From Puteibacter caeruleilacunae (lineage in GTDB: Bacteria; Bacteroidota; Bacteroidia; Bacteroidales; Prolixibacteraceae), in contig SJCO01000015.1 in the NCBI GenBank assembly GCA_005217565.1, positions 62,001-126,000 on the forward strand: a stretch of DNA of 64,000 nucleotides, in the 5' to 3' direction. A program made the position numbers and the translations under genes. Under the pieces are notes generated by a model, which was not told the origin of the DNA, did not search any database, and was given only the letters and a program-made list of their open reading frames with translations. Of the stretch, positions 1 to 64,000 are shown piece by piece (the stretch's first letter is position 1; each line of letters starts with the position of its first letter).

Positions 1-3000
1 CAGCAATAAAGCGGAAGTAATTTACAACATATTCTGAACGTCCAAGGAAACGCTTTCTAAGCTTCTTATTCTGTGTTGCAATACCTGCAGGACAAGTATT
101 CATGTGACACTTACGCATCATAACACAACCTAGAACGATCAACGCTGAAGTAGAGAATCCAAATTCTTCACCTCCAAGAAGTGCTAATTTAACTACATCA
201 CGACCGGTTTTTAACTGACCGTCAACCTGAAGTTTCACACGACCACGAAGATTATTCATGACCAATGTCTGCTGAGTCTCAGCAATACCTAGTTCCACTG
301 GCAATCCAGCGTGACGAATCGAACTTGCAGGAGATGCTCCCGTACCACCATCAGCACCACTAATAACAATCAAATCAGAATATGCCTTAGCAACACCAGC
401 TGCAATAGTACCTACACCATTCTCTGATACTAATTTCACTGAGACCTTCGCCTTAGGATTAGTACACTTCAAGTCATAAATCAACTGAGCCAAATCCTCA
501 ATTGAGTAAATATCGTGGTGTGGAGGAGGAGAAATCAATGTAATACCTGGCGTAGAATTACGCGTTTTCGCAATAATCTTATTCACCTTAAATCCTGGCA
601 ACTGTCCTCCTTCACCTGGCTTAGCACCCTGAGCAATCTTAATCTGAAGCTCATCTGCATTCACCAAGTAATTATTGGTTACACCGAAACGTCCTGAAGC
701 AATTTGCTTGATAGAACTACGACGATTATCAGCAAAACGTGCAGGATCTTCACCTCCCTCACCAGTATTACTTCTACCACCGATTTTGTTCATTGCAATT
801 GCAAGAGCCTCGTGTGCCTCTTTACTAATTGAACCGTATGACATTGCTCCTGTTACAAAGCGCTTCATAATTGCCTCTACTGGCTCAACTTGTGATATAT
901 CAATTGGATTTTTCTTCCATCTAAGAGCTCCACGAATAAATGCAGGCATTTTATTCTGCTCATCTACAAGAGCACTAAACTGCTTAAATTTATCGTAGTT
1001 ATTAGTACGAGTTGACCACTGTAACAATCCAATTGCTTCTGGATTCCATGCGTGATATTCTCCATTTTTACGGTATGCATAAGTACCATCCGATTGGAAA
1101 GTCTCGTCTGCCTCATCACCGTATGCTTTCTCATGGAACATTGAAGCTTCTTTACAAAGCTCTTCCATTCCAACACCACCGATACGTGATTCTGTTCCAG
1201 TGAAACAACAATCAATAACTTCCTGGCTAACACCAATTGCCTCAAAGATCTGAGCACCATGATAACTTCTCAATGTAGAAATACCCATCTTAGAGAAGAT
1301 CTTCAACAGACCTTTATCGATCGCTTTAATATAGTTCTTACGAGCCTCTTTATACTCGATATTGATCTCTCCACTATTAACCATATTATCGATTGCAGCG
1401 AATGCCAAATATGGATTAATTACACTTGCTCCATATCCTAATAGCAATGCAAAATGCATTATTTCGCGAGCCTCACCTGTCTCAACAATAATACCAATCT
1501 GCATACGCTTCTTAGCACGAATCAAGTGATGGTGTACCGCTGCTACTGCCAACAATGAAGGAATAGGCGCTTGATCTTTTGAAATCTTACGGTCGGTAAG
1601 AATGATAAAATTCTTTTTATTATCAACGGCCTCTTCCGCTTGCTTCAATAAACTATCAAATGCAGCCTTAAAACCTTCTGCTCCTTTAGCAACATCAAAT
1701 ACCATTGGAATAGTAGCGTGAGTAAATGACTCATGCTTCAAATCCTTAATTTTACCTAAATCGGTATTTGTAATGATTGGAGAATCAAACTTAATCAACT
1801 TCGCCTGCTCAGGCTTCTCTTCTAGTACATTTGCTGTTGAAGCACCAATGTAATTGGTAAGAGACATCACCAATCCTTCACGAATAGGATCAATTGGTGG
1901 ATTCGTTACCTGTGCAAAGATCTGACGGAAGTAGTTGAAGAAACGATGCGGTTTATCAGAGAACACCGATAATGGCGAATCGTTACCCATCGATCCTGTT
2001 GGTTCTGCTCCCACTTCTGACATTGGCTTAATCAATGTCTTCATATCTTCTTTGGTATACCCAAATACGTTTGCATAGGTTTGGAAATCCTCTCCCATTG
2101 AAGAAGGAACACGATGCTTAACAACGATTTCCTCCATTTCTAGACGATTCTCATCCAACCAATTATTATATGGATTACGTCTAGTCAAATCAGCTTTTAC
2201 TTCCTTATCAGGAATAATGATTCCTAATTTAGTATCAACCAACAACAGTTTTCCAGGACGTAATCTTCCTTTCTCTTTAATTTCTTCCGCTGGGAATGTT
2301 TGAACTCCAACCTCTGATCCCATTACAACAAGATCATTCTTGGTAATCACATAACGCGATGGACGCAATCCATTTCTATCAAGTGTACCTCCGATATAAC
2401 GACCATCTGAGAATACTATAGATGCTGGTCCATCCCATGGCTCCATTAATGTAGAGTGGAATTCATAGAATGCTTTCAAACTATCTGGAATAGGATTCTT
2501 GTCATTGAAAGACTCAGGAATCATCATACACAATGAATGAGGAATTGATCTTCCACAGTGGAATAAAAATTCTAATACATTATCAAATGATGCTGAATCA
2601 CTCTTTCCTGGTTCAATTACAGGAAGTAATTTCTTAAGATCCTCTCCAAAAACTTCAGACTTCAATAGAGACTCACGTGCTTGCATCCACAAACGGTTTC
2701 CTCTAACTGTATTAATCTCTCCATTATGAGCAACAATACGGAAAGGTTGTGCCAAATCCCAAGTTGGGAATGTATTGGTACTGAATCGCGAGTGAACCAA
2801 TGCAATCGCACTCTTAAATTCAGGATCCTGCAAGTCCAAATAGTAATCTCTCAACTGATCAGGGGTTAACATTCCCTTGAATACAATTGTTTTTGAAGAT
2901 AAACTAGGCAGGTAAAAGCTCTCCTTCTCAGCAAGATTTGAATCTCTCACCTCTTTCTCTGCTAGCTTTCTTATGATATATAATTTGCGTTCTAAGGCAT

Positions 3001-3466
3001 CTGGTTCAAGGTTACCTTTAACGAATATCTGCTTAACCTTAGGTTCTGTACGACGAGCAATATCACCAACTACAGATCCATCCACAGGAACCTCTCTTGA
3101 AGAAATAAACTCCAAACCTTCCTCTGCAATGTATTTTAAGAGTACCTTCTCACAAAGATCAGCTTCTTCAGCATCGGTAGGTAAGAATACCAATCCTGTT
3201 CCATATTTACCTTTCTCAGGTAAGTTGACACCTATCTTTTTATAGAAATCATGTGGAACTTGTAATAGAATACCTGCTCCATCACCGGTCTTATTATCGG
3301 AACTAGTCGCACCTCTATGATCCAAATTAACCAATACCTCTAATCCGCGTTCCACAATATCGTGACTGGCCGCCCCTTTAATATGGGCTACAAAACCAAT
3401 TCCACAATTATCGTGTTCATTTTCCGGATTATACAATCCTTGCGCTTTTGGAAACCTCTTTTGCAT
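1..3466 (-). CDS. gltB: Glutamate synthase large subunit (3' end cut by window edge)
   Basis: This encodes the large chain of glutamate synthase, which makes two glutamates from glutamine and 2-oxoglutarate and closes the ammonia-assimilation cycle in the cytoplasm. About 1155 codons are present from an ATG at 3466; members of the family are near 1500 residues, so roughly the last quarter (the end of the synthase barrel and the GXGXG beta-helix) lies outside. The N-terminus reads [12 protein letters not shown]-like (residues about 13-28), placing the N-terminal nucleophile cysteine of the class II amidotransferase domain after a short propeptide, as expected. The frame stays open to position 1. 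A good Bacteroidota promoter lies at 3616-3646 on this strand, giving a leader of about 140 nt. The small subunit gltD is not in the window. Confidence 0.95.
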
Positions 3467-3615
3467 AATCAATGTATTTTGCTCATTAATATTTTTCCCG
3501 GGAATACTTGTTAAAACTAAAACCTCTTATTCCCTCGACTATCAAAATTGTTCGATTTTAAATCCAATCAATAATGATTTGTCATCAAACACCCTTTTTA
3601 ACTTACGAAGTGATA

Positions 3616-3646
3616 CAAAAATAGTCAGAATTTTACATTTCTCCAA
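3616..3646 (-). promoter_or_regulatory. gltB promoter (Bacteroidota type)
   Basis: On the minus strand, TTG (3646-3644) is followed after 20 nt by TATTTTTG (3623-3616), matching the Bacteroidota -33/-7 consensus. Transcription would begin near 3609, leaving an untranslated leader of about 140 nt before gltB in which I see no recognisable riboswitch. Confidence 0.6.
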
Positions 3647-3929
3647 TAAACCAACAAGTTACCAATCAAAAAAACATGCTAAAAAACATACAAAACCCTA
3701 TATTTCTTAAAAACATTTAACACATTAATCATTGATTATCTGCCACTTAGGCTATATCATGAGAACTGTCATTTCATTTATTAATTAATCATTAACAAAT
3801 AATGGCTATTTGCAATCTACAACTTACAAATAGGCGTTTTTTCATCATTTCACCCTAAAAAAACACCTATATTATTTACATTTTCACACTTACTCCCCAA
3901 TTATTACTTACAATTTTTCACTCGTTCCA

Positions 3930-3958
3930 TTGTTTAAAAACCTTAGATTATATATTTT
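3930..3958 (+). promoter_or_regulatory. Candidate promoter of the membrane-bound regulator
   Basis: TTG (3930-3932), an 18-nt spacer and TATATTTT (3951-3958) resemble the Bacteroidota consensus with one mismatch in the last base of the -7 box. Transcription would start about 30 nt upstream of the ATG at 3994. Confidence 0.4.
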
Positions 3959-3993
3959 CACCAATTCGAATCGACATTAAGCGTCACAGATAC

Positions 3994-6552
3994 ATGCATC
4001 AATTCAGAACAATTAGATATTTCTTAGTCACTATTACCTGTGTCCTTATTTCCTTAACTAGTTATAGTCAAAGAAATAAGCAATCTCTTGCATACCATGA
4101 GAATCTATTTGTCGTATCCAATTTTTCAGGTTTTAACAGTCCTGTAAAAGAAAAGAAATCGGTAAAAGCTTTATTAAAAGATGGAGCCAGAGGATTTATG
4201 TTTAAGCTTCGCTTCAATTCTACAATAAATTCAATAGAGGTTGTAACAGCAGCCAATACCACAATATCTTTCAGGTCTGTTGCTGCTGACATCAACGATT
4301 TTCTAAAATCACATCCCAATGACATCCTTACACTATTCTTCGACTATAAATTTCCAACTGTAACATTAACGGAATCGCTAAAAAAAGCAGGATTATTCTC
4401 GAAAGTATGGCAACAGAATCCCAACCAAAATTGGCCACTTATCAACCATATGATAAAAGAGGAGAAAAGAATTGTTTGTTTTAGCCTTAAGGATAGAAAT
4501 GACCTGACTACATCAATTAATTATATATGGAACTATGCAGTTGAACCATATTTCTCCACCAGTATGAATCCTGAATTTGATGGAAACTACTATAGAGGTA
4601 ACCCACTAGGATCGCTGATGGTATATAATGGCTATAATCTACCTAAGGATACAACTGGCATAGCAATTCCATTTCGCAGTTTCGACATTAATGAGAATCC
4701 ATATCTTATTTCTCACACAATTAATCTTTGGAAAAATACAGGAAAGCGACCAACATTCATTGTTTTAAACAAATTCAATTCACTCATATTTGGTATTATT
4801 GGTAATCTCCGCACGCACAAAACGGTCAATGGTACCATTACTTATAACCGAAAGCCATTAGAATTGGTTAGCTGGGAGGGATATAATAATTCAATTACCA
4901 GCGGAGACTATTCCTTTCCTGTTGTTGAAGGAGAAGATGTCTTCCTGAAACCCAAAAAACCGGGATTCCGTTTCATCCCGGAAGAGATTCAAATAGAGAA
5001 TCTAACACAAAACATTATTCAAAATTTCATTGCAGTACCACTAGAGCTCAACAATAAACTAATTGCCTATTATCCTCTGGATCACAATGCAAAAGATGCA
5101 AGCCCAAATCTACATAATGGGAAAAACTCTGGTGTTACATTTATTCATGATGCAGAACGGGGATGGGTGGCCGAATTTGACGAACCAGATTACATAACCC
5201 TACCTGCCACTGAGGAATTAAATATGCGAAACCAGGACTTTACAGTTAGCGCCTGGATTAAAATAAAAACATTCAAGTATCGTGATCATACAATTTTAGG
5301 AACAGAGGAAAACTACTATCGCAAAGGACTACACCTCCAATTAAGAAATAGACAGCCATATTTCGGTTTTTTCGCAAATGACCTGATCGGTAGCACGATT
5401 ATTTCTGAAAATCAATGGTACCACGTTGTTTGGAGATACACTAAGTTCAATGGAGAACAAGCCATTTTTATAAATGGCCTACCCGATGGAAGCTCTCCTA
5501 AACATCCTGCCTTCATGGGGATCGGAAATGTTATCATCGGAAAGGCGATTAACATGAAAAATTACTTCATTGGTCGAATGGATGATGTTATCCTTTGGAA
5601 CAGACCATTGGGCGATGAAGAGATATGGAATCTTTACCAAGAGGTCCTTCCCATACAAAAAGACTCTGTATCGGTCATATTTAAACGAAATATGATATGG
5701 TTACTACTGGCTGTTTCTGCAATTATTGCACTAATATTGATTCGCTATCGTACTCGAATTATCAACACAATAAAGAATCAGGGAAAACGCCCAACTACGA
5801 ATATCACAATTAAATCTGTAGATATTCCGAATAAGAACTTCATTAAATTATTTGGAGACTTCCAAATACTCGACAACAATGGCAATGACATTACTGATAA
5901 GTTTACGCCAAAACTCAAACAACTATTTTTAGTCTTACTATTATTTAGCCAAAAAACAGCAAAAGGTATTTCATCAGACGAATTAACGAACCTAATGTGG
6001 CCTTCTCACAATCGAAAAAGTGCTATCAATAATCGTGGAGTCAATATTAGTAAGCTAAGAAGTCTTTTGGAAGATTTAAACAAAGTATCAATAACGAACC
6101 ATCAAGATCACTGGAAAGTAAACTTGTCCGATTCAGTATTTTGTGATTATACTGAGTCTCTGAAATTAATCGATGAAGACTTACTTGAAGACAACAAAGC
6201 ATTTAATACTTTCTTTACCCTAATCCAAAAAGGAAGTTTATTAAAAGATACCGAGCAAGAATGGCTAGATGATTTTAAAGGTCAAATTGCCAATACCATT
6301 ATTGATATACTCTTAAAAGTACTCAATCAGCTTGACATTAAGAATAGCGCTGAGTCAGCGATTAAAATATCAGATAGAATATTAGCTGCCGACATTGTCA
6401 GTGAGGAAGCATTATCTTATAAAATAAAAGCGCTTATCACAATGGGTAATTATAATCAAGCGAAGTATACTTATCGCTCATTCGCCGACCAATACAAGAA
6501 TATGTATGGGGAAAGTTTCAATACTTCCTTTGAAGAATTAAAGCGTTTATAG
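3994..6552 (+). CDS. Membrane-spanning transcriptional regulator: PI-PLC-like + LamG + TM + SARP-like wHTH
   Basis: The 852-residue protein has a signal peptide (about 1-25, ending SYSQ), a region shaped like the PI-PLC X domain (about 30-250), a short beta-rich linker, a LamG/concanavalin-type lectin domain (about 350-545), one transmembrane helix (about 566-590), then a cytoplasmic half: an OmpR/SARP-type winged helix (about 615-710, with 'ELTNLMWP') and a helical repeat region like the BTAD domain (about 715-852). The two histidines needed for PI-PLC catalysis are missing: the usual THNS motif is VSNFS and the second histidine position is a valine. I infer a sensor that binds an extracellular glycan or lipid and acts on DNA from the membrane, probably on the sugar genes that start at 6981. 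The domain calls rest on pattern reading, not a search. Confidence 0.75.
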   Translation: MHQFRTIRYFLVTITCVLISLTSYSQRNKQSLAYHENLFVVSNFSGFNSPVKEKKSVKALLKDGARGFMFKLRFNSTINSIEVVTAANTTISFRSVAADINDFLKSHPNDILTLFFDYKFPTVTLTESLKKAGLFSKVWQQNPNQNWPLINHMIKEEKRIVCFSLKDRNDLTTSINYIWNYAVEPYFSTSMNPEFDGNYYRGNPLGSLMVYNGYNLPKDTTGIAIPFRSFDINENPYLISHTINLWKNTGKRPTFIVLNKFNSLIFGIIGNLRTHKTVNGTITYNRKPLELVSWEGYNNSITSGDYSFPVVEGEDVFLKPKKPGFRFIPEEIQIENLTQNIIQNFIAVPLELNNKLIAYYPLDHNAKDASPNLHNGKNSGVTFIHDAERGWVAEFDEPDYITLPATEELNMRNQDFTVSAWIKIKTFKYRDHTILGTEENYYRKGLHLQLRNRQPYFGFFANDLIGSTIISENQWYHVVWRYTKFNGEQAIFINGLPDGSSPKHPAFMGIGNVIIGKAINMKNYFIGRMDDVILWNRPLGDEEIWNLYQEVLPIQKDSVSVIFKRNMIWLLLAVSAIIALILIRYRTRIINTIKNQGKRPTTNITIKSVDIPNKNFIKLFGDFQILDNNGNDITDKFTPKLKQLFLVLLLFSQKTAKGISSDELTNLMWPSHNRKSAINNRGVNISKLRSLLEDLNKVSITNHQDHWKVNLSDSVFCDYTESLKLIDEDLLEDNKAFNTFFTLIQKGSLLKDTEQEWLDDFKGQIANTIIDILLKVLNQLDIKNSAESAIKISDRILAADIVSEEALSYKIKALITMGNYNQAKYTYRSFADQYKNMYGESFNTSFEELKRL

Positions 6553-6980
6553 CTGTATTTTTATAAGTACACTTATTTTTTCCACCGCCATTAAACCTTT
6601 TCCTTTACTGAAGGGTTAAATAACGTGATAACAATTTGAAATCTATTACATCATCAATGTAAAATTCGATAGATCCCTCATCTTTATACGTAAAAAGCAC
6701 TATTAACCTCAAAATTAAGGTCATTAATTCATCTATCCTCAGTACTAAATACAGCCCTAAGAAAAATTAAATATGGTTATTTTATAAAAAATCAACAAAA
6801 TCACAAAACAGCTGATTTACTTATGATTACACCACACACACTCACCATTTTAATTCAATTTTAATCCTCAATTAATTTTTTACATCTCTATTAATTAAGC
6901 CATTAATAAGCATACCTAAATATATTTGTTGTCGAAATTAAAATTTCAATCAAAAACCGAAGCAAACAAGATTCAGACAC
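6553..6980 (+). other. Intergenic region upstream of the sugar operon
   Basis: These 428 nt between two co-oriented genes hold no ORF of note. A weak imperfect inverted repeat (TTAAACC with GGGTTAA, about 6590-6619) may end the regulator transcript. TATATTTG at 6921-6928 fits a -7 box for the operon but has no clear -33 partner, as would be expected of an activator-dependent promoter. Confidence 0.4.
6921..6928 (+). promoter_or_regulatory. Candidate -7 box of the sugar operon
   Basis: TATATTTG matches TAnnTTTG exactly and lies 52 nt before the cytochrome/SUMF1 start codon. No TTG is found 17-22 nt upstream, so transcription may need the adjacent regulator; this last point is inference. Confidence 0.4.
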
Positions 6981-8504
6981 ATGAAAAAAATCAATCTGTT
7001 TTTTAAAAAAAGAAAAACATTGGTGCTTTTTTTAGCAGGGGCAGCAACAGCTGTTGGTCTAATGTATGGGACCAACAAAGCTGTACACTACACCTCCACC
7101 GATGAATACTGTATGTCGTGTCACGTGCATGACCATGCAGATCAGGCGTGGAGACTTTCACCACACGTAGACAACAAGGGAGGAGTTATTGTTCATTGCG
7201 TCGACTGCCATTTACCACCAGAAGGAGAAGGTCACTTATTGGCGAAGGCAAAACATGGTTTCAAAGATGTCTATGGCATGCTATTTAAGGACTCTGCAGA
7301 CTTTAAATGGGAGGCAAAACGCAGTCCTGAAGCAGCCAATAAGTTCACTTATGAGGCATCATGTTTAAAATGTCACTCAAATCTATTTCCTACTACATTA
7401 TCACCAAAAGGAGACGATTCTCACTTATATTATTTAGAGAATCAAGACAAATTAACATGTATCAATTGTCATCAATTCATTGGACACTATAATCCAGAAT
7501 CCATCCATGCACATAACGTTGACTTTGGACAATCAGATGAAGACAAGGAGATCTATTCTGAGTCAACACAGGTTAACGAATTTAAAAACTTCACGGAGCA
7601 GATTCCAGGAACCAGCGTTTCTTTTAATATGATTGCCATACCAGAAGGTTCTTTTACTATTGGTAGCAATAAGAAAGAATCATATCACAAGAAAGATGAA
7701 GCTCCAGCCAAGAAGGTAAAACTTGATCGTTTCTTCATGGCAGAAATAGAGGTTAGCTGGGATGAATACCTTGCATTCTTTAATGCCACTGCTTCAGAAG
7801 GAAGAAAAGAAGGAGAAAAAGAAGAACCAAAAGAAGATGTAGACGCTATATCTGGAGCAACACCACCATGGGGTGCACCAGATCAGGGCTGGGGTAAAGG
7901 CCAAAGACCTGCTATTACCATGTCTCATCATGCAGCAATGACTTACTGTAAATGGCTATCTCAGGTTACTGGGAAAACCTATCGTTTGCCTACTGAGGCA
8001 GAATGGGAGTATGCTGCCAGAGGTGGAACATCAACTCCATACTTCTTTGAGGGAGATCCTAAAGATTATTCAAAGCACAGTACCTGGAATAAATTATTTG
8101 GTGCAGATACTACGATCATCAATTCGTATGTAGTTTATGAAATGAACAGTGGAGGTAAAACACAAGAACCAATAGCAGTTAGAGCTAATCCATATGGACT
8201 TAAAAATATGCTAGGTAACGTTGCAGAGTTTTGTCTTGACTGGTATTCTCCTTCAGCTTACTCAAGTTATAAAGGTGATGTTATTGCCAATCCACGAGGA
8301 CCTGCAAAAGGTAAAGAACATGTTGTCAGGGGAGGTTCATTCAAAAGTGATCCAAGTGAAGCCAGATGTGCTACAAGATCTTACACAAAGACTAAAGCAT
8401 GGTTAAAAACAGATCCACAGATCCCAAAAAGTATTTGGTGGTACTCAGACTGTATTGACGTAGGTTTCCGCGTTGTTTGCGAACCAGGACCAGATGTAAA
8501 GTAA
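6981..8504 (+). CDS. Tetraheme cytochrome c (NapC/NirT-like) fused to a SUMF1/FGE-like domain
   Basis: The 507-residue protein has an N-terminal membrane anchor (residues about 13-30) and four c-type heme motifs, CMSCH (44-48), CVDCH (73-77), CLKCH (128-132) and CINCH (160-164), as in quinol-oxidising NapC/NrfH cytochromes. From about 215 to 505 it carries a SUMF1/FGE-sulfatase domain, recognisable by 'RLPTEAEWEYAARGG', 'NMLGNVAEFCLDWY' and 'VVRGGSF'. The two cysteines that give formylglycine-generating activity are absent (GGSFKSDPSEARC where the enzyme has a CxxxxC pair), so it is unlikely to modify sulfatases. It lies 35 nt before two Tat-exported sugar oxidoreductases. I infer a periplasmic electron-transfer role, perhaps linking sugar oxidation to the quinone pool, with the SUMF1 part for docking. 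Confidence 0.85.
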   Translation: MKKINLFFKKRKTLVLFLAGAATAVGLMYGTNKAVHYTSTDEYCMSCHVHDHADQAWRLSPHVDNKGGVIVHCVDCHLPPEGEGHLLAKAKHGFKDVYGMLFKDSADFKWEAKRSPEAANKFTYEASCLKCHSNLFPTTLSPKGDDSHLYYLENQDKLTCINCHQFIGHYNPESIHAHNVDFGQSDEDKEIYSESTQVNEFKNFTEQIPGTSVSFNMIAIPEGSFTIGSNKKESYHKKDEAPAKKVKLDRFFMAEIEVSWDEYLAFFNATASEGRKEGEKEEPKEDVDAISGATPPWGAPDQGWGKGQRPAITMSHHAAMTYCKWLSQVTGKTYRLPTEAEWEYAARGGTSTPYFFEGDPKDYSKHSTWNKLFGADTTIINSYVVYEMNSGGKTQEPIAVRANPYGLKNMLGNVAEFCLDWYSPSAYSSYKGDVIANPRGPAKGKEHVVRGGSFKSDPSEARCATRSYTKTKAWLKTDPQIPKSIWWYSDCIDVGFRVVCEPGPDVK

Positions 8505-8539
8505 AACTAATGTTACCAAATTTTTGAAAAATCAGAGTC

Positions 8540-9877
8540 ATGAAAAAGAATATAGACAGAAGAAACTTTCTACAAAAAACAGCAGTCGCTGGAGCACTAG
8601 GTGTAATTGGAATTAATGCACTTACCTCATGTGGAGATAAAAAGAGCAGAGAGGAACTTGGTCTTCCTCCGCTTTTGGACAGAGCTCCTAACGGGAAACC
8701 GTTAAAAGCAGGATTGATCGGATGTGGACATAGAGGAACGGGCGCTCTTCTAAACTTTATCAGCGCAGGAAAAGGTTGTACTGTTGGAGCGCTGGCAGAT
8801 GTTTTTCCTGACAAAGTAAAGCATGTAAATGACAGACTAAAGAAATATAAGCTTGACGTACCTGAAGATAAATGTTTCGTAGGATTCGACGCATACAAAA
8901 AGGTCATGGAATCAGATGTAGATGTGGTTATCTTAGCTACACCTCCTCATTTCCGTCCTGCACATTTCAAAGCTGCTGTAAAAGCTAAGAAGCATTCATT
9001 CCTGGAGAAGCCAGTTGCTGTAGATCCAGTAGGTGTTCGATCAGTAATTGCATCTGGCCGCAAAGCAAAGACTTTAGGATTAAATGTTGTTACAGGAACC
9101 CAACGTCGTCATCAGCGTGATTATGTTGCAACTTATGAACAGGTTGCAAATGGAGCTATCGGAAAACCTCTTGCAGCTAAAGCATATTGGAATCAGGAAC
9201 ATGTATGGTTCCGCAAGAGAAAACCTGAGTGGAACGACATGCAATACATGCTACGTAACTGGAACAATTTCTCGTGGCTAAGTGGAGATCACATTTTGGA
9301 TACTCATATTCACAATATTGATATCGTTAACTGGTTTATGGGAGCACATCCTGTTTCAGCAATGGGATATGGAGGTCGTCACCGCAGGGTAACAGGAAAC
9401 CAGTGGGATTTCTTCAGTATTGATTTCGACTATGGTAACGGACGTTTCTCTCATAGTATGTCTCGTCAGATTGACAACTGTTCAAACGGTGTTGGAGAAC
9501 TTGTAATGGGAACCGAAGGATACACCAACTGCAAGAACACAATTTACAATCTTGATGGCTCAGTAAAATGGAAATATGAATACCCTAAAGATAAAGATGG
9601 AAATCCAACCGACCGTGTTAAAATTCCACCTTACATTCAGGAGCACATCCATTTAGTTACAGCTATTAGGACTAATGAATATGTAAATGAAGCAGAAAGA
9701 ACAGCCATATCAAACCTAACTGCAATCTTAGGTCGTGAATCAGCCTATACGGGGAAAAAGATTACCTGGGATGAAATTATGAACTCTGATCTGAAGTTAG
9801 GACCAGACAGTTATGATTTGACTGATGTAGATATGGAATTCCCTACACCAATTCCAGGAACAGCAATAAAAGAGTAA
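8540..9877 (+). CDS. Tat-exported Gfo/Idh/MocA family oxidoreductase, probable lipoprotein
   Basis: The 445-residue protein starts with a twin-arginine signal (RRNFLQK, residues 7-13) followed by a hydrophobic stretch and a lipobox ending in cysteine (ALTSCG, about residue 31), so it should fold with its cofactor in the cytoplasm and be anchored in the periplasm. A Rossmann nucleotide-binding motif (GLIGCGHRGTGA) begins near residue 58 and the family's catalytic lysine motif is EKPVA (about 157-161). Family members oxidise or reduce sugar hydroxyls with NAD(P). In loci of this layout the likely reaction is oxidation of a glycoside hydroxyl, often at C3, before cleavage by a DUF1080 enzyme. 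It is the second gene of the operon and similar in plan to the gene at 10086, from which it is separated by 208 nt with a perfect inverted repeat. Confidence 0.88.
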   Translation: MKKNIDRRNFLQKTAVAGALGVIGINALTSCGDKKSREELGLPPLLDRAPNGKPLKAGLIGCGHRGTGALLNFISAGKGCTVGALADVFPDKVKHVNDRLKKYKLDVPEDKCFVGFDAYKKVMESDVDVVILATPPHFRPAHFKAAVKAKKHSFLEKPVAVDPVGVRSVIASGRKAKTLGLNVVTGTQRRHQRDYVATYEQVANGAIGKPLAAKAYWNQEHVWFRKRKPEWNDMQYMLRNWNNFSWLSGDHILDTHIHNIDIVNWFMGAHPVSAMGYGGRHRRVTGNQWDFFSIDFDYGNGRFSHSMSRQIDNCSNGVGELVMGTEGYTNCKNTIYNLDGSVKWKYEYPKDKDGNPTDRVKIPPYIQEHIHLVTAIRTNEYVNEAERTAISNLTAILGRESAYTGKKITWDEIMNSDLKLGPDSYDLTDVDMEFPTPIPGTAIKE

Positions 9878-9943
9878 AGAGCTCTTTATAGCACTAGACC
9901 ACAAACCATAACCAAATATAAATAGTACCGCAGAGTTTTTTTC

Positions 9944-9978
9944 AGAATCATTGCCGCAACTATCGTGGCAATGATTCT
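9944..9978 (+). repeat. Perfect 12-bp inverted repeat between the two exported oxidoreductases
   Basis: AGAATCATTGCC (9944-9955) and GGCAATGATTCT (9967-9978) form a 12-bp stem with an 11-nt loop. No T-run follows on the plus strand (the T-run comes before it), so it is not a standard terminator. It could stabilise or process the operon mRNA, or be an operator. Confidence 0.7.
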
Positions 9979-10085
9979 TCTAAAGAAGATTCCAAGGCAA
10001 TTATTACACCTCAATAGAAGTTGAACACGAAAATATAAAACAGAATTGCACACGACAGACTAAATACAATATAATTTCAACCAAG

Positions 10086-11390
10086 ATGACATTAACCAGA
10101 AGAAACTTTTGTAAAAGTTCCATGACCATGGCAGCAGGAGCAGGACTTGTATCAATGATACCGGGACAACTAAGTTGTTCAAATCCAAACAGTAAAGTAG
10201 TTGTGGCTTTGATTGGATGTAAAGGAATGGGATTTAGCAACCTTAACGCCTTCATGAATAATCCTGAAGTACAGGTTGCCGCACTATGTGATGTTGATGA
10301 AAACGTACTCAACAAAAGAGCTGCAGAAGTCGAAAAGAAAATGGGTAAAAAACCAGACCTATATAAAGACTTCCGACAAGTTATTGATCGTAAAGACATT
10401 GATGTTGTAATCATTGGAACACCTGACCACTGGCACTGTCTTCCTATGGTTTATGCTTGCCAGGCAGGCAAAGATGTATATGTAGAAAAACCAATGGGTA
10501 ACACTATTGGAGAATGTTACATAATGGAAAAAGCTGCAAAAAAATACAACAGTGTTGTACAGGTTGGACAATGGCAGCGAAGCGGAAAACACTGGCAAGA
10601 TGCAATTGATTTTGTTCATTCCGGTCAATTAGGAAAAATCAGAACAGTAAAAGCCTGGGCTTACATGTCATGGTTAAAGCCGACATATAAAGAGCCATGT
10701 GCTGCACCTGCAGGAGTAGACTATGATTTTTGGTTAGGACCTGCAGCAAAAAGAGATTTTAGTCCAAATCGCTTCCACTTTAACTTTAGATGGTGGTGGG
10801 ATTATGCAGGAGGTCTTATGACAGACTGGGGAGTACACTTGATTGACTTTGCTCTATACGGAATGAAGGCAAGCACACCTAACTCCATTATGGCTACAGG
10901 AGGTAATTATGCCATAGATCCTCGTGCAATGCAAACACCAGATACACAAACAACGATTTATCAATTCGATGATTTCATTCTACAATGGGAGCACGCAGTT
11001 GGAGTAGATCTAGGACCTTACAAACGAGGACACGGCGTTGCATTTATCGGTGAAAATGCAACATTAGTTGTAGATCGCGGAGGCTGGGAAGTGATTCTTG
11101 AGAAAGCAGGGAAAAAATCAGAAATGAAGGAAATCCCAAGAATTTCAGGAAAAGGAAGCCACGGAGAACACGTTCGCGATTTCCTTGATTGTGTAAAATC
11201 ACGCAAGCAACCAAAAGCCAATGTTACGATTGGAAAAGATGTCGCAGTAGTTGCACACATGGGTAACCTGGCCTACAGGACACAAACCATGCTACATTGG
11301 GACGACCAAGCAAAACGTTTCGACAATGAAGCAGCTAATAAATTGATTTATCCAACATATCGAACTCCATGGGAGTTATCAAAACTATAA
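10086..11390 (+). CDS. Tat-exported Gfo/Idh/MocA family oxidoreductase
   Basis: The 434-residue protein begins with a twin-arginine signal (RRNFCK, residues 5-10) and a hydrophobic segment ending in a possible lipobox (GQLSCS). The Rossmann motif is VALIGCKGMGF (about 41-51), and the catalytic-lysine motif of the family is YVEKPMG (about 133-139). The central 'FRWWWDYAGGLMTDWGVHLID' type segment is typical of exported Bacteroidota members. It is the second periplasmic dehydrogenase of the locus. Two such enzymes may act on different sugar units or one may oxidise and the other reduce. It is followed after 3 nt by the DUF1080 gene, a tight operon link. Confidence 0.88.
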   Translation: MTLTRRNFCKSSMTMAAGAGLVSMIPGQLSCSNPNSKVVVALIGCKGMGFSNLNAFMNNPEVQVAALCDVDENVLNKRAAEVEKKMGKKPDLYKDFRQVIDRKDIDVVIIGTPDHWHCLPMVYACQAGKDVYVEKPMGNTIGECYIMEKAAKKYNSVVQVGQWQRSGKHWQDAIDFVHSGQLGKIRTVKAWAYMSWLKPTYKEPCAAPAGVDYDFWLGPAAKRDFSPNRFHFNFRWWWDYAGGLMTDWGVHLIDFALYGMKASTPNSIMATGGNYAIDPRAMQTPDTQTTIYQFDDFILQWEHAVGVDLGPYKRGHGVAFIGENATLVVDRGGWEVILEKAGKKSEMKEIPRISGKGSHGEHVRDFLDCVKSRKQPKANVTIGKDVAVVAHMGNLAYRTQTMLHWDDQAKRFDNEAANKLIYPTYRTPWELSKL

Positions 11391-11393
11391 ACA

Positions 11394-12128
11394 ATGAAAG
11401 CATTACAATTAGCAACAATAGCCTTATTCATGGCAGTATCTGCCTTTGCGCAGAAACCTCAAGACACAGAAGACTGGTCAAGACAGCCAAGTGCAATTAC
11501 TCCAGTAACCAAAGGACATGCACCATCTGATGCTATTATCCTTTATTCTGGAAAAAAAGACATCGACAATTGGGTAGGGAAAAATGGTAAGATTGAATGG
11601 TCAACCAAAGGTAAAGCACTAGAGGTGAAGGCCAAAACCGGGATGATTTCAACCAAGCAAGGTTTTGGCGACATGCAACTTCATATTGAATGGAGATCAC
11701 CTAAGAAAGTGGTGAGTGAAGGCCAAGGACGTGGAAACAGTGGAGTATTCCTAATGGGGAAATATGAAATTCAAGTATTGGATTCATATCATAACAAGAC
11801 TTACTATAACGGACAGGCCGGAAGCGTGTACAAGCAGCATATCCCATTGGTAAATGCTTGTAGAAAACCAGGAAAATGGCAGACTTATGATATTTTCTTT
11901 ACTGCTCCAAAATTTAATGCTGACAAATCGCTAAAATCGCCAGCATACGTAACAGTTATTCATAATGGAGTACTTATTCAGAACCATGTTGAGCTACAAG
12001 GTCCAACTGAATATATTGGAAAACCTTCATATAAATATCACGAGGCCAAATTACCAATAAAATTGCAGGATCATGGTAATCCTGTTGCTTACAGAAACAT
12101 TTGGGTTAGAGAATTATCCGATCTATAA
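11394..12128 (+). CDS. DUF1080 / 3-keto-disaccharide hydrolase family, periplasmic
   Basis: The 244-residue protein has a signal peptide with a cleavage site after AFA (residue 19) and a concanavalin-like beta-sandwich typical of the DUF1080 (3-keto-disaccharide hydrolase) family. Visible family features are the 'IILYSGKKDIDNW' strand near residue 50, 'QLHIEWRSP' near 95, 'GNSGVFLMGKYEIQVLDSY' near 115, 'YKQHIPLVNACRKPGKWQTYDI' near 145 and 'VIHNGVLIQNHVEL' near 190. Known members cleave the glycosidic bond of sugars oxidised at C3. The tight link to two exported oxidoreductases supports that role; the substrate cannot be read from sequence. A terminator follows at 12166. Confidence 0.88.
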   Translation: MKALQLATIALFMAVSAFAQKPQDTEDWSRQPSAITPVTKGHAPSDAIILYSGKKDIDNWVGKNGKIEWSTKGKALEVKAKTGMISTKQGFGDMQLHIEWRSPKKVVSEGQGRGNSGVFLMGKYEIQVLDSYHNKTYYNGQAGSVYKQHIPLVNACRKPGKWQTYDIFFTAPKFNADKSLKSPAYVTVIHNGVLIQNHVELQGPTEYIGKPSYKYHEAKLPIKLQDHGNPVAYRNIWVRELSDL

Positions 12129-12165
12129 TAATTATTTAGGAGACAACACCTCCTATCATTCCTTG

Positions 12166-12196
12166 ACCATGCCTGCGTTCTGCAGGCATGGTTTTA
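12166..12196 (+). terminator. Rho-independent terminator after the DUF1080 gene
   Basis: CCATGCCTGC (12167-12176) pairs with GCAGGCATGG (12182-12191) around a 5-nt loop and is followed by TTTT (12192-12195). It ends or attenuates the first half of the sugar operon, so the isomerase genes at 12309 may be transcribed separately or by read-through. Confidence 0.8.
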
Positions 12197-12308
12197 AAAT
12201 AGATGAATACTTTTCATGCTTTCATCATAAATTTAACCAGATTATTTCACTGAATCTTTTAACTTTATTGCTTTACATTATTTATTAACCAATAACCACT
12301 TTTTTATT

Positions 12309-13157
12309 ATGAATAGATTAAAATTAATTGCCATTCTCTGGCTATGCTTTTTGGGTGTAATTACCGGCGCCCAGGCAAAAGGAAAAAGAGTTTGTGCAAA
12401 AAAAGACTGGAAACTAGCTGTTCAAACTTGGTCATTCAACCGATTCACCTTTGCGGAAGCATTGGATAAAGCAAATGAAGTTGGAGTGAAGTATATTGAG
12501 GCATATCCTGGTCAAAAAATTGGAGCTGGAATTGAGGGTACAACTCACTATTCAATGGACGAAGCTACCCAGAAAAAAGTTCTAAAACTCATTAAAGACA
12601 AAGGAATTACTTTGATTAACTACGGGGTAGCAACATGTAACTCTGCTGAAGAATGGGAAAAACTATTCAAGTTCGCCAAAAATATGGGAATCAAAACCAT
12701 TACCTCAGAACCAAAATTTGAGGATATGGAATTGGTTGATCAGCTAGCGAACAAGTACAAAGTTAACCTTGCAATTCACAATCACCCTAAAGCTACTCGT
12801 TATTGGCATCCCGACATTGTTCTAAAGTCATTAAAAGGTAGAAGCGAGCGTATCGGTGCATGCTGCGACAATGGACACTGGATGCGATCAGCTATAGATC
12901 CAATTGATGGATACGAGAAAATGAAAGGACATATTATCAGTCTTCATTTTAAAGACATGAATGAATTTGATAATTTGAAAGCACACACAGTTCCTTTTGG
13001 TACTGGAAAGCACAACATCCAAAAAACACTTCAGAAACTTAAAGAAATAGGCTTCAAAGGTGTGTTTACAATTGAATATGAACACAATTGGGAAAATTCA
13101 GTTCCAGAGATAAAGCAGTCTGTTGAATTCTGGAACAAAGCAATTTCTAAATTATAG
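12309..13157 (+). CDS. Secreted sugar phosphate isomerase/epimerase-like TIM barrel
   Basis: The 282-residue protein has a signal peptide with a cleavage site after AQA (residue 23), so it should act in the periplasm. The rest is a single AP-endonuclease-2/xylose-isomerase-type TIM barrel: 'LAVQTWSFNRFTFAEALDKANEVGVKYIEAY'-type start, metal-ligand candidates in 'LAIHNHPK' (about 155-162), 'ACCDNGHW' (about 180-187), 'SLHFKDM' (about 213-219) and a terminal 'TIEYEHNW'. In related Bacteroidota loci such proteins are isomerase- or lyase-like enzymes on keto sugars; a free sugar substrate is likely since phosphorylated sugars are rare in the periplasm. It is 28 nt upstream of a cytoplasmic paralogue. 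Confidence 0.82.
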   Translation: MNRLKLIAILWLCFLGVITGAQAKGKRVCAKKDWKLAVQTWSFNRFTFAEALDKANEVGVKYIEAYPGQKIGAGIEGTTHYSMDEATQKKVLKLIKDKGITLINYGVATCNSAEEWEKLFKFAKNMGIKTITSEPKFEDMELVDQLANKYKVNLAIHNHPKATRYWHPDIVLKSLKGRSERIGACCDNGHWMRSAIDPIDGYEKMKGHIISLHFKDMNEFDNLKAHTVPFGTGKHNIQKTLQKLKEIGFKGVFTIEYEHNWENSVPEIKQSVEFWNKAISKL

Positions 13158-13184
13158 AATCCATAATCATATTAGATTAGAATT

Positions 13185-14186
13185 ATGAGTAGACCAGTAA
13201 CATTATTCACAGGACAGTGGGCAGATCTTCCATTTGAGGTGATGTGTCAAAAAGCGAAAGAATTTGGCTACGATGGATTAGAATTAGCTTGTTGGGGAGA
13301 CCATTTTGAAGTTGAAAAAGCTGATGAAACCTATTGTAAAGCCAAACTTGAAACATTAGCCAAATACGGACTTAAAGTATTTGCAATTTCTAATCACCTT
13401 GTTGGGCAAGCCGTTTGTGACAACATCGACAGTCGTCATGAAAGCATTCTTCCTCCACGTATTTATGGAGATGGAGATCCAGAAGCTGTACGCCAACGTG
13501 CTGCACAGGAAATGATTGACACAGCTAAAGCGGCTAAAATCCTTGGTGTTGATACCGTTAATGGATTTACTGGCAGCTCAATCTGGCATCTATTATATTC
13601 ATTCCCACCGGTAAGTCCTGATCAAATCAACAATGGATTCAAAGACTTTGCTGATCGCTGGAAACCTATTCTGGATGAATATCAAAAACTAGGAATTAAG
13701 TTTGCATTAGAGGTACATCCCACTGAAATTGCATTCGACATTGCATCTACAGAAAGAGCCTTAGACGCGATTGACAATCATCCTGCTTTTGGATTTAACT
13801 ATGATCCTAGTCACCTTGGCTACCAAGGAGTAGATTACGTTGAATTTATCTATAGATTCAGTGAAAGAATTTTCCATGTACACATGAAAGATGTAGGCTG
13901 GTCTTCCGTTCCTGTAGAAGCTGGAGTATTTGGAGGACATACCGATTTTGGTGACAGAAGAAGGTTTTGGGATTTTAGAAGTCTCGGCCGAGGAAATATT
14001 CAATTTGAAGAGATTATGCGCGCCTTGAACCGTATTCAATACAACGGTCCTCTTTCTGTTGAGTGGGAAGATAGCGGCATGGATCGCGAACATGGAGCAA
14101 AAGAAGCTTGTGATTTTGTTCGTAAAGTTGATTTTCCTGCTTCTGCACAGGCATTCGACTCTGTATTTGACAAGGAGAATCAATAA
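13185..14186 (+). CDS. Sugar phosphate isomerase/epimerase family protein (cytoplasmic)
   Basis: The 333-residue protein has no signal peptide and is a xylose-isomerase-like TIM barrel. Metal-binding candidates follow the usual order: E in 'FALEVHPTE' (about 172-180), D/H in '[12 protein letters not shown]' (about 204-215), H in 'IFHVHMKDV' (about 227-235) and E in '[10 protein letters not shown]' (about 284-293). It probably isomerises or epimerises the monosaccharide brought in by the downstream MFS transporter. The gene is followed by a long-range inverted repeat (14211-14265) and then by the first copy of the repeated leader element. Confidence 0.85.
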
Positions 14187-14210
14187 AATTTTTGTGATCG
14201 AATCATGACC

Positions 14211-14265
14211 ATAGAACCGGGAATCAATTTTGCTTTTATGAGTTCAAATTAAAGCCTGGTTCTAT
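14211..14265 (+). repeat. Inverted repeat downstream of the cytoplasmic isomerase gene
   Basis: ATAGAACCGGG (14211-14221) pairs with CCTGGTTCTAT (14255-14265), 11 positions with one G-T pair, around a 33-nt A/T-rich loop. It may end the upstream transcript or be part of the leader of the MFS gene; there is no long T-run after it. Confidence 0.45.
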
Positions 14266-14300
14266 TAATTGATGAGTCTTCGAATTAAAATCAATAGAAC

Positions 14301-14425
14301 AGATGAAACGAACATAACTTTTTATCATCCCATACTACACTCTCAAGTGGATGGTTGAAATCTATGTAAGTTCCTGAATGTATTAAATATTTTTAATCAT
14401 TCAGTTATCAATAAAATTTAAACAG
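14301..14425 (+). promoter_or_regulatory. Repeated leader element, copy A (before the MFS transporter)
   Basis: First of three related elements ending exactly at a start codon. It opens with a four-codon ORF, ATG AAA CGA ACA TAA (14303-14317). Hairpin 1 pairs ATCATCC (14324-14330) with GGATGGT (14349-14355). Hairpin 2 pairs CTGAATG (14374-14380) with CATTCAG (14398-14404) and continues inward as ATTAAA/TTTAAT. Between them is the shared block 'TATGTAAGTTCCTGAATGT'. The end, ATTTAAACAG, abuts the ATG at 14426. I infer a cis-acting RNA. Confidence 0.6.
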
Positions 14426-15769
14426 ATGAATCAAAATTATAATAAGGCACGACTATTTGTTGCAAGTTGCCTGGCATTGTTAGTTACATCGTTAACTTTT
14501 GCAATGCGCGCTAAAATTGAAGAAGTTTTTGGTAGCCCTATAGCAAGTGGTGGTTTTGGGCTTTCTAAAGAAGAAATTGGCTGGGCTTTTGGTCCGGCAT
14601 TTTGGGGTTTTACTGCAGCCATGATTCTTGGTGGATTAATTATTGACATTGTTAAAACCAAGAACATTGTACGCTCTGCATTTTTCTTTCATTTAATCGG
14701 TGCAATTACTCTTTTATTTGCCAATAGCAAAGGCACACTATTTCTAGCCAATGTTTTCATTGGTTTCGGAAATGGATGCGTGGAAGCGGCCTTAAATCCG
14801 TTAATTGCAACAATTTTCCCTAACCAAAAAACAAAAATGTTGAATCGTTTCCATGTTTGGTTCCCAGGGGGTATTGTAATTGGAGGTATTTTAGCTTGGT
14901 TAATGATGGACCAAATGCAACTGAGTTGGCAAATTTATGTTGCGATGCTTTTCATTCCATTGGCAATCTATGGATTCTTGTTCTTCGGACAAAATATTCC
15001 TGAAACAGAACGAGTACTTAGTGGTGTTTCGTACAAGGATATGATTAAAGCAACTGGAGCTCCTGTGGTACTAATGATCGCGACAATATTCATGTTTATT
15101 ATTGCAAATGGAATATTTGAACTTCCAGCATCATGGATGTATCTTGCCGCTATCGGAGTCTTATTTATTGGATCAATTATTGAAGGTAAATTCATCAAGA
15201 AAGCAGCATTAATTTTCCCAATCATGTTCTTCTTTATGCTATTAACAGCAGCCACTGAGTTAGTTACAACTCAATGGATGAATGCTCTTTTGGGAGATGC
15301 AGGTATTAATCCAATGCTAATTCTAGTGGTTATTACAGGACTAATGGCAGTTGGTCGATTCTTTGCCGGAGGATTAGTTCACCGTTTCAATCCTTCTGGA
15401 GTATTGCTAATTTCAGCTGTATTCTCAACAATCGGACTTTATGCTATGAGTATAGCGCAGGGAGCAACAATGACAATGGTTGCAGCCATCATATTTGCGA
15501 TTGGCGTATGTTATTTCTGGCCTACAATGATCGGATTTGTATCAGAGTATATTCCTGAAAGTGGTGCACTTGGAATGTCTGTTGTTGGTGGTGCCGGTAT
15601 GGTATCGGTAGCAATGTTCTTACCATTAATGGGTAAAATTATGGATACAGAAGGAACGCAAGTAGCCATGCAAAACCTTGGAATTCTTCCAGCACTGTTG
15701 ATTGTAGGCTTCGGAGCTCTATTCTTTGTATACAAGAACAGAAAACCAGTTGAATTATCTGGAAAATAA
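14426..15769 (+). CDS. MFS family transporter (sugar)
   Basis: The 447-residue protein is made of about 12 hydrophobic segments with no signal sequence. An MFS-like loop after the third helix and the second-half loop 'GRFFAGGLVHRFNPSG' (about 312-327) mark the two halves of a major facilitator. Glycine-rich helices 'FGNGCVEAALNPLIATIFP' and 'GGAGMVSVAMFLPLMG' are like those of the FHS/sugar-permease group. Placed between the isomerase and a cytoplasmic oxidoreductase, it most likely imports the product of periplasmic glycoside cleavage. Copy A of the leader element ends at its ATG, so expression is probably tuned at the RNA level. Confidence 0.88.
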   Translation: MNQNYNKARLFVASCLALLVTSLTFAMRAKIEEVFGSPIASGGFGLSKEEIGWAFGPAFWGFTAAMILGGLIIDIVKTKNIVRSAFFFHLIGAITLLFANSKGTLFLANVFIGFGNGCVEAALNPLIATIFPNQKTKMLNRFHVWFPGGIVIGGILAWLMMDQMQLSWQIYVAMLFIPLAIYGFLFFGQNIPETERVLSGVSYKDMIKATGAPVVLMIATIFMFIIANGIFELPASWMYLAAIGVLFIGSIIEGKFIKKAALIFPIMFFFMLLTAATELVTTQWMNALLGDAGINPMLILVVITGLMAVGRFFAGGLVHRFNPSGVLLISAVFSTIGLYAMSIAQGATMTMVAAIIFAIGVCYFWPTMIGFVSEYIPESGALGMSVVGGAGMVSVAMFLPLMGKIMDTEGTQVAMQNLGILPALLIVGFGALFFVYKNRKPVELSGK

Positions 15770-15786
15770 CCAACAAAAATTTTAAA

Positions 15787-15910
15787 CAGATGAAACGAAC
15801 ATGAATTTTCATTATCCGAAAATACACACACGCGGATGATTAAAATTTATGTGAGTTCCTGAATGTCCTCTACTTTTTTGAACATTCAGAAATCAAAAAA
15901 TTTTAAACAG
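15787..15910 (+). promoter_or_regulatory. Repeated leader element, copy B (before the cytoplasmic oxidoreductase)
   Basis: Second copy. Mini-ORF ATG AAA CGA ACA TGA at 15790-15804. Hairpin 1 pairs ATTATCC (15811-15817) with GGATGAT (15834-15840), with one G-T pair. Hairpin 2 pairs CTGAATGT (15859-15866) with ACATTCAG (15882-15889), 8 perfect bp. The 21 nt running through the mini-ORF start (15775-15795) are repeated exactly at the true gene start (15896-15916). The element sits only 17 nt after the MFS stop codon, inside a likely operon, which favours action in RNA rather than as a promoter. Confidence 0.62.
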
Positions 15911-17044
15911 ATGAAAAAGATAAGACTTGGAATGATGGGTGGTGGTATTGGCGCTTTTATTGGCGATGCTCACCGTCGTGCTTCTAGAATAACAAATGAC
16001 TATGATCTTGTTGGTGGTGTGTTTGATGTTGATTACGACAAAGCATTAGAGTTCGCACAACAACAAAATATCGATAGCAACAGAACATATGCTACTATTG
16101 ATGATTTTATCAATGGAGAATTAGCTCTTCCTGAAGAAGAAAGAATCCAGGCAGTTTCGATAGTTACTCCAAACTTTTTACACTACAGTTTTGCAAAGAA
16201 ACTATTGGAGAACAATTTCCATGTCATTTGTGAAAAACCGATGACTACAACTGTTGAAGAAGCTGAAGACCTTGAAAGAATAGTAAAAGAATCAAATCTG
16301 ACCTTTTGTTTGACTCATACGTATACTGGATATCCAATGATTCGTCAAATGAAAGAACTTATCAAAGAAGGAGTTTTAGGTGACATTCAGCGTGTGGACG
16401 CGCAGTACTATCAAGGATGGATTAACTCCATCATTCATGGTACAGACTCAAGAATTACAGGTATCTGGCGCCTAGATCCAAAACATGCAGGAATTAGTAG
16501 TTGTATGGGGGATATTGGAGTACATGCCTTCAACCTAATTGAGTATACAACCGGACTTAAAGTGCAAGAGGTATTGTCTGACCTTAGTAGTGTAAAGGAA
16601 GATGTACAACTGGATCTTGACGGAACCGTTCTTCTTCGCTTCAACGATAAGCTAAAAGGCGTAATCCGCGCCAGTCAGGTTGCCGCGGGAGAAGAAAATA
16701 ACCTAAGCATTGGTGTTTATGGATCAAAAGCAAGTTTGAAGTGGGAACAGGAAAATCCTAACTTCCTATATCTTATTAGCGATTCAGAACCAACAAAAGT
16801 TTACAAACCTGCACATGGATATAATAGTACATTTGCAGAAGAAAGTCACGTAATGCCTTCGGGACACCCTGAAGGAATTTACGAAGCATTTGGAAACCTT
16901 TATAAAGGAGCTGCGAAAGCTATCCGTTCTCAGGATCTTCACGATGGTGAATTCCCAACAGTTACAGATGGTGTTCGCGGGATGAAATTCATTTATTCTG
17001 TAGTTGAATCAAATGCAAAAGGTAACACTTGGACTAAAATTTAA
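15911..17044 (+). CDS. Gfo/Idh/MocA family oxidoreductase (cytoplasmic)
   Basis: I start this gene at the ATG at 15911 (377 residues), giving the usual compact N-terminus MKKIRLGMMGGGIGAFIG; an in-frame ATG at 15863 would add 16 residues translated from the hairpin of the leader element. The Rossmann glycine motif is at residues about 9-15 and the catalytic-lysine motif CEKPMTTT is near residue 110. There is no Tat signal, unlike the two upstream paralogues. It is the cytoplasmic NAD(P)-dependent partner, probably reducing the imported keto sugar or oxidising a downstream intermediate. A strong terminator follows at 17055. Confidence 0.88.
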   Translation: MKKIRLGMMGGGIGAFIGDAHRRASRITNDYDLVGGVFDVDYDKALEFAQQQNIDSNRTYATIDDFINGELALPEEERIQAVSIVTPNFLHYSFAKKLLENNFHVICEKPMTTTVEEAEDLERIVKESNLTFCLTHTYTGYPMIRQMKELIKEGVLGDIQRVDAQYYQGWINSIIHGTDSRITGIWRLDPKHAGISSCMGDIGVHAFNLIEYTTGLKVQEVLSDLSSVKEDVQLDLDGTVLLRFNDKLKGVIRASQVAAGEENNLSIGVYGSKASLKWEQENPNFLYLISDSEPTKVYKPAHGYNSTFAEESHVMPSGHPEGIYEAFGNLYKGAAKAIRSQDLHDGEFPTVTDGVRGMKFIYSVVESNAKGNTWTKI

Positions 17045-17054
17045 GTAGCATATA

Positions 17055-17087
17055 TCCAGAGGGAATTCAATTTTCCCTCTGGATTTT
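17055..17087 (+). terminator. Terminator of the sugar locus, 13 nt before the GT2 start
   Basis: TCCAGAGGGAA (17055-17065) pairs perfectly with TTCCCTCTGGA (17073-17083) around a 7-nt loop, followed by TTTT (17084-17087). The next start codon is at 17100, so this hairpin could also act as an attenuator for the glycosyltransferase genes. Confidence 0.82.
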
Positions 17088-17099
17088 AATTGGCGTAAA

Positions 17100-18008
17100 A
17101 TGATATCACTGGTAGTACCCATATTTAATGAAGAAGATTTAATCGACGAATTACTTCGCCGGGTAGTAAACGCATTGGAGCAAACAAATGTTCCCTTTGA
17201 GGTTATTACTGTAGACGATGGTAGCAAGGATACCAGTCTGAACAAACTTCTTCAATGGCATCAGAATGATAGGCGCATTAAGGTATTGACGCTTTCACGC
17301 AACTTTGGACATCAAGCAGCATACACTGCAGGGATTGATTATGCTGAAGGCGATTATATAGCAATGATGGATGGAGATTTACAAGATCCACCTGAGTTAC
17401 TACCTCAAATGTATAACATGCTTTGTTCTGGTGAATATGATATCATTTGTGGCTTAAGAACAGATCGCAAAGAAACTGGTATTCGCAAACTTTTAATCAA
17501 GGGATTCCACAGGGTATTCAGAACTGGATCTGGTTCTGTTGCCAATACTGGTAATTTTTCAATGCTAAATAAAAAAGCGACTGACGCTTTTCGTGATCTT
17601 AAGGAGAAAACCAGATATTTACCAGGGCTCCGTAATTTCATTGGTTTCAAACAAGGTAATATTGAATATGAACGCGATGAACGTTGGGCTGGGACTCCCA
17701 AGATGAGCATCTTTAAATTATTCACACTTGCCGCCGATGCAATTTTCTCATTCTCAAAATTTCCAATTAAGTTCTGTCTATACATTGGACTTTTGGGTAT
17801 TATCATATCCTTTGCTGCAGGACTTTATATTCTTTTTTCCAAGCTCCTCGGATTGGCTCCATTGGGTTGGTCATCCACTATGACCAGCATATTCTTCCTA
17901 GGTTCAATTCAATTAACATTCCTTGGAGTGTTAGGCGAATATGTATTTCGTATTTATAAAGAATCACAAAACCGCCCCATTTACATTATAAAAGATTTTT
18001 ATTCATAA
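17100..18008 (+). CDS. Glycosyltransferase family 2, polyprenyl-phosphate type (GtrB/DPM1-like)
   Basis: The 302-residue protein has a GT2 domain with the expected motifs: 'VVPIFNEED' (about 4-12), 'VDDGS' (about 39-43), 'SRNFGHQAAYTAG' (about 64-76), a DxD-type 'DGDLQDPP' (about 89-96) and 'RWAGTPKMS' near 195-203. Two C-terminal transmembrane helices (about 225-250 and 260-285) are typical of enzymes that load a sugar onto undecaprenyl phosphate at the inner face of the membrane. The next gene, a GT-C type membrane enzyme, is the natural user of such a lipid-linked donor. The start follows a terminator by 13 nt and no promoter is evident. Confidence 0.87.
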   Translation: MISLVVPIFNEEDLIDELLRRVVNALEQTNVPFEVITVDDGSKDTSLNKLLQWHQNDRRIKVLTLSRNFGHQAAYTAGIDYAEGDYIAMMDGDLQDPPELLPQMYNMLCSGEYDIICGLRTDRKETGIRKLLIKGFHRVFRTGSGSVANTGNFSMLNKKATDAFRDLKEKTRYLPGLRNFIGFKQGNIEYERDERWAGTPKMSIFKLFTLAADAIFSFSKFPIKFCLYIGLLGIIISFAAGLYILFSKLLGLAPLGWSSTMTSIFFLGSIQLTFLGVLGEYVFRIYKESQNRPIYIIKDFYS

Positions 18009-18021
18009 TTGACAGTAATTT

Positions 18022-20055
18022 ATGCGCCACCTCAAAATAGATAAGATATTATTCTTCCTCCTTTTGGCACTTTCTCTTGTTGTATTATATACATACAGCA
18101 TAGATGCTGGTATATCTGGAGATGAAAAAGTACATCATCTGCAAGCAGAAAAGGTCGTAGATTACTATCAATCTTTTGGCAAAGACAGGACAGCGCTTAA
18201 CACTCCAAAGACCAACCTTAAATACTATGGTCAATCGTTTGATAATCTTGCTGCCTTAACCGCAAGAATATTTGACATTGATGATGTTTATGACTTAAGG
18301 CATCGAATGAACTCTATAGCAGGCTGGTTGATTATTGTATTTACGGCACTTATTGCAATTGAAATATCAGGCACAACAGGAGGAATAGTAGCTATTATTT
18401 TTCTTCTTGCCTCACCCCGCTTCATCGGGCACTCCTTCAACAACTTAAAGGATATTCCATTTGCCTTAGGTTATATAGCCTTTATTTATTTCATGATTCA
18501 GTTCCTCAAGAATCCATTAAAAGCAGGTAATAAAACTATAACTGGACTCATTCTTGCAATAGCATTTACTATCGGAATACGCCCTGGAGGATTTATTCTA
18601 TTATGTTATCTCGTTTTATTTATCACTATTTGGTGGATCCTACAATATCGCAAAAAGCAAATCACAAAAGGCGAGTCAATTAACCTTATAGTCAAGATTA
18701 CAGCAACAGTAATTCTAGGCTACTTAATTGGTCTATTATTTTGGCCCTATGCACTTGAAAATCCTTTTATAAATCCAATTAAATCGCTTCAAATAATGTC
18801 TGATTATCCAGTACGAATCAGACAATTATTCTCAGGGAACATTTATTGGTCAGATCAACTACCTTGGAGCTATATCCCCCATTATATGCTCATAACGATT
18901 CCTGTTTTTATTATTATTTCAAGTATTAGTTATATTGTAACTAGTTCATTTTTCAGTATTAAAAAAACACCCCTACTAGCACAAAATTTTATACTTTTCA
19001 CCATAGCATTCCCTCTATTATTTCTTTTTATCAAGGGATCAAATGTTTATGGAGGCTGGAGACATTTTATCTTTATCTACCCTCCAATTATTGTATTTGG
19101 AGCATCATCTATTGGACTCTTATTAAAACAATTGAAAAACATTTTTGCAAAAACAATAATTGTTTTCATAACAATAGGAGGACTCATTGCTCCTTTTTCT
19201 TTCATTGTTCGAAATCATCCATTAGAATATACTTATTTTAATAAGCTTTCTGGTGGAATTGAACATGCTAATGGACAGTTCGAAACAGATTACTACTACC
19301 ATAGTGTTCGACAAGCGACAGACTGGCTACGTAATGAAATCGAACAATATCAAGATAAAACGAAAATAACGTCCAATTTCTGGATTGACTGGTACTTCAG
19401 AGGAGATCCTCATATTGAAACCTATTACACAAATTATTACACCAGAGGTAATCAAGATTGGGATTATGCAATTTTCTGTAATGCGTACACCAATCCTTAT
19501 CAATTACAAAATAAGCTATGGCCACCAGCAAATACAATTCACACAATTGATGTTGATGGAGTACCTGTTTGTGCAATAGTTAAACGCATTAGTAACGATG
19601 ATTTCAATGGATATGAACTAATACGTTCTGAGCATTATGAACAAGCAATATCATACCTACAGAATGCATTAAAAACCAATCCGGGGAATGAAGCGGCCTG
19701 TATTAATTTGGCCAAAGCTTACATAAACACAGGAAGATTAGAAAAAGCCCGGGTAGCAATCAACCAATGCCTTCATGTTTTACCTGAATACGAGATTGCT
19801 CTTATGCTTCTCGCTGATTTAGAGGAAAAACTCAACAATTCAGATAAAGCAATTATTGCATTAGAGCGGATACTTAAAGCTAATCCATATTATCTGAAAG
19901 CATATGTAAAACTTGCATCGGTTCATGTTAGAAACGAAAGCTACCAGGTTGCGTTGCAATATTTAGATAAATGCCTGAGTATTAGTAAAAATTACTCAGC
20001 TGCAAAGGAATTAAAAATAAGAATTAACGAAGATTTTAGTACCTTTGAGGACTGA
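18022..20055 (+). CDS. GT-C (PMT/ArnT-like) membrane glycosyltransferase with C-terminal TPR repeats
   Basis: The 677-residue protein has about 11 transmembrane helices over residues 8-400, an early periplasmic loop with acidic residues 'ISGDEKVHH' (about 31-39) at the place of the catalytic aspartate of GT39-type enzymes, and a soluble C-terminus. Residues about 535-670 hold three to four TPR repeats ('YEQAISYLQNALKTNPGN', 'GRLEKARVAINQCL', 'SDKAIIALERILKANP', 'YQVALQYLDKCLSI'). It probably transfers a sugar from a polyprenyl carrier to a protein or envelope glycan outside the inner membrane; the TPR part may recruit substrates. The acceptor is unknown; the small protein downstream is a candidate. 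Confidence 0.8.
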   Translation: MRHLKIDKILFFLLLALSLVVLYTYSIDAGISGDEKVHHLQAEKVVDYYQSFGKDRTALNTPKTNLKYYGQSFDNLAALTARIFDIDDVYDLRHRMNSIAGWLIIVFTALIAIEISGTTGGIVAIIFLLASPRFIGHSFNNLKDIPFALGYIAFIYFMIQFLKNPLKAGNKTITGLILAIAFTIGIRPGGFILLCYLVLFITIWWILQYRKKQITKGESINLIVKITATVILGYLIGLLFWPYALENPFINPIKSLQIMSDYPVRIRQLFSGNIYWSDQLPWSYIPHYMLITIPVFIIISSISYIVTSSFFSIKKTPLLAQNFILFTIAFPLLFLFIKGSNVYGGWRHFIFIYPPIIVFGASSIGLLLKQLKNIFAKTIIVFITIGGLIAPFSFIVRNHPLEYTYFNKLSGGIEHANGQFETDYYYHSVRQATDWLRNEIEQYQDKTKITSNFWIDWYFRGDPHIETYYTNYYTRGNQDWDYAIFCNAYTNPYQLQNKLWPPANTIHTIDVDGVPVCAIVKRISNDDFNGYELIRSEHYEQAISYLQNALKTNPGNEAACINLAKAYINTGRLEKARVAINQCLHVLPEYEIALMLLADLEEKLNNSDKAIIALERILKANPYYLKAYVKLASVHVRNESYQVALQYLDKCLSISKNYSAAKELKIRINEDFSTFED

Positions 20056-20102
20056 AATCATAAATTGAATCAAATATCTATTAATAAATTTTAAAAACGA
20101 AG

Positions 20103-20363
20103 ATGATGAGAAAATTTGCACTTAAGGCAATGATGATGGCAATGTTGTCATTTGGAGGATTTTCAATGGTAAATGCTCTTCCTCAGTACGATGATTCAGT
20201 TACTGATACGATTTCTATTGATGATATGGATCCTATCCTCCATACAGATGAAGAAGAAACTGGGGACGAAGGTGGTAATACAGGGATGATTGCCGTTATT
20301 GCAATTGTTGTAGTTGTTGCAGGAGCTGTAGGTTACAAAGTAGCTACAAAAAAGAAAAAATAA
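20103..20363 (+). CDS. Small membrane protein: signal peptide, acidic linker, C-terminal TM and lysine tail
   Basis: The 86-residue product has a signal peptide (about 1-25, ending NALP), an acidic Asp/Glu/Ser/Thr linker (about 27-58, including 'DEEETGDEGG'), a single hydrophobic helix (about 61-80, glycine, isoleucine and valine rich) and a basic end, ATKKKK. This three-part C-terminus looks like a stop-transfer or sorting tail. A second ATG lies one codon in. I do not recognise a family. It closes the GT2/GT-C cassette, 47 nt downstream, and its Ser/Thr-containing linker could be a glycosylation target or the protein a subunit of the glycosyltransferase; both are inference. Confidence 0.7.
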   Translation: MMRKFALKAMMMAMLSFGGFSMVNALPQYDDSVTDTISIDDMDPILHTDEEETGDEGGNTGMIAVIAIVVVVAGAVGYKVATKKKK

Positions 20364-20406
20364 GCAAAACTGTATAGTACCATTAATTGATTATGGTGAT
20401 CAATAA

Positions 20407-20446
20407 AAACGAGCGTGATTCTTATGTATCACGCTCGTTTTATTTT
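20407..20446. terminator. Bidirectional terminator between the small membrane protein and argH
   Basis: AAACGAGCGTGAT (20407-20419) pairs perfectly with ATCACGCTCGTTT (20428-20440), a 13-bp stem with an 8-nt loop, T-rich on both sides. It serves the rightward cassette and the leftward argH gene. Confidence 0.88.
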
Positions 20447-20450
20447 AATA

Positions 20451-21785
20451 TTATCGAAGAAGATTGGCTATTGCTTGCTCAACCTTATCAAAATTAAACG
20501 CATCAAATATCTCGTCGAACTTTTCAACAATACCTTCATTGCAAAGCTGACCGATACTTCCTTCATGAGAATGAGCTACCGTTCTTTCTGGATCAAAATC
20601 ATTATTCATAATTTTCTCTCCTACCTGACGATAAGCATCTCTAAACGGAACCCCTTCAAGAACAAGTTTATTTACCTCTTCTACGCTAAACACGTATTTA
20701 TAACGATCATCCTCAAGGATAGAATCTTTTACCTCTATATTTTCAATGGCGTATTGCGCAATAGACAAACAACTTTTCAATTCCTCAAATGCAGGAATAA
20801 AAACTTCCTTTATAATCTGTAGATCTCGGAAATAACCACTTGGGAGATTATTAATCATCATTGTAATCTGACCTGGAATCCCCTGAATGCGATTACAATG
20901 AGAACGAATCAGCTCAAATACGTCAGGATTCTTTTTATGAGGCATAATACTTGATCCTGTTGTTAATTCATCTGGTAGACTTACAAATCCAAAATTCTGA
21001 CTCATATATAAACACACATCATAAGCCATTTTTGATAAAGTTGCCGCAACTGATGACAAAGCGTACGATACAACTTTTTCCGTTTTTCCTCTACCCATTT
21101 GTGCATAAACGACATTATAGTTCATTGCATCAAATCCTAGTAGCTGGGTAGTCATTGAACGATCCAGTGGAAATGAAGAACCATAACCTGCTGCCGAACC
21201 AAGTGGATTCTGATTAGCAACTCGATAAGCCGCTTGTACAAGGTGCAAATCATCAGCCAAACTCTCGGCATATGCCCCAAACCACAAACCAAAAGAAGAA
21301 GGCATCGCTACCTGCAAATGTGTATACCCTGGCATCAAGACTTCCTTGTGTGCCTCACTTTGTTTTATTAACAAAGTAAAGAACTCACGAACCTGACCTG
21401 CCAAATCCTTTAATTCAGAACGGATATATAATTTTAAATCAACCAATACCTGATCATTTCGGGAACGCCCACTATGAATCTTTTTTCCAGCTTCTCCCAA
21501 ACGTTGAATTAGCATCATCTCCACTTGTGAGTGAACATCTTCAATGCCATCTTCAATTACAAACTCTCCATTCTCAATTTCTTTATAGATTTGCTTAAGT
21601 TCACGCTGAACTTCTTTCAATTCAGCATCTTCCAGCAAATCAATTTTATTGAGCATCTGAGTATGCGCCAGCGATCCCAACACATCATACTTTGCAAGAT
21701 AAAGATCAAGTTCTCGATCCTGTCCTACAGTAAAATCTTCTATTAATTTATCTACGGATATTCCCTTATCCCAAAGTTTACTCAT
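20451..21785 (-). CDS. argH: Argininosuccinate lyase
   Basis: This 444-residue protein is the last enzyme of arginine biosynthesis, splitting argininosuccinate into arginine and fumarate in the cytoplasm. The fumarase/aspartase superfamily signature TGSSIMPHKKNPD (about 271-283) is intact, with the catalytic serine in the flexible loop, as are 'GRSRNDQV' (about 102-109) and 'GYTHLQVAMP' (about 145-154). The length and the compact N-terminus (MSKLWDKG) fit the family. Other arg genes are not nearby. A TACCTTTG -7-like box lies at 21840-21847 on this strand. The gene ends 11 nt from the shared terminator. Confidence 0.95.
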   Translation of the reverse strand: MSKLWDKGISVDKLIEDFTVGQDRELDLYLAKYDVLGSLAHTQMLNKIDLLEDAELKEVQRELKQIYKEIENGEFVIEDGIEDVHSQVEMMLIQRLGEAGKKIHSGRSRNDQVLVDLKLYIRSELKDLAGQVREFFTLLIKQSEAHKEVLMPGYTHLQVAMPSSFGLWFGAYAESLADDLHLVQAAYRVANQNPLGSAAGYGSSFPLDRSMTTQLLGFDAMNYNVVYAQMGRGKTEKVVSYALSSVAATLSKMAYDVCLYMSQNFGFVSLPDELTTGSSIMPHKKNPDVFELIRSHCNRIQGIPGQITMMINNLPSGYFRDLQIIKEVFIPAFEELKSCLSIAQYAIENIEVKDSILEDDRYKYVFSVEEVNKLVLEGVPFRDAYRQVGEKIMNNDFDPERTVAHSHEGSIGQLCNEGIVEKFDEIFDAFNFDKVEQAIANLLR

Positions 21786-21839
21786 GATAACTTACTTTGC
21801 TTTAATATTTCAAAAAAGGTCGGCTATTTTCAGGTATCG

Positions 21840-21847
21840 CAAAGGTA
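21840..21847 (-). promoter_or_regulatory. Candidate -7 box of argH
   Basis: On the minus strand this reads TACCTTTG, an exact TAnnTTTG match 55 nt before the argH start. No TTG is found at the usual distance, so the promoter is tentative; no arginine operator was recognised. Confidence 0.4.
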
Positions 21848-21937
21848 ACAATTAAAAATCAATTCATAAGATCCTTAAGTTATCCATTATGAGGTAATGT
21901 ATTAAAACAGATTATCTTAACAATCAAGCTATTTTTA

Positions 21938-22384
21938 TTACTCTGGAAAAACAGGGATATTTTGCAAATATTCATATGATTGTTGATCATAATCGATCAA
22001 ACAACAATAATGCTGCAATCCGTTGGTAACAACCAGGTAAGGCACTTTCAACTGCATGTTATATCTTGCAATCTGATCAAAGGTATCCTGACTAATTCGC
22101 ACATTCGGTGCCTTACATTCAACAACCAGAAAAGGAAGTCCTTTTCGATTATACACCAGTAGATCACATCTCAATGGATTTTGATTAATCATAACCAATC
22201 TTTCAACTCCAATCAGCGACATTGGAAACTTTTTTTCTTGATTCAGGAATTTAATAAAATTCTGACGCACCCACTCCTCTGGTGTTAGCACCAAAAACTT
22301 TTTACGAATCTCATCGAAGATTGCTAGTTTATTACGATCCTTTTTAATTCTAAACTGATATTCAGGTAGATTTAATCGTTGCAT
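21938..22384 (-). CDS. Orphan type I restriction R-subunit N-terminal-like nuclease domain (HSDR_N)
   Basis: The 148-residue protein matches in plan the HSDR_N domain, a PD-(D/E)xK nuclease fold. The likely active-site residues are visible: D in 'PLRCDLLVY' (about 72-80) and E-x-K in 'FLVVECKAPN' (about 86-95), followed by 'QIARYNMQLKVPYLVVTNG'. No helicase, HsdM or HsdS gene is nearby, so it is not a restriction system. Stand-alone copies of this size are common in Bacteroidota beside holA-type housekeeping genes, where the role is unknown; DNA repair or replication is a guess. It is divergent from the AMP nucleosidase gene. Confidence 0.8.
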   Translation of the reverse strand: MQRLNLPEYQFRIKKDRNKLAIFDEIRKKFLVLTPEEWVRQNFIKFLNQEKKFPMSLIGVERLVMINQNPLRCDLLVYNRKGLPFLVVECKAPNVRISQDTFDQIARYNMQLKVPYLVVTNGLQHYCCLIDYDQQSYEYLQNIPVFPE

Positions 22385-22466
22385 AGATACATGTCATTAA
22401 TTTTTGCGAAAACTAAGCTTAATTTTTTAAATTAGATAAATCTTTGATGCATTATCTTAAAAAAGC

Positions 22467-22590
22467 AGGATGAAACAAACATGATTTTTCCTCATTCAAA
22501 GCTACAACATAAGAATGATCGAAAGTTTATGTGTTTCATTAGGTGTATTTGAATTTTTTGAGTATTCATAAATCAAAAAATTTTGGACAT
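22467..22590 (+). promoter_or_regulatory. Repeated leader element, copy C (before AMP nucleosidase)
   Basis: Third and most diverged copy. Mini-ORF ATG AAA CAA ACA TGA (22470-22484). Hairpin 1 pairs TCATTC (22492-22497) with GAATGA (22513-22518); relative to copies A and B a C-G pair is replaced by T-A, a compensatory change. Hairpin 2 (about 22540-22568) is weaker, kept largely through G-T pairs. The 3' block AAATCAAAAAATTTTG is almost as in copy B. The element ends at the ATG at 22591. Confidence 0.58.
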
Positions 22591-23361
22591 ATGAAAACGA
22601 AAGAAGAAATTGTTGAGAATTGGCTTCCGCGATATACAGGCAGGCGATTAGATGAATTTGGAGAGCACATCTTACTAACCAATTTTCATCACTATGTAGA
22701 TTTATTTGCTGAAAAGTTTAATGTCCCTGTAGTTGGTGAAGATCTGGTTATGCCAAATGCTTCGGCTAATGGAATTACAATCATCAACTTTGGCATGGGC
22801 AGTCCTAATGCAGCAACAATAATGGACCTTCTTAGTGCCATTCAACCACAAGCAGTTTTGTTTTTAGGCAAATGCGGAGGTTTGAAGCGAAAAAACAAGC
22901 TGGGTGATCTTATCCTTCCAATTGCTGCAATACGCAGTGATGGTACATCTAATGACTACCTACCTCCTGAGATTCCGGCACTTCCAGCATTTAGTCTGCA
23001 GCGTGCAATATCGTCGACCATCAAGCGTCACCAACGCGATTATTGGACGGGAACCGTGTTCACAACCAACAAACGAGTATGGGAATACGATGATCGTTTT
23101 AAAAAATACTTGCAAAAAACCCGCGCAATGGCAATTGATATGGAAACTGCCACTATATTTGTCGTCGGATTCTATAATCAGATTCCAACAGGTGCTTTAT
23201 TGCTGGTTTCAGATCAACCAATGATATCATCCGGAATTAAAACATCGGATAGTGATCAGAAAGTAACTCGCATGTATGTCGAGGAACATTTGAATGTCGG
23301 CATTGATGCTCTTTCAGAAATTATTAACGACGGGAGCTCTGTTAAGCATCTAAAATTTTAA
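22591..23361 (+). CDS. amn: AMP nucleosidase / nucleoside phosphorylase family
   Basis: I start this at the ATG at 22591 (256 residues, MKTKEEIVENWLPRYTG); a GTG start at 22543 would add 16 residues encoded by the leader element. The protein is a PNP/UDP-phosphorylase-fold enzyme: 'INFGMGSPNAATIMDLL' (about 61-77), 'VLFLGKCGGLKRKNKLGDLILP' (about 87-108) and the late 'MAIDMETATIFVVG' (about 178-191) with the purine/ribose-binding Met-Glu. This is the compact Bacteroidota form of AMP nucleosidase, which splits AMP to adenine and ribose 5-phosphate. It heads a plus-strand run with holA and the rhomboid gene. Confidence 0.85.
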   Translation: MKTKEEIVENWLPRYTGRRLDEFGEHILLTNFHHYVDLFAEKFNVPVVGEDLVMPNASANGITIINFGMGSPNAATIMDLLSAIQPQAVLFLGKCGGLKRKNKLGDLILPIAAIRSDGTSNDYLPPEIPALPAFSLQRAISSTIKRHQRDYWTGTVFTTNKRVWEYDDRFKKYLQKTRAMAIDMETATIFVVGFYNQIPTGALLLVSDQPMISSGIKTSDSDQKVTRMYVEEHLNVGIDALSEIINDGSSVKHLKF

Positions 23362-23381
23362 AACGATAGATAACGATTAAC

Positions 23382-24380
23382 ATGACATACGAACAGATAT
23401 TTGCGAACCTTAGAAGTAAGAAATATCATCCGATATATTTTTTAATGGGTGAAGAATCATATTTCATTGATCAAATCACCGATTTTCTGCATCAGAATGT
23501 CCTAACTGAAGCAGAAAAAGGATTCAATGAAACCGTACTCTATGGTCGCGATACCGATATCGATACAATTATCACCACAGCAAGAAGGTTTCCAATGATG
23601 GCAAGCCACCAATTGGTTGTCATCAAAGAAGCACAGAACATTAAAAATATCGAAGATCTCTGTTCATATGCCGCACACCCTCTAAACTCAACAATCCTTG
23701 TTGTTAATTATAAGTATAAGACACTAGATAAAAGAAAAAAACTAGCTAAGCTTATTCAAAAAAACGGTGTGCTATTTGAATCTAAAAAGATTTACGAGAA
23801 TCAAATACCTAATTGGATTTCGTCGTATATGAAAACAACCGGACATTCCATAACTCCTCAGGCAGGCTTATTGCTGGCAGAATATTTAGGGACAGATCTT
23901 AGTAAGATAACCAATGAATTGGACAAACTTATTATCTCACTAAAAGAGCCAAGCACCATTAAACCTGAAGACATTGAGCGCAATATTGGTATCAGTAAGG
24001 ATTTTAATATTTTCGAACTTCAAAATGCCCTTGCAGAACGCGACATTTTGAAAGCCAATAGGATTATAAATTATTTTGGAGCTAATTCGTCTCAAAATCC
24101 CATACAAAAAACAACATCTTCGCTATACTTTTACTTTGCCAAACTGCTAAAATTTCATTTTCTGAAAAACAAGGCAAATAATGCTGTAGCCAGTGAATTA
24201 CAGATCAATCCGTACTTTGTTGAAGCATATAAAAAGGCAGCAAAGAACTATACTCCCAAAAAATTAGTTCAAATTATTGGGATCCTCCGTGAATACGATA
24301 TGAAATCGAAAGGATTGGGAAATGTTTCAGCCAATTCTGGAGAACTACAAAAAGAAATGATCTTTAAAATCCTGCATTAA
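23382..24380 (+). CDS. holA: DNA polymerase III subunit delta
   Basis: The 332-residue protein is the delta subunit of the clamp loader, which opens the beta sliding clamp. Typical features are the start 'YHPIYFLMGEESYFIDQITDFL' (about 14-35), 'RRFPMMASHQLVVIKEAQN' (about 66-84), 'STILVVNYKYKTLDKRKKLAKLI' (about 107-129), the AAA+ lid segment 'EYLGTDLSKITNELDKLI' (about 165-182) and a C-terminal helical collar. There is no Walker A motif, as expected for delta. It starts 20 nt after AMP nucleosidase and ends one nucleotide before the rhomboid ATG. Confidence 0.92.
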   Translation: MTYEQIFANLRSKKYHPIYFLMGEESYFIDQITDFLHQNVLTEAEKGFNETVLYGRDTDIDTIITTARRFPMMASHQLVVIKEAQNIKNIEDLCSYAAHPLNSTILVVNYKYKTLDKRKKLAKLIQKNGVLFESKKIYENQIPNWISSYMKTTGHSITPQAGLLLAEYLGTDLSKITNELDKLIISLKEPSTIKPEDIERNIGISKDFNIFELQNALAERDILKANRIINYFGANSSQNPIQKTTSSLYFYFAKLLKFHFLKNKANNAVASELQINPYFVEAYKKAAKNYTPKKLVQIIGILREYDMKSKGLGNVSANSGELQKEMIFKILH

Positions 24381-24381
24381 C

Positions 24382-24990
24382 ATGACAATTGCATTAATCA
24401 TCATAACATCCCTAATTTCGGTAATGGCTTTTAAAAATCAGTCATTAAGCTATAATATGCAATTCAACGCGAGTAAAGTGTATCACAACAAAGAATGGCA
24501 CCGATTATTAACTCACGCATTCATACACGCAAATTACGAGCATCTGTTCATTAATATGATTGTTCTTTTTTCATTTGGAACTGCAATTGAAAGATATTTC
24601 GGAATACTCTTCGCAGAAAAAGGACGCTTATTTTTCATATTACTGTATGTTGGAGGCATACTTTTTTCCAACATTTACTCACTTTTTACACAGCGAGACA
24701 ATTATTACTATAATGCTGTCGGTGCTTCAGGTGCTGTTTCTGCAGTGATCTTCACCTCTATTCTATTGGCTCCCTGGAATAAATTGTATTTTTTTATGAT
24801 CCTGCCTATTCCGGGGATTGTGTTTGGAATTGGATACCTAATTTACTCTTACTATATGGCAAAAAAGAACGTTGATAACATCGGACATGACGCCCATTTC
24901 CTGGGAGCTGTTTTTGGTCTTGTGTTTCCAATAGTTCTTAAACCTTCTCTTTTCGTTGATTTTGTTGACAAACTATTCTTAGTCTACTAA
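24382..24990 (+). CDS. Rhomboid family intramembrane serine protease
   Basis: The 202-residue protein has six transmembrane helices. The catalytic serine lies in GASGAVS (about 114-120) and the catalytic histidine in HDAHFLG (about 170-176); 'HRLLTHAFIHANYEHLFINMIVLFSFG' (about 39-65) is the conserved helix-2 His/Asn region that forms the oxyanion hole. It cleaves transmembrane segments of other membrane proteins; substrates are unknown. It follows holA with a one-nucleotide gap and precedes the aminotransferase-like gene by 11 nt, so these are one transcript. Confidence 0.92.
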   Translation: MTIALIIITSLISVMAFKNQSLSYNMQFNASKVYHNKEWHRLLTHAFIHANYEHLFINMIVLFSFGTAIERYFGILFAEKGRLFFILLYVGGILFSNIYSLFTQRDNYYYNAVGASGAVSAVIFTSILLAPWNKLYFFMILPIPGIVFGIGYLIYSYYMAKKNVDNIGHDAHFLGAVFGLVFPIVLKPSLFVDFVDKLFLVY

Positions 24991-25001
24991 ATCAATCAAA
25001 T

Positions 25002-25811
25002 ATGGATGCACCTTACATTTTATATAACGGGAATATCTATCCAACAACAGAGAAACTAATTTCTCCTATCGAGCATATCGATAGTTTGCACATGGTAGAA
25101 TTCATGCATTCAGCAGAAAACAAGATTCATTTCTTTAAAGAACATTTACACAAAATCAGGTTAACCTTTCACTTACTGGGCATGACATTACCAGATTATC
25201 TGAAAGGCAATGGTAATTTTCTGCATCGTGAGTTAACCCGATTAATAAATAAGAACAAATTATACATGGGAGCAGGAATTCAATTACACATTGCTCCTGA
25301 ATTCAGAATCGCACAAACAATAGCCTTCCCTGAGAGAGAATATGTTTTAAACAAAGGTATTTTAACCGATACATACGAACATTTTTTAAAACCAATACAC
25401 CCTCTCTCATCCATATATCAAGGTAGCTTTCATTTCTGGCAACTTGCCCGTTTTCATGCAGACAAAAATTACGATGAACTAATTTTTGTCAATGAAGAAA
25501 ACAAGATATGTGAAGGATATGGGAAAAACATATTTCTTATCCGAGACAACAAACTTTACACTCCCCCCCTATCATCTGGCTGCTATCATGATATCCTAAG
25601 AGAAAAAGTATTATTAGCCGCAAAATCTGTTGGAATAGACATTGAACAAAACATCCAACTCGACATCAAAGATCTTTTAATGGCCGATGAGGTATTTTTT
25701 GCCCGGGCATACGATGGTATTACCTGGATGAAAGGAATTAGAGCAAGACGATATTACAATGTAAAGACTAAACTAATCCTTAGGCAACTCAATACAATAA
25801 TGACAGCCTAA
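25002..25811 (+). CDS. Class IV aminotransferase-like protein lacking the PLP lysine
   Basis: The 269-residue protein has the fold-type IV PLP layout of branched-chain aminotransferase and aminodeoxychorismate lyase: start 'YILYNGNIYP', middle 'YDELIFVNEENKICEGYGKNIFLI' (about 159-182) with the family's E-G motif, then 'LYTPPLSSGCYHDILREKVL' (about 185-204). Aligning 'FWQLARFHADKNYDELIF' to the usual K-x9-A...DEALL block puts Tyr139 where the Schiff-base lysine should be. It may be an inactive homologue or bind another ligand. It ends the amn-holA-rhomboid transcript. It could be placed near pabC-like genes by some pipelines; I would not give that name. Confidence 0.7.
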   Translation: MDAPYILYNGNIYPTTEKLISPIEHIDSLHMVEFMHSAENKIHFFKEHLHKIRLTFHLLGMTLPDYLKGNGNFLHRELTRLINKNKLYMGAGIQLHIAPEFRIAQTIAFPEREYVLNKGILTDTYEHFLKPIHPLSSIYQGSFHFWQLARFHADKNYDELIFVNEENKICEGYGKNIFLIRDNKLYTPPLSSGCYHDILREKVLLAAKSVGIDIEQNIQLDIKDLLMADEVFFARAYDGITWMKGIRARRYYNVKTKLILRQLNTIMTA

Positions 25812-25922
25812 TCAAAGGTTATAGGTTCAAATCAGCGTATTTTTGATTGAAAGTTTCAGATTGTGCTATAAGCAAAAAAATTAGAGGCCAGTTCGACTTG
25901 AAGACAAAACCAGTATTGTAGA

Positions 25923-26510
25923 TTAATTGAATGTTGGATTCTCTGGGAAGTTCTCCCACAATTTATACTTTCCTCCTAACGACTTAACCACTTTCATCCA
26001 GAAATCAGCACTACAATCCATCACCTGATCAACCTTCACGTTAGATATTAACCATGAGTTTTCTTTTATTTCTTCCTCCAATTGACCTGGTCCCCAACCC
26101 GAATATCCTAAGAAAAATCGAATCTGATCTGGTTTAATCTTACGGTCGCGTACTAACTCCTTCAATACATCAAAACTTCCACCCCAATATAAGTTATCCA
26201 TAACCCTTATACTACCAGGAATTTCATCACCTAAAGTATGTATAAAGTACACATAATCTGGATTCACAGGACCTCCAACATAAATATCAGCCTCAAAATT
26301 CGGAAATTCCTCATAGAAGTTTTGAATTGGGAAATCAACCTCTTTATTCAAGATAAAACCAACAGCACCCTCTGCCGAATGTTCTACCAATAGAATAATC
26401 GAGCGATTGAAGTAACTACCAGGCAAGAATGGTTCAGCAATAAGAATTCGCCCCTTGCGTGGCGCGATATTATTACTTTCTATCTTAAATATGTTTAGGT
26501 TTAAATCCAT
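25923..26510 (-). CDS. YqgE/AlgH family protein
   Basis: The 195-residue protein matches the YqgE/AlgH (DUF179) family: 'PRKGRILIAEPFLPGSYFNRSIILLVEHSAEGAVGFILNK' runs from about 17 to 56 and 'GWGPGQLEEEIKENSWLI' near 152-169 is the second conserved block. The molecular role of the family is not established; it has been described as a putative transcriptional regulator in gamma-proteobacteria. The length is usual. Downstream, across about 110 nt without a clear terminator, it converges on the aminotransferase-like gene. Confidence 0.92.
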   Translation of the reverse strand: MDLNLNIFKIESNNIAPRKGRILIAEPFLPGSYFNRSIILLVEHSAEGAVGFILNKEVDFPIQNFYEEFPNFEADIYVGGPVNPDYVYFIHTLGDEIPGSIRVMDNLYWGGSFDVLKELVRDRKIKPDQIRFFLGYSGWGPGQLEEEIKENSWLISNVKVDQVMDCSADFWMKVVKSLGGKYKLWENFPENPTFN

Positions 26511-26614
26511 AGAGTATCTCTATCAATGTCTATAGCAATATATAAAAATCATTCCTGACCACAAAATTTATTAATTGAATGGCTTGGCTGCGATAAAAGG
26601 ATAAAGGAAACAAA

Positions 26615-26926
26615 TTAGTCTTTCTCAATTACAACAAAAACATCCTCGTTCTCCTTCTTCATCAAGTACTGTTCCCGGGCAAAACGCTCAAGGTTCTCCT
26701 TATTCGAGGTTAGTTCATTTAGTTTCTCGCGATCCTCCTTTATCTTTCCTTTGTAGTAGAATACATCCTCCTCCAACTGCTTATATTTACCATAATTGTC
26801 AATTCTTCGGATGATATTATGCTCATCGAAAAATAACAACCACACCAAAAAGAAGCAGAAAAACCACACATAATGGCTTTTTATGATGATTGCCCAATTA
26901 ATATTTTTGCGAAAGATATTCCTCAC
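26615..26926 (-). CDS. Septum formation initiator, DivIC/FtsB family
   Basis: I start this at the GTG at 26926 (103 residues). It has one transmembrane helix (about 14-36) followed by a coiled coil (about 42-85, 'NYGKYKQLEEDVFYYKGKIKEDREKLNEL') and the conserved end 'LERFAREQYLMKKENEDVFVV'. FtsB/DivIC proteins join FtsL and FtsQ/DivIB in the divisome. An ATG at 27007 in the same frame would add 27 residues, but that stretch is the pruA terminator hairpin read through, so I reject it. The length then fits the family well. Confidence 0.88.
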   Translation of the reverse strand: MRNIFRKNINWAIIIKSHYVWFFCFFLVWLLFFDEHNIIRRIDNYGKYKQLEEDVFYYKGKIKEDREKLNELTSNKENLERFAREQYLMKKENEDVFVVIEKD

Positions 26927-26960
26927 GATTCTAAACTTTATACAAAAATAGAATATCAAC

Positions 26961-27004
26961 AAATAAAAAAAAAGAGAAGTTGGCCTTAATACCAACTTCT
27001 CTTT
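26961..27004 (-). terminator. pruA terminator
   Basis: On the minus strand the stem AAAGAGAAGTTGG (27004-26992) pairs with CCAACTTCTCTTT (26983-26971) across an 8-nt loop and leads into a T-run. It lies 24 nt after the pruA stop codon. Confidence 0.88.
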
Positions 27005-27027
27005 CATTATACATGAAAAAAACCAAA

Positions 27028-28665
27028 TTATTCCTGATCTGGCTCAAAGTTCGGATATGAAAAATGAGTTGCAGGAACAAAAGTCTCCTTAATTGTCCTA
27101 ATCGAAGTCCACCTCAGGAAATTGAAAATAGATCCAGCTTTATCATTCGTACCAGATCCTCTGGATCCACCAAATGGCTGTTGTCCAACAACAGCTCCTG
27201 TAGGTTTATCATTAATATAGAAATTACCTGCTGCGTTAGATAAACGAGTGGTCATCTTCTCAATATTATATCGATTTTGAGAGAAAATGGCACCTGTCAA
27301 TGCATAAATAGATGTTTTATCAAGAATATCCATTGTTTCATCAACCTTGCCGTCCTCATATACATAAACAGTCAATACTGGACCAAATAGCTCCTCTTGC
27401 ATAGTAACAAAATCAGGCTTCATTGCGCGAACAACAGTTGGCTCTATAAAATAACCTTCCCATTTATCACATGTTCCTCCCGCAATAATTTCAGCATCAT
27501 CAGCCTCTCTAACCATGTCGATTGCTGCCTTAAGCTTGTCGAATGATGATTCATCAATAACAGCATTAACAAAGTTCGTAAAGTCTTCAGGAGGTCCCAT
27601 TTTAACCTCTTTTAATTGAGCTTCACATTTTGCCCATGTCTCTTCCCAAATACTTTCAGGAATATATACGCGAGATGCAGCAGAACATTTTTGCCCTTGA
27701 TATTCAAAAGCGCCTCTAACCATTGCCGTAGCCAAAGCTGTTGTATCAGCAGTACCATCCGCAAAGATGAAGTCTTTACCTCCGGTCTCTCCTACGATTC
27801 GAGGGTAAGATTTATACTTATAAATATTTTCGCCAATCTTCTTCCAAACACTTTGGAATACTTCAGTAGATCCAGTGAAATGAATTCCTGCAAAATCAGC
27901 ATGCGCCATAACCTCTTCTGCAACAACTGGTCCAGAAGCAAAAACCAGATTAATAACTCCATCAGGTAATCCAGCTTCTTTGAAAATCTCCATAACTACA
28001 TGAGCTGAGTAGACTGCTGTTTTCGAAGGTTTCCATACACATACATTACCCATCATCGCTGGAGCAGCAGGAAGGTTTCCCGCAATTGCCGTAAAATTAA
28101 ATGGAGTTAATGCAAAAACAAATCCCTCTAGAGGTCTGAATTCATTGTAGTTCCACATTCCTTTAGCTGATTCAGGCTGCATTTTGTAGATTTCACTCAT
28201 ACACTGTACACCGAATCTAAGAAAATCTGCTAATTCACAAGCTGCATCGATTTCTGCTTGAAAAGCATTCTTTGATTGTCCAAGAATTGTTGCCGCATTT
28301 ATTTTGGCACGATAAGGCCCTGCCAATAGATCAGCAGCCTTCAAGAATATAGAAGCGCGATGTTGCCATGATAAAGCAGCCCACTCTTCCTTTGCCGCCA
28401 ACGCAGCATCGATAGCTTCATTTACCTGAGTAGCATCCCCTTGATGATAATATCCCAATGTATGTTTGATATCATGTGGAGGGAAAAGTCTCTTTTTATT
28501 CCCTGTTGTAACATCCTTACCATTGATAACCATTGGAATTTCTATTTCCTGTGCGCGAAGCTCAGCTATCTTAGCCTGCAGTTCTTTTCTTTCCGGAGAT
28601 CCCGGCGCATAGGAAAGAACTGGCTCGTTCTTTGCTATGGGTACATTAAAAAATCCTTGTGACAT
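27028..28665 (-). CDS. pruA: L-glutamate gamma-semialdehyde (1-pyrroline-5-carboxylate) dehydrogenase
   Basis: The 545-residue protein oxidises glutamate semialdehyde to glutamate with NAD+, the second step of proline breakdown. It is an aldehyde dehydrogenase: 'VFALTPFNFTAIAGNLPAAPAMMGN' (about 173-197), 'HFTGSTEVF' (about 259-267), the general-base glutamate in 'VGETGGKDF' (about 287-295) and the catalytic cysteine in 'YQGQKCSAASRVYIP' (about 319-333). Length and the N-terminal extension are those of stand-alone PruA, not PutA. The partner proline dehydrogenase is at 43480-44391. A promoter-like CAAATCTA (minus: TAGATTTG) lies at 28731-28738. Confidence 0.95.
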   Translation of the reverse strand: MSQGFFNVPIAKNEPVLSYAPGSPERKELQAKIAELRAQEIEIPMVINGKDVTTGNKKRLFPPHDIKHTLGYYHQGDATQVNEAIDAALAAKEEWAALSWQHRASIFLKAADLLAGPYRAKINAATILGQSKNAFQAEIDAACELADFLRFGVQCMSEIYKMQPESAKGMWNYNEFRPLEGFVFALTPFNFTAIAGNLPAAPAMMGNVCVWKPSKTAVYSAHVVMEIFKEAGLPDGVINLVFASGPVVAEEVMAHADFAGIHFTGSTEVFQSVWKKIGENIYKYKSYPRIVGETGGKDFIFADGTADTTALATAMVRGAFEYQGQKCSAASRVYIPESIWEETWAKCEAQLKEVKMGPPEDFTNFVNAVIDESSFDKLKAAIDMVREADDAEIIAGGTCDKWEGYFIEPTVVRAMKPDFVTMQEELFGPVLTVYVYEDGKVDETMDILDKTSIYALTGAIFSQNRYNIEKMTTRLSNAAGNFYINDKPTGAVVGQQPFGGSRGSGTNDKAGSIFNFLRWTSIRTIKETFVPATHFSYPNFEPDQE

Positions 28666-28730
28666 AGTTCTCAGTTATTTTATTTGGTTTTAATTGTAAA
28701 TTCAAGTTCTTATTTTCATAGGGTCTTCCA

Positions 28731-28758
28731 CAAATCTAAATAATCAGAACATTACAAA
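28731..28758 (-). promoter_or_regulatory. Candidate pruA promoter
   Basis: On the minus strand TTTG (28758-28755), a 16-nt spacer and TAGATTTG (28738-28731). The -7 box is exact; the spacer is a few nucleotides short of the usual 19-21. Confidence 0.4.
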
Positions 28759-28805
28759 CACTAATAAAAATCATCTTTAAAAAAATTTATAGATAATTAC
28801 TAAAA

Positions 28806-30950
28806 ATGCTTTCTCCGCATGGAAAAATCATTATTTTAGTCCTTGTTAATGGAATAAGCATGCTTTATCACAAATTCAAATCGTTTTTTCTCTTCGAATA
28901 CAATTCGGAAAATGATATCCGAATAAAAAAGGCTACAGGATTGTTATTATTAGGCGCATTGGGTCTAATAGCAACTGTGGTATTTGCTGTGATATCGCAT
29001 AAAATCTATGATAGATACTGTATACCAGGACTTTTAGTTTCATTGATAACTTCAATGCTAATCATCCGAAACGTAATTATCAACAAATTAGAAGTTGTTG
29101 AGAACGTTATCTTTTTGATTCCTGTAGCTATCTATTTCTTTTTTATCTCAAATGCATATTCACTTTATCCAAACGTCCATTCATATTATTCAACTGTATG
29201 GGGACTTGGTCTGGGATTCTTATTCTTAATTCTTTTTTCCACATCTTTTAAAAGATTTTTGTTTTACGCAGCTGTAAGTATTGGCACAATTCTCACCCAC
29301 ATGCTTCTGACCTCCAACATTAATCTTCTATTTGACTTTAAATGGATAACATTTGAAAATAGAATTAATCCTGTTCTTTCGCTCATATTATTAATAAGTT
29401 TAACTTCATTAATACTTTTAGCTCACAAACGAAGACTTTCATATTATGAGCAATCATTAGAAGATATAAACCACAGAATCAACTCAGTATTTCGTAAATA
29501 TAAACAACCAGCACTGGTTGTTGAAGAAATAAACGACGAACATGGTGAAGTAACTGGCCTAAAGATTGTTAGAGTAAATCCTGCATTTGAAAAGACCTTT
29601 AGAATATCTAATCGGAAAATTGCAAATCACAATCTAGAGCAGGTTTTCCCCTCCTTGTTTAGGAACAATTTTAACTGGTCGCAATTCTTCCTGGGAAAAG
29701 AAGAATACTCTTCTGAAATCTACTTCGACAAGTATGAAAAATGGTTCGAAATAGAAAAAATTCAACATCCCAATAATCAAAGCATTTGTATCTTCTCCGA
29801 TAAGACACAGAATAAACAAGAGTTTTACGAACTACAAGCTAGCGAATCACGTTATAAAGCGCTTTTGCAAGCTATTCCTGACATTTTCTTTGTTATTGAT
29901 AAGGATGGTATTTACATGGATTATGTAGCAAAGGAACAAGACCTGTTAAAAGTAAAGCCAGATGATATTATTGGTAATTCTATTTTCGAAGTTGGATTCT
30001 CAGACAAGATGACCAGAGCTATTTTCCAAGGTATCCAAAATGTAATTCGCTTTGATAGCATTGAAACAATTGAATACGCATTTGATACTCCCCATGGAAC
30101 AATGCTTTTTGAAATGCGAATGGTTAAACTTGATGACCAATCAGTGATTTCTCTTGCGCGAGATATTACAAAAAGGAAATTGACAGAACAAAAACTCGAG
30201 GAAGCAAAGAATAAAGCCGAAGAAGCTGACAAATTAAAATCAGCATTCCTGGCAAACCTATCTCATGAAGTAAGGACTCCAATGAATGCCATTTTAGGCT
30301 TTTCTAAAATGCTTGCATCTCCGGATTTTGAAGAAGAAGAACGTCTGAAATTTATCAATATCATCACACACAATGGGGAGATACTCATGAAACTCCTCAC
30401 TGACATGATCAATTTATCGAAAATTGAGACTGGTCAAATCGAAGTTGAAAAAGGATATCTAAAGATTAATCAATTATTGGCCGAATTGTACAGAAACTTT
30501 ACATTCGAAAAAAATCAAAACGATAAAGGACATCTTAAACTTACCCTTCAAATGGGGAATGAGAATCCCAACTTTGCGGTTTATACTGATTCAACGCTTC
30601 TGCGTGATATTATGAGCAATCTTATCGACAATGCAATTAAATTCACGGATAAAGGAGAAGTTGAATTTGGCTACTCATTAAAATCAGACAATAAGATTGA
30701 ATTCTTTGTAAAAGATACAGGAATTGGGATTCCTGAAGAGGCAAAAGAAGAAATCTTTATGCGCTTCCATCAATTGGAGAATGATAAATCAAAAAATTAC
30801 GGAGGAACAGGACTTGGCTTATCGATAGCACAGTATTATGCTGAACAGATTGGTTCATCTCTAGATTTCACATCTGTTGCAGGAAAAGGATCTCGCTTCT
30901 TCTTCTCATTTAAGATTGAGAAAGCTGATGGTCATTTAAAGGTAGTTTAG
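28806..30950 (+). CDS. PAS-containing membrane sensor histidine kinase
   Basis: The 714-residue protein has about six transmembrane helices (about 40-215), two PAS-type modules (about 230-335 and 345-455), a HisKA domain with the phospho-accepting His487 in 'FLANLSHEVRTPMNAILGF', and a HATPase_c domain with N box 'LIDNAIKF', G1 'VKDTGIGIP' and G2 'YGGTGLGLSIAQYY'. There is no receiver domain and no response regulator gene nearby, so it is an orphan kinase. The signal is unknown. An alternative ATG at 28860 removes 18 residues and gives a start closer to the first helix; I keep the longer form without strong evidence. Confidence 0.88.
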   Translation: MLSPHGKIIILVLVNGISMLYHKFKSFFLFEYNSENDIRIKKATGLLLLGALGLIATVVFAVISHKIYDRYCIPGLLVSLITSMLIIRNVIINKLEVVENVIFLIPVAIYFFFISNAYSLYPNVHSYYSTVWGLGLGFLFLILFSTSFKRFLFYAAVSIGTILTHMLLTSNINLLFDFKWITFENRINPVLSLILLISLTSLILLAHKRRLSYYEQSLEDINHRINSVFRKYKQPALVVEEINDEHGEVTGLKIVRVNPAFEKTFRISNRKIANHNLEQVFPSLFRNNFNWSQFFLGKEEYSSEIYFDKYEKWFEIEKIQHPNNQSICIFSDKTQNKQEFYELQASESRYKALLQAIPDIFFVIDKDGIYMDYVAKEQDLLKVKPDDIIGNSIFEVGFSDKMTRAIFQGIQNVIRFDSIETIEYAFDTPHGTMLFEMRMVKLDDQSVISLARDITKRKLTEQKLEEAKNKAEEADKLKSAFLANLSHEVRTPMNAILGFSKMLASPDFEEEERLKFINIITHNGEILMKLLTDMINLSKIETGQIEVEKGYLKINQLLAELYRNFTFEKNQNDKGHLKLTLQMGNENPNFAVYTDSTLLRDIMSNLIDNAIKFTDKGEVEFGYSLKSDNKIEFFVKDTGIGIPEEAKEEIFMRFHQLENDKSKNYGGTGLGLSIAQYYAEQIGSSLDFTSVAGKGSRFFFSFKIEKADGHLKVV

Positions 30951-31109
30951 CCGTTTTTTCTTAATTTAGAATCCCTGAACTGCCACCTTTCTTTCCCCAT
31001 ATTTTTTCCAAATACAAATTTCATGATCAATTCTTCCCATACTGAGCTCAACTTTTACTACTCTACACTACACTTACCCTACAAATACTAGGCTTTTACT
31101 ACTATAGGT

Positions 31110-31153
31110 AGTAAGTGTCCAGTAAGAGCCCAGTAAGAGGGCAGTAAGAGGGG
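31110..31153 (+). repeat. Four tandem 11-bp repeats (AGTAAGNGNNN)
   Basis: Units are AGTAAGTGTCC, AGTAAGAGCCC, AGTAAGAGGGC and AGTAAGAGGGG, in register with no spacers. The preceding inverted repeat TTACTAC (31096-31102) / GTAGTAA (31108-31114) uses the same core. An 11-bp period places the copies on about the same helix face. Confidence 0.75.
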
Positions 31154-31243
31154 GTACAGAAATATGGATCAAGGGATACTTTTGGGCACAACAAAACAAA
31201 GCCCTTAACTACTAAGTTTCACGATTTTATCATATTCGGCTAA

Positions 31244-31269
31244 TAAAAAAAAGGAATGAACCTATTCAT
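31244..31269 (-). terminator. Probable terminator of the Plug gene
   Basis: On the minus strand a short stem ATGAA/TTCAT (31269-31265 and 31260-31256) with a 4-nt loop is followed by TTCC and an eight-base T-run (31252-31245). The stem is weak but the T-run is strong and it starts 10 nt after the stop codon. Confidence 0.45.
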
Positions 31270-31278
31270 GAAGTGTAT

Positions 31279-32565
31279 TTATCTTCTTTGAGAATTGACA
31301 TTAACATATCCCACTAACATTTCATGACGAGAATTAACTGGCTTATAATAAACAAAAATTTGATAATCGTTTTCGGTCTCAAAGTAAGAACCTTCTAGAT
31401 TCTGAGTATTGTAAACCCTTGCTCCATTGGTAACAAAGGCATACTGATAATTATAAAAACCTTGTTTTACCAGTAATGAAGCTTCATAGGTTTTACGCTC
31501 AAAATTATAAGTCATTTTATTTGATTCATCGCAAGTCCAATCTGTTAAAGAACCAAATACATGAACTGCTCCCGACAATAGCGGCTGTTCCATTGGTAAA
31601 GCAAAGTGAACCATAACATAATCAGCCTCTGTAAAGGGATCTGCCTTATTATATCTTTCAACAGCAAACCTGCCATTCATTTCCTCATATCCAAAGAAGC
31701 GTTTACCAGCCCTTATTTCATCTGGTAACAAAGTAAAGTGGTAATAAGGATCATGAAATGAGATATCAGCAACTCGTTCCGTAAGTCTTCCTTCATTTCG
31801 AACATCAAAATATCGGAATTCATTTCCTGCTGGGAAAACATTTTCTTCGCCATAGTCATAAATTAAGGCATTATCTCTTATATACTGTGGTTTCAAGTCA
31901 CATATTGCGTTATCGAAACGATCATTCTGAACAACATGCACCTCAATTTCATCAATAGGGCTACGCAAGTTTATTCTTTCATGATGAATGGTAAAATCTA
32001 CTTCATGGTTTCCTCCTTTGTATGGATCAAATGTTGCACGCTTAACAACTGCTTCAACCCCTACCAACGGTTCAACAACAGAAAACCTCCGTGATATTAC
32101 AATATCATTGACATCATTATTTCGATAAACTAGCAATACATAATTACCTGATAACTTAAGCCGAATATCCTCATTAGGAATTGCAATCTGATAGTTAATG
32201 TATCCAATATTAGTATTCAAAGAATATTGATAATCATGCACAACTTGTTCTTCAAATCCTTCTATAAAATCGGTTGGATGCAGCGATGATTCTTCCCAGT
32301 TAGCAGAACAATGACGTATTGTGTAAAAATATTCATTTGCTTCAGAGTTTAGCTCGTCAAAACTTAAAATCAATTGCACATCCGAATTCAATTCTATAAC
32401 AGGATTTGACATAGACCAGCCATCACGGAAAAACTGAACCGTTTTAATAGACTTTAGTCGTGTCTCGTTTTTATACAACACTTGAGTGAATCCTTTTATT
32501 GAAACTAAACACAGTACGATTATTAAAAATACACGTATATTAACCATCCTTTTATCCTGATTCAT
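31279..32565 (-). CDS. DUF5103 family protein, type IX secretion Plug protein
   Basis: The 428-residue protein has a signal peptide (about 1-28, 'VFLIIVLCLVSIKGFTQ') and the all-beta DUF5103 layout: an N-terminal domain ('IKTVQFFRDGWSMSNPVIELNSDVQLILSFDEL'), a middle region with 'YFYTIRHCSANWEESSL' and a C-terminal CBM-like beta-sandwich with 'LSGAVHVFGSLTDWTCDESNKMTYN'. In Flavobacterium the family member is the Plug that closes the SprA/Sov translocon channel in the outer membrane when no PorV-bound substrate is present. No other T9SS gene is in the window. It is divergent from nqrA. Confidence 0.85.
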   Translation of the reverse strand: MNQDKRMVNIRVFLIIVLCLVSIKGFTQVLYKNETRLKSIKTVQFFRDGWSMSNPVIELNSDVQLILSFDELNSEANEYFYTIRHCSANWEESSLHPTDFIEGFEEQVVHDYQYSLNTNIGYINYQIAIPNEDIRLKLSGNYVLLVYRNNDVNDIVISRRFSVVEPLVGVEAVVKRATFDPYKGGNHEVDFTIHHERINLRSPIDEIEVHVVQNDRFDNAICDLKPQYIRDNALIYDYGEENVFPAGNEFRYFDVRNEGRLTERVADISFHDPYYHFTLLPDEIRAGKRFFGYEEMNGRFAVERYNKADPFTEADYVMVHFALPMEQPLLSGAVHVFGSLTDWTCDESNKMTYNFERKTYEASLLVKQGFYNYQYAFVTNGARVYNTQNLEGSYFETENDYQIFVYYKPVNSRHEMLVGYVNVNSQRR

Positions 32566-32693
32566 AAAGCCTTAATTCTTATTATCAATTATCTTTTCAC
32601 ATTAAAAGACTACCCATACTAAACAACTAATACTAATGCAATGTTATTTAATATTTATCTCTTTTCCATGCCATTTAACAATGCTTACCAAAG

Positions 32694-32726
32694 TTTGCGA
32701 AAAGTTTTTTAAAATGTGTACTTTTG
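32694..32726 (+). promoter_or_regulatory. nqr operon promoter (Bacteroidota type)
   Basis: TTTG (32694-32697), a 21-nt spacer and TACTTTTG (32719-32726) match the -33/-7 consensus exactly. Transcription would start near 32733, about 23 nt before the nqrA ATG at 32756, and this rules out the longer upstream ORF start. Confidence 0.78.
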
Positions 32727-32755
32727 TGCACCAAATTTTAATACCTAGATATAAC

Positions 32756-34108
32756 ATGTCGAACATAAAAAGATTGCGCAAAGGGCTAAATATCAAGCTA
32801 AAGGGCAAAGCGGATTACATCCTGGAGCAGGCAGACATGGCTAAATCGTATGCTATTAAGCCGACCGATTTTCCGGGACTAACTCCCAAACTAAAAGTAA
32901 AAGAAGGACACACTGTTAAGGCTGGAACTTCTTTATTCTTTGACAAGTACAAACCCGAGGTACAATTTTGCTCTCCTGTTAGCGGTAAAGTTGTTGCCAT
33001 TCGAAGAGGCGAGCGAAGAAGAATCCTTGAAGTTATAGTGGAGGCAGATGGAGCGAACACATACGAAGAGTTCACCAAAGCTGATCCAGCTTCACTTTCC
33101 GCAGATCAAATTAAGGAATCATTATTATCAGCAGGTCTATGGCCTTGCTTTATCCAAAGACCTTATGGTGTAATAGCGAATCCTTCTGAGCAACCAGATA
33201 ATATTTTCATTTCCGGTTTTGACACCAATCCATTGGCTCCGGATTATGACTTTATTCTTTCTGGTCAAACAAAAACATTACAAACAGGAATTGATGCATT
33301 AGCAAAACTTACAAAAGGTAAAGTATATCTTGGTTTACCTGCAGAAGGAGCTTCAAAATCATTCCAAGGTTTGAAGAATGTTGAAGTAAACACATTCGCA
33401 GGACCTCACCCAGCAGGGAACGTAGGTATCCAGATTCACCACACTAAGCCGATCAATAAAGGTGACTTAGTTTGGACAATTACTCCACAGGAAATTCTTT
33501 ACATTGGACGTCTTTTCGAAACCGGTAGATTCGATTTATCTAAAATCGTTGCATTAACTGGTTCTGAAGTGCAGCAGCCAAAGTATTACAAAACTATTGG
33601 CGGTGCAAATATCGAGACGATAGTTAAGAACAAGACGAAACAAGAAGGTAAAGAGCGTATCATTTCTGGAAACGTACTAACTGGAACTAAAATTGAAGAA
33701 GATAACTTCTTAGGATTTTATTCTTCTCAGGTGACAGTTATTCCTGAGGGAGATGAATATGAATTTATGGGTTGGGCATTGCTTGGATTCGATAAATTTA
33801 GTGCTTCGAAAACATTCTTCGGAAGTTTATTCCCAAAGAAAGAATACACCTTGAATGCAAATCTTCATGGTGGAAAACGCGCATTTGTTCTAACAGAACA
33901 GTATGAAAAGCTTCTACCAATGGATATCCTTCCTGTATTCTTATTGAAGGCTATTTTAGCCAACGATATTGATAAGATGGAACAGTTGGGAATCTACGAA
34001 GTAATCGAAGAAGATCTTGCTCTTTGTGAATATGCATGTACTTCAAAAATTGAAGTTCAGGATATTCTTAGACAAGGTATTAATACAATGATTAAAGAAC
34101 TTAGTTAA
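32756..34108 (+). CDS. nqrA: Na+-translocating NADH:quinone reductase subunit A
   Basis: The 450-residue subunit A is the peripheral cytoplasmic subunit of Na+-NQR and has been linked to quinone binding. The N-terminus MSNIKRLRKGLNIKLKGKA is the usual family start, followed by a biotinyl/barrel-sandwich-like region ('VKEGHTVKAGTSLFFDKYKPEVQFCSPVSGKVVAI') and conserved 'FAGPHPAGNVGIQIHHTKPIN' (about 217-237). The same frame is open back to 32636, but the promoter at 32694-32726 places transcription after that. It is the first gene of the six-gene nqr operon. Confidence 0.96.
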   Translation: MSNIKRLRKGLNIKLKGKADYILEQADMAKSYAIKPTDFPGLTPKLKVKEGHTVKAGTSLFFDKYKPEVQFCSPVSGKVVAIRRGERRRILEVIVEADGANTYEEFTKADPASLSADQIKESLLSAGLWPCFIQRPYGVIANPSEQPDNIFISGFDTNPLAPDYDFILSGQTKTLQTGIDALAKLTKGKVYLGLPAEGASKSFQGLKNVEVNTFAGPHPAGNVGIQIHHTKPINKGDLVWTITPQEILYIGRLFETGRFDLSKIVALTGSEVQQPKYYKTIGGANIETIVKNKTKQEGKERIISGNVLTGTKIEEDNFLGFYSSQVTVIPEGDEYEFMGWALLGFDKFSASKTFFGSLFPKKEYTLNANLHGGKRAFVLTEQYEKLLPMDILPVFLLKAILANDIDKMEQLGIYEVIEEDLALCEYACTSKIEVQDILRQGINTMIKELS

Positions 34109-34143
34109 TTCGCCCACTGGGGTTTATAAAATTCTGAAGATTA

Positions 34144-35301
34144 ATGAAAGCAATCAGAAACATATTTGAAAAAACTAAGCCTTACGTTCAGAAGGGTGCC
34201 AAGTACCATTGGCTACACTCTGTTCATGATGGCTTTTTCACCTTGTTCTTTGTACAAAAGGACACATCAAAATCGGGAACCCATATTAAAGATTATCTTG
34301 ATTTGAAGAGAACCATGGCTGTTGTGGTATTTGCATTAGTACCAGCATTGCTTATGGGTATCTACAATACGGGTTACCAACATTATAAAGCAATTGGCGA
34401 ATTAGCAACTACAGGTTTCTTTGACATTTGCCTATTTGGATTAATAAAGGTAGTTCCTTTCATCATCGTATCCTATGTTGTGGGACTAGGTATTGAATTT
34501 GTTTTTGCACAATATCGAGGACACGAAATTCAGGAAGGATTTTTAGTATCAGGATTCCTTATTCCATTAATTATGCCTGTTAATACTCCACTTTGGATGG
34601 TTGCAGTAGCAACTGCTTTTGCTGTAGTATTTGCTAAAGAGGTATTTGGAGGAACAGGAATGAACATCTGGAACCCTGCATTGGTTGCCAGAGCATTCTT
34701 ATTCTTTGCTTATCCTTCACATATGTCAGGAGACTCAGTTTGGATCAGCTTAAAAGATACAGATAAGGTTGTTGACGGTTTCACTGGAGCTACTCCTATG
34801 GCATTAGCGGCAGCTGGTACTCCTGATTATTCAGTAATGGATGCATTTATTGGCTTGATTCCTGGATCGATCGGAGAGACATCTGCATTAGCAATTCTTA
34901 TTGGTGCAATTATTCTTATTGTTACAGGTATTGGTAGTTGGAAGATTATGGTATCAACTGTTGCTGGTGGATTATTTATGGGATTCTTGCTACAGACATT
35001 TGCCGTAAATGAATTCATGGCAATTCCAGCATGGCATCACCTAGTATTAGGAGGTTTTGCTTTTGGAGCGATTTTCATGGCAACTGATCCTGTATCTGCA
35101 GCACAAACAAGCAAAGGAAAATACATCTACGGCTTCCTTGTTGGGGTACTAGCAATACTAATCCGTGTTGTCAATCCAGCATATCCTGAAGGTATGATGC
35201 TTGCAATATTATTGATGAACACATTTGCACCACTTATCGACTACTACGTGGTTGAAGGTAATATTAAGAAAAGGCTTAAAAGAGCCACTGCTAACGCATA
35301 A
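34144..35301 (+). CDS. nqrB: Na+-translocating NADH:quinone reductase subunit B
   Basis: The 385-residue membrane subunit has about ten transmembrane helices and carries one covalently bound FMN. The flavinylation site is visible as DGFTGAT with Thr217 as the attachment residue, in the S/T-G-A-T motif recognised by ApbE. Other family blocks are 'FGGTGMNIWNPALVARAFLFFAYP' (about 176-199) and 'FMATDPVSAAQTSKGKYIYG' (about 312-331). NqrB holds much of the Na+ path across the membrane. It follows nqrA by 35 nt. Confidence 0.96.
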   Translation: MKAIRNIFEKTKPYVQKGAKYHWLHSVHDGFFTLFFVQKDTSKSGTHIKDYLDLKRTMAVVVFALVPALLMGIYNTGYQHYKAIGELATTGFFDICLFGLIKVVPFIIVSYVVGLGIEFVFAQYRGHEIQEGFLVSGFLIPLIMPVNTPLWMVAVATAFAVVFAKEVFGGTGMNIWNPALVARAFLFFAYPSHMSGDSVWISLKDTDKVVDGFTGATPMALAAAGTPDYSVMDAFIGLIPGSIGETSALAILIGAIILIVTGIGSWKIMVSTVAGGLFMGFLLQTFAVNEFMAIPAWHHLVLGGFAFGAIFMATDPVSAAQTSKGKYIYGFLVGVLAILIRVVNPAYPEGMMLAILLMNTFAPLIDYYVVEGNIKKRLKRATANA

Positions 35302-35312
35302 AGATTGTAGCT

Positions 35313-36005
35313 ATGGACAGAAATGGTAATACTTATACATTTTTATACGCTTCGGTAATGGTAGTTGCGGTAGCTGCAATCCTTTCAGCAGCGGCTTTCA
35401 ACCTTAAGCCATATCAAAAGCGTAATGAAGAGATTGAGAAGATGCAGAATATCTTAGCATCAGTTGGTGTTGAAACTACTCCAGCGAATGCAGCTGACAT
35501 CTATAAAGAGAAAATTGTTAGTACTTATGTAATTGACAATAGCGGAAACAAGAAAGACGGAGACGCGTTTAACATCGACCTAAAAGTTGAGCATGCAAAA
35601 GCGGCAAACGAACAAAGTCTTCCTATTTTTGAAGCTAAAGTAGACGGATCAACCAAATACATTATTCCATTAAGAGGTACTGGTCTTTGGGGACCTATCT
35701 GGGGATATATCTCGGTTGACTCGGATAAGAACACTGTGTACGGTGCAGTTTTTGCGCACAAAGGAGAAACTCCTGGACTAGGTGCAGAGATTGCAACAGG
35801 AAAATTCCAGGCACCTTTTGCTGGTAAGAAGTTGTTTGATTCAAGCAGCAAGCTTGTTTCAATTATCGTTGCCAAGTCTGGTGAACAAGCTCCTGCGGAG
35901 CACAAAGTAGATGGAATTTCCGGAGGAACAATTACCAGTAAGGCACTTGAAAAAATGCTACTGGATGACCTAACAAATTACGAAGCATTTTTAAGTAAAA
36001 AATAA
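35313..36005 (+). CDS. nqrC: Na+-translocating NADH:quinone reductase subunit C
   Basis: The 230-residue subunit has one N-terminal transmembrane helix (about 9-29) and a periplasmic FMN-binding domain. The covalent FMN site is DGISGGT, with Thr206 as the attachment residue, in place of the more common SGAT; 'GLWGPIWGYISV' (about 124-135) and 'ETPGLGAEI' (about 151-159) are conserved. It passes electrons between the other flavin and iron-sulfur centres. It starts 11 nt after nqrB. Confidence 0.95.
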   Translation: MDRNGNTYTFLYASVMVVAVAAILSAAAFNLKPYQKRNEEIEKMQNILASVGVETTPANAADIYKEKIVSTYVIDNSGNKKDGDAFNIDLKVEHAKAANEQSLPIFEAKVDGSTKYIIPLRGTGLWGPIWGYISVDSDKNTVYGAVFAHKGETPGLGAEIATGKFQAPFAGKKLFDSSSKLVSIIVAKSGEQAPAEHKVDGISGGTITSKALEKMLLDDLTNYEAFLSKK

Positions 36006-36010
36006 GCACA

Positions 36011-36658
36011 ATGGCAAAAGAAGGATTATTTTCAAAGAAAAATCAGAAGCTATTGAGCACCCCGCTTAATGGTAATAACCCGGTAACAGTTCAGGTACTA
36101 GGTATCTGTTCGGCACTTGCGGTTACTGTTCAGTTAAAACCTGCAGTTGTAATGACCTTGTCGGTAATGGCGGTTTTAGCTTTTGCGAATGTAATTATTT
36201 CACTACTTAGAAATACAATTCCTAGTCGTATTCGAATTATCGTTCAATTGGTAGTAGTAGCTGCCTTGGTAATTCTTGTTGACCAAATTTTGAAGGCTTT
36301 TGTTTATGATGTAAGTAAGCAGCTTTCTGTATTTGTTGGATTGATTATTACAAACTGTATCATCATGGGACGTTTAGAGGCATTTGCATTAGGTAATAAG
36401 CCTTGGCCTGCATTCCTTGATGGTGTTGGTAATGCTGCCGGTTACGGTTTGGTACTTATTATTGTAAGTTTCTTCCGTGAACTTTTAGGTTCTGGTTCAT
36501 TATGGGGTTACAAAGTAATTCCTGAGAGCTGGTATGTTGCAAACGGTGGATTTTACGAAAATAACGGTATGATGATTCTTCCTCCAATGGCGTTGATCAC
36601 TGTTGGTGCAATCATCTGGTTCCAGCGTTGGAAGAACCGTGATCTAATTGAAAAGTAA
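36011..36658 (+). CDS. nqrD: Na+-translocating NADH:quinone reductase subunit D
   Basis: The 215-residue membrane protein has six transmembrane helices and the conserved 'LIITNCIIMGRLEAFAL' segment (about 115-131), whose cysteine helps bind the iron centre shared with NqrE. It belongs to the NqrDE/RnfAE family. It begins 5 nt after nqrC. An E-x-A-F motif and 'KPWPAFLDGVGNAAGYG' are typical of NqrD rather than RnfE, as is the operon context. Confidence 0.95.
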   Translation: MAKEGLFSKKNQKLLSTPLNGNNPVTVQVLGICSALAVTVQLKPAVVMTLSVMAVLAFANVIISLLRNTIPSRIRIIVQLVVVAALVILVDQILKAFVYDVSKQLSVFVGLIITNCIIMGRLEAFALGNKPWPAFLDGVGNAAGYGLVLIIVSFFRELLGSGSLWGYKVIPESWYVANGGFYENNGMMILPPMALITVGAIIWFQRWKNRDLIEK

Positions 36659-36683
36659 TCGTCAATCTGAAAAGAAATAAGAC

Positions 36684-37301
36684 ATGGAAAATTTGATTAA
36701 TATATTTGTCAAGTCAATCTTTATCGACAACATGGTATTTGCATATTTCTTCGGAATGTGTTCATACCTGGCTGTATCGAAATCGGTAAAGACAGCAATG
36801 GGACTTGGTATTGCAGTTGTATTTGTATTGGGTATCACAGTTCCAGTTGACTACCTATTAGAGAACTATATTTTGAAAGAAGGAGCATTGGTATGGCTAG
36901 GAGAAGGTTTTGCTGATGTTGATTTGAGCTTTTTAAGTTTCATCATGTTTATTGCAGTAATTGCTTCTATGGTACAGCTTGTTGAAATGGTTGTTGAGAA
37001 GTTTGCTCCTGTATTATACACTCAGTTAGGTATCTTCCTTCCTCTTATCGCAGTAAACTGTGCTATTCTTGGAGGATCTCTTTTCATGCAACAGAAAGCA
37101 TTCCACAATATTGGAGAAGCTACTGTTTACGGTTTAGGTTCAGGTATTGGATGGCTTCTTGCAATTGTTGGTATTGCAGCAATCCGTGAGAAGGTACAGT
37201 ATTCTGATATCCCAGCACCACTGCGTGGACTAGGAATTACCTTTATTATTACGGGTCTTATGGGACTTGCTTTCATGGGATTCATGGGAATCAAACTTTA
37301 A
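36684..37301 (+). CDS. nqrE: Na+-translocating NADH:quinone reductase subunit E
   Basis: The 205-residue membrane protein has six transmembrane helices in the inverted-topology pair with NqrD. Conserved blocks are '[25 protein letters not shown]' (about 8-32), with the first iron-ligand cysteine, and '[17 protein letters not shown]' (about 114-130), with the second. It begins 25 nt after nqrD. Confidence 0.96.
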
Positions 37302-37328
37302 TCAGGAACGAAAAAAATAATCGATACA

Positions 37329-38591
37329 ATGATTTTATTAGCAGCTCAATCAACAGTGATCCTAACCAGTATCGTTATATTCTTGCTGGTTATTGTGATG
37401 CTGGTAGGTATTCTTCTATATGTCAAACAAAAGCTGACTCCTTCGGGAACTGTAAAAATTGACATTAATAACGGAGATCGTATTATTGAAACAAATCCTG
37501 GCGATACACTTCTAACAACGCTGGGAAACAATAAAATTCTTCTTCCATCAGCTTGTGGTGGTGGTGGTACCTGTGGTATGTGCCGTTGCCAGGTTGAAGA
37601 AGGTGGAGGCTCTATTCTTCCTACTGAGACTGGTTTCTTCAGTAGAAAAGAACAACAGGAAAATTGGCGTCTTGCTTGCCAGGTTAAGGTAAAAGAAGAC
37701 ATGAAGCTAAATATCCACCCTGAAGTTATGGGTGTTAAGAAGTGGGAATGCGAAGTTGTTTCAAACGACAACGTTGCTACTTACATCAAAGAATTTGTGG
37801 TTAAACTTCCTGAAGGCGAAACATTAGATTTCAAATCGGGAGGTTATATCCAGATTGATGTTCCTGCTATTGATGTTGACTTCAATGGAATGGAAGTACA
37901 GGATGAATACCGCGAAGAATGGGAACGCAATGGTATCTTTGATCTGAAGATGAAAAATCCAGAGCCAACATTCCGTGCATATTCTATGGCTAACCACCCT
38001 GCGGAAGGTAACATTGTGATGTTGAATATTCGTATTGCTACTCCACCATGGGATCGCGTAAATAACAAGTTTATGAACGTTAATCCAGGAGTCTGTTCTT
38101 CATACATCTTCTCATTGAAACCAGGTGACAAAGTAACTGTATCTGGTCCTTACGGAGAGTTCTTCTTGAAAGACAATGATAATGAGATGATGTTTATTGG
38201 TGGTGGTGCTGGTATGGCTCCAATGCGTTCTCACCTGTTCCACTTGTTCCACACTGTGAAAGAGACTAAAAAGCAAGTTACTTTCTGGTATGGTGCACGT
38301 TCATGGAGAGAGGTATTCTACTATGATCAATTTATGGAAATCGAAAAGAATTTCCCTAACTTCAAATTCAACTTGGCCTTGTCTGATCCTCAACCTGAGG
38401 ATAAATGGGATGGACCAACTGGATTTATTCACCAGGTAATTCATGACACTTATCTAAGTAAGCATGAAGAACCAGAAGAAATTGACTACTATTTATGTGG
38501 ACCTCCAATGATGAATGATGCAGTCACTAAGATGCTTTATGATCTTGGAGTACCAGATGAAAACGTTCTATTTGACGATTTCGGAAGTTAA
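37329..38591 (+). CDS. nqrF: Na+-translocating NADH:quinone reductase subunit F
   Basis: The 420-residue subunit is the electron entry point. It has one N-terminal transmembrane helix (about 9-30), a plant-type 2Fe-2S ferredoxin domain with cysteines in 'SACGGGGTCGMCRCQV' (about 76-91) and 'LACQVKV' (about 115-121), an FAD-binding part with 'FRAYSMANHP' (about 216-225) and an NADH-binding part with 'GGAGMAPMRSHLFHL' and 'YLCGPPMMNDAV'. NADH is oxidised here at the cytoplasmic face. A terminator follows at 38607. Confidence 0.97.
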   Translation: MILLAAQSTVILTSIVIFLLVIVMLVGILLYVKQKLTPSGTVKIDINNGDRIIETNPGDTLLTTLGNNKILLPSACGGGGTCGMCRCQVEEGGGSILPTETGFFSRKEQQENWRLACQVKVKEDMKLNIHPEVMGVKKWECEVVSNDNVATYIKEFVVKLPEGETLDFKSGGYIQIDVPAIDVDFNGMEVQDEYREEWERNGIFDLKMKNPEPTFRAYSMANHPAEGNIVMLNIRIATPPWDRVNNKFMNVNPGVCSSYIFSLKPGDKVTVSGPYGEFFLKDNDNEMMFIGGGAGMAPMRSHLFHLFHTVKETKKQVTFWYGARSWREVFYYDQFMEIEKNFPNFKFNLALSDPQPEDKWDGPTGFIHQVIHDTYLSKHEEPEEIDYYLCGPPMMNDAVTKMLYDLGVPDENVLFDDFGS

Positions 38592-38606
38592 TAAACACTA
38601 TATTGA

Positions 38607-38638
38607 AACCTTGTTGGAAATTCCAGCAAGGTTTTTTT
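38607..38638 (+). terminator. nqr operon terminator
   Basis: AACCTTGTTGGAA (38607-38619) pairs with TTCCAGCAAGGTT (38621-38633), with one G-T pair, and is followed by a T-run to 38638. The innermost pairs must open to form a loop. Confidence 0.82.
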
Positions 38639-38657
38639 ATACTTACACATTGCATTG

Positions 38658-38665
38658 TATCTTTG
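38658..38665 (+). promoter_or_regulatory. apbE -7 promoter box
   Basis: TATCTTTG is an exact TAnnTTTG match 25 nt before the apbE ATG. The -33 region falls in the T-run of the nqr terminator and lacks a clear TTG. It gives apbE its own transcript beside the nqr operon. Confidence 0.5.
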
Positions 38666-38690
38666 TGTCTTCAATTAAGTTTTCATAATC

Positions 38691-39692
38691 ATGAGAAATA
38701 TATGCCTAATTATAGCAGTACTTTTAACTGCCGTTTCGTGTAAAAAACCTGAGCCTAAATATATATTTAACCAAGGATTCATTCATGGAACAATATATCA
38801 TATAACCTATGAGTCTCCTGAGGGGAAAGATTATCAGAAAGAAATTGAACAGGAGATGCATGCGTTTGATCAGTCACTATCAACATTCCAACCAGAATCG
38901 GTGATATCACGAATTAACCAAAATGATCCGAATGTTGTAACAGATCACTTCTTTGAAACATGCTTTAAAAGAGCTCAAAAGATTTCAAAAGCAACAGACG
39001 GTGCTTTTGACATAACAGTAGCACCGTTGGTTAATGCCTGGGGATTTGGCTTCAAAAATAAAGAACAGATTAGTCAGGAATTAATCGACTCTTTACTTCA
39101 AACGGTGGGCTACAATAAAGTAAAACTTAAAGGCGAAAAGATAATCAAAGAGAATCCTAATACTATGCTCGATGCCAGTGCAATTGCCAAAGGTTATTCT
39201 GTTGATGTTATTGCGCAGTTTTTACAAAAAAAAGGATGCAAGAATTTGATGGTAGAAATTGGAGGCGAAGTCGTTGCTCGAGGTAAAAACAACAAAGGAA
39301 GATGGTGGCGTATCGGTATCAACAAGCCACAAGAGGATGCACTTTTCAATTCACAGGACTTGCACACCATTGTGTCGCTAAAAAACAAAGGATTAGCAAC
39401 CTCTGGTAATTACAGAAATTTTTATGTCGAAGGAGGAAAAAAGTATGCTCACACGATAGATCCTGAAAGCGGTTATCCAATACAACATCGAGTATTAAGC
39501 TCTACTGTTGTAGCCAAAGATTGCATGACTGCCGATGCCTATGCAACCTCATTTATGGTTATGGGCTTGGATAAAGCCAAACATGTTTTAGCTGAACATC
39601 CAGAATTGGAAGCCTTCTTTATTCTATCGAGTGAAGGTGAAAACTACGAAGTGTATTACACTCAAGGATTCAAGAAGTTTATTGTTGATTAG
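38691..39692 (+). CDS. apbE: FAD:protein FMN transferase (ApbE), lipoprotein
   Basis: The 333-residue protein has a lipoprotein signal with lipobox AVSC (cysteine about residue 17). It attaches FMN from FAD to threonine in periplasmic domains; its natural targets here are Thr217 of NqrB and Thr206 of NqrC, encoded just upstream. Family motifs are 'STFQPESVISRIN' (about 64-76), 'AFDITVAPLVNAWGFG' (about 104-119), 'LDASAIAKGYSVD' (about 159-171), 'MVEIGGEVVARG' (about 187-198), 'HTIDPESGYP' (about 258-267) and 'MTADAYATSFMVMG' (about 283-296). Confidence 0.95.
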   Translation: MRNICLIIAVLLTAVSCKKPEPKYIFNQGFIHGTIYHITYESPEGKDYQKEIEQEMHAFDQSLSTFQPESVISRINQNDPNVVTDHFFETCFKRAQKISKATDGAFDITVAPLVNAWGFGFKNKEQISQELIDSLLQTVGYNKVKLKGEKIIKENPNTMLDASAIAKGYSVDVIAQFLQKKGCKNLMVEIGGEVVARGKNNKGRWWRIGINKPQEDALFNSQDLHTIVSLKNKGLATSGNYRNFYVEGGKKYAHTIDPESGYPIQHRVLSSTVVAKDCMTADAYATSFMVMGLDKAKHVLAEHPELEAFFILSSEGENYEVYYTQGFKKFIVD

Positions 39693-39695
39693 CAT

Positions 39696-40787
39696 CTACA
39701 AATCGTTTAAAATATTCTTAATTCTGGTCCAATAAGCCTGGTGAAATCTCATCCCCTTTTTGCCAATCCAATCAGATAGTGTTTGACTTTCACCATTCGG
39801 ATCGAACTTATATTTACGATCTGTACTATATAAATCAATCCTTTCCGGGTGAAACTGTACAGCAAATACATTCGGATAATGCTGATGATATATCGCTTCA
39901 ACAATTCGATGATCTAAGGATGTAGCCCAAACGATAAGGTTTTTGCCCAATCTCTCAATCGCCTGATGATGGTAACTATTAACATGAGGAAATTGCTCTT
40001 TAGACCAATCAAAGAATGTTGATACATAGTCACCAATAAAACTAATCTGATGAACACAGCTACCTGAAAGATCGTCATGTTTTTCTTCAAGATGGACATA
40101 AAAGTTTCGATGAATCTGTTCTGCCTCTAACTGAAACAATCCTTCAGTCTCCTCTCCTCCATAAACCTCAGAAGGTATATCTTGAATTAACGTACCTCCA
40201 GTCGCCACGTTCATGGTTTGCATTCCCAGACAAAAACCATTGATCAAATAATTCTTTTTACGATCCAATAAAGGTTGAAACTTACTATTTTGAAAACCAC
40301 CTAAAAGGTGAAAAAGAAATGAGGCTTCAAAATAATGACGATAAGTATCGGTAACGACAGTACGTTGATGAGGTTCTTCCTTATAAATGGCAGGAGGAAT
40401 ATCTGGACCTCCAAAAAAGAATGCCGCGCATGATTTAGTGAACAGCTCTTCAAATTCATCACTACAATCATTTTTCTTAAATAAAACTTCTTGTGATAAA
40501 TCATCCTTCAACTCCACCAAACGCATCTTTATACTTTGAAGCGTATCAACTATTGCTTTAGACTTTGCGTAGTTATATTTCTCGTCCTTATGATATACTC
40601 CAACAACTTCTACACTTTTAAGATCAAGTAATCCTTTTGCCTGTAAAACTTGAAGTACGTTAATATTGGTCACAGTAGGATGAGCAATCAAAATGCGCTT
40701 ACTCACACCGTCATCCATCTGATTGGGTAACAACTGCCCTACAGCCAGTAAAGGAAGAAAAAACAATATGGAAAGTAAGTGTCTCAT
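39696..40787 (-). CDS. Exported class I glutamine amidotransferase-like (peptidase C26) protein
   Basis: The 363-residue protein has an N-terminal signal peptide (about 1-17, 'LLSILFFLPLLAVGQ') and a class I GATase domain. The nucleophile elbow is GFCLGMQTMN (about 194-203), and the His/Glu pair is in VQFHPE (about 319-324); 'VNSYHHQAIERLG' (about 273-285) is the substrate-side block of the gamma-glutamyl hydrolase (PuuD-like) branch. 'FFFGGPDIPPAIY' (about 132-144) is also conserved. Most relatives are cytoplasmic, so export is unusual; it may hydrolyse gamma-glutamyl compounds in the periplasm. It converges on apbE with a 3-nt gap. Confidence 0.8.
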   Translation of the reverse strand: MRHLLSILFFLPLLAVGQLLPNQMDDGVSKRILIAHPTVTNINVLQVLQAKGLLDLKSVEVVGVYHKDEKYNYAKSKAIVDTLQSIKMRLVELKDDLSQEVLFKKNDCSDEFEELFTKSCAAFFFGGPDIPPAIYKEEPHQRTVVTDTYRHYFEASFLFHLLGGFQNSKFQPLLDRKKNYLINGFCLGMQTMNVATGGTLIQDIPSEVYGGEETEGLFQLEAEQIHRNFYVHLEEKHDDLSGSCVHQISFIGDYVSTFFDWSKEQFPHVNSYHHQAIERLGKNLIVWATSLDHRIVEAIYHQHYPNVFAVQFHPERIDLYSTDRKYKFDPNGESQTLSDWIGKKGMRFHQAYWTRIKNILNDL

Positions 40788-40852
40788 TTGTCAATATTTT
40801 GGATTACTAAAATACCAAAATGTATGAAAAAACACTCTTTTAAAGAAAAAAC

Positions 40853-40877
40853 AAAGCCGGACTTTCTGTCCGGCTTT
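40853..40877 (-). terminator. Terminator of the 76-residue membrane protein gene
   Basis: AAAGCCGGAC (40853-40862) pairs perfectly with GTCCGGCTTT (40868-40877), loop 5 nt. On the minus strand the stem leads into GTTTTTTCTTT. It starts 3 nt after the stop codon. Confidence 0.88.
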
Positions 40878-40880
40878 TAA

Positions 40881-41111
40881 TTATTTCGCTAATTTAAGAT
40901 TCTTTAATCTGTACTTTTCCCAGCCTTTCTTTTGTTCCATTTTGTCAAAACCCTTCGCGCAAGTAAGACCAAGTTTCTTCATATCCTTGTTATGACCAAC
41001 ATGCGTATCTGGGAATTGCCCATTTTTCTTCAACAAAATTTGTGTTGCTAAACCAACAACAGCAAAGGCTAACATGCCTACTACGACTAATAATAATTTA
41101 ATCCATTCCAT
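40881..41111 (-). CDS. Small single-TM membrane protein
   Basis: The 76-residue protein has one N-terminal transmembrane helix (about 6-27) and a basic tail with 'FPDTHVGHNKDMKKLGLTCAKGFDKMEQKK' split over residues 33-62. The segment FPDTHVGHNK followed by a cysteine is of a kind I recall in short Bacteroidota proteins labelled membrane or secreted protein; no function is known. It has a single cysteine, so it does not look like NqrM. The gene lies 34 nt downstream of the glycosyltransferase gene on the same strand and is closed by a strong terminator. Confidence 0.72.
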   Translation of the reverse strand: MEWIKLLLVVVGMLAFAVVGLATQILLKKNGQFPDTHVGHNKDMKKLGLTCAKGFDKMEQKKGWEKYRLKNLKLAK

Positions 41112-41145
41112 GATCTAACGCTTTAAAGCGACAAATTTAATTGTT

Positions 41146-42414
41146 TTAATTTGAACTTTTATCAATTTCCCGATATAACTCAAGAAGTCCTTCTATATAC
41201 TTAATGTTATCAGGGTCAGAATAGTTCATCAGTACTATTAATTTTTCTGCTTCTTCATACAAATCAGCATCTGGGTATGCATTTTCTCTAGCATAATTCA
41301 TGAATTTCAGAATTCGGAAAGCATTGAACAGTTGCCAAAATCGATTTGTAAAAACCACCTGATTTGTACAGTTGTTACTTAACTCGTCAATCTCCTTCTT
41401 TATCTCGTTTTCTTCAAGAAAAGATTTCAGAACATGAGGCAAACTTTCACAGACCGAGCTCCATTGGTTATCATCACATTGATAGAGTACATCAATATGC
41501 TCAAAAAATAACCGCAGAGCTTTAAAACTCTCTAAGCTATAAGTTTTATTTATAGACCTATCACCATCAATCCATTGCTGAAGAACAGGCCCCGTACCAA
41601 AAGGTACACGATTAGAAATTCTAACACCTGGAAAAACTGTAGTTCCATTTATTTCTCCCAATGCTCCTTTAGGAGTTAGCTTGTGTAAAAAATAAAAATC
41701 TTCTCCTGCCTTCTTCCTATTCATCCCTCCCTGACTAACATACGCCTCTGCTCTCACGGCAAAAGCAGAACCTACAGTATACATCGCATGAGGATATCCA
41801 ACCCAGGCTAAAGCATGCTTATAATAGCGCATATATAACTCATAAAAGACAATTCCGTCGATGAGTCGTTCATCTGAGACGTTGAGAGGATGTTCAAAAT
41901 AGATCGTTGCTCCAGGCATTGAAATTTCTCTTTCAAAATAGCGTTCAATCTCTTGTAGATAATTATCCTGTACCACACAGTCAGCATCTAAAGATATCAA
42001 TATCCCATCAGCATTATCGACCTCGTTAAATAAAGAAATTGCACGATCCATACCAAGTTTGCGAGCCCATCCTGCACCAGCCCACTTCTTCTTCATATTG
42101 AAACATTGGATCCACCCTAATTCAAGACTTGAAGACTCATCAAAATGCTGCTGCCATTGTTCAATGGTTTTTAATGACTGAATATTCTGGTCAATTATAC
42201 TTTCTGAACTTATCTCAGATGCATTTACAACCACCAACACCAATACTTTTCCTTTCGTTGACTTACATTGTTTTAATGAATCCAACACACCTTCAATCTC
42301 AGGCTCATTAAAACAAGGGATAACAACAATCATATCATAGATCCCATTCGGAATATTCTCCTCATAAAGCGGGGGATTCTGCTTTCTTAAATATTGATCT
42401 GCAAATTTTTTCAT
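41146..42414 (-). CDS. Glycosyltransferase family 2-like protein
   Basis: I start this at the ATG at 42414 (422 residues, MKKFADQYLRK); the upstream in-frame ATG at 42432 lies inside the skp terminator. The N-terminal half has GT2 features: 'MIVVIPCFNEPEIEGVLDSLKQC' (about 27-49), a DxD-type 'SLDADCVVQDNYL' (about 140-152) and 'YTVGSAFAVRAEAYVSQGGMNRKKAGEDFYFLHKL', split over about 210-245, with an ED motif. The C-terminal 150 residues are helical and not recognised. There are no transmembrane segments, so it may act at the cytoplasmic side on an envelope precursor. Acceptor and donor are unknown. Confidence 0.78.
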   Translation of the reverse strand: MKKFADQYLRKQNPPLYEENIPNGIYDMIVVIPCFNEPEIEGVLDSLKQCKSTKGKVLVLVVVNASEISSESIIDQNIQSLKTIEQWQQHFDESSSLELGWIQCFNMKKKWAGAGWARKLGMDRAISLFNEVDNADGILISLDADCVVQDNYLQEIERYFEREISMPGATIYFEHPLNVSDERLIDGIVFYELYMRYYKHALAWVGYPHAMYTVGSAFAVRAEAYVSQGGMNRKKAGEDFYFLHKLTPKGALGEINGTTVFPGVRISNRVPFGTGPVLQQWIDGDRSINKTYSLESFKALRLFFEHIDVLYQCDDNQWSSVCESLPHVLKSFLEENEIKKEIDELSNNCTNQVVFTNRFWQLFNAFRILKFMNYARENAYPDADLYEEAEKLIVLMNYSDPDNIKYIEGLLELYREIDKSSN

Positions 42415-42418
42415 ATAA

Positions 42419-42450
42419 AAAAGGGCCAACATTAATGTCAGCCCTTAATA
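42419..42450 (-). terminator. skp terminator
   Basis: On the minus strand AAGGGCTGACATT and AATGTTGGCCCTT pair (about 42447-42422), with a mismatch, and run into TTTTTTAT. It ends the Skp gene 18 nt after its stop and overlaps the region just upstream of the glycosyltransferase start. Confidence 0.75.
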
Positions 42451-42467
42451 TAGTTGAAATAACCTTA

Positions 42468-43073
42468 TTATTTTCCTTCTTTCTCTGCTTTTGATGTGTA
42501 TCTTCCATTCAAAGCGTTAAGAACGTCTCCTGTAACATTTAGACCTTCTTCACCAACCAATACATTTGTTGAATTTAGAATGTATGTGAAATTGTGCTTC
42601 TCATTGTACTCATTCAAATAGCTTGTAATACTATCAAATAGCTGAGTGTTGTTTGCTTGTTGAATTTCCTGTAGTTTATTCGACAATTCATAATCCAATT
42701 GCTGAACTTCCTTTTCTTGTCCTGCAAGACGATCACGTTCCTTAATTGCTCTATCCTGAGATAAGAAACCGCCTCTTTGTAATTTTTCCTGGAATGCAAC
42801 AGCCTCTTTCTCGAATTCCTGACGCTTCACTCCATACTCTTTATTATATGCTTCCTGCTTTTGGGTAAACTCTTCGTGTAAATCTTGAGCCAACTCATAG
42901 TTAACGAGAAGAGAGTCTAGTTTAATATAAGCTACACTTAAACTTCCATCCCCTTTTACAGTATTATTACTCCCGGACGTGGAGGCTCCTGTATTACCAC
43001 TAAAATGTAAAACATAAATAACCAGTACGGCAACCGCCAGAATAGCATTAACAATTAAAGACGTTTTCTTCAT
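42468..43073 (-). CDS. OmpH/Skp family periplasmic chaperone
   Basis: The 201-residue protein has an N-terminal hydrophobic anchor or signal (about 5-25) and the Skp/OmpH layout: a short strand 'LSVAYIKLDSLLVNY' (about 46-60), a long coiled-coil hairpin (about 62-150, 'LHEEFTQKQEAYNKEYGVKRQEFEKE', split here) and a C-terminal strand region 'FTYILNSTNVLVGEEGLNVTGDVLNALN'. Skp proteins hold unfolded outer-membrane proteins in the periplasm. The Ser/Gly/Asn linker after the anchor suggests it stays membrane-tethered. A promoter lies at 43106-43140. Confidence 0.87.
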   Translation of the reverse strand: MKKTSLIVNAILAVAVLVIYVLHFSGNTGASTSGSNNTVKGDGSLSVAYIKLDSLLVNYELAQDLHEEFTQKQEAYNKEYGVKRQEFEKEAVAFQEKLQRGGFLSQDRAIKERDRLAGQEKEVQQLDYELSNKLQEIQQANNTQLFDSITSYLNEYNEKHNFTYILNSTNVLVGEEGLNVTGDVLNALNGRYTSKAEKEGK

Positions 43074-43105
43074 AGCAAATATTTTCAGTTGAATATTTTG
43101 ATTGA

Positions 43106-43140
43106 CAAATATAACCGATAAACCGAATTTTCCAGCAAAA
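43106..43140 (-). promoter_or_regulatory. skp promoter
   Basis: On the minus strand TTTTG (43140-43136), a 22-nt spacer and TATATTTG (43113-43106). The start site would lie about 26 nt before the ATG at 43073. Confidence 0.55.
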
Positions 43141-43371
43141 AATTAATGAATAGTTCAATTAATTCTTCGTTTTTCCAAAGATCTAACTTCTCGTACCACT
43201 AGTGTTAATATTTTCTTCATAACTCATTATTGCTATCCGATTTATCATGTCAAATGACATTTTACTTTCACTTTACCCCTTTTTCACCTAAAACCTGCAT
43301 AAAATCATCATTTTATACTGATAAACATCATTGAAATTTACCCTTAACTATTGTTATTTTTATACAAGCTG

Positions 43372-43429
43372 CAGAAAGGCTTAACTGCTCAGGACAGTAA
43401 ATATTTTGATCTCATGGCCTTTCTGAGCA
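43372..43429 (+). promoter_or_regulatory. Overlapping inverted repeats in the proline dehydrogenase leader
   Basis: CAGAAAGGC (43372-43380) can pair with GCCTTTCTG (43417-43425), 9 bp. TGCTCAG (43386-43392) can pair with CTGAGCA (43423-43429), 7 bp. The two share bases 43423-43425, so only one can form fully. It lies 51 nt before the start codon and could be a regulatory switch or operator. Confidence 0.45.
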
Positions 43430-43479
43430 AGAACAACAACCTTGTAGAAAATAAAATACAAAACTCTAACTAATAAAAT

Positions 43480-44391
43480 ATGATTCAAAATCTAATCGCA
43501 AAGATGCTACCGCACATGCCCAAAAAGCTGGTCTGGATCTTCTCCAAGCGTTACATTGCAGGAGAAACAATTGAAGATGGCTTGAAAGCTGCTCGTAAAC
43601 TCAACGAGGAGAATATTCTTGTAACAATCGATTTGCTTGGTGAATTTATAACTAACTTATCGGAAGCTGAGGAAAACAAAGAAATGTACCTTAAGATTGT
43701 TGACCGCTTCACTTCAGAAAATATCCAGGGAAGTTTCTCAATAAAACCAACCTTCTTTGGTTTATTATTGGATAAAGAAAAATGCTATCAAAACATAAGA
43801 GAAGTTGTTAAACTTGCTGCTGAGAAAAACAATTTTATCAGAATTGATATGGAAGATTCCCAGTGTGTAGATGATGAATGGGATATTTACAAAAAGCTTA
43901 AGAATGAATTTCCAGGTCATGTAGGATTAGTTCTACAGGCATATCTGCGCAGAACCTTACCCGACTTGCGTGGATTAAATGGATCTGTAACCAAGGAAAA
44001 TCCATACAACTTCAGACTATGTAAAGGGATCTACGTTGAACCAGAAGATATAGCCTATAAAGGATTTCAGGAAGTTCGTGATCACTATCTTGCAGATCTT
44101 GAATATATGCTAACACATCATATGTATGTAGGTATTGCAACTCACGACGAATACTTGGTGGATGGCTCAATTGAAATAATAAAGAAACACAACATACCTC
44201 AAAGTCAATTCGAGTTTCAAATGCTTTATGGCGTGACACCCGATTTAAGAAAAAAGATTGTAAATGCAGGATATAAAATGCGTGTATATGTTCCGTTTGG
44301 CAAAGACTGGTTTGGCTACTCAACACGAAGGTTAAAAGAAAATCCTAAGATGGTCAATGACATCGTGAAAGCCTTATTTATCAGAGGCTAA
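43480..44391 (+). CDS. Proline dehydrogenase
   Basis: The 303-residue protein is a stand-alone FAD-dependent proline dehydrogenase, which oxidises proline to 1-pyrroline-5-carboxylate and passes electrons to quinone. Active-site blocks are visible: 'FSIKPTFFGL' (about 86-95), 'IRIDMEDS' (about 122-129), 'VLQAYLRRTLPDL' (about 149-161), 'RLCKGIYVEPEDIAY' (about 177-191), 'QFEFQMLYGV' (about 245-254) and the C-terminal 'VYVPFGKDWFGYSTRRLKENP' split over about 270-292, with the arginine pair that binds the proline carboxylate. Its partner enzyme is pruA at 27028-28665. A terminator follows. Confidence 0.93.
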   Translation: MIQNLIAKMLPHMPKKLVWIFSKRYIAGETIEDGLKAARKLNEENILVTIDLLGEFITNLSEAEENKEMYLKIVDRFTSENIQGSFSIKPTFFGLLLDKEKCYQNIREVVKLAAEKNNFIRIDMEDSQCVDDEWDIYKKLKNEFPGHVGLVLQAYLRRTLPDLRGLNGSVTKENPYNFRLCKGIYVEPEDIAYKGFQEVRDHYLADLEYMLTHHMYVGIATHDEYLVDGSIEIIKKHNIPQSQFEFQMLYGVTPDLRKKIVNAGYKMRVYVPFGKDWFGYSTRRLKENPKMVNDIVKALFIRG

Positions 44392-44405
44392 ACACGGTCA
44401 ATAAA

Positions 44406-44440
44406 AAATAGCGTATCATTGATTTGATACGCTATTTCAA
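44406..44440. terminator. Bidirectional terminator, proline dehydrogenase / nitroreductase
   Basis: AAATAGCGTATCA (44406-44418) pairs perfectly with TGATACGCTATTT (44425-44437), loop 6 nt, with A-rich left and T-containing right flank. It serves both convergent genes. Confidence 0.85.
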
Positions 44441-44460
44441 TTCTAATTCGTGTTATACAT

Positions 44461-45036
44461 CTATTCTATAATAATGTCTCCTAATTTTCTTTTTGGTACG
44501 TGATGCACCTCATCCTCTGATCTCCAATATTTGATATCATCATCCTTTACTTCATCAACCACAACCTCTTCAACTGGTTTGCCCAGGGCAATAACATAAA
44601 GAATATCGAGATGCTCTGGTATTGACTTTAAAATTCTAATCTGTTCGCGTTTAATAGCTCCCATAATACAGCCTCCAAGACCTTTTTCCACAGCTCCAAG
44701 TAAAATACTTTGCATTGCGATACCATCATCGCAAAAATGATTTTTTGCAATATTGGTGTCCTTAAGAACAACAATATATGCAGTAGGTCTTTCTCCTTTT
44801 ACTGGTCCATCCCAGTCTTTCAGATACCCTGCCCATGCAACCAAAGGGAAAATCTCCTCATTTGATTTTTCATCACAACATATCATATATTTCAATGGTT
44901 GTGCATTACGAGCTGAAGGCGATAATCGGGCTAAATCAATGAGCTCTAAGATTTCGTTACGATTAATCTCAAAGGACTCATCAAATCTACGATAGCTTCT
45001 GTTTTTTCGAATTAAATCTTTTATCATGGTCTTCAA
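44461..45036 (-). CDS. Nitroreductase family protein
   Basis: The 191-residue protein is an FMN-dependent nitroreductase-family oxidoreductase: 'IRKNRSYRRFDES' (about 8-20) with the phosphate-binding arginines, 'LARLSPSARNAQPLKYMI' (about 35-52), 'DDGIAMQSILLGAVEKGLGGCIMG' (about 102-125, split) and 'LYVIALGKPVEE' (about 145-156). The substrate is unknown; relatives act on nitro compounds, quinones or flavins. An alternative start three codons in (MIKDLIRK) is equally plausible. It is about 115 nt downstream of sod on the same strand and may share its transcript. Confidence 0.9.
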   Translation of the reverse strand: MKTMIKDLIRKNRSYRRFDESFEINRNEILELIDLARLSPSARNAQPLKYMICCDEKSNEEIFPLVAWAGYLKDWDGPVKGERPTAYIVVLKDTNIAKNHFCDDGIAMQSILLGAVEKGLGGCIMGAIKREQIRILKSIPEHLDILYVIALGKPVEEVVVDEVKDDDIKYWRSEDEVHHVPKRKLGDIIIE

Positions 45037-45151
45037 TTAAATCAATATATAATCTCCGTACAGAAGATGATCAATCATTTATGACCTTAAAAGTAATAAA
45101 ATTCGAAACTCACACTATACCTAATATCGCGACTAACAGAGGAAATCAAAT

Positions 45152-45751
45152 TTAACCTTTATAGTACTCATCAACAGCATCCCAATTAATAGCTTTCACA
45201 AAAGCCTGAATATAATCAGGTCTCCTATTTTGATACTTCAAGTAATAAGCATGCTCCCAAACATCAATTCCCAGAATAGGCTTTCCCTTTACCTCAGCAA
45301 CATCCATTAATGGATTATCCTGATTAGGAGTTGATGTAACAGCCAGTTCTCCATCTTTATCAATAAGCCAGGCCCATCCTGAGCCGAACCGAGTAGCTGC
45401 TGCCTTTGCAAACTGATCAACAAAAGCATCGAACGATCCAAATGCATGATTAATTGCCTCAAGTAATTCTCCTTGAGGTGCCGAAGCTCCTCCTGGTGTT
45501 AATACCTTCCAATAAAGATTGTGATTAAAATAGCCTCCTCCGTTGTTACGTACACCAACAGGAAGACTAGAAACATTACTAAAAATCTGATCCAGTCCTT
45601 TCCCTTCAAGCTCAGTACCCTGAACAAGTCCGTTTAAGTTATTAGTATATCCCTGATGATGCTTCGAATAATGAATTTCAACTGTTCTTGCATCAATATA
45701 TGGTTCCAGCGCATCAAACGCATAATCTAATTTTGGTAATTGAAACGTCAT
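45152..45751 (-). CDS. Superoxide dismutase, Mn-type (Fe/Mn family)
   Basis: The 199-residue protein converts superoxide to oxygen and peroxide. Metal ligands are His in 'EIHYSKHHQGY' (about 25-35), His in 'YFNHNLYW' (about 74-81), and Asp and His in 'IDVWEHAYYLKY' (about 162-173). The residue pattern 'TPNQDNPLM' carries the glutamine typical of Mn enzymes, and the Fe-type glutamine before NH is a glycine/tyrosine here, so Mn or cambialistic use is likely. The presence of SOD fits an aerotolerant or facultative lifestyle. It is divergent from the MATE gene. Confidence 0.94.
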   Translation of the reverse strand: MTFQLPKLDYAFDALEPYIDARTVEIHYSKHHQGYTNNLNGLVQGTELEGKGLDQIFSNVSSLPVGVRNNGGGYFNHNLYWKVLTPGGASAPQGELLEAINHAFGSFDAFVDQFAKAAATRFGSGWAWLIDKDGELAVTSTPNQDNPLMDVAEVKGKPILGIDVWEHAYYLKYQNRRPDYIQAFVKAINWDAVDEYYKG

Positions 45752-45900
45752 AACTCAATAGTTTAATTTATTATTCAGACCTTCTTGTCTTTTATTTTAA
45801 ATCTTAAACAAGGTTAAATCCAAAAGGTTTGTTACGTCACAAAAGAATTTTAATCTAAGTCGTGAAATAATTTTAGTTTCTTTGCTAAAAAATAGATCTC

Positions 45901-47211
45901 GTGAACAAAAGAATTTTAAAACTCGCAGTACCCAATATCATCTCCAATATCACCATACCCATGTTAGGTATTATAGACCTTGGCCTAATGGGACATATGG
46001 GATCAGAAAGTTATATTGGAGCAATCGCGTTGGGAACAATGATTTTCAATTTTCTTTACTGGGCCTTTGCATTTCTACGCATGGGAACCAGTGGATTCAC
46101 AGCACAAGCTTATGGAGAAAAGAATACACCTGAACAAGCTTACAATCTATTTCGTGCTTTACTTGCCGGAGGAATAGGAGCAGTATTATTAATCATCCTT
46201 CAAATCCCAATTGAAAAAGCCAGCTTCTACCTAATTAATGGAAGCTCAGAGGTTGAAACGCTAGCTCGTGAGTACTTCTATATTCGCATATGGGCAGCAC
46301 CTGCTACCATCAGTTTATTTGCGTTTACAGGATGGTTTATTGGTATGCAGAATGCCAAAATACCAATGATTATTTCAATCGTTATCAATATTTTAAACAT
46401 TGCATTCAATCTACTTTTCATTTTCGTCTTTGGGATGAAGTCGGATGGTGTAGCACTGGGAACTGTACTTGCTCAGTATTCAGGCTTGTTAATGGCAATA
46501 TACTTCCTCTTTAAAAAGTACAGGAACGTTTTCCACCATCTAAACTGGAAGCATATATTAGATGTACACGCTTTAAATCGCTTTTTCAAAGTAAACTCTG
46601 ATATTATTGTTCGCACATTCTGCATTATAGGTGTTTTTACCTTCTTCACCTCTAAGTCAGCATCGATGGACGATACACTGTTAGCAGTTAACTCTCTACT
46701 TTTACAGTTTTTGATGTTTTTCTCCTATTTTATCGATGGATTTGCATATGCCGGAGAAGCACTTATCGGAAGATATCTGGGAGCTAAAGACCTGATAAAT
46801 TTCAAATTAGCCATTAAGAAATTATTCCATTGGGGTATTGGTCTTGCTGCTGCTTACACACTAATATATTTTGTATCGGGAAGCTTCATCCTTAAGATAC
46901 TAACTAACAATATTACAGTGTTGAATCAATCAGAGAGCTACATGATCTGGGTTGTACTCATCCCTGTAGCAAGTTTTGCGACATTTATTTGGGATGGCAT
47001 CTATATAGGTTCTACAGCATCGAAAGCCATGCGAAACACCATGTTGGCATCAACATTTCTGTTGTTTGTTCCTATTTATTTCTTCTTGATGCCCATTTGG
47101 GGTAATCATGCATTATGGTTGTCGATGCTACTTTTTATGGCTGGAAGAGGAGTATTCCAGACCATAATAGCACCTAAATCAATCTACCGATTAATAAAAT
47201 CAGAAGAATAA
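45901..47211 (+). CDS. MATE family efflux transporter (DinF-like)
   Basis: The 436-residue protein has 12 transmembrane helices and MATE features: 'RILKLAVPNIISNITIPMLGIIDLGLMGHMG', split over about 3-34, and the second half 'SLLLQFLMFFSYFIDGFAYAGEALIGRYLGAKD' (about 263-298), where the 'DGFAYAGEALIG' form is that of the DinF branch. These proteins export drugs or metabolites with Na+ or H+. The start codon is GTG at 45901; no nearby ATG fits the family start. It is divergent from sod with 149 nt between. Confidence 0.92.
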   Translation: MNKRILKLAVPNIISNITIPMLGIIDLGLMGHMGSESYIGAIALGTMIFNFLYWAFAFLRMGTSGFTAQAYGEKNTPEQAYNLFRALLAGGIGAVLLIILQIPIEKASFYLINGSSEVETLAREYFYIRIWAAPATISLFAFTGWFIGMQNAKIPMIISIVINILNIAFNLLFIFVFGMKSDGVALGTVLAQYSGLLMAIYFLFKKYRNVFHHLNWKHILDVHALNRFFKVNSDIIVRTFCIIGVFTFFTSKSASMDDTLLAVNSLLLQFLMFFSYFIDGFAYAGEALIGRYLGAKDLINFKLAIKKLFHWGIGLAAAYTLIYFVSGSFILKILTNNITVLNQSESYMIWVVLIPVASFATFIWDGIYIGSTASKAMRNTMLASTFLLFVPIYFFLMPIWGNHALWLSMLLFMAGRGVFQTIIAPKSIYRLIKSEE

Positions 47212-47450
47212 GCTCCATCTCTAAAGATTTCCTTTTGAGACGATGATACCTTATAACCAAAGATAAATACTTCACTTTGGACTAACATCAAATGCCATGA
47301 ATTATCAAAAGCATTTGATATAGCAATTACTTTACTTTTTTTACGAATAATTTTACCCATTACTAAATAGCTGCATTAGAATCGATATTCAAATGTAGCT
47401 TGTAATTCTGTTAAGAACCGTTGGCTAATCTTAATATTCATTAAAAATAC

Positions 47451-47480
47451 AGTTTCGCCCATCCATTAATAAGCGAAACT
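47451..47480 (-). terminator. Probable terminator overlapping the stop of the nucleoside kinase gene
   Basis: AGTTTCGC (47451-47458) pairs with GCGAAACT (47473-47480), 8 perfect bp, loop 14 nt holding the stop codon. On the minus strand it is followed by GTATTTTTAATG. Confidence 0.5.
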
Positions 47481-49130
47481 ACTCCCCCCTAAAAACTCTC
47501 TTAGTAAAGAAGTTGGAGGAATCTCGGTATCTTCTACAGCCTTAACGTAAGCGAAAAACTTCAGTAGTCGAACAGCCTCCGAATACTCTTTCTGATTCTC
47601 CGGAACTGTTTTAAGAAGAGGCTCTGCAAATCGTTTAAGTACGCATAATTCATAGATCAAAGCAGAATTAAACATGATGTCAGCATTCTCTTGGTATGGG
47701 AAAATATACTTCTCTTCTCCAACACGAACACTTCGCCAACGTCTGATGGTATCCAATGCGGAATAGTTACGATATCTACTATCTCTTATTATTCTTCTTA
47801 TCAATCGATTATCAGTTGTTGGAATGTAATTATGTAGATCAATATTAATCTGTGTTAATGCAGATATAAAAATCTTGAATTTATTAACATCTTCGATCAT
47901 AGGAGTCAATTGTGGATTCAATCCATGTATTCCTTCAATAATTAGGATATTACCATCTCTAAGTCTCAACTCCTTTCCATTAAAAAACCGCTTACCTGAC
48001 TTGAAGTCGAAATTAGGGACCCTAATTTTCTCACCACTAAGAAGCGCTAACAGATCTTTATTAAAGTAATCGATATCAATAGCATGAATAGACTCAAAAT
48101 CATACTCCCCATTTTCATCCTTTGGTGTCTCTTCCCTATTAACAAAGTAGTTATCCATTGAAATCATTATAGGAGACATACCACTAACAGCCAGCTGAAC
48201 AGCCAATCTCTTACTAAAAGTAGTTTTACCAGAAGATGAGGGGCCTGCAATTAAGACGATTTTAAGATCCTCTCGTCGATCATAGATCTGTGATGCGATC
48301 TCCACAATCTTCCTTTCGTGTAACGCCTCTGAAATCTTGATTACATCACCAATTTTTCCTTTTCGAATGTACGTATTCAAGTTCGCAACAACGTGTGAGT
48401 TATGAATTTCGGCCCAATCTTTATGTTCCTGAAAGATCCCAAACAATTTATTCTGAGGAACAAAGTCCATCAGTTCATGCTCGCGTTCTGTACTAGGTAC
48501 CCTCAACAATAATCCATTATGAAATCTCTCAATATCGAATACCCCAAGATACCCAGTTTCTGGAACTAAATGACCATAAAAGTAATTGACCTTATCTCTT
48601 AGAAAATGGACATAAGAATACAGGTTACCCTTATCTCGAAACAATCGGGCCTTATGCTCCAGGTTACTCTTCTTGAATAACTTTATCACCTTCTCGGTTC
48701 TCATCCCCTTGCGTTCAAAAGGAATATTCTGATCGATAAGTGCTTTCATCTCCTCACGGATTAAAAAGATATCCTCATCGGTAATATCACGCTCCAATCC
48801 CTGCATTTCACAGAAATATCCCTTCGCAATACCATGCTGAAAACTAAGCGTTACATCTGGAAACAGATCACTAACAACAGAGTATAACACAAACATTAAC
48901 GAACGCACATACATTCTGCGTCCTTCAGGATGAGTATAATCGATAAACTCTACATTCTTCGGTTTTACAATTTCATATTGCAGTTCCTTTGCTTTATTGT
49001 TGACTAAGGCACCCAATACTTGAAACTTTAAATCTACCTTTAAATCTTCAGCGATCTCCAACAACGTTGTTCCCAAAGGATAGGAACGACAAACACCATT
49101 ATTCTCACAGTATATTTCAATATTTTTCAT
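47466..49130 (-). CDS. TGS-domain / uridine kinase-like fusion (nucleoside kinase)
   Basis: I start this at the ATG at 49130 (554 residues, MKNIEIYCENNG); an upstream in-frame ATG at 49175 adds 15 residues with no conserved look. The N-terminal 60-70 residues resemble a TGS/threonyl-tRNA-synthetase-like module ('SYPLGTTLLEIAEDL'), residues about 70-250 resemble the ThrRS second domain, and residues about 270-480 are a uridine kinase/phosphoribulokinase domain with Walker A 'IAGPSSSGKTTFSKRL' (about 287-302), 'MISMDNYFVNREETP' (about 321-335) and 'LIIEGIHGLNP' (about 393-403). This architecture is common in Bacteroidota and Firmicutes and labelled nucleoside kinase; its substrate is not certain. 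Confidence 0.87.
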   Translation of the reverse strand: MKNIEIYCENNGVCRSYPLGTTLLEIAEDLKVDLKFQVLGALVNNKAKELQYEIVKPKNVEFIDYTHPEGRRMYVRSLMFVLYSVVSDLFPDVTLSFQHGIAKGYFCEMQGLERDITDEDIFLIREEMKALIDQNIPFERKGMRTEKVIKLFKKSNLEHKARLFRDKGNLYSYVHFLRDKVNYFYGHLVPETGYLGVFDIERFHNGLLLRVPSTEREHELMDFVPQNKLFGIFQEHKDWAEIHNSHVVANLNTYIRKGKIGDVIKISEALHERKIVEIASQIYDRREDLKIVLIAGPSSSGKTTFSKRLAVQLAVSGMSPIMISMDNYFVNREETPKDENGEYDFESIHAIDIDYFNKDLLALLSGEKIRVPNFDFKSGKRFFNGKELRLRDGNILIIEGIHGLNPQLTPMIEDVNKFKIFISALTQINIDLHNYIPTTDNRLIRRIIRDSRYRNYSALDTIRRWRSVRVGEEKYIFPYQENADIMFNSALIYELCVLKRFAEPLLKTVPENQKEYSEAVRLLKFFAYVKAVEDTEIPPTSLLREFLGGSSFAY

Positions 49131-49317
49131 GCACCTCGATTTTTCATTTTCTGATTGTACAAAGTCTGTATACATTCAGTTCCTCATTTGATTTCCGGAT
49201 TAGGAGATTTTTTAGGATTAAGAAAGTTGATTGTCCCCCATTTCCGTACATCAAGATACACAAATTATATACCCAAACATCTTCTGAATACATAAATTTT
49301 GTTAAAACAGAATAAAA

Positions 49318-49343
49318 AAAGCCGGGGTGCGCGCCCCGGCTTT
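49318..49343 (-). terminator. Terminator of the outer-membrane barrel gene
   Basis: AAAGCCGGGG (49318-49327) pairs perfectly with CCCCGGCTTT (49334-49343), loop TGCGCG. On the minus strand it runs into TTTTTATTCTG. It starts 37 nt after the stop codon. Confidence 0.88.
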
Positions 49344-49380
49344 ATGCATGTATACCTATATGAAAAAATCTGCGCTAGTG

Positions 49381-50136
49381 TTAAAGTTTAATACTAAGCC
49401 CAGTAATGAAATACAATTTATCGCGAACAGGATTATAAACCATCGAAGCCTTTATACTTGTCCGTAGTCCTTTTACAGATCCCAATTCGTAACCAGTCGT
49501 AGCAGCAAAATTCACAAAACGTGCTTTTGATGCATACAATCCTTCTTTTGGAGTTAATCCAGCAATGGCCCCATAAGATAGCTTCTTATACTTACCTGTA
49601 TAACTAGCCTCCAAATACGTTGAATAATAATTGTCGCCATTATCCGGATTCTTATCATTCCCAGCAAACAAAACAGATCCAGATAGTTTTACAGGAAAAT
49701 GCTTAAATTTATAGTCGACTACCAGGTCTCCCAAGTGTTGAGTTTCCTTTGAAAAATCGGTAAGTTGACTTCCAAAGAATGCACCTCCTCCAGGACAATA
49801 GTAATCAAGTACTGTGATAGTAAAATTTTTGATTTTATAACTACAGTAAATGTCTATTTCGTTAAAACTTCCGTCGAAACAATATGCCCCCCATCCAGAT
49901 AAAGAGAATCGAGGAGAAATCTGCCAAGTTATTGTTGGTTCAACGCTTGCCGAACCTCCACTTTTTCTTCCTCTCCACAAATGCTGTGATAAGAAATCAA
50001 CATTGACACTTATCTTTTTTGTCTGTACTGCATCATGTGCAGACAGATCGGTAGGTTCATTATCGGTGTTATCACCAATAGCCAACAATTGACCAACCAG
50101 CAACCATAATAATGTTATTAATATTCCTTTTTTCAT
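49381..50136 (-). CDS. Outer-membrane beta-barrel protein (TorF-like plan)
   Basis: I start this at the ATG at 50136 (251 residues, MKKGILITLLWLLVGQLLA), giving a normal signal peptide; the frame is open to 50244 but that adds a second hydrophobic segment with no signal shape. After a Thr/Asp-rich linker come alternating beta strands typical of an outer-membrane barrel: 'SVNVDFLSQHLWRGRKSGGSASVEPTITW', split over about 37-66, with the 'LWRG' turn also seen in TorF-type porin-like proteins, and a final strand 'KLYFITGLSIKL'. Its cargo is unknown. A strong terminator follows. Confidence 0.75.
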   Translation of the reverse strand: MKKGILITLLWLLVGQLLAIGDNTDNEPTDLSAHDAVQTKKISVNVDFLSQHLWRGRKSGGSASVEPTITWQISPRFSLSGWGAYCFDGSFNEIDIYCSYKIKNFTITVLDYYCPGGGAFFGSQLTDFSKETQHLGDLVVDYKFKHFPVKLSGSVLFAGNDKNPDNGDNYYSTYLEASYTGKYKKLSYGAIAGLTPKEGLYASKARFVNFAATTGYELGSVKGLRTSIKASMVYNPVRDKLYFITGLSIKL

Positions 50137-50502
50137 CTTACACATTGATATACTTCCAAAAATCGGCGGCGAAATTACAATGCCGTTTGAAAATAAAACA
50201 TGAAAAAAAACATTGATAAGAATCATGCAAAAAAACGAGTTCATAATTCGAATAATTCAGATTGTAATCACCCCTGCATTCCCCGTTATACTTAAGAGTT
50301 TACAGGCTATTCAGTAGCAATAAACTGAATTAAATCATAGATTTTTATCATTGTTTCCTCTCTAAGGAATGAATTTCTTCGCGACATAAAGAAGAATATT
50401 GAGTTTATCTCCTTCTCTTGAATGGGGGAAATCATGGTATAAACTGAAAAAAACGTGAAATAAGTTCCATTACAGGAAACTAGACTAATAAACAAAGGAA
50501 AC
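50137..50502. other. Divergent intergenic region without recognisable elements
   Basis: These 366 nt between the barrel gene and the nucleoside-recognition gene contain no convincing ORF, RNA or strong hairpin. An AAAGGA sequence 4 nt before the ATG at 50503 is one of the few Shine-Dalgarno-like sites in the window. Confidence 0.45.
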
Positions 50503-51681
50503 ATGAATGCAATAAGAAAAATAAAGAATTCAGATTTCGTGCGCCAAAGAAGATATGAAGCTATCGTCTTTCTTGCGTTTTTTCTTGGTTTCTTCGGTTA
50601 CCTTGGCCATCACATGGGGATTGCCAACCTTTTGAATACAATCATGAGAACAGCCTGGGACTTATTGATGAATACTGTATTCTACTTAATGGGAATCACT
50701 GTACTCACTGGAGCACTCAGCAAGCTACTCATTGAATTTGGTGTGGTGCGTTTACTTGAGTTAATCTTAAAACCACTAATGCGCCCATTATTTAATCTTC
50801 CGGGAGTATCAGCATTAGCAGGTGTCATGACATTCTTCTCTGATAATCCTGCGATTATCAGCTTATCGAATGATAAAAACTTCAGTCGATATTTCAAGCG
50901 CTATGAGTTAGTTTCTCTTACCAACTTTGGAACCTCATTTGGGATGGGACTAATTGTTATCACCTTCATGGCAGGATTCGGTTATTTTAAACCTGCGATG
51001 GTAGGACTAGTAGGTGCAATATCGGGAGCAGTTATTTCAACTCGCTTGATGCAACGACTAACCAAGAAGCAACTAGGCAGCGAATGCATGGGAGATTGCT
51101 GTGAAGCTGGTCTTACTGCCGAAGCTAATATTTCATTCAAAACAGAAGGATCAACATTTATGCGTTTCCTAAACTCGATTCTTGATGGAGGAAAACAAGG
51201 AGTTCAATTAGGATTAGCGATTATACCAGGAGTTTTGGTGATTAGTACCATGGTAATGATTATGACCTTCGGTCCAAGCGATGCCGCTGTAGGTTATCAA
51301 GGTCTGGCATACGAGGGTGTACCGCTTCTACCAAAACTTGCAGGAAGTGTTGACTGGTTTTTCTATGCATTGTTTGGATTCCAGTCACCTGAGTTAATTG
51401 CATTCCCTATAACATCTCTTGGTGCTGTTGGTGCAGCATTGTCTCTTGTGAAAATGTTCGTAGCTGAAAATATTATTGATGGAAATGCAATCGCCGTATT
51501 TACAGCCATGGGAATGTGCTGGAGTGGCTATCTAAGCACTCACACAGCGATGCTCGACACACTTGGATATAGAAACCTGACTTCCAAAGCGTTATTATCG
51601 CACACCATTGGTGGTCTGATGGCTGGAATTATTGCTCATTATCTATATCTTCTTGCATCAATTTGGATTCCTATGGCATAA
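50503..51681 (+). CDS. Nucleoside-recognition (Gate) domain membrane protein, spore maturation A/B-like
   Basis: The 392-residue protein has about nine transmembrane helices arranged as two Gate (nucleoside recognition) domains (about 45-170 and 225-385), as in SpmA/SpmB-like and CD0519/CD1768-type proteins. Conserved segments are 'GVMTFFSDNPAIISLSND' (about 106-123), 'SLTNFGTSFGMGLIV' (about 137-151) and 'AMGMCWSGYLSTHTAMLDTLGYR' (about 336-358). The hydrophilic middle has a CxxxCC cluster ('SECMGDCCEAG', about 195-205) that could bind metal. Transport of a nucleoside or similar is the usual guess; function is unknown. A terminator follows at 51747. Confidence 0.82.
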   Translation: MNAIRKIKNSDFVRQRRYEAIVFLAFFLGFFGYLGHHMGIANLLNTIMRTAWDLLMNTVFYLMGITVLTGALSKLLIEFGVVRLLELILKPLMRPLFNLPGVSALAGVMTFFSDNPAIISLSNDKNFSRYFKRYELVSLTNFGTSFGMGLIVITFMAGFGYFKPAMVGLVGAISGAVISTRLMQRLTKKQLGSECMGDCCEAGLTAEANISFKTEGSTFMRFLNSILDGGKQGVQLGLAIIPGVLVISTMVMIMTFGPSDAAVGYQGLAYEGVPLLPKLAGSVDWFFYALFGFQSPELIAFPITSLGAVGAALSLVKMFVAENIIDGNAIAVFTAMGMCWSGYLSTHTAMLDTLGYRNLTSKALLSHTIGGLMAGIIAHYLYLLASIWIPMA

Positions 51682-51740
51682 GATTCTCTGTGAAGTAAAA
51701 GTTACCTTTTCTCAAATAACCTTAACGATACGAAAAAAAA

Positions 51741-51773
51741 CTTGCTCGGGTGCAAATATGTTTACCATATTTG
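51741..51773 (+). promoter_or_regulatory. Promoter of the ttcA-like gene, inside the terminator palindrome
   Basis: CTTG (51741-51744), a 21-nt spacer and CATATTTG (51766-51773) fit the Bacteroidota promoter with one mismatch. The start site would be about 51780, 14 nt before the ATG. Because the -7 box is in a perfect palindrome, a mirror-image box exists on the other strand. Confidence 0.5.
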
Positions 51774-51784
51774 CACCCGTTTTT
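51747..51784 (+). terminator. Strong terminator between the Gate protein and ttcA-like genes
   Basis: CGGGTGCAAATATG (51747-51760) pairs perfectly with CATATTTGCACCCG (51766-51779), 14 bp with a 5-nt loop, followed by TTTTT (51780-51784). Its 3' arm overlaps a promoter-like -7 box for the next gene. Confidence 0.85.
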
Positions 51785-51793
51785 GATGATACG

Positions 51794-52561
51794 ATGACCA
51801 ACAAGAAGGAAAATAGAGAAGAGTACAATCTAATCCAGCGGGTATACCGTAAGGTGGGGAAAGCTATGCTTGACTATCAGCTAATTGAGCCTAATGACCG
51901 CATAATGATTGGATTATCAGGTGGAAAGGATTCTCTTGCCCTTGTTGATTTATTAGCCAATCGTCAAAAAAAGATACCATTTAAGTTTCACATTGTTGCA
52001 GCTCATATTGCTATTCCTGAGATAGGATATAAGGTAGATACTCAATTCTTAAGACAATTTTGTGCTCAGCGTGATGTTGAATTTATTGAACATTCCACAC
52101 AGCTTAGTGAGGAGAATAAAAGCAAAAAAGATAAAAACATTTGCTTTGTTTGCTCGTGGAACAGAAGAAAAGCATTGTTCCAGCTCGCCAAAGAAACTGG
52201 CTGTAGCAATTTAGCTCTCGGTCATCATATGGACGATGCCATTCATACTCTTTTAATGAATCTCGTCTTTCAAGGATCCATTAGTTCAATGCCTGCAAAA
52301 CTATCAATGTTCGAAGGATCCATGAAAATTATTCGACCGATGTTAACATTAACAGAGGAAGAGGTAATGAGCTATATGCGCATCATGAAATTTGAACATT
52401 GCACAGTAAAGAACTGTCCGCATGAAAAAGATTCAAATCGTGACGACATGAAGCAAGTAATAGAGCTGATGGAGAAACTAAACCCCAATGTACGCCAATC
52501 AATTTTTGGCGCAATGACTAACCTGCAAACCGACTATCTTCCATTTAAAGAAGCGCCTTAG
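51794..52561 (+). CDS. TtcA-like tRNA sulfurtransferase / PP-loop ATPase
   Basis: I start this at the ATG at 51794 (255 residues, MTNKKENREEYNL); the frame is open from 51632 but that stretch runs through the end of the previous gene and the terminator. The PP-loop is GLSGGKDS (about 42-49) and two CxxC motifs follow: 'CFVCSW' (about 118-123) and 'CTVKNCPHE' (about 205-213). TtcA-family enzymes thiolate cytidine 32 of tRNA using ATP and a 4Fe-4S cluster. The cluster-ligand cysteines fit, but close relatives with other tRNA targets exist, so I do not commit to the gene name. Confidence 0.85.
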   Translation: MTNKKENREEYNLIQRVYRKVGKAMLDYQLIEPNDRIMIGLSGGKDSLALVDLLANRQKKIPFKFHIVAAHIAIPEIGYKVDTQFLRQFCAQRDVEFIEHSTQLSEENKSKKDKNICFVCSWNRRKALFQLAKETGCSNLALGHHMDDAIHTLLMNLVFQGSISSMPAKLSMFEGSMKIIRPMLTLTEEEVMSYMRIMKFEHCTVKNCPHEKDSNRDDMKQVIELMEKLNPNVRQSIFGAMTNLQTDYLPFKEAP

Positions 52562-52620
52562 ACCGAATAAATAAGCTCTCTTTTAAAAAATACGGTTATA
52601 AAATTTATTCATTGGTAATT

Positions 52621-54081
52621 ATGTTATTGCGGAATCTTAATTTTCGTTTTATTTTTCAGATCCTAGGATTAGTGGCACTATATGAAAGTGCTTTCATGTT
52701 ACTTGATGTAATTGTTGCTTGTTGCTATCAGGAATGGGATATCATTCCATTATTGAAAGCAACAATGATTACAGCCGCCCTTGGGGTAACTTTATACTTA
52801 GCCCCAGGCAGACGTTTATCTAAAAACATTGGATTAAGGGAAAGCTTCCTATTGGTTACCCTATCATGGATTCTAATGCCATTACTAGGAGCATTACCCT
52901 ACATCCTGACAGGCACCACCAATATCATAGATGGACTCTTCGAATCAATATCAGGTTTCACCACTACAGGCTCCTCAATATTTACTGATATAGAAGCGCT
53001 ACCTAAAGGGATTCTATTTTGGCGTAGTGAAACACACTGGATAGGTGGCATGGGAATCATTATGCTTGTTGTGGCGCTATTACCTATCCTTAAGAGTGGT
53101 GGAATGCATCTTTTTTCGACTGAATCATCTGCATCAATATTCGAAAAAATAAGACCGAAGATTGTTCATAATGCTCAACACCTATGGATGATATATATGG
53201 GACTAACCTTAGCTGAGACAATCATTTTAATGTTTGGCGGGATGGACCTTTTCGATGCTACATGTCATTCTTTCGGAACAATTGCAACGGGAGGATTCTC
53301 TACACGAAATATCAGTGTCGCCGCATATTCACCCTTCATTCAATATGTTATCACCGTATTCATGTTCCTATCAGGAGTAAACTTTTTGGTGCATGCACGA
53401 CTAATCAAAGGTGACTATAAGAGTTTCTTTAAAAATCAAGAATTGAAACTCTATACTGGAATTGTATTGGTAGTATCATCAATAATTGCAATAAGCCTCA
53501 TTGTAAAACAAAACGAAGCAATAGAACAAGCATTTCGAGATTCACTGTTTCAAGTCGTTTCGGTGATCACGGCAACAGGATTTGCCACAGCCGACTATTT
53601 GATATGGCCAACGAACTGCTGGTTATTGATCTTTTTTCTCATGTTCATAGGGGCATGTGCAGGATCTACTGGCGGAGGAATTAAAGTAATCCGACATTTG
53701 ATCGCCTTCAAATATCTGGCAAACCGATTCCGCATTCACGTCAATAAAGATCGCTTCATTCCTGTGAGGTACAATGGAAAGCGTATTGAGGACAAAGTAA
53801 TTCTCAATACATTTAATTTCATTTTTGTCTACTTCTTAGTCTATGGAATTGGAGTATTAATCATGCTTATAGAGGGTAATGATGTGATGACATCTGCCGG
53901 ATCAATCATTACCGCGATGGGAGGTATTGGACCTGGACTAGGACTTACTGGACCTGCATCGAATTTCAGTATGTTATCAGATGCTACCAAACTCACTATC
54001 CCCATATTTATGATATTAGGTCGTTTAGAGATCTTACCAGTACTCGTAATCTTTCAAAGTCGATTCTGGAAACGATGGTAA
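52621..54081 (+). CDS. trkH: TrkH family potassium uptake protein
   Basis: I start this at the ATG at 52621 (486 residues, MLLRNLNFRF). It has the four M1-P-M2 repeats of Trk/Ktr-type K+ channels with selectivity-filter-like glycines: 'GFTTTGSSIF' (about 116-125), 'SFGTIATGGFSTRN' (about 217-230), 'VITATGFATADY' (about 314-325) and 'ITAMGGIGPGLGLTG' (about 435-449). 'RSETHWIGGMGIIML' and 'GACAGSTGGGIKVIRH' are typical TrkH blocks. The TrkA gating partner is not in the window. It imports K+ for osmotic balance, consistent with a saline habitat. Confidence 0.94.
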   Translation: MLLRNLNFRFIFQILGLVALYESAFMLLDVIVACCYQEWDIIPLLKATMITAALGVTLYLAPGRRLSKNIGLRESFLLVTLSWILMPLLGALPYILTGTTNIIDGLFESISGFTTTGSSIFTDIEALPKGILFWRSETHWIGGMGIIMLVVALLPILKSGGMHLFSTESSASIFEKIRPKIVHNAQHLWMIYMGLTLAETIILMFGGMDLFDATCHSFGTIATGGFSTRNISVAAYSPFIQYVITVFMFLSGVNFLVHARLIKGDYKSFFKNQELKLYTGIVLVVSSIIAISLIVKQNEAIEQAFRDSLFQVVSVITATGFATADYLIWPTNCWLLIFFLMFIGACAGSTGGGIKVIRHLIAFKYLANRFRIHVNKDRFIPVRYNGKRIEDKVILNTFNFIFVYFLVYGIGVLIMLIEGNDVMTSAGSIITAMGGIGPGLGLTGPASNFSMLSDATKLTIPIFMILGRLEILPVLVIFQSRFWKRW

Positions 54082-54347
54082 TACATTTAATAAAATTGAT
54101 AATTGCCCACATGGAAAATCACTCATTACATACCGATCATATTGCAACGATAATTGAAGAATCGGATACATCACCTCCATATGTAGATTCACTGGTATAG
54201 ATTAGCCAGTTTACATACTTACATCACCTACCAATCGATAGGTACCTGTACATCACATTAGAATTTTATAAAACACGTTAGGTAGTGCTAATCATTTACC
54301 CAAGGTGTTTATTGTCGTACTCAAGCATATTAATGTTTGTAGTAAAA

Positions 54348-54355
54348 TATATTTG
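54348..54355 (+). promoter_or_regulatory. Candidate -7 box of the SulP gene
   Basis: TATATTTG matches TAnnTTTG exactly but lies only 8 nt before the ATG, giving an almost leaderless transcript; an AATGTTTG with TTG 17 nt before it (54312-54339) is an alternative. The rest of the 282-nt gap (54082-54363) shows nothing certain. Confidence 0.35.
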
Positions 54356-54363
54356 AAAAAATC

Positions 54364-56004
54364 ATGGAAAAAATTTTTAATCCAGTACTATTCTCAACCA
54401 TTAAGTCTGGTATCACCAGAAAACAACTAACCAATGATATTCTAGCTGGAATTGTAGTTGGCATTGTAGCCCTACCATTGGCTATTGCCTTTGCTGTTGC
54501 ATCAGGAGTATCTCCTGAAAAGGGACTAATTACTGCAATTGTAGCAGGTCTGATTATCTCTGCTTTAGGAGGAAGCCGCGTTCAAATTGGTGGACCAACA
54601 GGGGCTTTCATTGTTATACTGTATTCCATTCTTGCAGAATACGGTCTTGATGGATTACTAATCTCAACCATACTCGCCGGAGTAATCCTTATTATATTCG
54701 GACTATTAAGACTTGGATCTTTACTGAAATTCTTCCCTCAACCTCTCATTATTGGATTTACCAGTGGAATCGCAATTATCATTTTCTCCACTCAAATAAA
54801 AGATGCATTAGGATTACAAATTGAGAAGATGCCTTCCGCTTTTCATGAAAAATGGATAACTATTTTCTCAAATATCGACAGCATCAATTTTTACGCAGTA
54901 GCTGTAACAGTAGCAACAATCCTGATCACACTATTTTCATCAAAAATAATCAAGAAAATACCAGGTTCTTTTGTCTCAATTATTTTAATCACCTTAATTG
55001 TCAATATTTTCAAGCTTCCTGTATCGACAATCGAATCATTCTTTGGAGATATTCCTTCGAAGATTGAATTTGCAATACCATCGGTTGAACTAGGAAATTT
55101 AGGCCACTATTTATCTCCAGCGCTAACAATCGCGTTGTTAGGTAGTATTGAATCATTATTATCTGCAGTTGTAGCTGATGGAATGATAGGATCAAAACAC
55201 AGATCAAATACCGAATTAATTGCCCAGGGAGTAGCCAATATTGTTGCCCCATTTTTTGGAGGAATAGCAGCAACAGGTGCAATTGCACGTACCGCGACCA
55301 ATATCAACAATGGAGGAAGAAGTCCGATTGCAGGAATTTCACACGCAATCACACTTTTACTTATCATGTTATTCTTTGGACAGTGGGCAAAACTAATTCC
55401 AATGTCTTGTCTTGCTGGAATTCTGATTGTTGTTGCATACAACATGAGTGAATGGCGCTCATTTACATCAATTCTCAAAGGTTCTTTCTTTGATATAATC
55501 GTGTTGCTGTGTACGTTCTTCTTAACTGTATTTATTGATCTTACTGTTGCTATTCAGTTTGGAATTGTGCTATCTGCATTGTTATTTATGAAAAGAATGG
55601 CAGACATAAGTAAGCGTGATTTAGGTAAGGTGGATAAAGATCTAATGACTGATTACACTCATTTGCCAAGCGAGATTACAGTATATGAAATTAGTGGTCC
55701 TTTATTCTTTGGTTCAGCAAAACAATACTTTGAAACGATAACACGCATTGGAAAAAACAGTCCAATCATGATTATCAGGATGAGACACGTTCCTTTTGTT
55801 GATAACACAGGACTGCATAATCTTGGAGACTTGCTTAAGTTCTTCAATCGATCAAATACAATGGTAATCCTTTCTGGGGTCAACAACTCGGTGCTTTCCG
55901 AGATACAAAAAAGCGATGTAAGTAAACAGATATCAGATGATCGGATCTTAGATTCCTTCGATGCCGCGATAGCATATGCAAAAAATCAACTGTCAAAGCA
56001 GTAA
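54364..56004 (+). CDS. SulP family anion transporter with STAS domain
   Basis: The 546-residue protein has 10-12 transmembrane helices (about 25-415) and a C-terminal STAS domain (about 435-540, 'VYEISGPLFFGSAKQYFETI' and 'IRMRHVPFVDNTGLHNLGDLL'). SulP motifs are 'GIVALPLAIAFAVASG' (about 34-49), 'VQIGGPTGAFIVILY' (about 73-87), 'GFTSGIAIIIFSTQIKDALG' (about 131-150) and 'GGIAATGAIARTATNINNGG' (about 299-318). Members carry sulfate, bicarbonate or other anions with Na+ or H+; substrate is open. Next to TrkH it may serve ion or pH balance. Confidence 0.92.
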   Translation: MEKIFNPVLFSTIKSGITRKQLTNDILAGIVVGIVALPLAIAFAVASGVSPEKGLITAIVAGLIISALGGSRVQIGGPTGAFIVILYSILAEYGLDGLLISTILAGVILIIFGLLRLGSLLKFFPQPLIIGFTSGIAIIIFSTQIKDALGLQIEKMPSAFHEKWITIFSNIDSINFYAVAVTVATILITLFSSKIIKKIPGSFVSIILITLIVNIFKLPVSTIESFFGDIPSKIEFAIPSVELGNLGHYLSPALTIALLGSIESLLSAVVADGMIGSKHRSNTELIAQGVANIVAPFFGGIAATGAIARTATNINNGGRSPIAGISHAITLLLIMLFFGQWAKLIPMSCLAGILIVVAYNMSEWRSFTSILKGSFFDIIVLLCTFFLTVFIDLTVAIQFGIVLSALLFMKRMADISKRDLGKVDKDLMTDYTHLPSEITVYEISGPLFFGSAKQYFETITRIGKNSPIMIIRMRHVPFVDNTGLHNLGDLLKFFNRSNTMVILSGVNNSVLSEIQKSDVSKQISDDRILDSFDAAIAYAKNQLSKQ

Positions 56005-56015
56005 TAACTAATAGA

Positions 56016-56055
56016 AAAAAGCCCTTGTCTTAAAGATTCGAGACAAGGGCTTTTT
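56016..56055. terminator. Bidirectional terminator, SulP / uvrA
   Basis: AAAAAGCCCTTGTCT (56016-56030) pairs perfectly with AGACAAGGGCTTTTT (56041-56055), 15 bp with a 10-nt loop; A and T runs at the two sides serve both convergent genes. Confidence 0.9.
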
Positions 56056-56062
56056 ATTTATA

Positions 56063-58918
56063 CTATTTTAATTCATCCTTCAAAAACTTAGAGGTATATG
56101 ATCGCTTATTTTTGATCACCTCTTCTGGTGTACCGGCACACACTAGCTCTCCACCCTCACGTCCTCCTTCAGGACCTATATCAATGATATGATCAGCAAC
56201 CTTAATCACATCCATATTGTGTTCAATAATAATCACAGTATTACCTCTATCCACTAACTTATCAACAACAGTTAATAACACCCTTACGTCCTCAAAGTGT
56301 AGTCCTGTAGTTGGTTCATCCAGAATAAACAATGTTTTTCCAGTATCCTTCTTACTCAACTCAGCAGCCAACTTAACCCTTTGCGACTCACCACCCGACA
56401 AGGTAGTTGATGGTTGCCCTAAGGTAATATATCCCAAACCAACCTCCTGCAGGGTTTTCAATTTATTGACAATCTTAGGAATTCCATCGAAGAACTCTAC
56501 TCCCTGATTAATGGTCATATCCAAAACATCAGAAATCGACTTCCCTTTGTAACGTACCTCTAAAGTCTCGCGGTTATATCGCTTACCATTACATTTATCA
56601 CAGTGTACATGCACATCAGGAAGGAAGTTCATTTCAATCAATTTCATTCCTGCTCCCTGACATTCCTCACATCGACCTCCTTTTACATTAAAAGAAAAAC
56701 GACCAGGCTTATAACCACGAATCTTTGCCTCAGGTAATTTGGCAAACAAAGATCTTATTTCTGAGAAGATATTAGTATAGGTCACCGGATTCGATCTTGG
56801 TGTACGTCCTAATGGTGACTGATCCACCTGCACAACCTTATCGATATGATCAATTCCTTCAATAGCGTCATATGCTAAAGGATCTTTTACCGATCGATAA
56901 AAATGTTGACTCAATATAGGTTGTAACGTCTCATTAATCAAGGTAGATTTTCCACTACCAGAAACACCAGTTACACAAATCAATTTCCCCAATGGAAATT
57001 CAACATCAACATTTTTCAGGTTATTCCCGTTACATCCTTTTAGTGCGATGGTAAGATCTTTACCCTTTCTTCTCTTTGCAGGAATAGCAATTTCTCGCTC
57101 ACTATTCAAATATGATGCAGTAAGTGATTTACACTTCAACACCTCCTTGGGAGTACCTGCAGCAACAACTTCTCCACCATGTCTGCCTGCGTGAGGGCCC
57201 ATATCAATAAGGTAATCCGCTTTTAACATCATATCCTTATCATGCTCCACCACAATTACAGAATTACCTGTATCTCTCAATTTCTCAAGTGATTTAATCA
57301 ATCGCAGATTATCACGGTGATGCAAACCAATACTAGGCTCATCCAAAATATAAAGCACATTCACTAACTGAGAACCAATCTGTGTTGCCAAGCGAATTCG
57401 CTGTGACTCACCGCCCGATAAGGTTCGTGAAGTACGGTCAAGTGATAAATAATTCAAACCAACATCCAATAGAAATCCCAGGCGATCTTTAATCTCCTTA
57501 ACCACTTCTATTCCAATCTTCTGCTGCTTATCGGTTAACTTACCATCCAGGTTAGCAAACCACTCTCCTAGCTCAGACAAATCCATCTGCACTAATTCGG
57601 CAATATTCTTGCCAGCAATCTTAAAATGAAGAGCCTCTTTATTTAGCCTCATACCCTGACACTCAGGACATTTCACATGCTTAACAAATTGATTAGCCCA
57701 CTTTTGTGCTTTCTTTCCAGGATTATCTTCTCGTTGATTTTCAATATGCTTAACAACTCCTTCAAAAGTCATCATATAATCAACAGAGCTCCCTAACGGA
57801 GAATTCTTCAACTGAATTCGTTCATTGGTCCCATTAAGAATAATGTTTAATGCATCTTCAGGAATATCTTTAATAGGAGTCTTTAAACTAAATCCGAATT
57901 TCTCGGCTATTGATTCCACCTGCCAAAAGATCAATGAATTCTTATATGGACCTAAAGGTGCAATTCCACCTTTTGAAATACTCAATGAACGATCAGGTAT
58001 GATTTTCTCAAAATCGATCTCCGACACCTCTCCTAGTCCGTTACACCTTGAACAAGCACCCTGCGGCGAGTTAAAAGAGAAACTATGAGGAGCAGGTTCG
58101 TTATAAGATATACCAGTGGTAGGACACATCAACTGACGACTATAGAAGCGTACACTATCATCGTCAAAACCAATAACCATTGTGATACCACCACCATGTT
58201 TCATAGCCTGAGCAACAGAATCCTTTAATCGCTTCTCTCCTGCTTCATCCACAACAACTTTGTCAATAACAATTTCAATATGGTGATTTTTGTATCGGTC
58301 GACCTTCGTTCCAGGCATCAATTCCTTGATCTCTCCGTCAACACGAGCATATAGAAAACCTTTTCTTCGTATCTGTTCAAACAATTCTCTATAGTGACCT
58401 TTTCTCCCTTTAACCACAGGGGCCAAAATCATTACCCGCTTACCACTGAAGTTTTCCTTAATCAAGTCAAGTATCTGCTCATCGGTATACTTCACCATCT
58501 TCTCTCCAGTATTGTACGAGTATGCCTCTCCAGCCCTGGCATATAACAATCGAAGAAAGTCATATATCTCAGTAACCGTACCTACTGTAGAACGTGGATT
58601 TTTATTTGTAGTCTTCTGCTCTATTGAAATTACCGGACTTAATCCAGAGATTTCATCCACATCAGGGCGTTCCATATTCCCTAAATAGTGACGCGCATAT
58701 GCTGAAAACGTTTCAATATAACGTCGTTGTCCTTCTGCATAAATTGTATCAAACGCAAGAGAAGACTTTCCTGATCCACTCAAACCGGTAATTACCGTTA
58801 ATTGATTTCGAGGAATATCAACATCAATATTTCTTAAATTATGGACTCGAGCCCCACGAACTTTTACCTTCTCTTCTGCTCCGTTATCCATATTTTCAAT
58901 CTGATTCTCTTTCTTCAT
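56063..58918 (-). CDS. uvrA: Excinuclease ABC subunit A
   Basis: The 951-residue protein is the damage-sensing ATPase of nucleotide excision repair. Two ABC ATPase modules are present with Walker A motifs 'TGLSGSGKSSLAFDT' (about 44-58) and 'TGVSGSGKSTLINETL' (about 645-660) and signature motifs 'RTLSGGESQRIRLATQIG' (about 493-510) and 'TTLSGGESQRVKLAAELS' (about 835-852). Zinc-finger cysteines are seen in 'CSRCNGLGE' and in 'CEECQGAG...CDKCNGKRY'. It lies 13 nt downstream of the lytic transglycosylase gene, on the same transcript. Length is usual. Confidence 0.97.
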   Translation of the reverse strand: MKKENQIENMDNGAEEKVKVRGARVHNLRNIDVDIPRNQLTVITGLSGSGKSSLAFDTIYAEGQRRYIETFSAYARHYLGNMERPDVDEISGLSPVISIEQKTTNKNPRSTVGTVTEIYDFLRLLYARAGEAYSYNTGEKMVKYTDEQILDLIKENFSGKRVMILAPVVKGRKGHYRELFEQIRRKGFLYARVDGEIKELMPGTKVDRYKNHHIEIVIDKVVVDEAGEKRLKDSVAQAMKHGGGITMVIGFDDDSVRFYSRQLMCPTTGISYNEPAPHSFSFNSPQGACSRCNGLGEVSEIDFEKIIPDRSLSISKGGIAPLGPYKNSLIFWQVESIAEKFGFSLKTPIKDIPEDALNIILNGTNERIQLKNSPLGSSVDYMMTFEGVVKHIENQREDNPGKKAQKWANQFVKHVKCPECQGMRLNKEALHFKIAGKNIAELVQMDLSELGEWFANLDGKLTDKQQKIGIEVVKEIKDRLGFLLDVGLNYLSLDRTSRTLSGGESQRIRLATQIGSQLVNVLYILDEPSIGLHHRDNLRLIKSLEKLRDTGNSVIVVEHDKDMMLKADYLIDMGPHAGRHGGEVVAAGTPKEVLKCKSLTASYLNSEREIAIPAKRRKGKDLTIALKGCNGNNLKNVDVEFPLGKLICVTGVSGSGKSTLINETLQPILSQHFYRSVKDPLAYDAIEGIDHIDKVVQVDQSPLGRTPRSNPVTYTNIFSEIRSLFAKLPEAKIRGYKPGRFSFNVKGGRCEECQGAGMKLIEMNFLPDVHVHCDKCNGKRYNRETLEVRYKGKSISDVLDMTINQGVEFFDGIPKIVNKLKTLQEVGLGYITLGQPSTTLSGGESQRVKLAAELSKKDTGKTLFILDEPTTGLHFEDVRVLLTVVDKLVDRGNTVIIIEHNMDVIKVADHIIDIGPEGGREGGELVCAGTPEEVIKNKRSYTSKFLKDELK

Positions 58919-58931
58919 CTTTTATAAATGT

Positions 58932-59885
58932 CTACTTCGACACTCCCTCCCTAAAACCTCTCTTTGGCAAAACAATCTGATAAGTTTTTTTTGCAGTATT
59001 ATTCAGATAACTCTGTCTTAGCCAAGGATTAAAATACTTGAGTATTTTATAATTCTCATCGTGTGATTTTGCAAAATCTGCAAAATTCTTCACCGCTGAT
59101 TTCACTTCAATAGTATAAGTAGGGATTATAGGATATTTGTCTTCATCTTCGATATAGAATCCATACTTCTTCGGATTATTAAGTACTAACTTCATTGCTA
59201 CAATCCTAAAGACATAACGAGAAGTTTCTGGATTCAACAACAAATTATAATAATCCTTTTCTTTTTGTCGCACAATTTGTCTGCTCATACCAGTTCTTCC
59301 TGCATTATATGCAGCTGCCACCATAGTCCAGCTACCATACTTTTTGTATGCCGACTTCAGATATTTACATGCAGCTCGAGTTGATTTTTCAATGTGATAA
59401 CGTTCATCAACCTCTGCTGTTACTTCCAAACCATACTCCCTGGCAGTGGCTTTCATAAATTGCCACAATCCAACAGCCGAACTTGGAGAAACCGCGCGTT
59501 CATTTAACGCACTCTCTGCTATAGCCAGATATTTGAAATCCTCAGGAACACCTTCTTCTTTTAGAATCGGTTCAATTTGACTAAAGTAACGAGGCATCTT
59601 TTTTAGAATATGAATCGTTTGTGAATGCCAATATGTATTCACCTGCAGTTCACGATCAAGACTTTCCGCAACATCAAAATATTGCAATGGTACCTGTTCT
59701 CCTGCAAAATCAATCGAGTCAGGAAGCTTATGAGATTTGTACATTGGAATTGGAGGTTCACCCTCACTCTCAGCATAAATATCTCCATCTCTTACTGGAA
59801 CTGTTGAAAAGTTAAACAGCTCGGTAAAAAACCATGCCAATCCAACAATCAGCATAGTCGAAGCAATCGTGATCAACTTCCTCAT
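58932..59885 (-). CDS. Membrane-anchored lytic transglycosylase (SLT domain)
   Basis: I start this at the ATG at 59885 (317 residues, MRKLITIAST) because the promoter at 59912-59942 would leave only a few untranslated bases before the ATG at 59897. It has a signal/anchor (about 2-22) and an SLT-type transglycosylase domain (about 100-240) with the catalytic glutamate in 'YLAIAESALN' (about 123-132), 'SSAVGLWQFMKATAREYGLEV' split over about 138-158, and 'VAAAYNAGRTGMSRQI' (about 190-205). It cuts peptidoglycan glycan strands. A LysM-like end is possible ('VLPKRGF') but short. Confidence 0.9.
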   Translation of the reverse strand: MRKLITIASTMLIVGLAWFFTELFNFSTVPVRDGDIYAESEGEPPIPMYKSHKLPDSIDFAGEQVPLQYFDVAESLDRELQVNTYWHSQTIHILKKMPRYFSQIEPILKEEGVPEDFKYLAIAESALNERAVSPSSAVGLWQFMKATAREYGLEVTAEVDERYHIEKSTRAACKYLKSAYKKYGSWTMVAAAYNAGRTGMSRQIVRQKEKDYYNLLLNPETSRYVFRIVAMKLVLNNPKKYGFYIEDEDKYPIIPTYTIEVKSAVKNFADFAKSHDENYKILKYFNPWLRQSYLNNTAKKTYQIVLPKRGFREGVSK

Positions 59886-59911
59886 AATGTGGCTCAAAAT
59901 TGGTTAAAAGG

Positions 59912-59942
59912 CAAAAATAACCTTTTTACTTTCCATTTTCAA
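59912..59942 (-). promoter_or_regulatory. Promoter of the lytic transglycosylase-uvrA operon
   Basis: On the minus strand TTG (59942-59940), a 20-nt spacer and TATTTTTG (59919-59912) match the Bacteroidota consensus. Start site about 59905. No LexA-type box was recognised. Confidence 0.65.
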
Positions 59943-59997
59943 CTTTCAGCCTTATTCTCATCTGTTTTTATCATTGTTTAACCTACTGCACCAAATC

Positions 59998-61293
59998 TTA
60001 CTTTGTAGAAATCACACTTATCTGTTTAATATCCTGAATATTTGAGTAGTCATACTGATACAATCCATCTTTACCAATCATCAATAATGATTCACCTAAA
60101 GGAATTACATCGTAGGCATTAATTCCAGGAAAATGTGCCAATTGATGCTGATCTATGGCAAGTGGCAGTGTTACATCATAAACCTTCAATCCTGCATCTC
60201 CATCACACACAAACAGCAATTCATCATCAATCCCTAGCCCATAAGGACCTACCATATCATAAGATTTTGCAAGGAAGGGCTGAGCATAATTCGATACATT
60301 TACTACATCCAATTGATTGAGATCACCTCCACAGGTTGTTCCTCCGCGCAGAGTAACATAGGCGTAATCACCCTGCACCACAACAGGATCGCAAGACGTT
60401 ACATGGGCAAAATTAGAAATAAACTCAGGTTTAAATCGATCTTCAACACTATAGATATGCATCCCATTCATGGTTCCTAAAAACAGATGCTCATTGGTAA
60501 TAAATAACGTTTCCATTCCCCAAGTCAAGTAGTCTGAAGTTTTCATCTCCGTCTGTGTGGCATCACTAATGTCAAAAACAAACAACCGGTGCTCATCGAT
60601 AGAATAAAGTGTATTGTCAAGCAATCCAAATCGTGCCATTGATCCTGAAACGCCATAGGAACTACCTGTTTCTGTATTCACATTGGTTGAAGGACCGCCG
60701 CTAGTGGTAAAATTTGCATCTAAATATTTTGCGCCCCAATAAATTGGATAATAGGTGTAATCAGGAGTATCAACCTCTTTTCTAACCTTGGTTATTTCCC
60801 AGTCGATAATCATGCCATTTACAGGATCAATCTTTCCCAGACGATACTTTTCATCATAAGGAGGAATCCTATAATCGTAAACGTTTTCAATTCGCTTAAC
60901 CAATTGAGGTGAATTTATTGTAGAAATATCCAATACAACAACATCAACAAAACTATCTGCAAACAGATAGTTATCTTTTATGGCTATATCCATATTGCCA
61001 GGAATTCGAATAAATCCGATATATGAAGGATTTTCAGGATTTGCATTGTCATAAACATGTACACCTTTAAACACTTCATTGATAAAAATATATTGACCTT
61101 TAAGATAAATTTTCCCAGTATTCTTAAGCTGTAAATTATTTTCAAACCGGATAGCATCATTACTTCTGATCTCACTGAAACTCATATAAACCGGATCCAG
61201 TTGTAGATACTCCTCCGTTATTTTATCCTCACATGAGTTGAACGAAATCAGCAATAACGTTAATATTGAAATGATGTATATATTTGTTTTCAT
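59998..61293 (-). CDS. LVIVD-repeat beta-propeller lipoprotein
   Basis: The 431-residue protein has a lipoprotein signal with lipobox FNSCE (cysteine about residue 21). The rest is a chain of propeller-like repeats of the LVIVD type, each with a pattern of 'YIFINEVFKGVHVYDNANPENPSYIG', split over about 68-93, 'NYLFADSFVDVVVLDISTINSPQLV' and 'HRLFVFDISDATQ'. Such proteins are found on the cell surface of Bacteroidota; function is not known. The gene is 21 nt downstream of the barrel gene at 61315, so these two may be one unit. Confidence 0.85.
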   Translation of the reverse strand: MKTNIYIISILTLLLISFNSCEDKITEEYLQLDPVYMSFSEIRSNDAIRFENNLQLKNTGKIYLKGQYIFINEVFKGVHVYDNANPENPSYIGFIRIPGNMDIAIKDNYLFADSFVDVVVLDISTINSPQLVKRIENVYDYRIPPYDEKYRLGKIDPVNGMIIDWEITKVRKEVDTPDYTYYPIYWGAKYLDANFTTSGGPSTNVNTETGSSYGVSGSMARFGLLDNTLYSIDEHRLFVFDISDATQTEMKTSDYLTWGMETLFITNEHLFLGTMNGMHIYSVEDRFKPEFISNFAHVTSCDPVVVQGDYAYVTLRGGTTCGGDLNQLDVVNVSNYAQPFLAKSYDMVGPYGLGIDDELLFVCDGDAGLKVYDVTLPLAIDQHQLAHFPGINAYDVIPLGESLLMIGKDGLYQYDYSNIQDIKQISVISTK

Positions 61294-61314
61294 GGTTATT
61301 TGGTTTAGCGTTTA

Positions 61315-62073
61315 TTACTTAAAAAGGATCCCTAGCTTCAAAGAGAAACGATTGTAGTCAACATCCCATAAATAGTGATCTTCCCGATCATAACGAAGAC
61401 GATTGTAACGATACCCTACTGATAACATTAGGGTTAAATTCTCATTACAGATACAACGTGCACCAATACCTCCATTAAACATCATTCCTCCTTGCGTGTC
61501 AACATCCACCTGCTCTGCCGGACCAGGCCAAAACGACATGTAACTATAGTAGTATCTCCGAGCACTATCCGCATCCTCCAAAGGAACAAGATAACCACCC
61601 TGAGCAAAACAGAACGGTGCAATCTTCTTTGCCGACAAGACATAACGTACATCTGCAAACACTGGCATATACGCTTCTTCCAGAAATTCAATTCCTACAC
61701 CAGCCCCCAATGCAATACGATTGGCAAACTGATATCCATTGATATTAACAAATGAGAAAGGAGCCTTTTGCTCATTATCACTCGAACCAGCCAGCACGCC
61801 AAATTCGCTTAGATTAAAGTATCCAATATGAGGTTTTATTAATGGTTGCTTTAACTCCTTGGTAATACTATCGATCTCTGCTGTTGAAAATACCCAAAGA
61901 CTATGATCTTTGGTTCTTAAATGAATCTTTTTCCCTGGTTCTGTTTTTTCAATAGAGCCTCTTACAACACTTCCATTTTTTAGATAAACAACATCAGCCT
62001 TGCGCTTCTGTGCAAAACCATTATAGGCAATACTGCACACCAGCATACAAATAAAAATGATTGACTTCTTCAT
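61315..62073 (-). CDS. Exported outer-membrane beta-barrel protein with N-terminal Sm/SH3-like module
   Basis: I start this at the ATG at 62073 (252 residues, MKKSIIFICMLVCS); an ATG three codons upstream is possible. After a signal peptide (about 1-21) comes a short beta module with a pattern I see in many Bacteroidota envelope proteins ('VVYLKNGSVVRGSIEKTEPG' and 'SLWVFSTAEIDSI', about 28-72), then an 8-stranded barrel-like region (about 85-252) with 'GAGVGIEFLEEAYMPVFADVRY' split over about 125-146, and a terminal 'FSLKLGILFK'. Function unknown. It follows the anti-sigma gene on the same strand by about 100 nt. Confidence 0.75.
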   Translation of the reverse strand: MKKSIIFICMLVCSIAYNGFAQKRKADVVYLKNGSVVRGSIEKTEPGKKIHLRTKDHSLWVFSTAEIDSITKELKQPLIKPHIGYFNLSEFGVLAGSSDNEQKAPFSFVNINGYQFANRIALGAGVGIEFLEEAYMPVFADVRYVLSAKKIAPFCFAQGGYLVPLEDADSARRYYYSYMSFWPGPAEQVDVDTQGGMMFNGGIGARCICNENLTLMLSVGYRYNRLRYDREDHYLWDVDYNRFSLKLGILFK

Positions 62074-62175
62074 CGGATACATTAGTTTTTAGTTAATCTG
62101 ATTTTAACTCATCTAATGTTATGACTCAAAGATTGTCAATTGGTTGCGTCGAAAAAAACGCTTTTTACAATATAA

Positions 62176-63687
62176 TTAAAAAGTGTAATTGATTCCGGCA
62201 TAAATCCCCACAACCCAAGGTTGAAAATCGACATGAGGATTATCAGAAAGAGGTGAGATAAAGTATTTCAACTTAGGTTCTATATTGAACGATAGGTTTG
62301 AAAATAAGCCATAGTTCATTCCAAAACCGACAGTCCCGCTATAGCTGATATCCTTTAAATCACTCGTACTCCCAGCATTGAACCTAGCGGCACCACTACC
62401 TAAGTAAACATTATTTCCAATTAAGAAATTGGCACTCATTCCACCTACAACACTAAACGCCACCTTCTTATCAACCAAACGATAGCGAACCATCAAAGGC
62501 AATTCGAGATATTCAGCTTGCTGATCCATTACTGGTGTACTATATGAAATGTTCGCAGTAAACAGATCTTCAGGGGCACCTGCCATTGGCGAGCTTTGTA
62601 CTTTCTCATTTGTAGGAGACTTGATATTGACTCTTCCCCAAGCCGACTGGGTACTCCACTGGGTTGCGGTAGTTTCCACAGCATTTAAACCTCCTTTTCC
62701 TGAGAATAATGCTGAGTAGTTCGATCTTACAGTTGTTCCATTGGTTCCCTGATTAAATTTAGAGTAGAAGATCCCAGAGGAGAAACTCAATCGTTTTGAA
62801 CGCCTTAATTCGACTGATACTCCCATTGAATTCGTTACCTTCAGCTCTTTTACCGAATTTCGTGAACCTGCATTACTATCATATGAAGCGGCAGCATAAT
62901 CTCTTCCCCCTTGTGACACATTCGATGGATCACTTTTTCCATACTGAACTCCTACCGACCATATATCTGTTCTTCTCTCCTTCTGTTTCCTTGGTTGGAG
63001 ATCCTCTACTTTCTTCTCTTTTTTGCGCTCCTTATTTACCTTTTTATCCATATTCATGAATTGAAGGTTACGGGCTACAATAATCTTTTCTGCCTCTGTA
63101 AGAAAATCTTCTGTTTCCTGTTTTGATTTTCTGGCTTGTTCCAATTCCATATCTGCCAGCAACTGATTATCAATTGGCATAGGATCTGACTGGTGAGGCA
63201 TTAGTTGACTCAATTCTTCCCTTATTTCATCAAACAGATTATTGTTAATAACTTTTCCTCTACTGCCCGAATCCTTCTCTTCAATGTTTCCCGCCTCTAT
63301 GCTTTTAGCCAATAATATCTGTTTGCTTTCCGTCTGCACATCAGTAGCAACTACTTCACCTTCTACTGCATCTTTTTCCCCGACCTCCTTCTCCGACGAT
63401 ATATCTTCAGAAGAAACAGCTTCTTCAATCTCCTTGGATTGCTCCTTTTCTACTTGAGCTATAGATTCTACGTTTGAAATATCTCCTTGTTGATTCCATA
63501 ATTGCCCAATTACTAAAGCAAGCACTATAACAGCAGCAGCAACACCTGCAGACCGCCACCATACAACCACCCTACGCCGGCGACTGACAGCAGCATCAAC
63601 GTTCTCCCAGATATGACCAGGAGGCTCGAGTTCCAGGTTATTCAACCGGCTCTGCATTAATTTGTCAAACTTCAAATCGTCTTTCAT
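62176..63687 (-). CDS. Anti-sigma-factor-like membrane protein fused to a beta-barrel-like domain
   Basis: The 503-residue protein has a short N-terminal cytoplasmic region (about 1-40, 'FDKLMQSRLNNLELEPPGHIW') like that of Bacteroidota anti-sigma partners, one transmembrane helix (about 46-64), a long Glu/Ser/Lys-rich linker (about 70-235, with a coiled-coil-like part) and a C-terminal outer-membrane barrel-like part (about 240-503, with strands such as 'SVGVQYGKSD' and 'NPHVDFQPWVVGIYAGINYTF'-type end in Phe). The sigma gene overlaps it by 4 nt (ATGA), so they are translationally coupled. It may link envelope state to the sigma factor. How one chain could span both membranes is unclear. Confidence 0.8.
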   Translation of the reverse strand: MKDDLKFDKLMQSRLNNLELEPPGHIWENVDAAVSRRRRVVVWWRSAGVAAAVIVLALVIGQLWNQQGDISNVESIAQVEKEQSKEIEEAVSSEDISSEKEVGEKDAVEGEVVATDVQTESKQILLAKSIEAGNIEEKDSGSRGKVINNNLFDEIREELSQLMPHQSDPMPIDNQLLADMELEQARKSKQETEDFLTEAEKIIVARNLQFMNMDKKVNKERKKEKKVEDLQPRKQKERRTDIWSVGVQYGKSDPSNVSQGGRDYAAASYDSNAGSRNSVKELKVTNSMGVSVELRRSKRLSFSSGIFYSKFNQGTNGTTVRSNYSALFSGKGGLNAVETTATQWSTQSAWGRVNIKSPTNEKVQSSPMAGAPEDLFTANISYSTPVMDQQAEYLELPLMVRYRLVDKKVAFSVVGGMSANFLIGNNVYLGSGAARFNAGSTSDLKDISYSGTVGFGMNYGLFSNLSFNIEPKLKYFISPLSDNPHVDFQPWVVGIYAGINYTF

Positions 63688-64000
63688 GCTGAAAACTGAT
63701 TTGCTTCGCCCTTTAATCGAAGCTGTTCATTCACTTTACTCTTCACTATCATTCTTGCCCTGGCAAGATTAGATTTCGAAGTACCCTCACTAATATTTAA
63801 CTCTGTAGCTATCTCTTTGTGTGAATACTCTTCAACCACATACAAGTTAAACACCATGCGATACCTCGGAGGCAACTCCTGGATAATTGTTAATAACTCC
63901 TGTTCTGACAAAGCATCCATTTTATCTTCCGGCAACGACTCTACTTCCACATTCTCCAGATCTTCAATTGCCAAAGCCTGATTTTGATTTCTAAATTTTG
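63684..64000 (-). CDS. ECF-type RNA polymerase sigma factor, C-terminal part (5' end outside window)
   Basis: The frame is open to the right edge of the window, so the start and sigma region 2 lie outside. The visible 105 residues hold a sigma region 4: 'LLTIIQELPPRYRMVFNLYVVEEYSHKEIATELNISEGTSKSNLARAR', split here, the helix-turn-helix that contacts the -35 element. It is an extracytoplasmic-function sigma factor of the Bacteroidota kind, paired with the membrane protein at 62176-63687 by a 4-nt overlap. Target genes are unknown; the two barrel and LVIVD genes downstream are candidates. Confidence 0.9.
   Translation of the reverse strand, partial: KFRNQNQALAIEDLENVEVESLPEDKMDALSEQELLTIIQELPPRYRMVFNLYVVEEYSHKEIATELNISEGTSKSNLARARMIVKSKVNEQLRLKGEANQFSA

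Follow-up and report, generated by a model that had tools for sequence, protein, structure and literature searches.

A mobile two-hairpin element and probable leader inserted at gene start codons in Puteibacter caeruleilacunae

The analysed stretch of DNA (hereafter the window) comprises 64,000 nucleotides of Puteibacter caeruleilacunae (GCA_005217565.1, contig SJCO01000015.1, positions 62,001 to 126,000 of the forward strand), and carries three copies of a short element on the plus strand, each ending at the start codon of a gene. In copy A, the left ATGAA (14303–14307), the insertion target and former start codon as judged from the empty sites of other copies, opens a 4-codon ORF, MKRT* (14303–14317), and is followed by a 123-bp inserted stretch (14308–14430) that ends with the ATGAA at 14426, the start codon of an MFS transporter gene (14426–15769; MFS_1 by Pfam). 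In copy B, the left ATGAA (15790–15794), again opening an MKRT* ORF (15790–15804), is followed by a 121-bp inserted stretch (15795–15915) ending with the ATGAA at 15911, the start codon of a Gfo/Idh/MocA oxidoreductase gene (15911–17044; GFO_IDH_MocA by Pfam). Copy B lies 20 bp after the stop codon of the transporter gene, consistent with an operon. In copy C, the left ATGAA (22470–22474) opens the ORF MKQT* (22470–22484) and the inserted 121 bp (22475–22595), a more diverged and probably older copy, end with the ATGAA at 22591, the start codon of a gene of the nucleoside phosphorylase/nucleosidase superfamily (22591–23361; PNP_UDP_1). This superfamily holds AMP nucleosidase, the identity that the earlier note had given for this gene.

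Folding of the three copies placed hairpin 1 at 14314–14365 in copy A (arms 14314–14330 and 14349–14365), at 15801–15850 in copy B (arms 15801–15818 and 15833–15850) and at 22481–22530 in copy C (arms 22481–22497 and 22513–22530). This hairpin is longer than first described, consisting of ATGAATTTT..., a large loop and ...AAAATT(C/T)AT, and is followed by a GNRA-type bulge and by GTTC facing GAAC. In copy A, the bulge GTAA (14366–14369) precedes GTTC (14370–14373), which faces GAAC at 14310–14313, while in copy B the bulge GTGA and GTTC occupy 15851–15858 and face GAAC at 15797–15800. Hairpin 2 follows at 14374–14404 in copy A and at 15859–15889 in copy B (arms 15859–15866 and 15882–15889). 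The observation in the earlier note, three leader copies with the same order of mini-ORF, hairpins and start codon and with base-pair covariation, is confirmed. C-G to T-A changes like the one that it had seen between copies A and B and copy C recur in the family, as 11 of 35 rows from this genome (two off-target rows left out) carry compensated double changes in the upper stem of hairpin 1, amounting to 18 cells at 4 pairs.

To determine whether the three copies could be due to chance, we searched the 8.0-Mb genome with the exact left-end pattern ATGAAACRAACATRA, which occurs 51 times, whereas its reversal occurs 0 times; chance is excluded. A BLAST search with a 119-nt query returned 48 matches, two of them short antisense pieces; copies A (79%) and B (94%) are among these matches, while the more diverged copy C was found by the pattern only. 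Members of the family were also found in Prolixibacteraceae, Marinifilum, Marinilabilia, Saprospiraceae and Flavobacteriaceae. The exact 20-mer was absent from the 394 other genomes of a 395-genome sample, although present in named Saprospiraceae and Flavobacteriaceae, so that prevalence outside Marinilabiliales is patchy or undersampled. A covariance-model survey of the 395 genomes, which scored only 12 candidates per genome and says little, gave one weak match (genome G202) besides this genome. The counts from a pattern search include chance hits, since the backward control gave 7 matches and some of the listed loci (numbered here with an L), such as L062 and L071, do not look like elements. 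A total of 137 copies with a recognisable GTT-type motif and a right ATGAA were kept, including 33 of the 51 or more in this genome.

Empty sites prove that the copies are insertions. Of eight insertions tested in the genome G026 (L093 was represented only in part), five align across the joined flanks to element-free orthologous sites in three congeners, in 15 alignments and without a gap at the junction. L099 had a weaker spanning match (71–73%), and L093 and L096 had none; at L098, one of the three empty sites reads ATCAA rather than ATGAA. In addition, two loci in the genus of another genome, G029, differ between species by exactly one element at ATGAA, one a 120-bp unit and the other a 135-bp unit that is aligned as a 136-column gap because the neighbouring copy differs by one base, and one start codon carries different element types in two species (L428/L445). 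Tandem copies share a single ATGAA. A filled site reads ATGAA followed by the inserted ACGAACATGA...nnnATGAA, and the element encodes no protein. The left end ACGAACATGAA... and the right end ...CAGATGAA are not inverted copies of each other, so that the terminal inverted repeats of a MITE derived from a DDE transposon are absent.

These results bear directly on the reading of the copies as a ligand-binding leader (riboswitch) serving a set of metabolic genes, which was not supported. Among 127 element–gene pairs, only two pairs of downstream genes passed the homology filter, both being orthologues in closely related genomes, and even the loops are nearly identical between many copies of one genome. 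No Rfam match reached the gathering score in the window, and four loci with elements gave only sub-threshold matches up to E 1, for example RNA-OUT at 26.4 bits against a cut-off of 41. A transposon-like origin, named beforehand as a result that would count against the initial reading, was in effect obtained, though the element was matched to no known transposon. The interpretation in the earlier note is partly supported: a structured element ending at a start codon, repeated in related genomes, with covariation and below every Rfam threshold, was upheld. A classical cis-regulatory RNA (riboswitch, attenuator or ribosomal leader) that spread with its genes by descent or duplication would account for the conserved RNA-like architecture, the covariation, the position before the start codon and the mini-ORF, but is refuted as the origin by the empty sites, the exact presence/absence differences and the unrelated downstream genes. 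The near-identical loops within one genome, the lack of an Rfam match above threshold and the insertions at ATGAA sites that are not start codons also speak against it; it would need a ligand or a regulator as a function, and we consider it very unlikely.

Copies sit on start codons more often than non-coding ATGAA sites do. In this genome 25 of 29, in G026 6 of 12 and in the other genomes 66 of 89 copies were on start codons, against 19 of 65, 123 of 474 and 134 of 438 for non-coding ATGAA sites in the window, G026 and G029, respectively, the null having been computed with a changed margin. Insertions also occur at ATGAA sites that are not start codons (25 of 137; for example L098 and L104). 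The trinucleotide CAG precedes the left ATGAA in 13 of 31 copies of this genome, against 1 of 36 starts, and is unexplained. Matching of the left flank to the right end showed no excess in this genome (12 of 31), while the 13 of 89 in other genomes, against 4.3 shuffled, include tandem copies that the filter missed.

The two hairpins are conserved, the second in most forms pairing the bases before the new start codon with a segment after GTTC. Guide/right-end covariation was tested on 31 distinct combinations, of which 12 were fully paired against 4.0 when shuffled, with 0 of 10000 shuffles as high, although for copies with several ATGAA candidates the best-pairing one was taken, which slightly favours this test. 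Of 94 bulges of up to 6 nt, 92 end in GNRA. In G026, the foot of the second hairpin is mismatched at one position in 6 copies. The top strand is the more stable in 87 of 137 copies, which is not decisive as to which strand folds.

Given that the same insertion is shared between species at several loci, we compared the change in the element with that in the adjacent sequence. At eleven intact shared insertions, the element differs at 37 of 1216 positions (plus 47 gap columns), against 574 of 3325 third codon positions and, for nine of them, 47 of 528 positions in the 60 bp upstream. Without L207/L224 and the second copies of L430/L431 and L384/L441, the counts were 20/921 against 396/2465 and 40/470, so that the conclusion stands over all eleven with weaker contrast. 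In four pairs more alike to each other than to any other copy in the collection, the counts were 8/478 against 249/1430 and 20/231. However, three shared pairs (L418/L433, L422/L434 and L397/L382) have equally or more similar copies elsewhere, and at L397/L382 six congener loci have no element, so independent insertion may explain part of the similarity. Two shared copies have changed appreciably, namely L207/L224 (8/101 plus 7 gap columns; third positions 36/182, upstream 7/58) and L384/L441 (9/96 plus 21 gap columns; third positions 78/282), and one further shared copy (L426/L437) has lost its left part in at least two species. The slow change nevertheless fits a role as a leader, and the element is probably under selection as such. 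A purely selfish repeat, whose insertions at start codons survive only because they keep the reading frame and a start codon, with no host function, is an alternative. Precise insertion with a duplicated ATGAA makes such insertions nearly harmless, nearly identical copies in G026 are on start codons in only 6 of 12 cases, and the degenerate, changed and possibly independent copies above are in its favour. Against it, the element over all eleven copies changes far more slowly than third codon positions and the adjacent upstream sequence, and the conserved part includes hairpin 1, which a mere initiation region would not need; we regard this alternative as possible but doubtful.

The mobilising enzyme was not found. 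Left ends without a nearby right end were inspected by eye for an autonomous copy with a gene inside, and no mobility gene was recognised among the ORFs of L110 and L063; among 955 ORFs of the loci collected at that stage, the 25 largest clusters contained no recognisable mobility gene and a Y1 search found none. Y1 transposases are common (82 of 100 genomes) but not linked to the element, as no element ends were present in 32 Y1 loci or in 20 further, partly overlapping Y1 stretches, a set that leaves out most Y1 loci of the other genomes. The two Y1 genes of this genome carry no element ends and lie among other repeats, and no TnpB was found in it (6 of 14 controls gave a match). Strand counts made by hand for G026 gave 5 same and 9 opposite to replication, but in the larger set orientation follows the genes (67:28 against 157:77), so the replication-strand bias expected of single-strand insertion was not seen. 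Movement as RNA rather than as single-stranded DNA, through a reverse transcriptase acting in trans, might be suggested by the GNRA bulge and G-U pairs and by nine RVT_1 hits in this genome (two being pieces of one gene), six of them in a multi-copy unit. However, no element ends lie near any of these genes and the excess of G-T over A-C pairs is weak once one inherited position is removed (11 against 8), making this route unlikely.

Taken together, we favour with reasonable confidence a non-autonomous mobile element of about 95–140 bp that inserts at ATGAA, very often the start codon of a gene, and then serves as the 5′ leader of that gene. The analysis itself establishes the precise insertion, the lack of terminal inverted repeats and of an encoded protein, the two conserved hairpins, the enrichment at start codons and the much slower change of shared copies than of nearby sequence. 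It is inferred, from sequence alone, that the native start codon now opens a 4-codon ORF (ATG AAA CGA ACA TGA) that ends incoming translation and that the gene is started afresh at the A/T-rich initiation region and ATG of the element, which would thus work as a portable translation-initiation leader. Least certain is the inference that movement goes through a folded single strand handled by an enzyme supplied in trans, most likely of the IS200/IS605 (Y1 HUH) kind, which rests on the architecture of the element (a short fixed target on the left, hairpins near both ends, no inverted repeats) and remains unproven. A further reading, which we offer only tentatively, is a new class of mobile genetic element built as a portable 5′ leader that inserts at start codons, turns the old start into a decoy mini-ORF with an in-frame stop, supplies its own structured translation start and is then kept by selection as a regulator, its moving enzyme and possible trans-acting partner being of an unrecognised kind. 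If the leader role holds, a mobile element has repeatedly rewired how genes are translated in several Bacteroidota families, giving unrelated genes the same structured leader, which would be a route to new regulation by insertion without breaking the gene. The element is small, abundant, apparently recently active in some species and fixed in others, so that both its movement and its effect on genes are open to direct testing. It is also a warning that apparent riboswitch candidates can be mobile repeats.

No description of this element was found in the literature searched, and it was compared with several known systems. MITEs, such as those of Porphyromonas gingivalis (PMC4596501), are likewise short, non-autonomous and dispersed in Bacteroidota, but the present element has no terminal inverted repeats. 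HEARO inserts at ATGA/GTGA. The IsrB TAM is NTGA (PMC9581776). An ATGA-type target and a structured nucleic acid are shared with these HEARO/IsrB-IscB elements; no HEARO match above threshold was obtained in the window or in the four loci searched, the RRXRR protein was found in 0 of 61 genomes in a search in which no control gave a match either, and no TnpB was found in this genome. REP elements with TnpAREP (RAYT) are also non-autonomous dispersed hairpin repeats that may move as single strands (PMC8266576), but here the bulge at the hairpin foot is GNRA-type, no GTAG tetranucleotide occurs in the three window copies, the target is a precise ATGAA, the element is not linked to a RAYT gene, and the Y1 genes inspected have no element ends, several of those in these genomes lying among unrelated repeats. 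The best reading is an undescribed element like the PATEs (palindrome-associated transposable elements) of Haloquadratum (PMC3119063), which also lack terminal inverted repeats, have palindromes near both termini, are too short for a transposase, have a 4–5 bp targeting sequence on the left and show strain-specific insertions. No parent IS605-type transposon carrying tnpA or tnpB with these ends was found among the loci inspected, and the present element differs from PATEs in its length of 95–140 bp with a very constant left end, its GNRA-bulged hairpin, the ATGAA at both ends, its concentration on start codons and its slow change after insertion.

To establish whether the three leader copies described in the earlier note exist, their limits were re-read from the sequence, and all three were found to be present as described. 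Copy A opens at 14303 and its gene starts at 14426, copy B opens at 15790 with its gene at 15911, and copy C opens at 22470 with its gene at 22591. The left end, ATGAAACRAACATRA, has 51 exact places in the 8.0-Mb, 220-contig genome, while the reversed pattern has none. A search with a 119-nt query returned 48 matches, most of them full length and 77-100% identical, although some full-length matches are lower and two are short antisense pieces. Copy C is too diverged to be found with that query.

Copies begin abruptly at ATGAAACGAAC after unrelated flanks and end at ATGAA, which is usually a start codon. Within the element, GAAC is followed by a long hairpin (ATGAATTTT, a loop often containing ACACACA-like sequence, and AAAATT(C/T)AT), a GNRA-type bulge, GTTC facing GAAC, and then a second hairpin. 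The bulge is GTGA in 43 and CGAGA in 24 of the parsed copies, and by our count 92 of 94 bulges of up to 6 nt end in GNRA, with longer forms containing GAGAGCGNAGCG. In most forms outside type 1, the bases after GTTC (CATnnn) pair with nnnATG at the right end, so that the start codon sits in the foot of a hairpin. This pairing covaries, as 12 of 31 distinct combinations are fully paired compared to 4.0 in shuffles, with 0 of 10000 shuffles as high. Type 1, the form of copies A and B (copy C looks like a diverged member), has CTGAATGT/ACATTCAG instead. In the upper stem of hairpin 1, 11 of 35 rows from the genome under study carry compensated double changes, 18 cells at 4 pairs, although these count sequences and not events, and the left 20 bases of most rows of the alignment (A1) were chosen by pattern and so say little about the lower stem. 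Several type-1 copies leave a 16-codon in-frame extension (in the window at 15863-15910 and 22543-22590), such as M(Y/S)S(N/T)FLNIQKSKNFKQ, upstream of the gene start, so automatic gene callers may start the gene inside hairpin 2. Copies of the element also often carry a second palindrome inside a hairpin loop (for example CCCGATAG/CTATCGGG-like, CCTGCC/GGCAGG or CCGCCAGCTGGCGG; loci L066, L078, L143, L163, L218, L383, L424 and L438), as if a smaller repeat targets the loops.

To determine whether the element is mobile, the flanks of eight insertions in one further genome, G026, were joined and searched in its genus. Five sites align without a gap at the junction to orthologous, element-free sites in three congeners, giving 15 alignments in all, and at one locus, L098, the target is not a start codon. 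The copies in this genome (loci L093-L105) are nearly identical, yet one position of the second hairpin's foot varies on either side (A/C/T opposite T/G/C), leaving mismatches in 6 copies while most of the rest is unchanged. In the genus of another genome, G029, two loci compared between genomes differ by one element at ATGAA, a 120-bp unit at L430/L431 and a 135-bp unit at L384/L441, and one gene start carries different element types in two species (L428/L445). Tandem copies share one ATGAA, and the left and right ends are not inverted repeats. The element is a real, widespread and apparently undescribed mobile element.

Of 137 parsed copies, 97 end at the start codon of a reading frame, 7 lie within 60 nt of one, 25 do not, 7 are tandem and 1 is uncertain. 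Start codons account for 25 of 29 parsed non-tandem copies in the genome under study, 6 of 12 in G026 and 66 of 89 in the others, whereas among non-coding ATGAA sites only 19 of 65 (window), 123 of 474 (G026) and 134 of 438 (G029) are start codons. The excess in the genome under study is strong (p about 3e-7), while that in G026, whose copies are nearly identical and so probably recent, is not significant (p 0.09). This is what selection after insertion would give, but a target preference is not excluded. Orientation of the copies follows the genes (67:28 against 157:77).

Upon insertion, the native start becomes ATG AAA CGA ACA TGA, a 4-codon ORF with its own stop, and the gene gains a new start behind an A/T-rich stretch. 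Whereas insertion is demonstrated by the empty sites and this rearrangement of the gene start follows directly from the sequence, its effect on the gene is inferred. The Bacteroidetes promoter element, TAnnTTTG, is not present in the three copies.

Given that some insertions are shared between species, we compared the divergence of the element with that of the adjacent sequence. Eleven intact shared insertions were found, nine from flank comparisons within the G029 genus (16 locus pairs) and two from the homology comparison of downstream genes. Together, the element differs at 37 of 1216 positions, with 47 further gap columns, compared to 574 of 3325 third codon positions of the gene and, for the nine insertions where it can be compared, 47 of 528 positions in the 60 bp upstream (p about 3e-44 and 6e-7, respectively). 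The contrast is strongest at L424/L383 (0/123 against 87/419) and in the second copy of L430/L431 (0/98 against 64/396), and weakest at L207/L224 (8/101 plus 7 gap columns against 36/182) and L384/L441 (9/96 plus 21 gap columns against 78/282). Six of the seven pairs first checked, plus L422/L434, could be set beside all other copies collected, while L429/L442 fell out because its copies are identical. In four pairs (L109/L439, L070/L438, L424/L383 and L203/L226), the two copies are closer to each other than to any other copy, including a private palindrome in L424/L383, and for these four the figures are 8/478 in the element, 249/1430 at third codon positions and 20/231 upstream. In three pairs (L418/L433, L422/L434 and L397/L382), other copies are as similar or more so, and at L397/L382 six other congener loci lack the element, so repeated insertion or loss is possible. 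A further shared copy has lost its left part in L426 and L437. Since classing pairs by similarity favors conserved ones, all eleven are included in the totals. The regulatory reading of the earlier note, which had described a leader element before start codons, is partly supported in that it survives in a new form, probably as a domesticated mobile leader and not a riboswitch.

The distribution of the element was examined using exact sequence searches. The exact 15-mer is present in 35 of 100 genomes, including the genome under study, although the backward control gave 7 hits, indicating that a few of these are chance matches. A 20-mer scan of GTDB genomes returned at least 110 stretches, with records named Prolixibacteraceae, Draconibacterium, Marinifilum, Marinilabilia, Saprospiraceae and Flavobacteriaceae. 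The exact 20-mer is absent from viral contigs and, with one base relaxed, from 394 other genomes of a phylum-wide sample, while in the 37 genomes of the G029 genus a query holding one element gave many further element matches. No Rfam match above threshold was obtained, and literature searches, which covered open-licence PMC articles only, listed nothing that describes the element. The string ATGAAACGAAC occurs in 8 papers, two of them on Capnocytophaga and Porphyromonas, but judging by title and the start of the abstract none is about repeats.

Candidate mobilizing enzymes were sought both within the genome under study and across related genomes, and no linked mobility gene was recognized. 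Y1 genes are present in 82 of 100 genomes, but none of 32 inspected loci nor of 20 further, partly overlapping stretches has the element's ends, and no TnpB match was found in the genome under study, which argues against mobilization of the IS200/IS605 kind. Several of the Y1 (RAYT-like) transposase genes in these genomes sit beside or inside repeats of their own, different for different genes (loci L090, L091, L322-L324, L327, L328, L334, L335, L337 and L338). A separate multi-gene unit is present in six copies in one genome, G000 (C101:6493, C14:1066, C14:219242, C42:8523, C53:44409 and C150:420891; loci L351-L356), comprising paralogous ~190-aa ORFs (where seen), a ~245-330-aa ORF (no Pfam hit in the one copy tested) and a ~335-373-aa reverse transcriptase with a conserved stretch just before it, and no adenine-biased repeat pair typical of a diversity-generating retroelement was seen. 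Among known systems, the closest architecture is that of the IS200/IS605-derived PATEs (PMC3119063). In IS200/IS605 elements, cleavage sites are chosen by pairing with a guide next to the hairpin (PMC8266576), and we infer that in the present element TTC of GTTC could pair with GAA of ATGAA.
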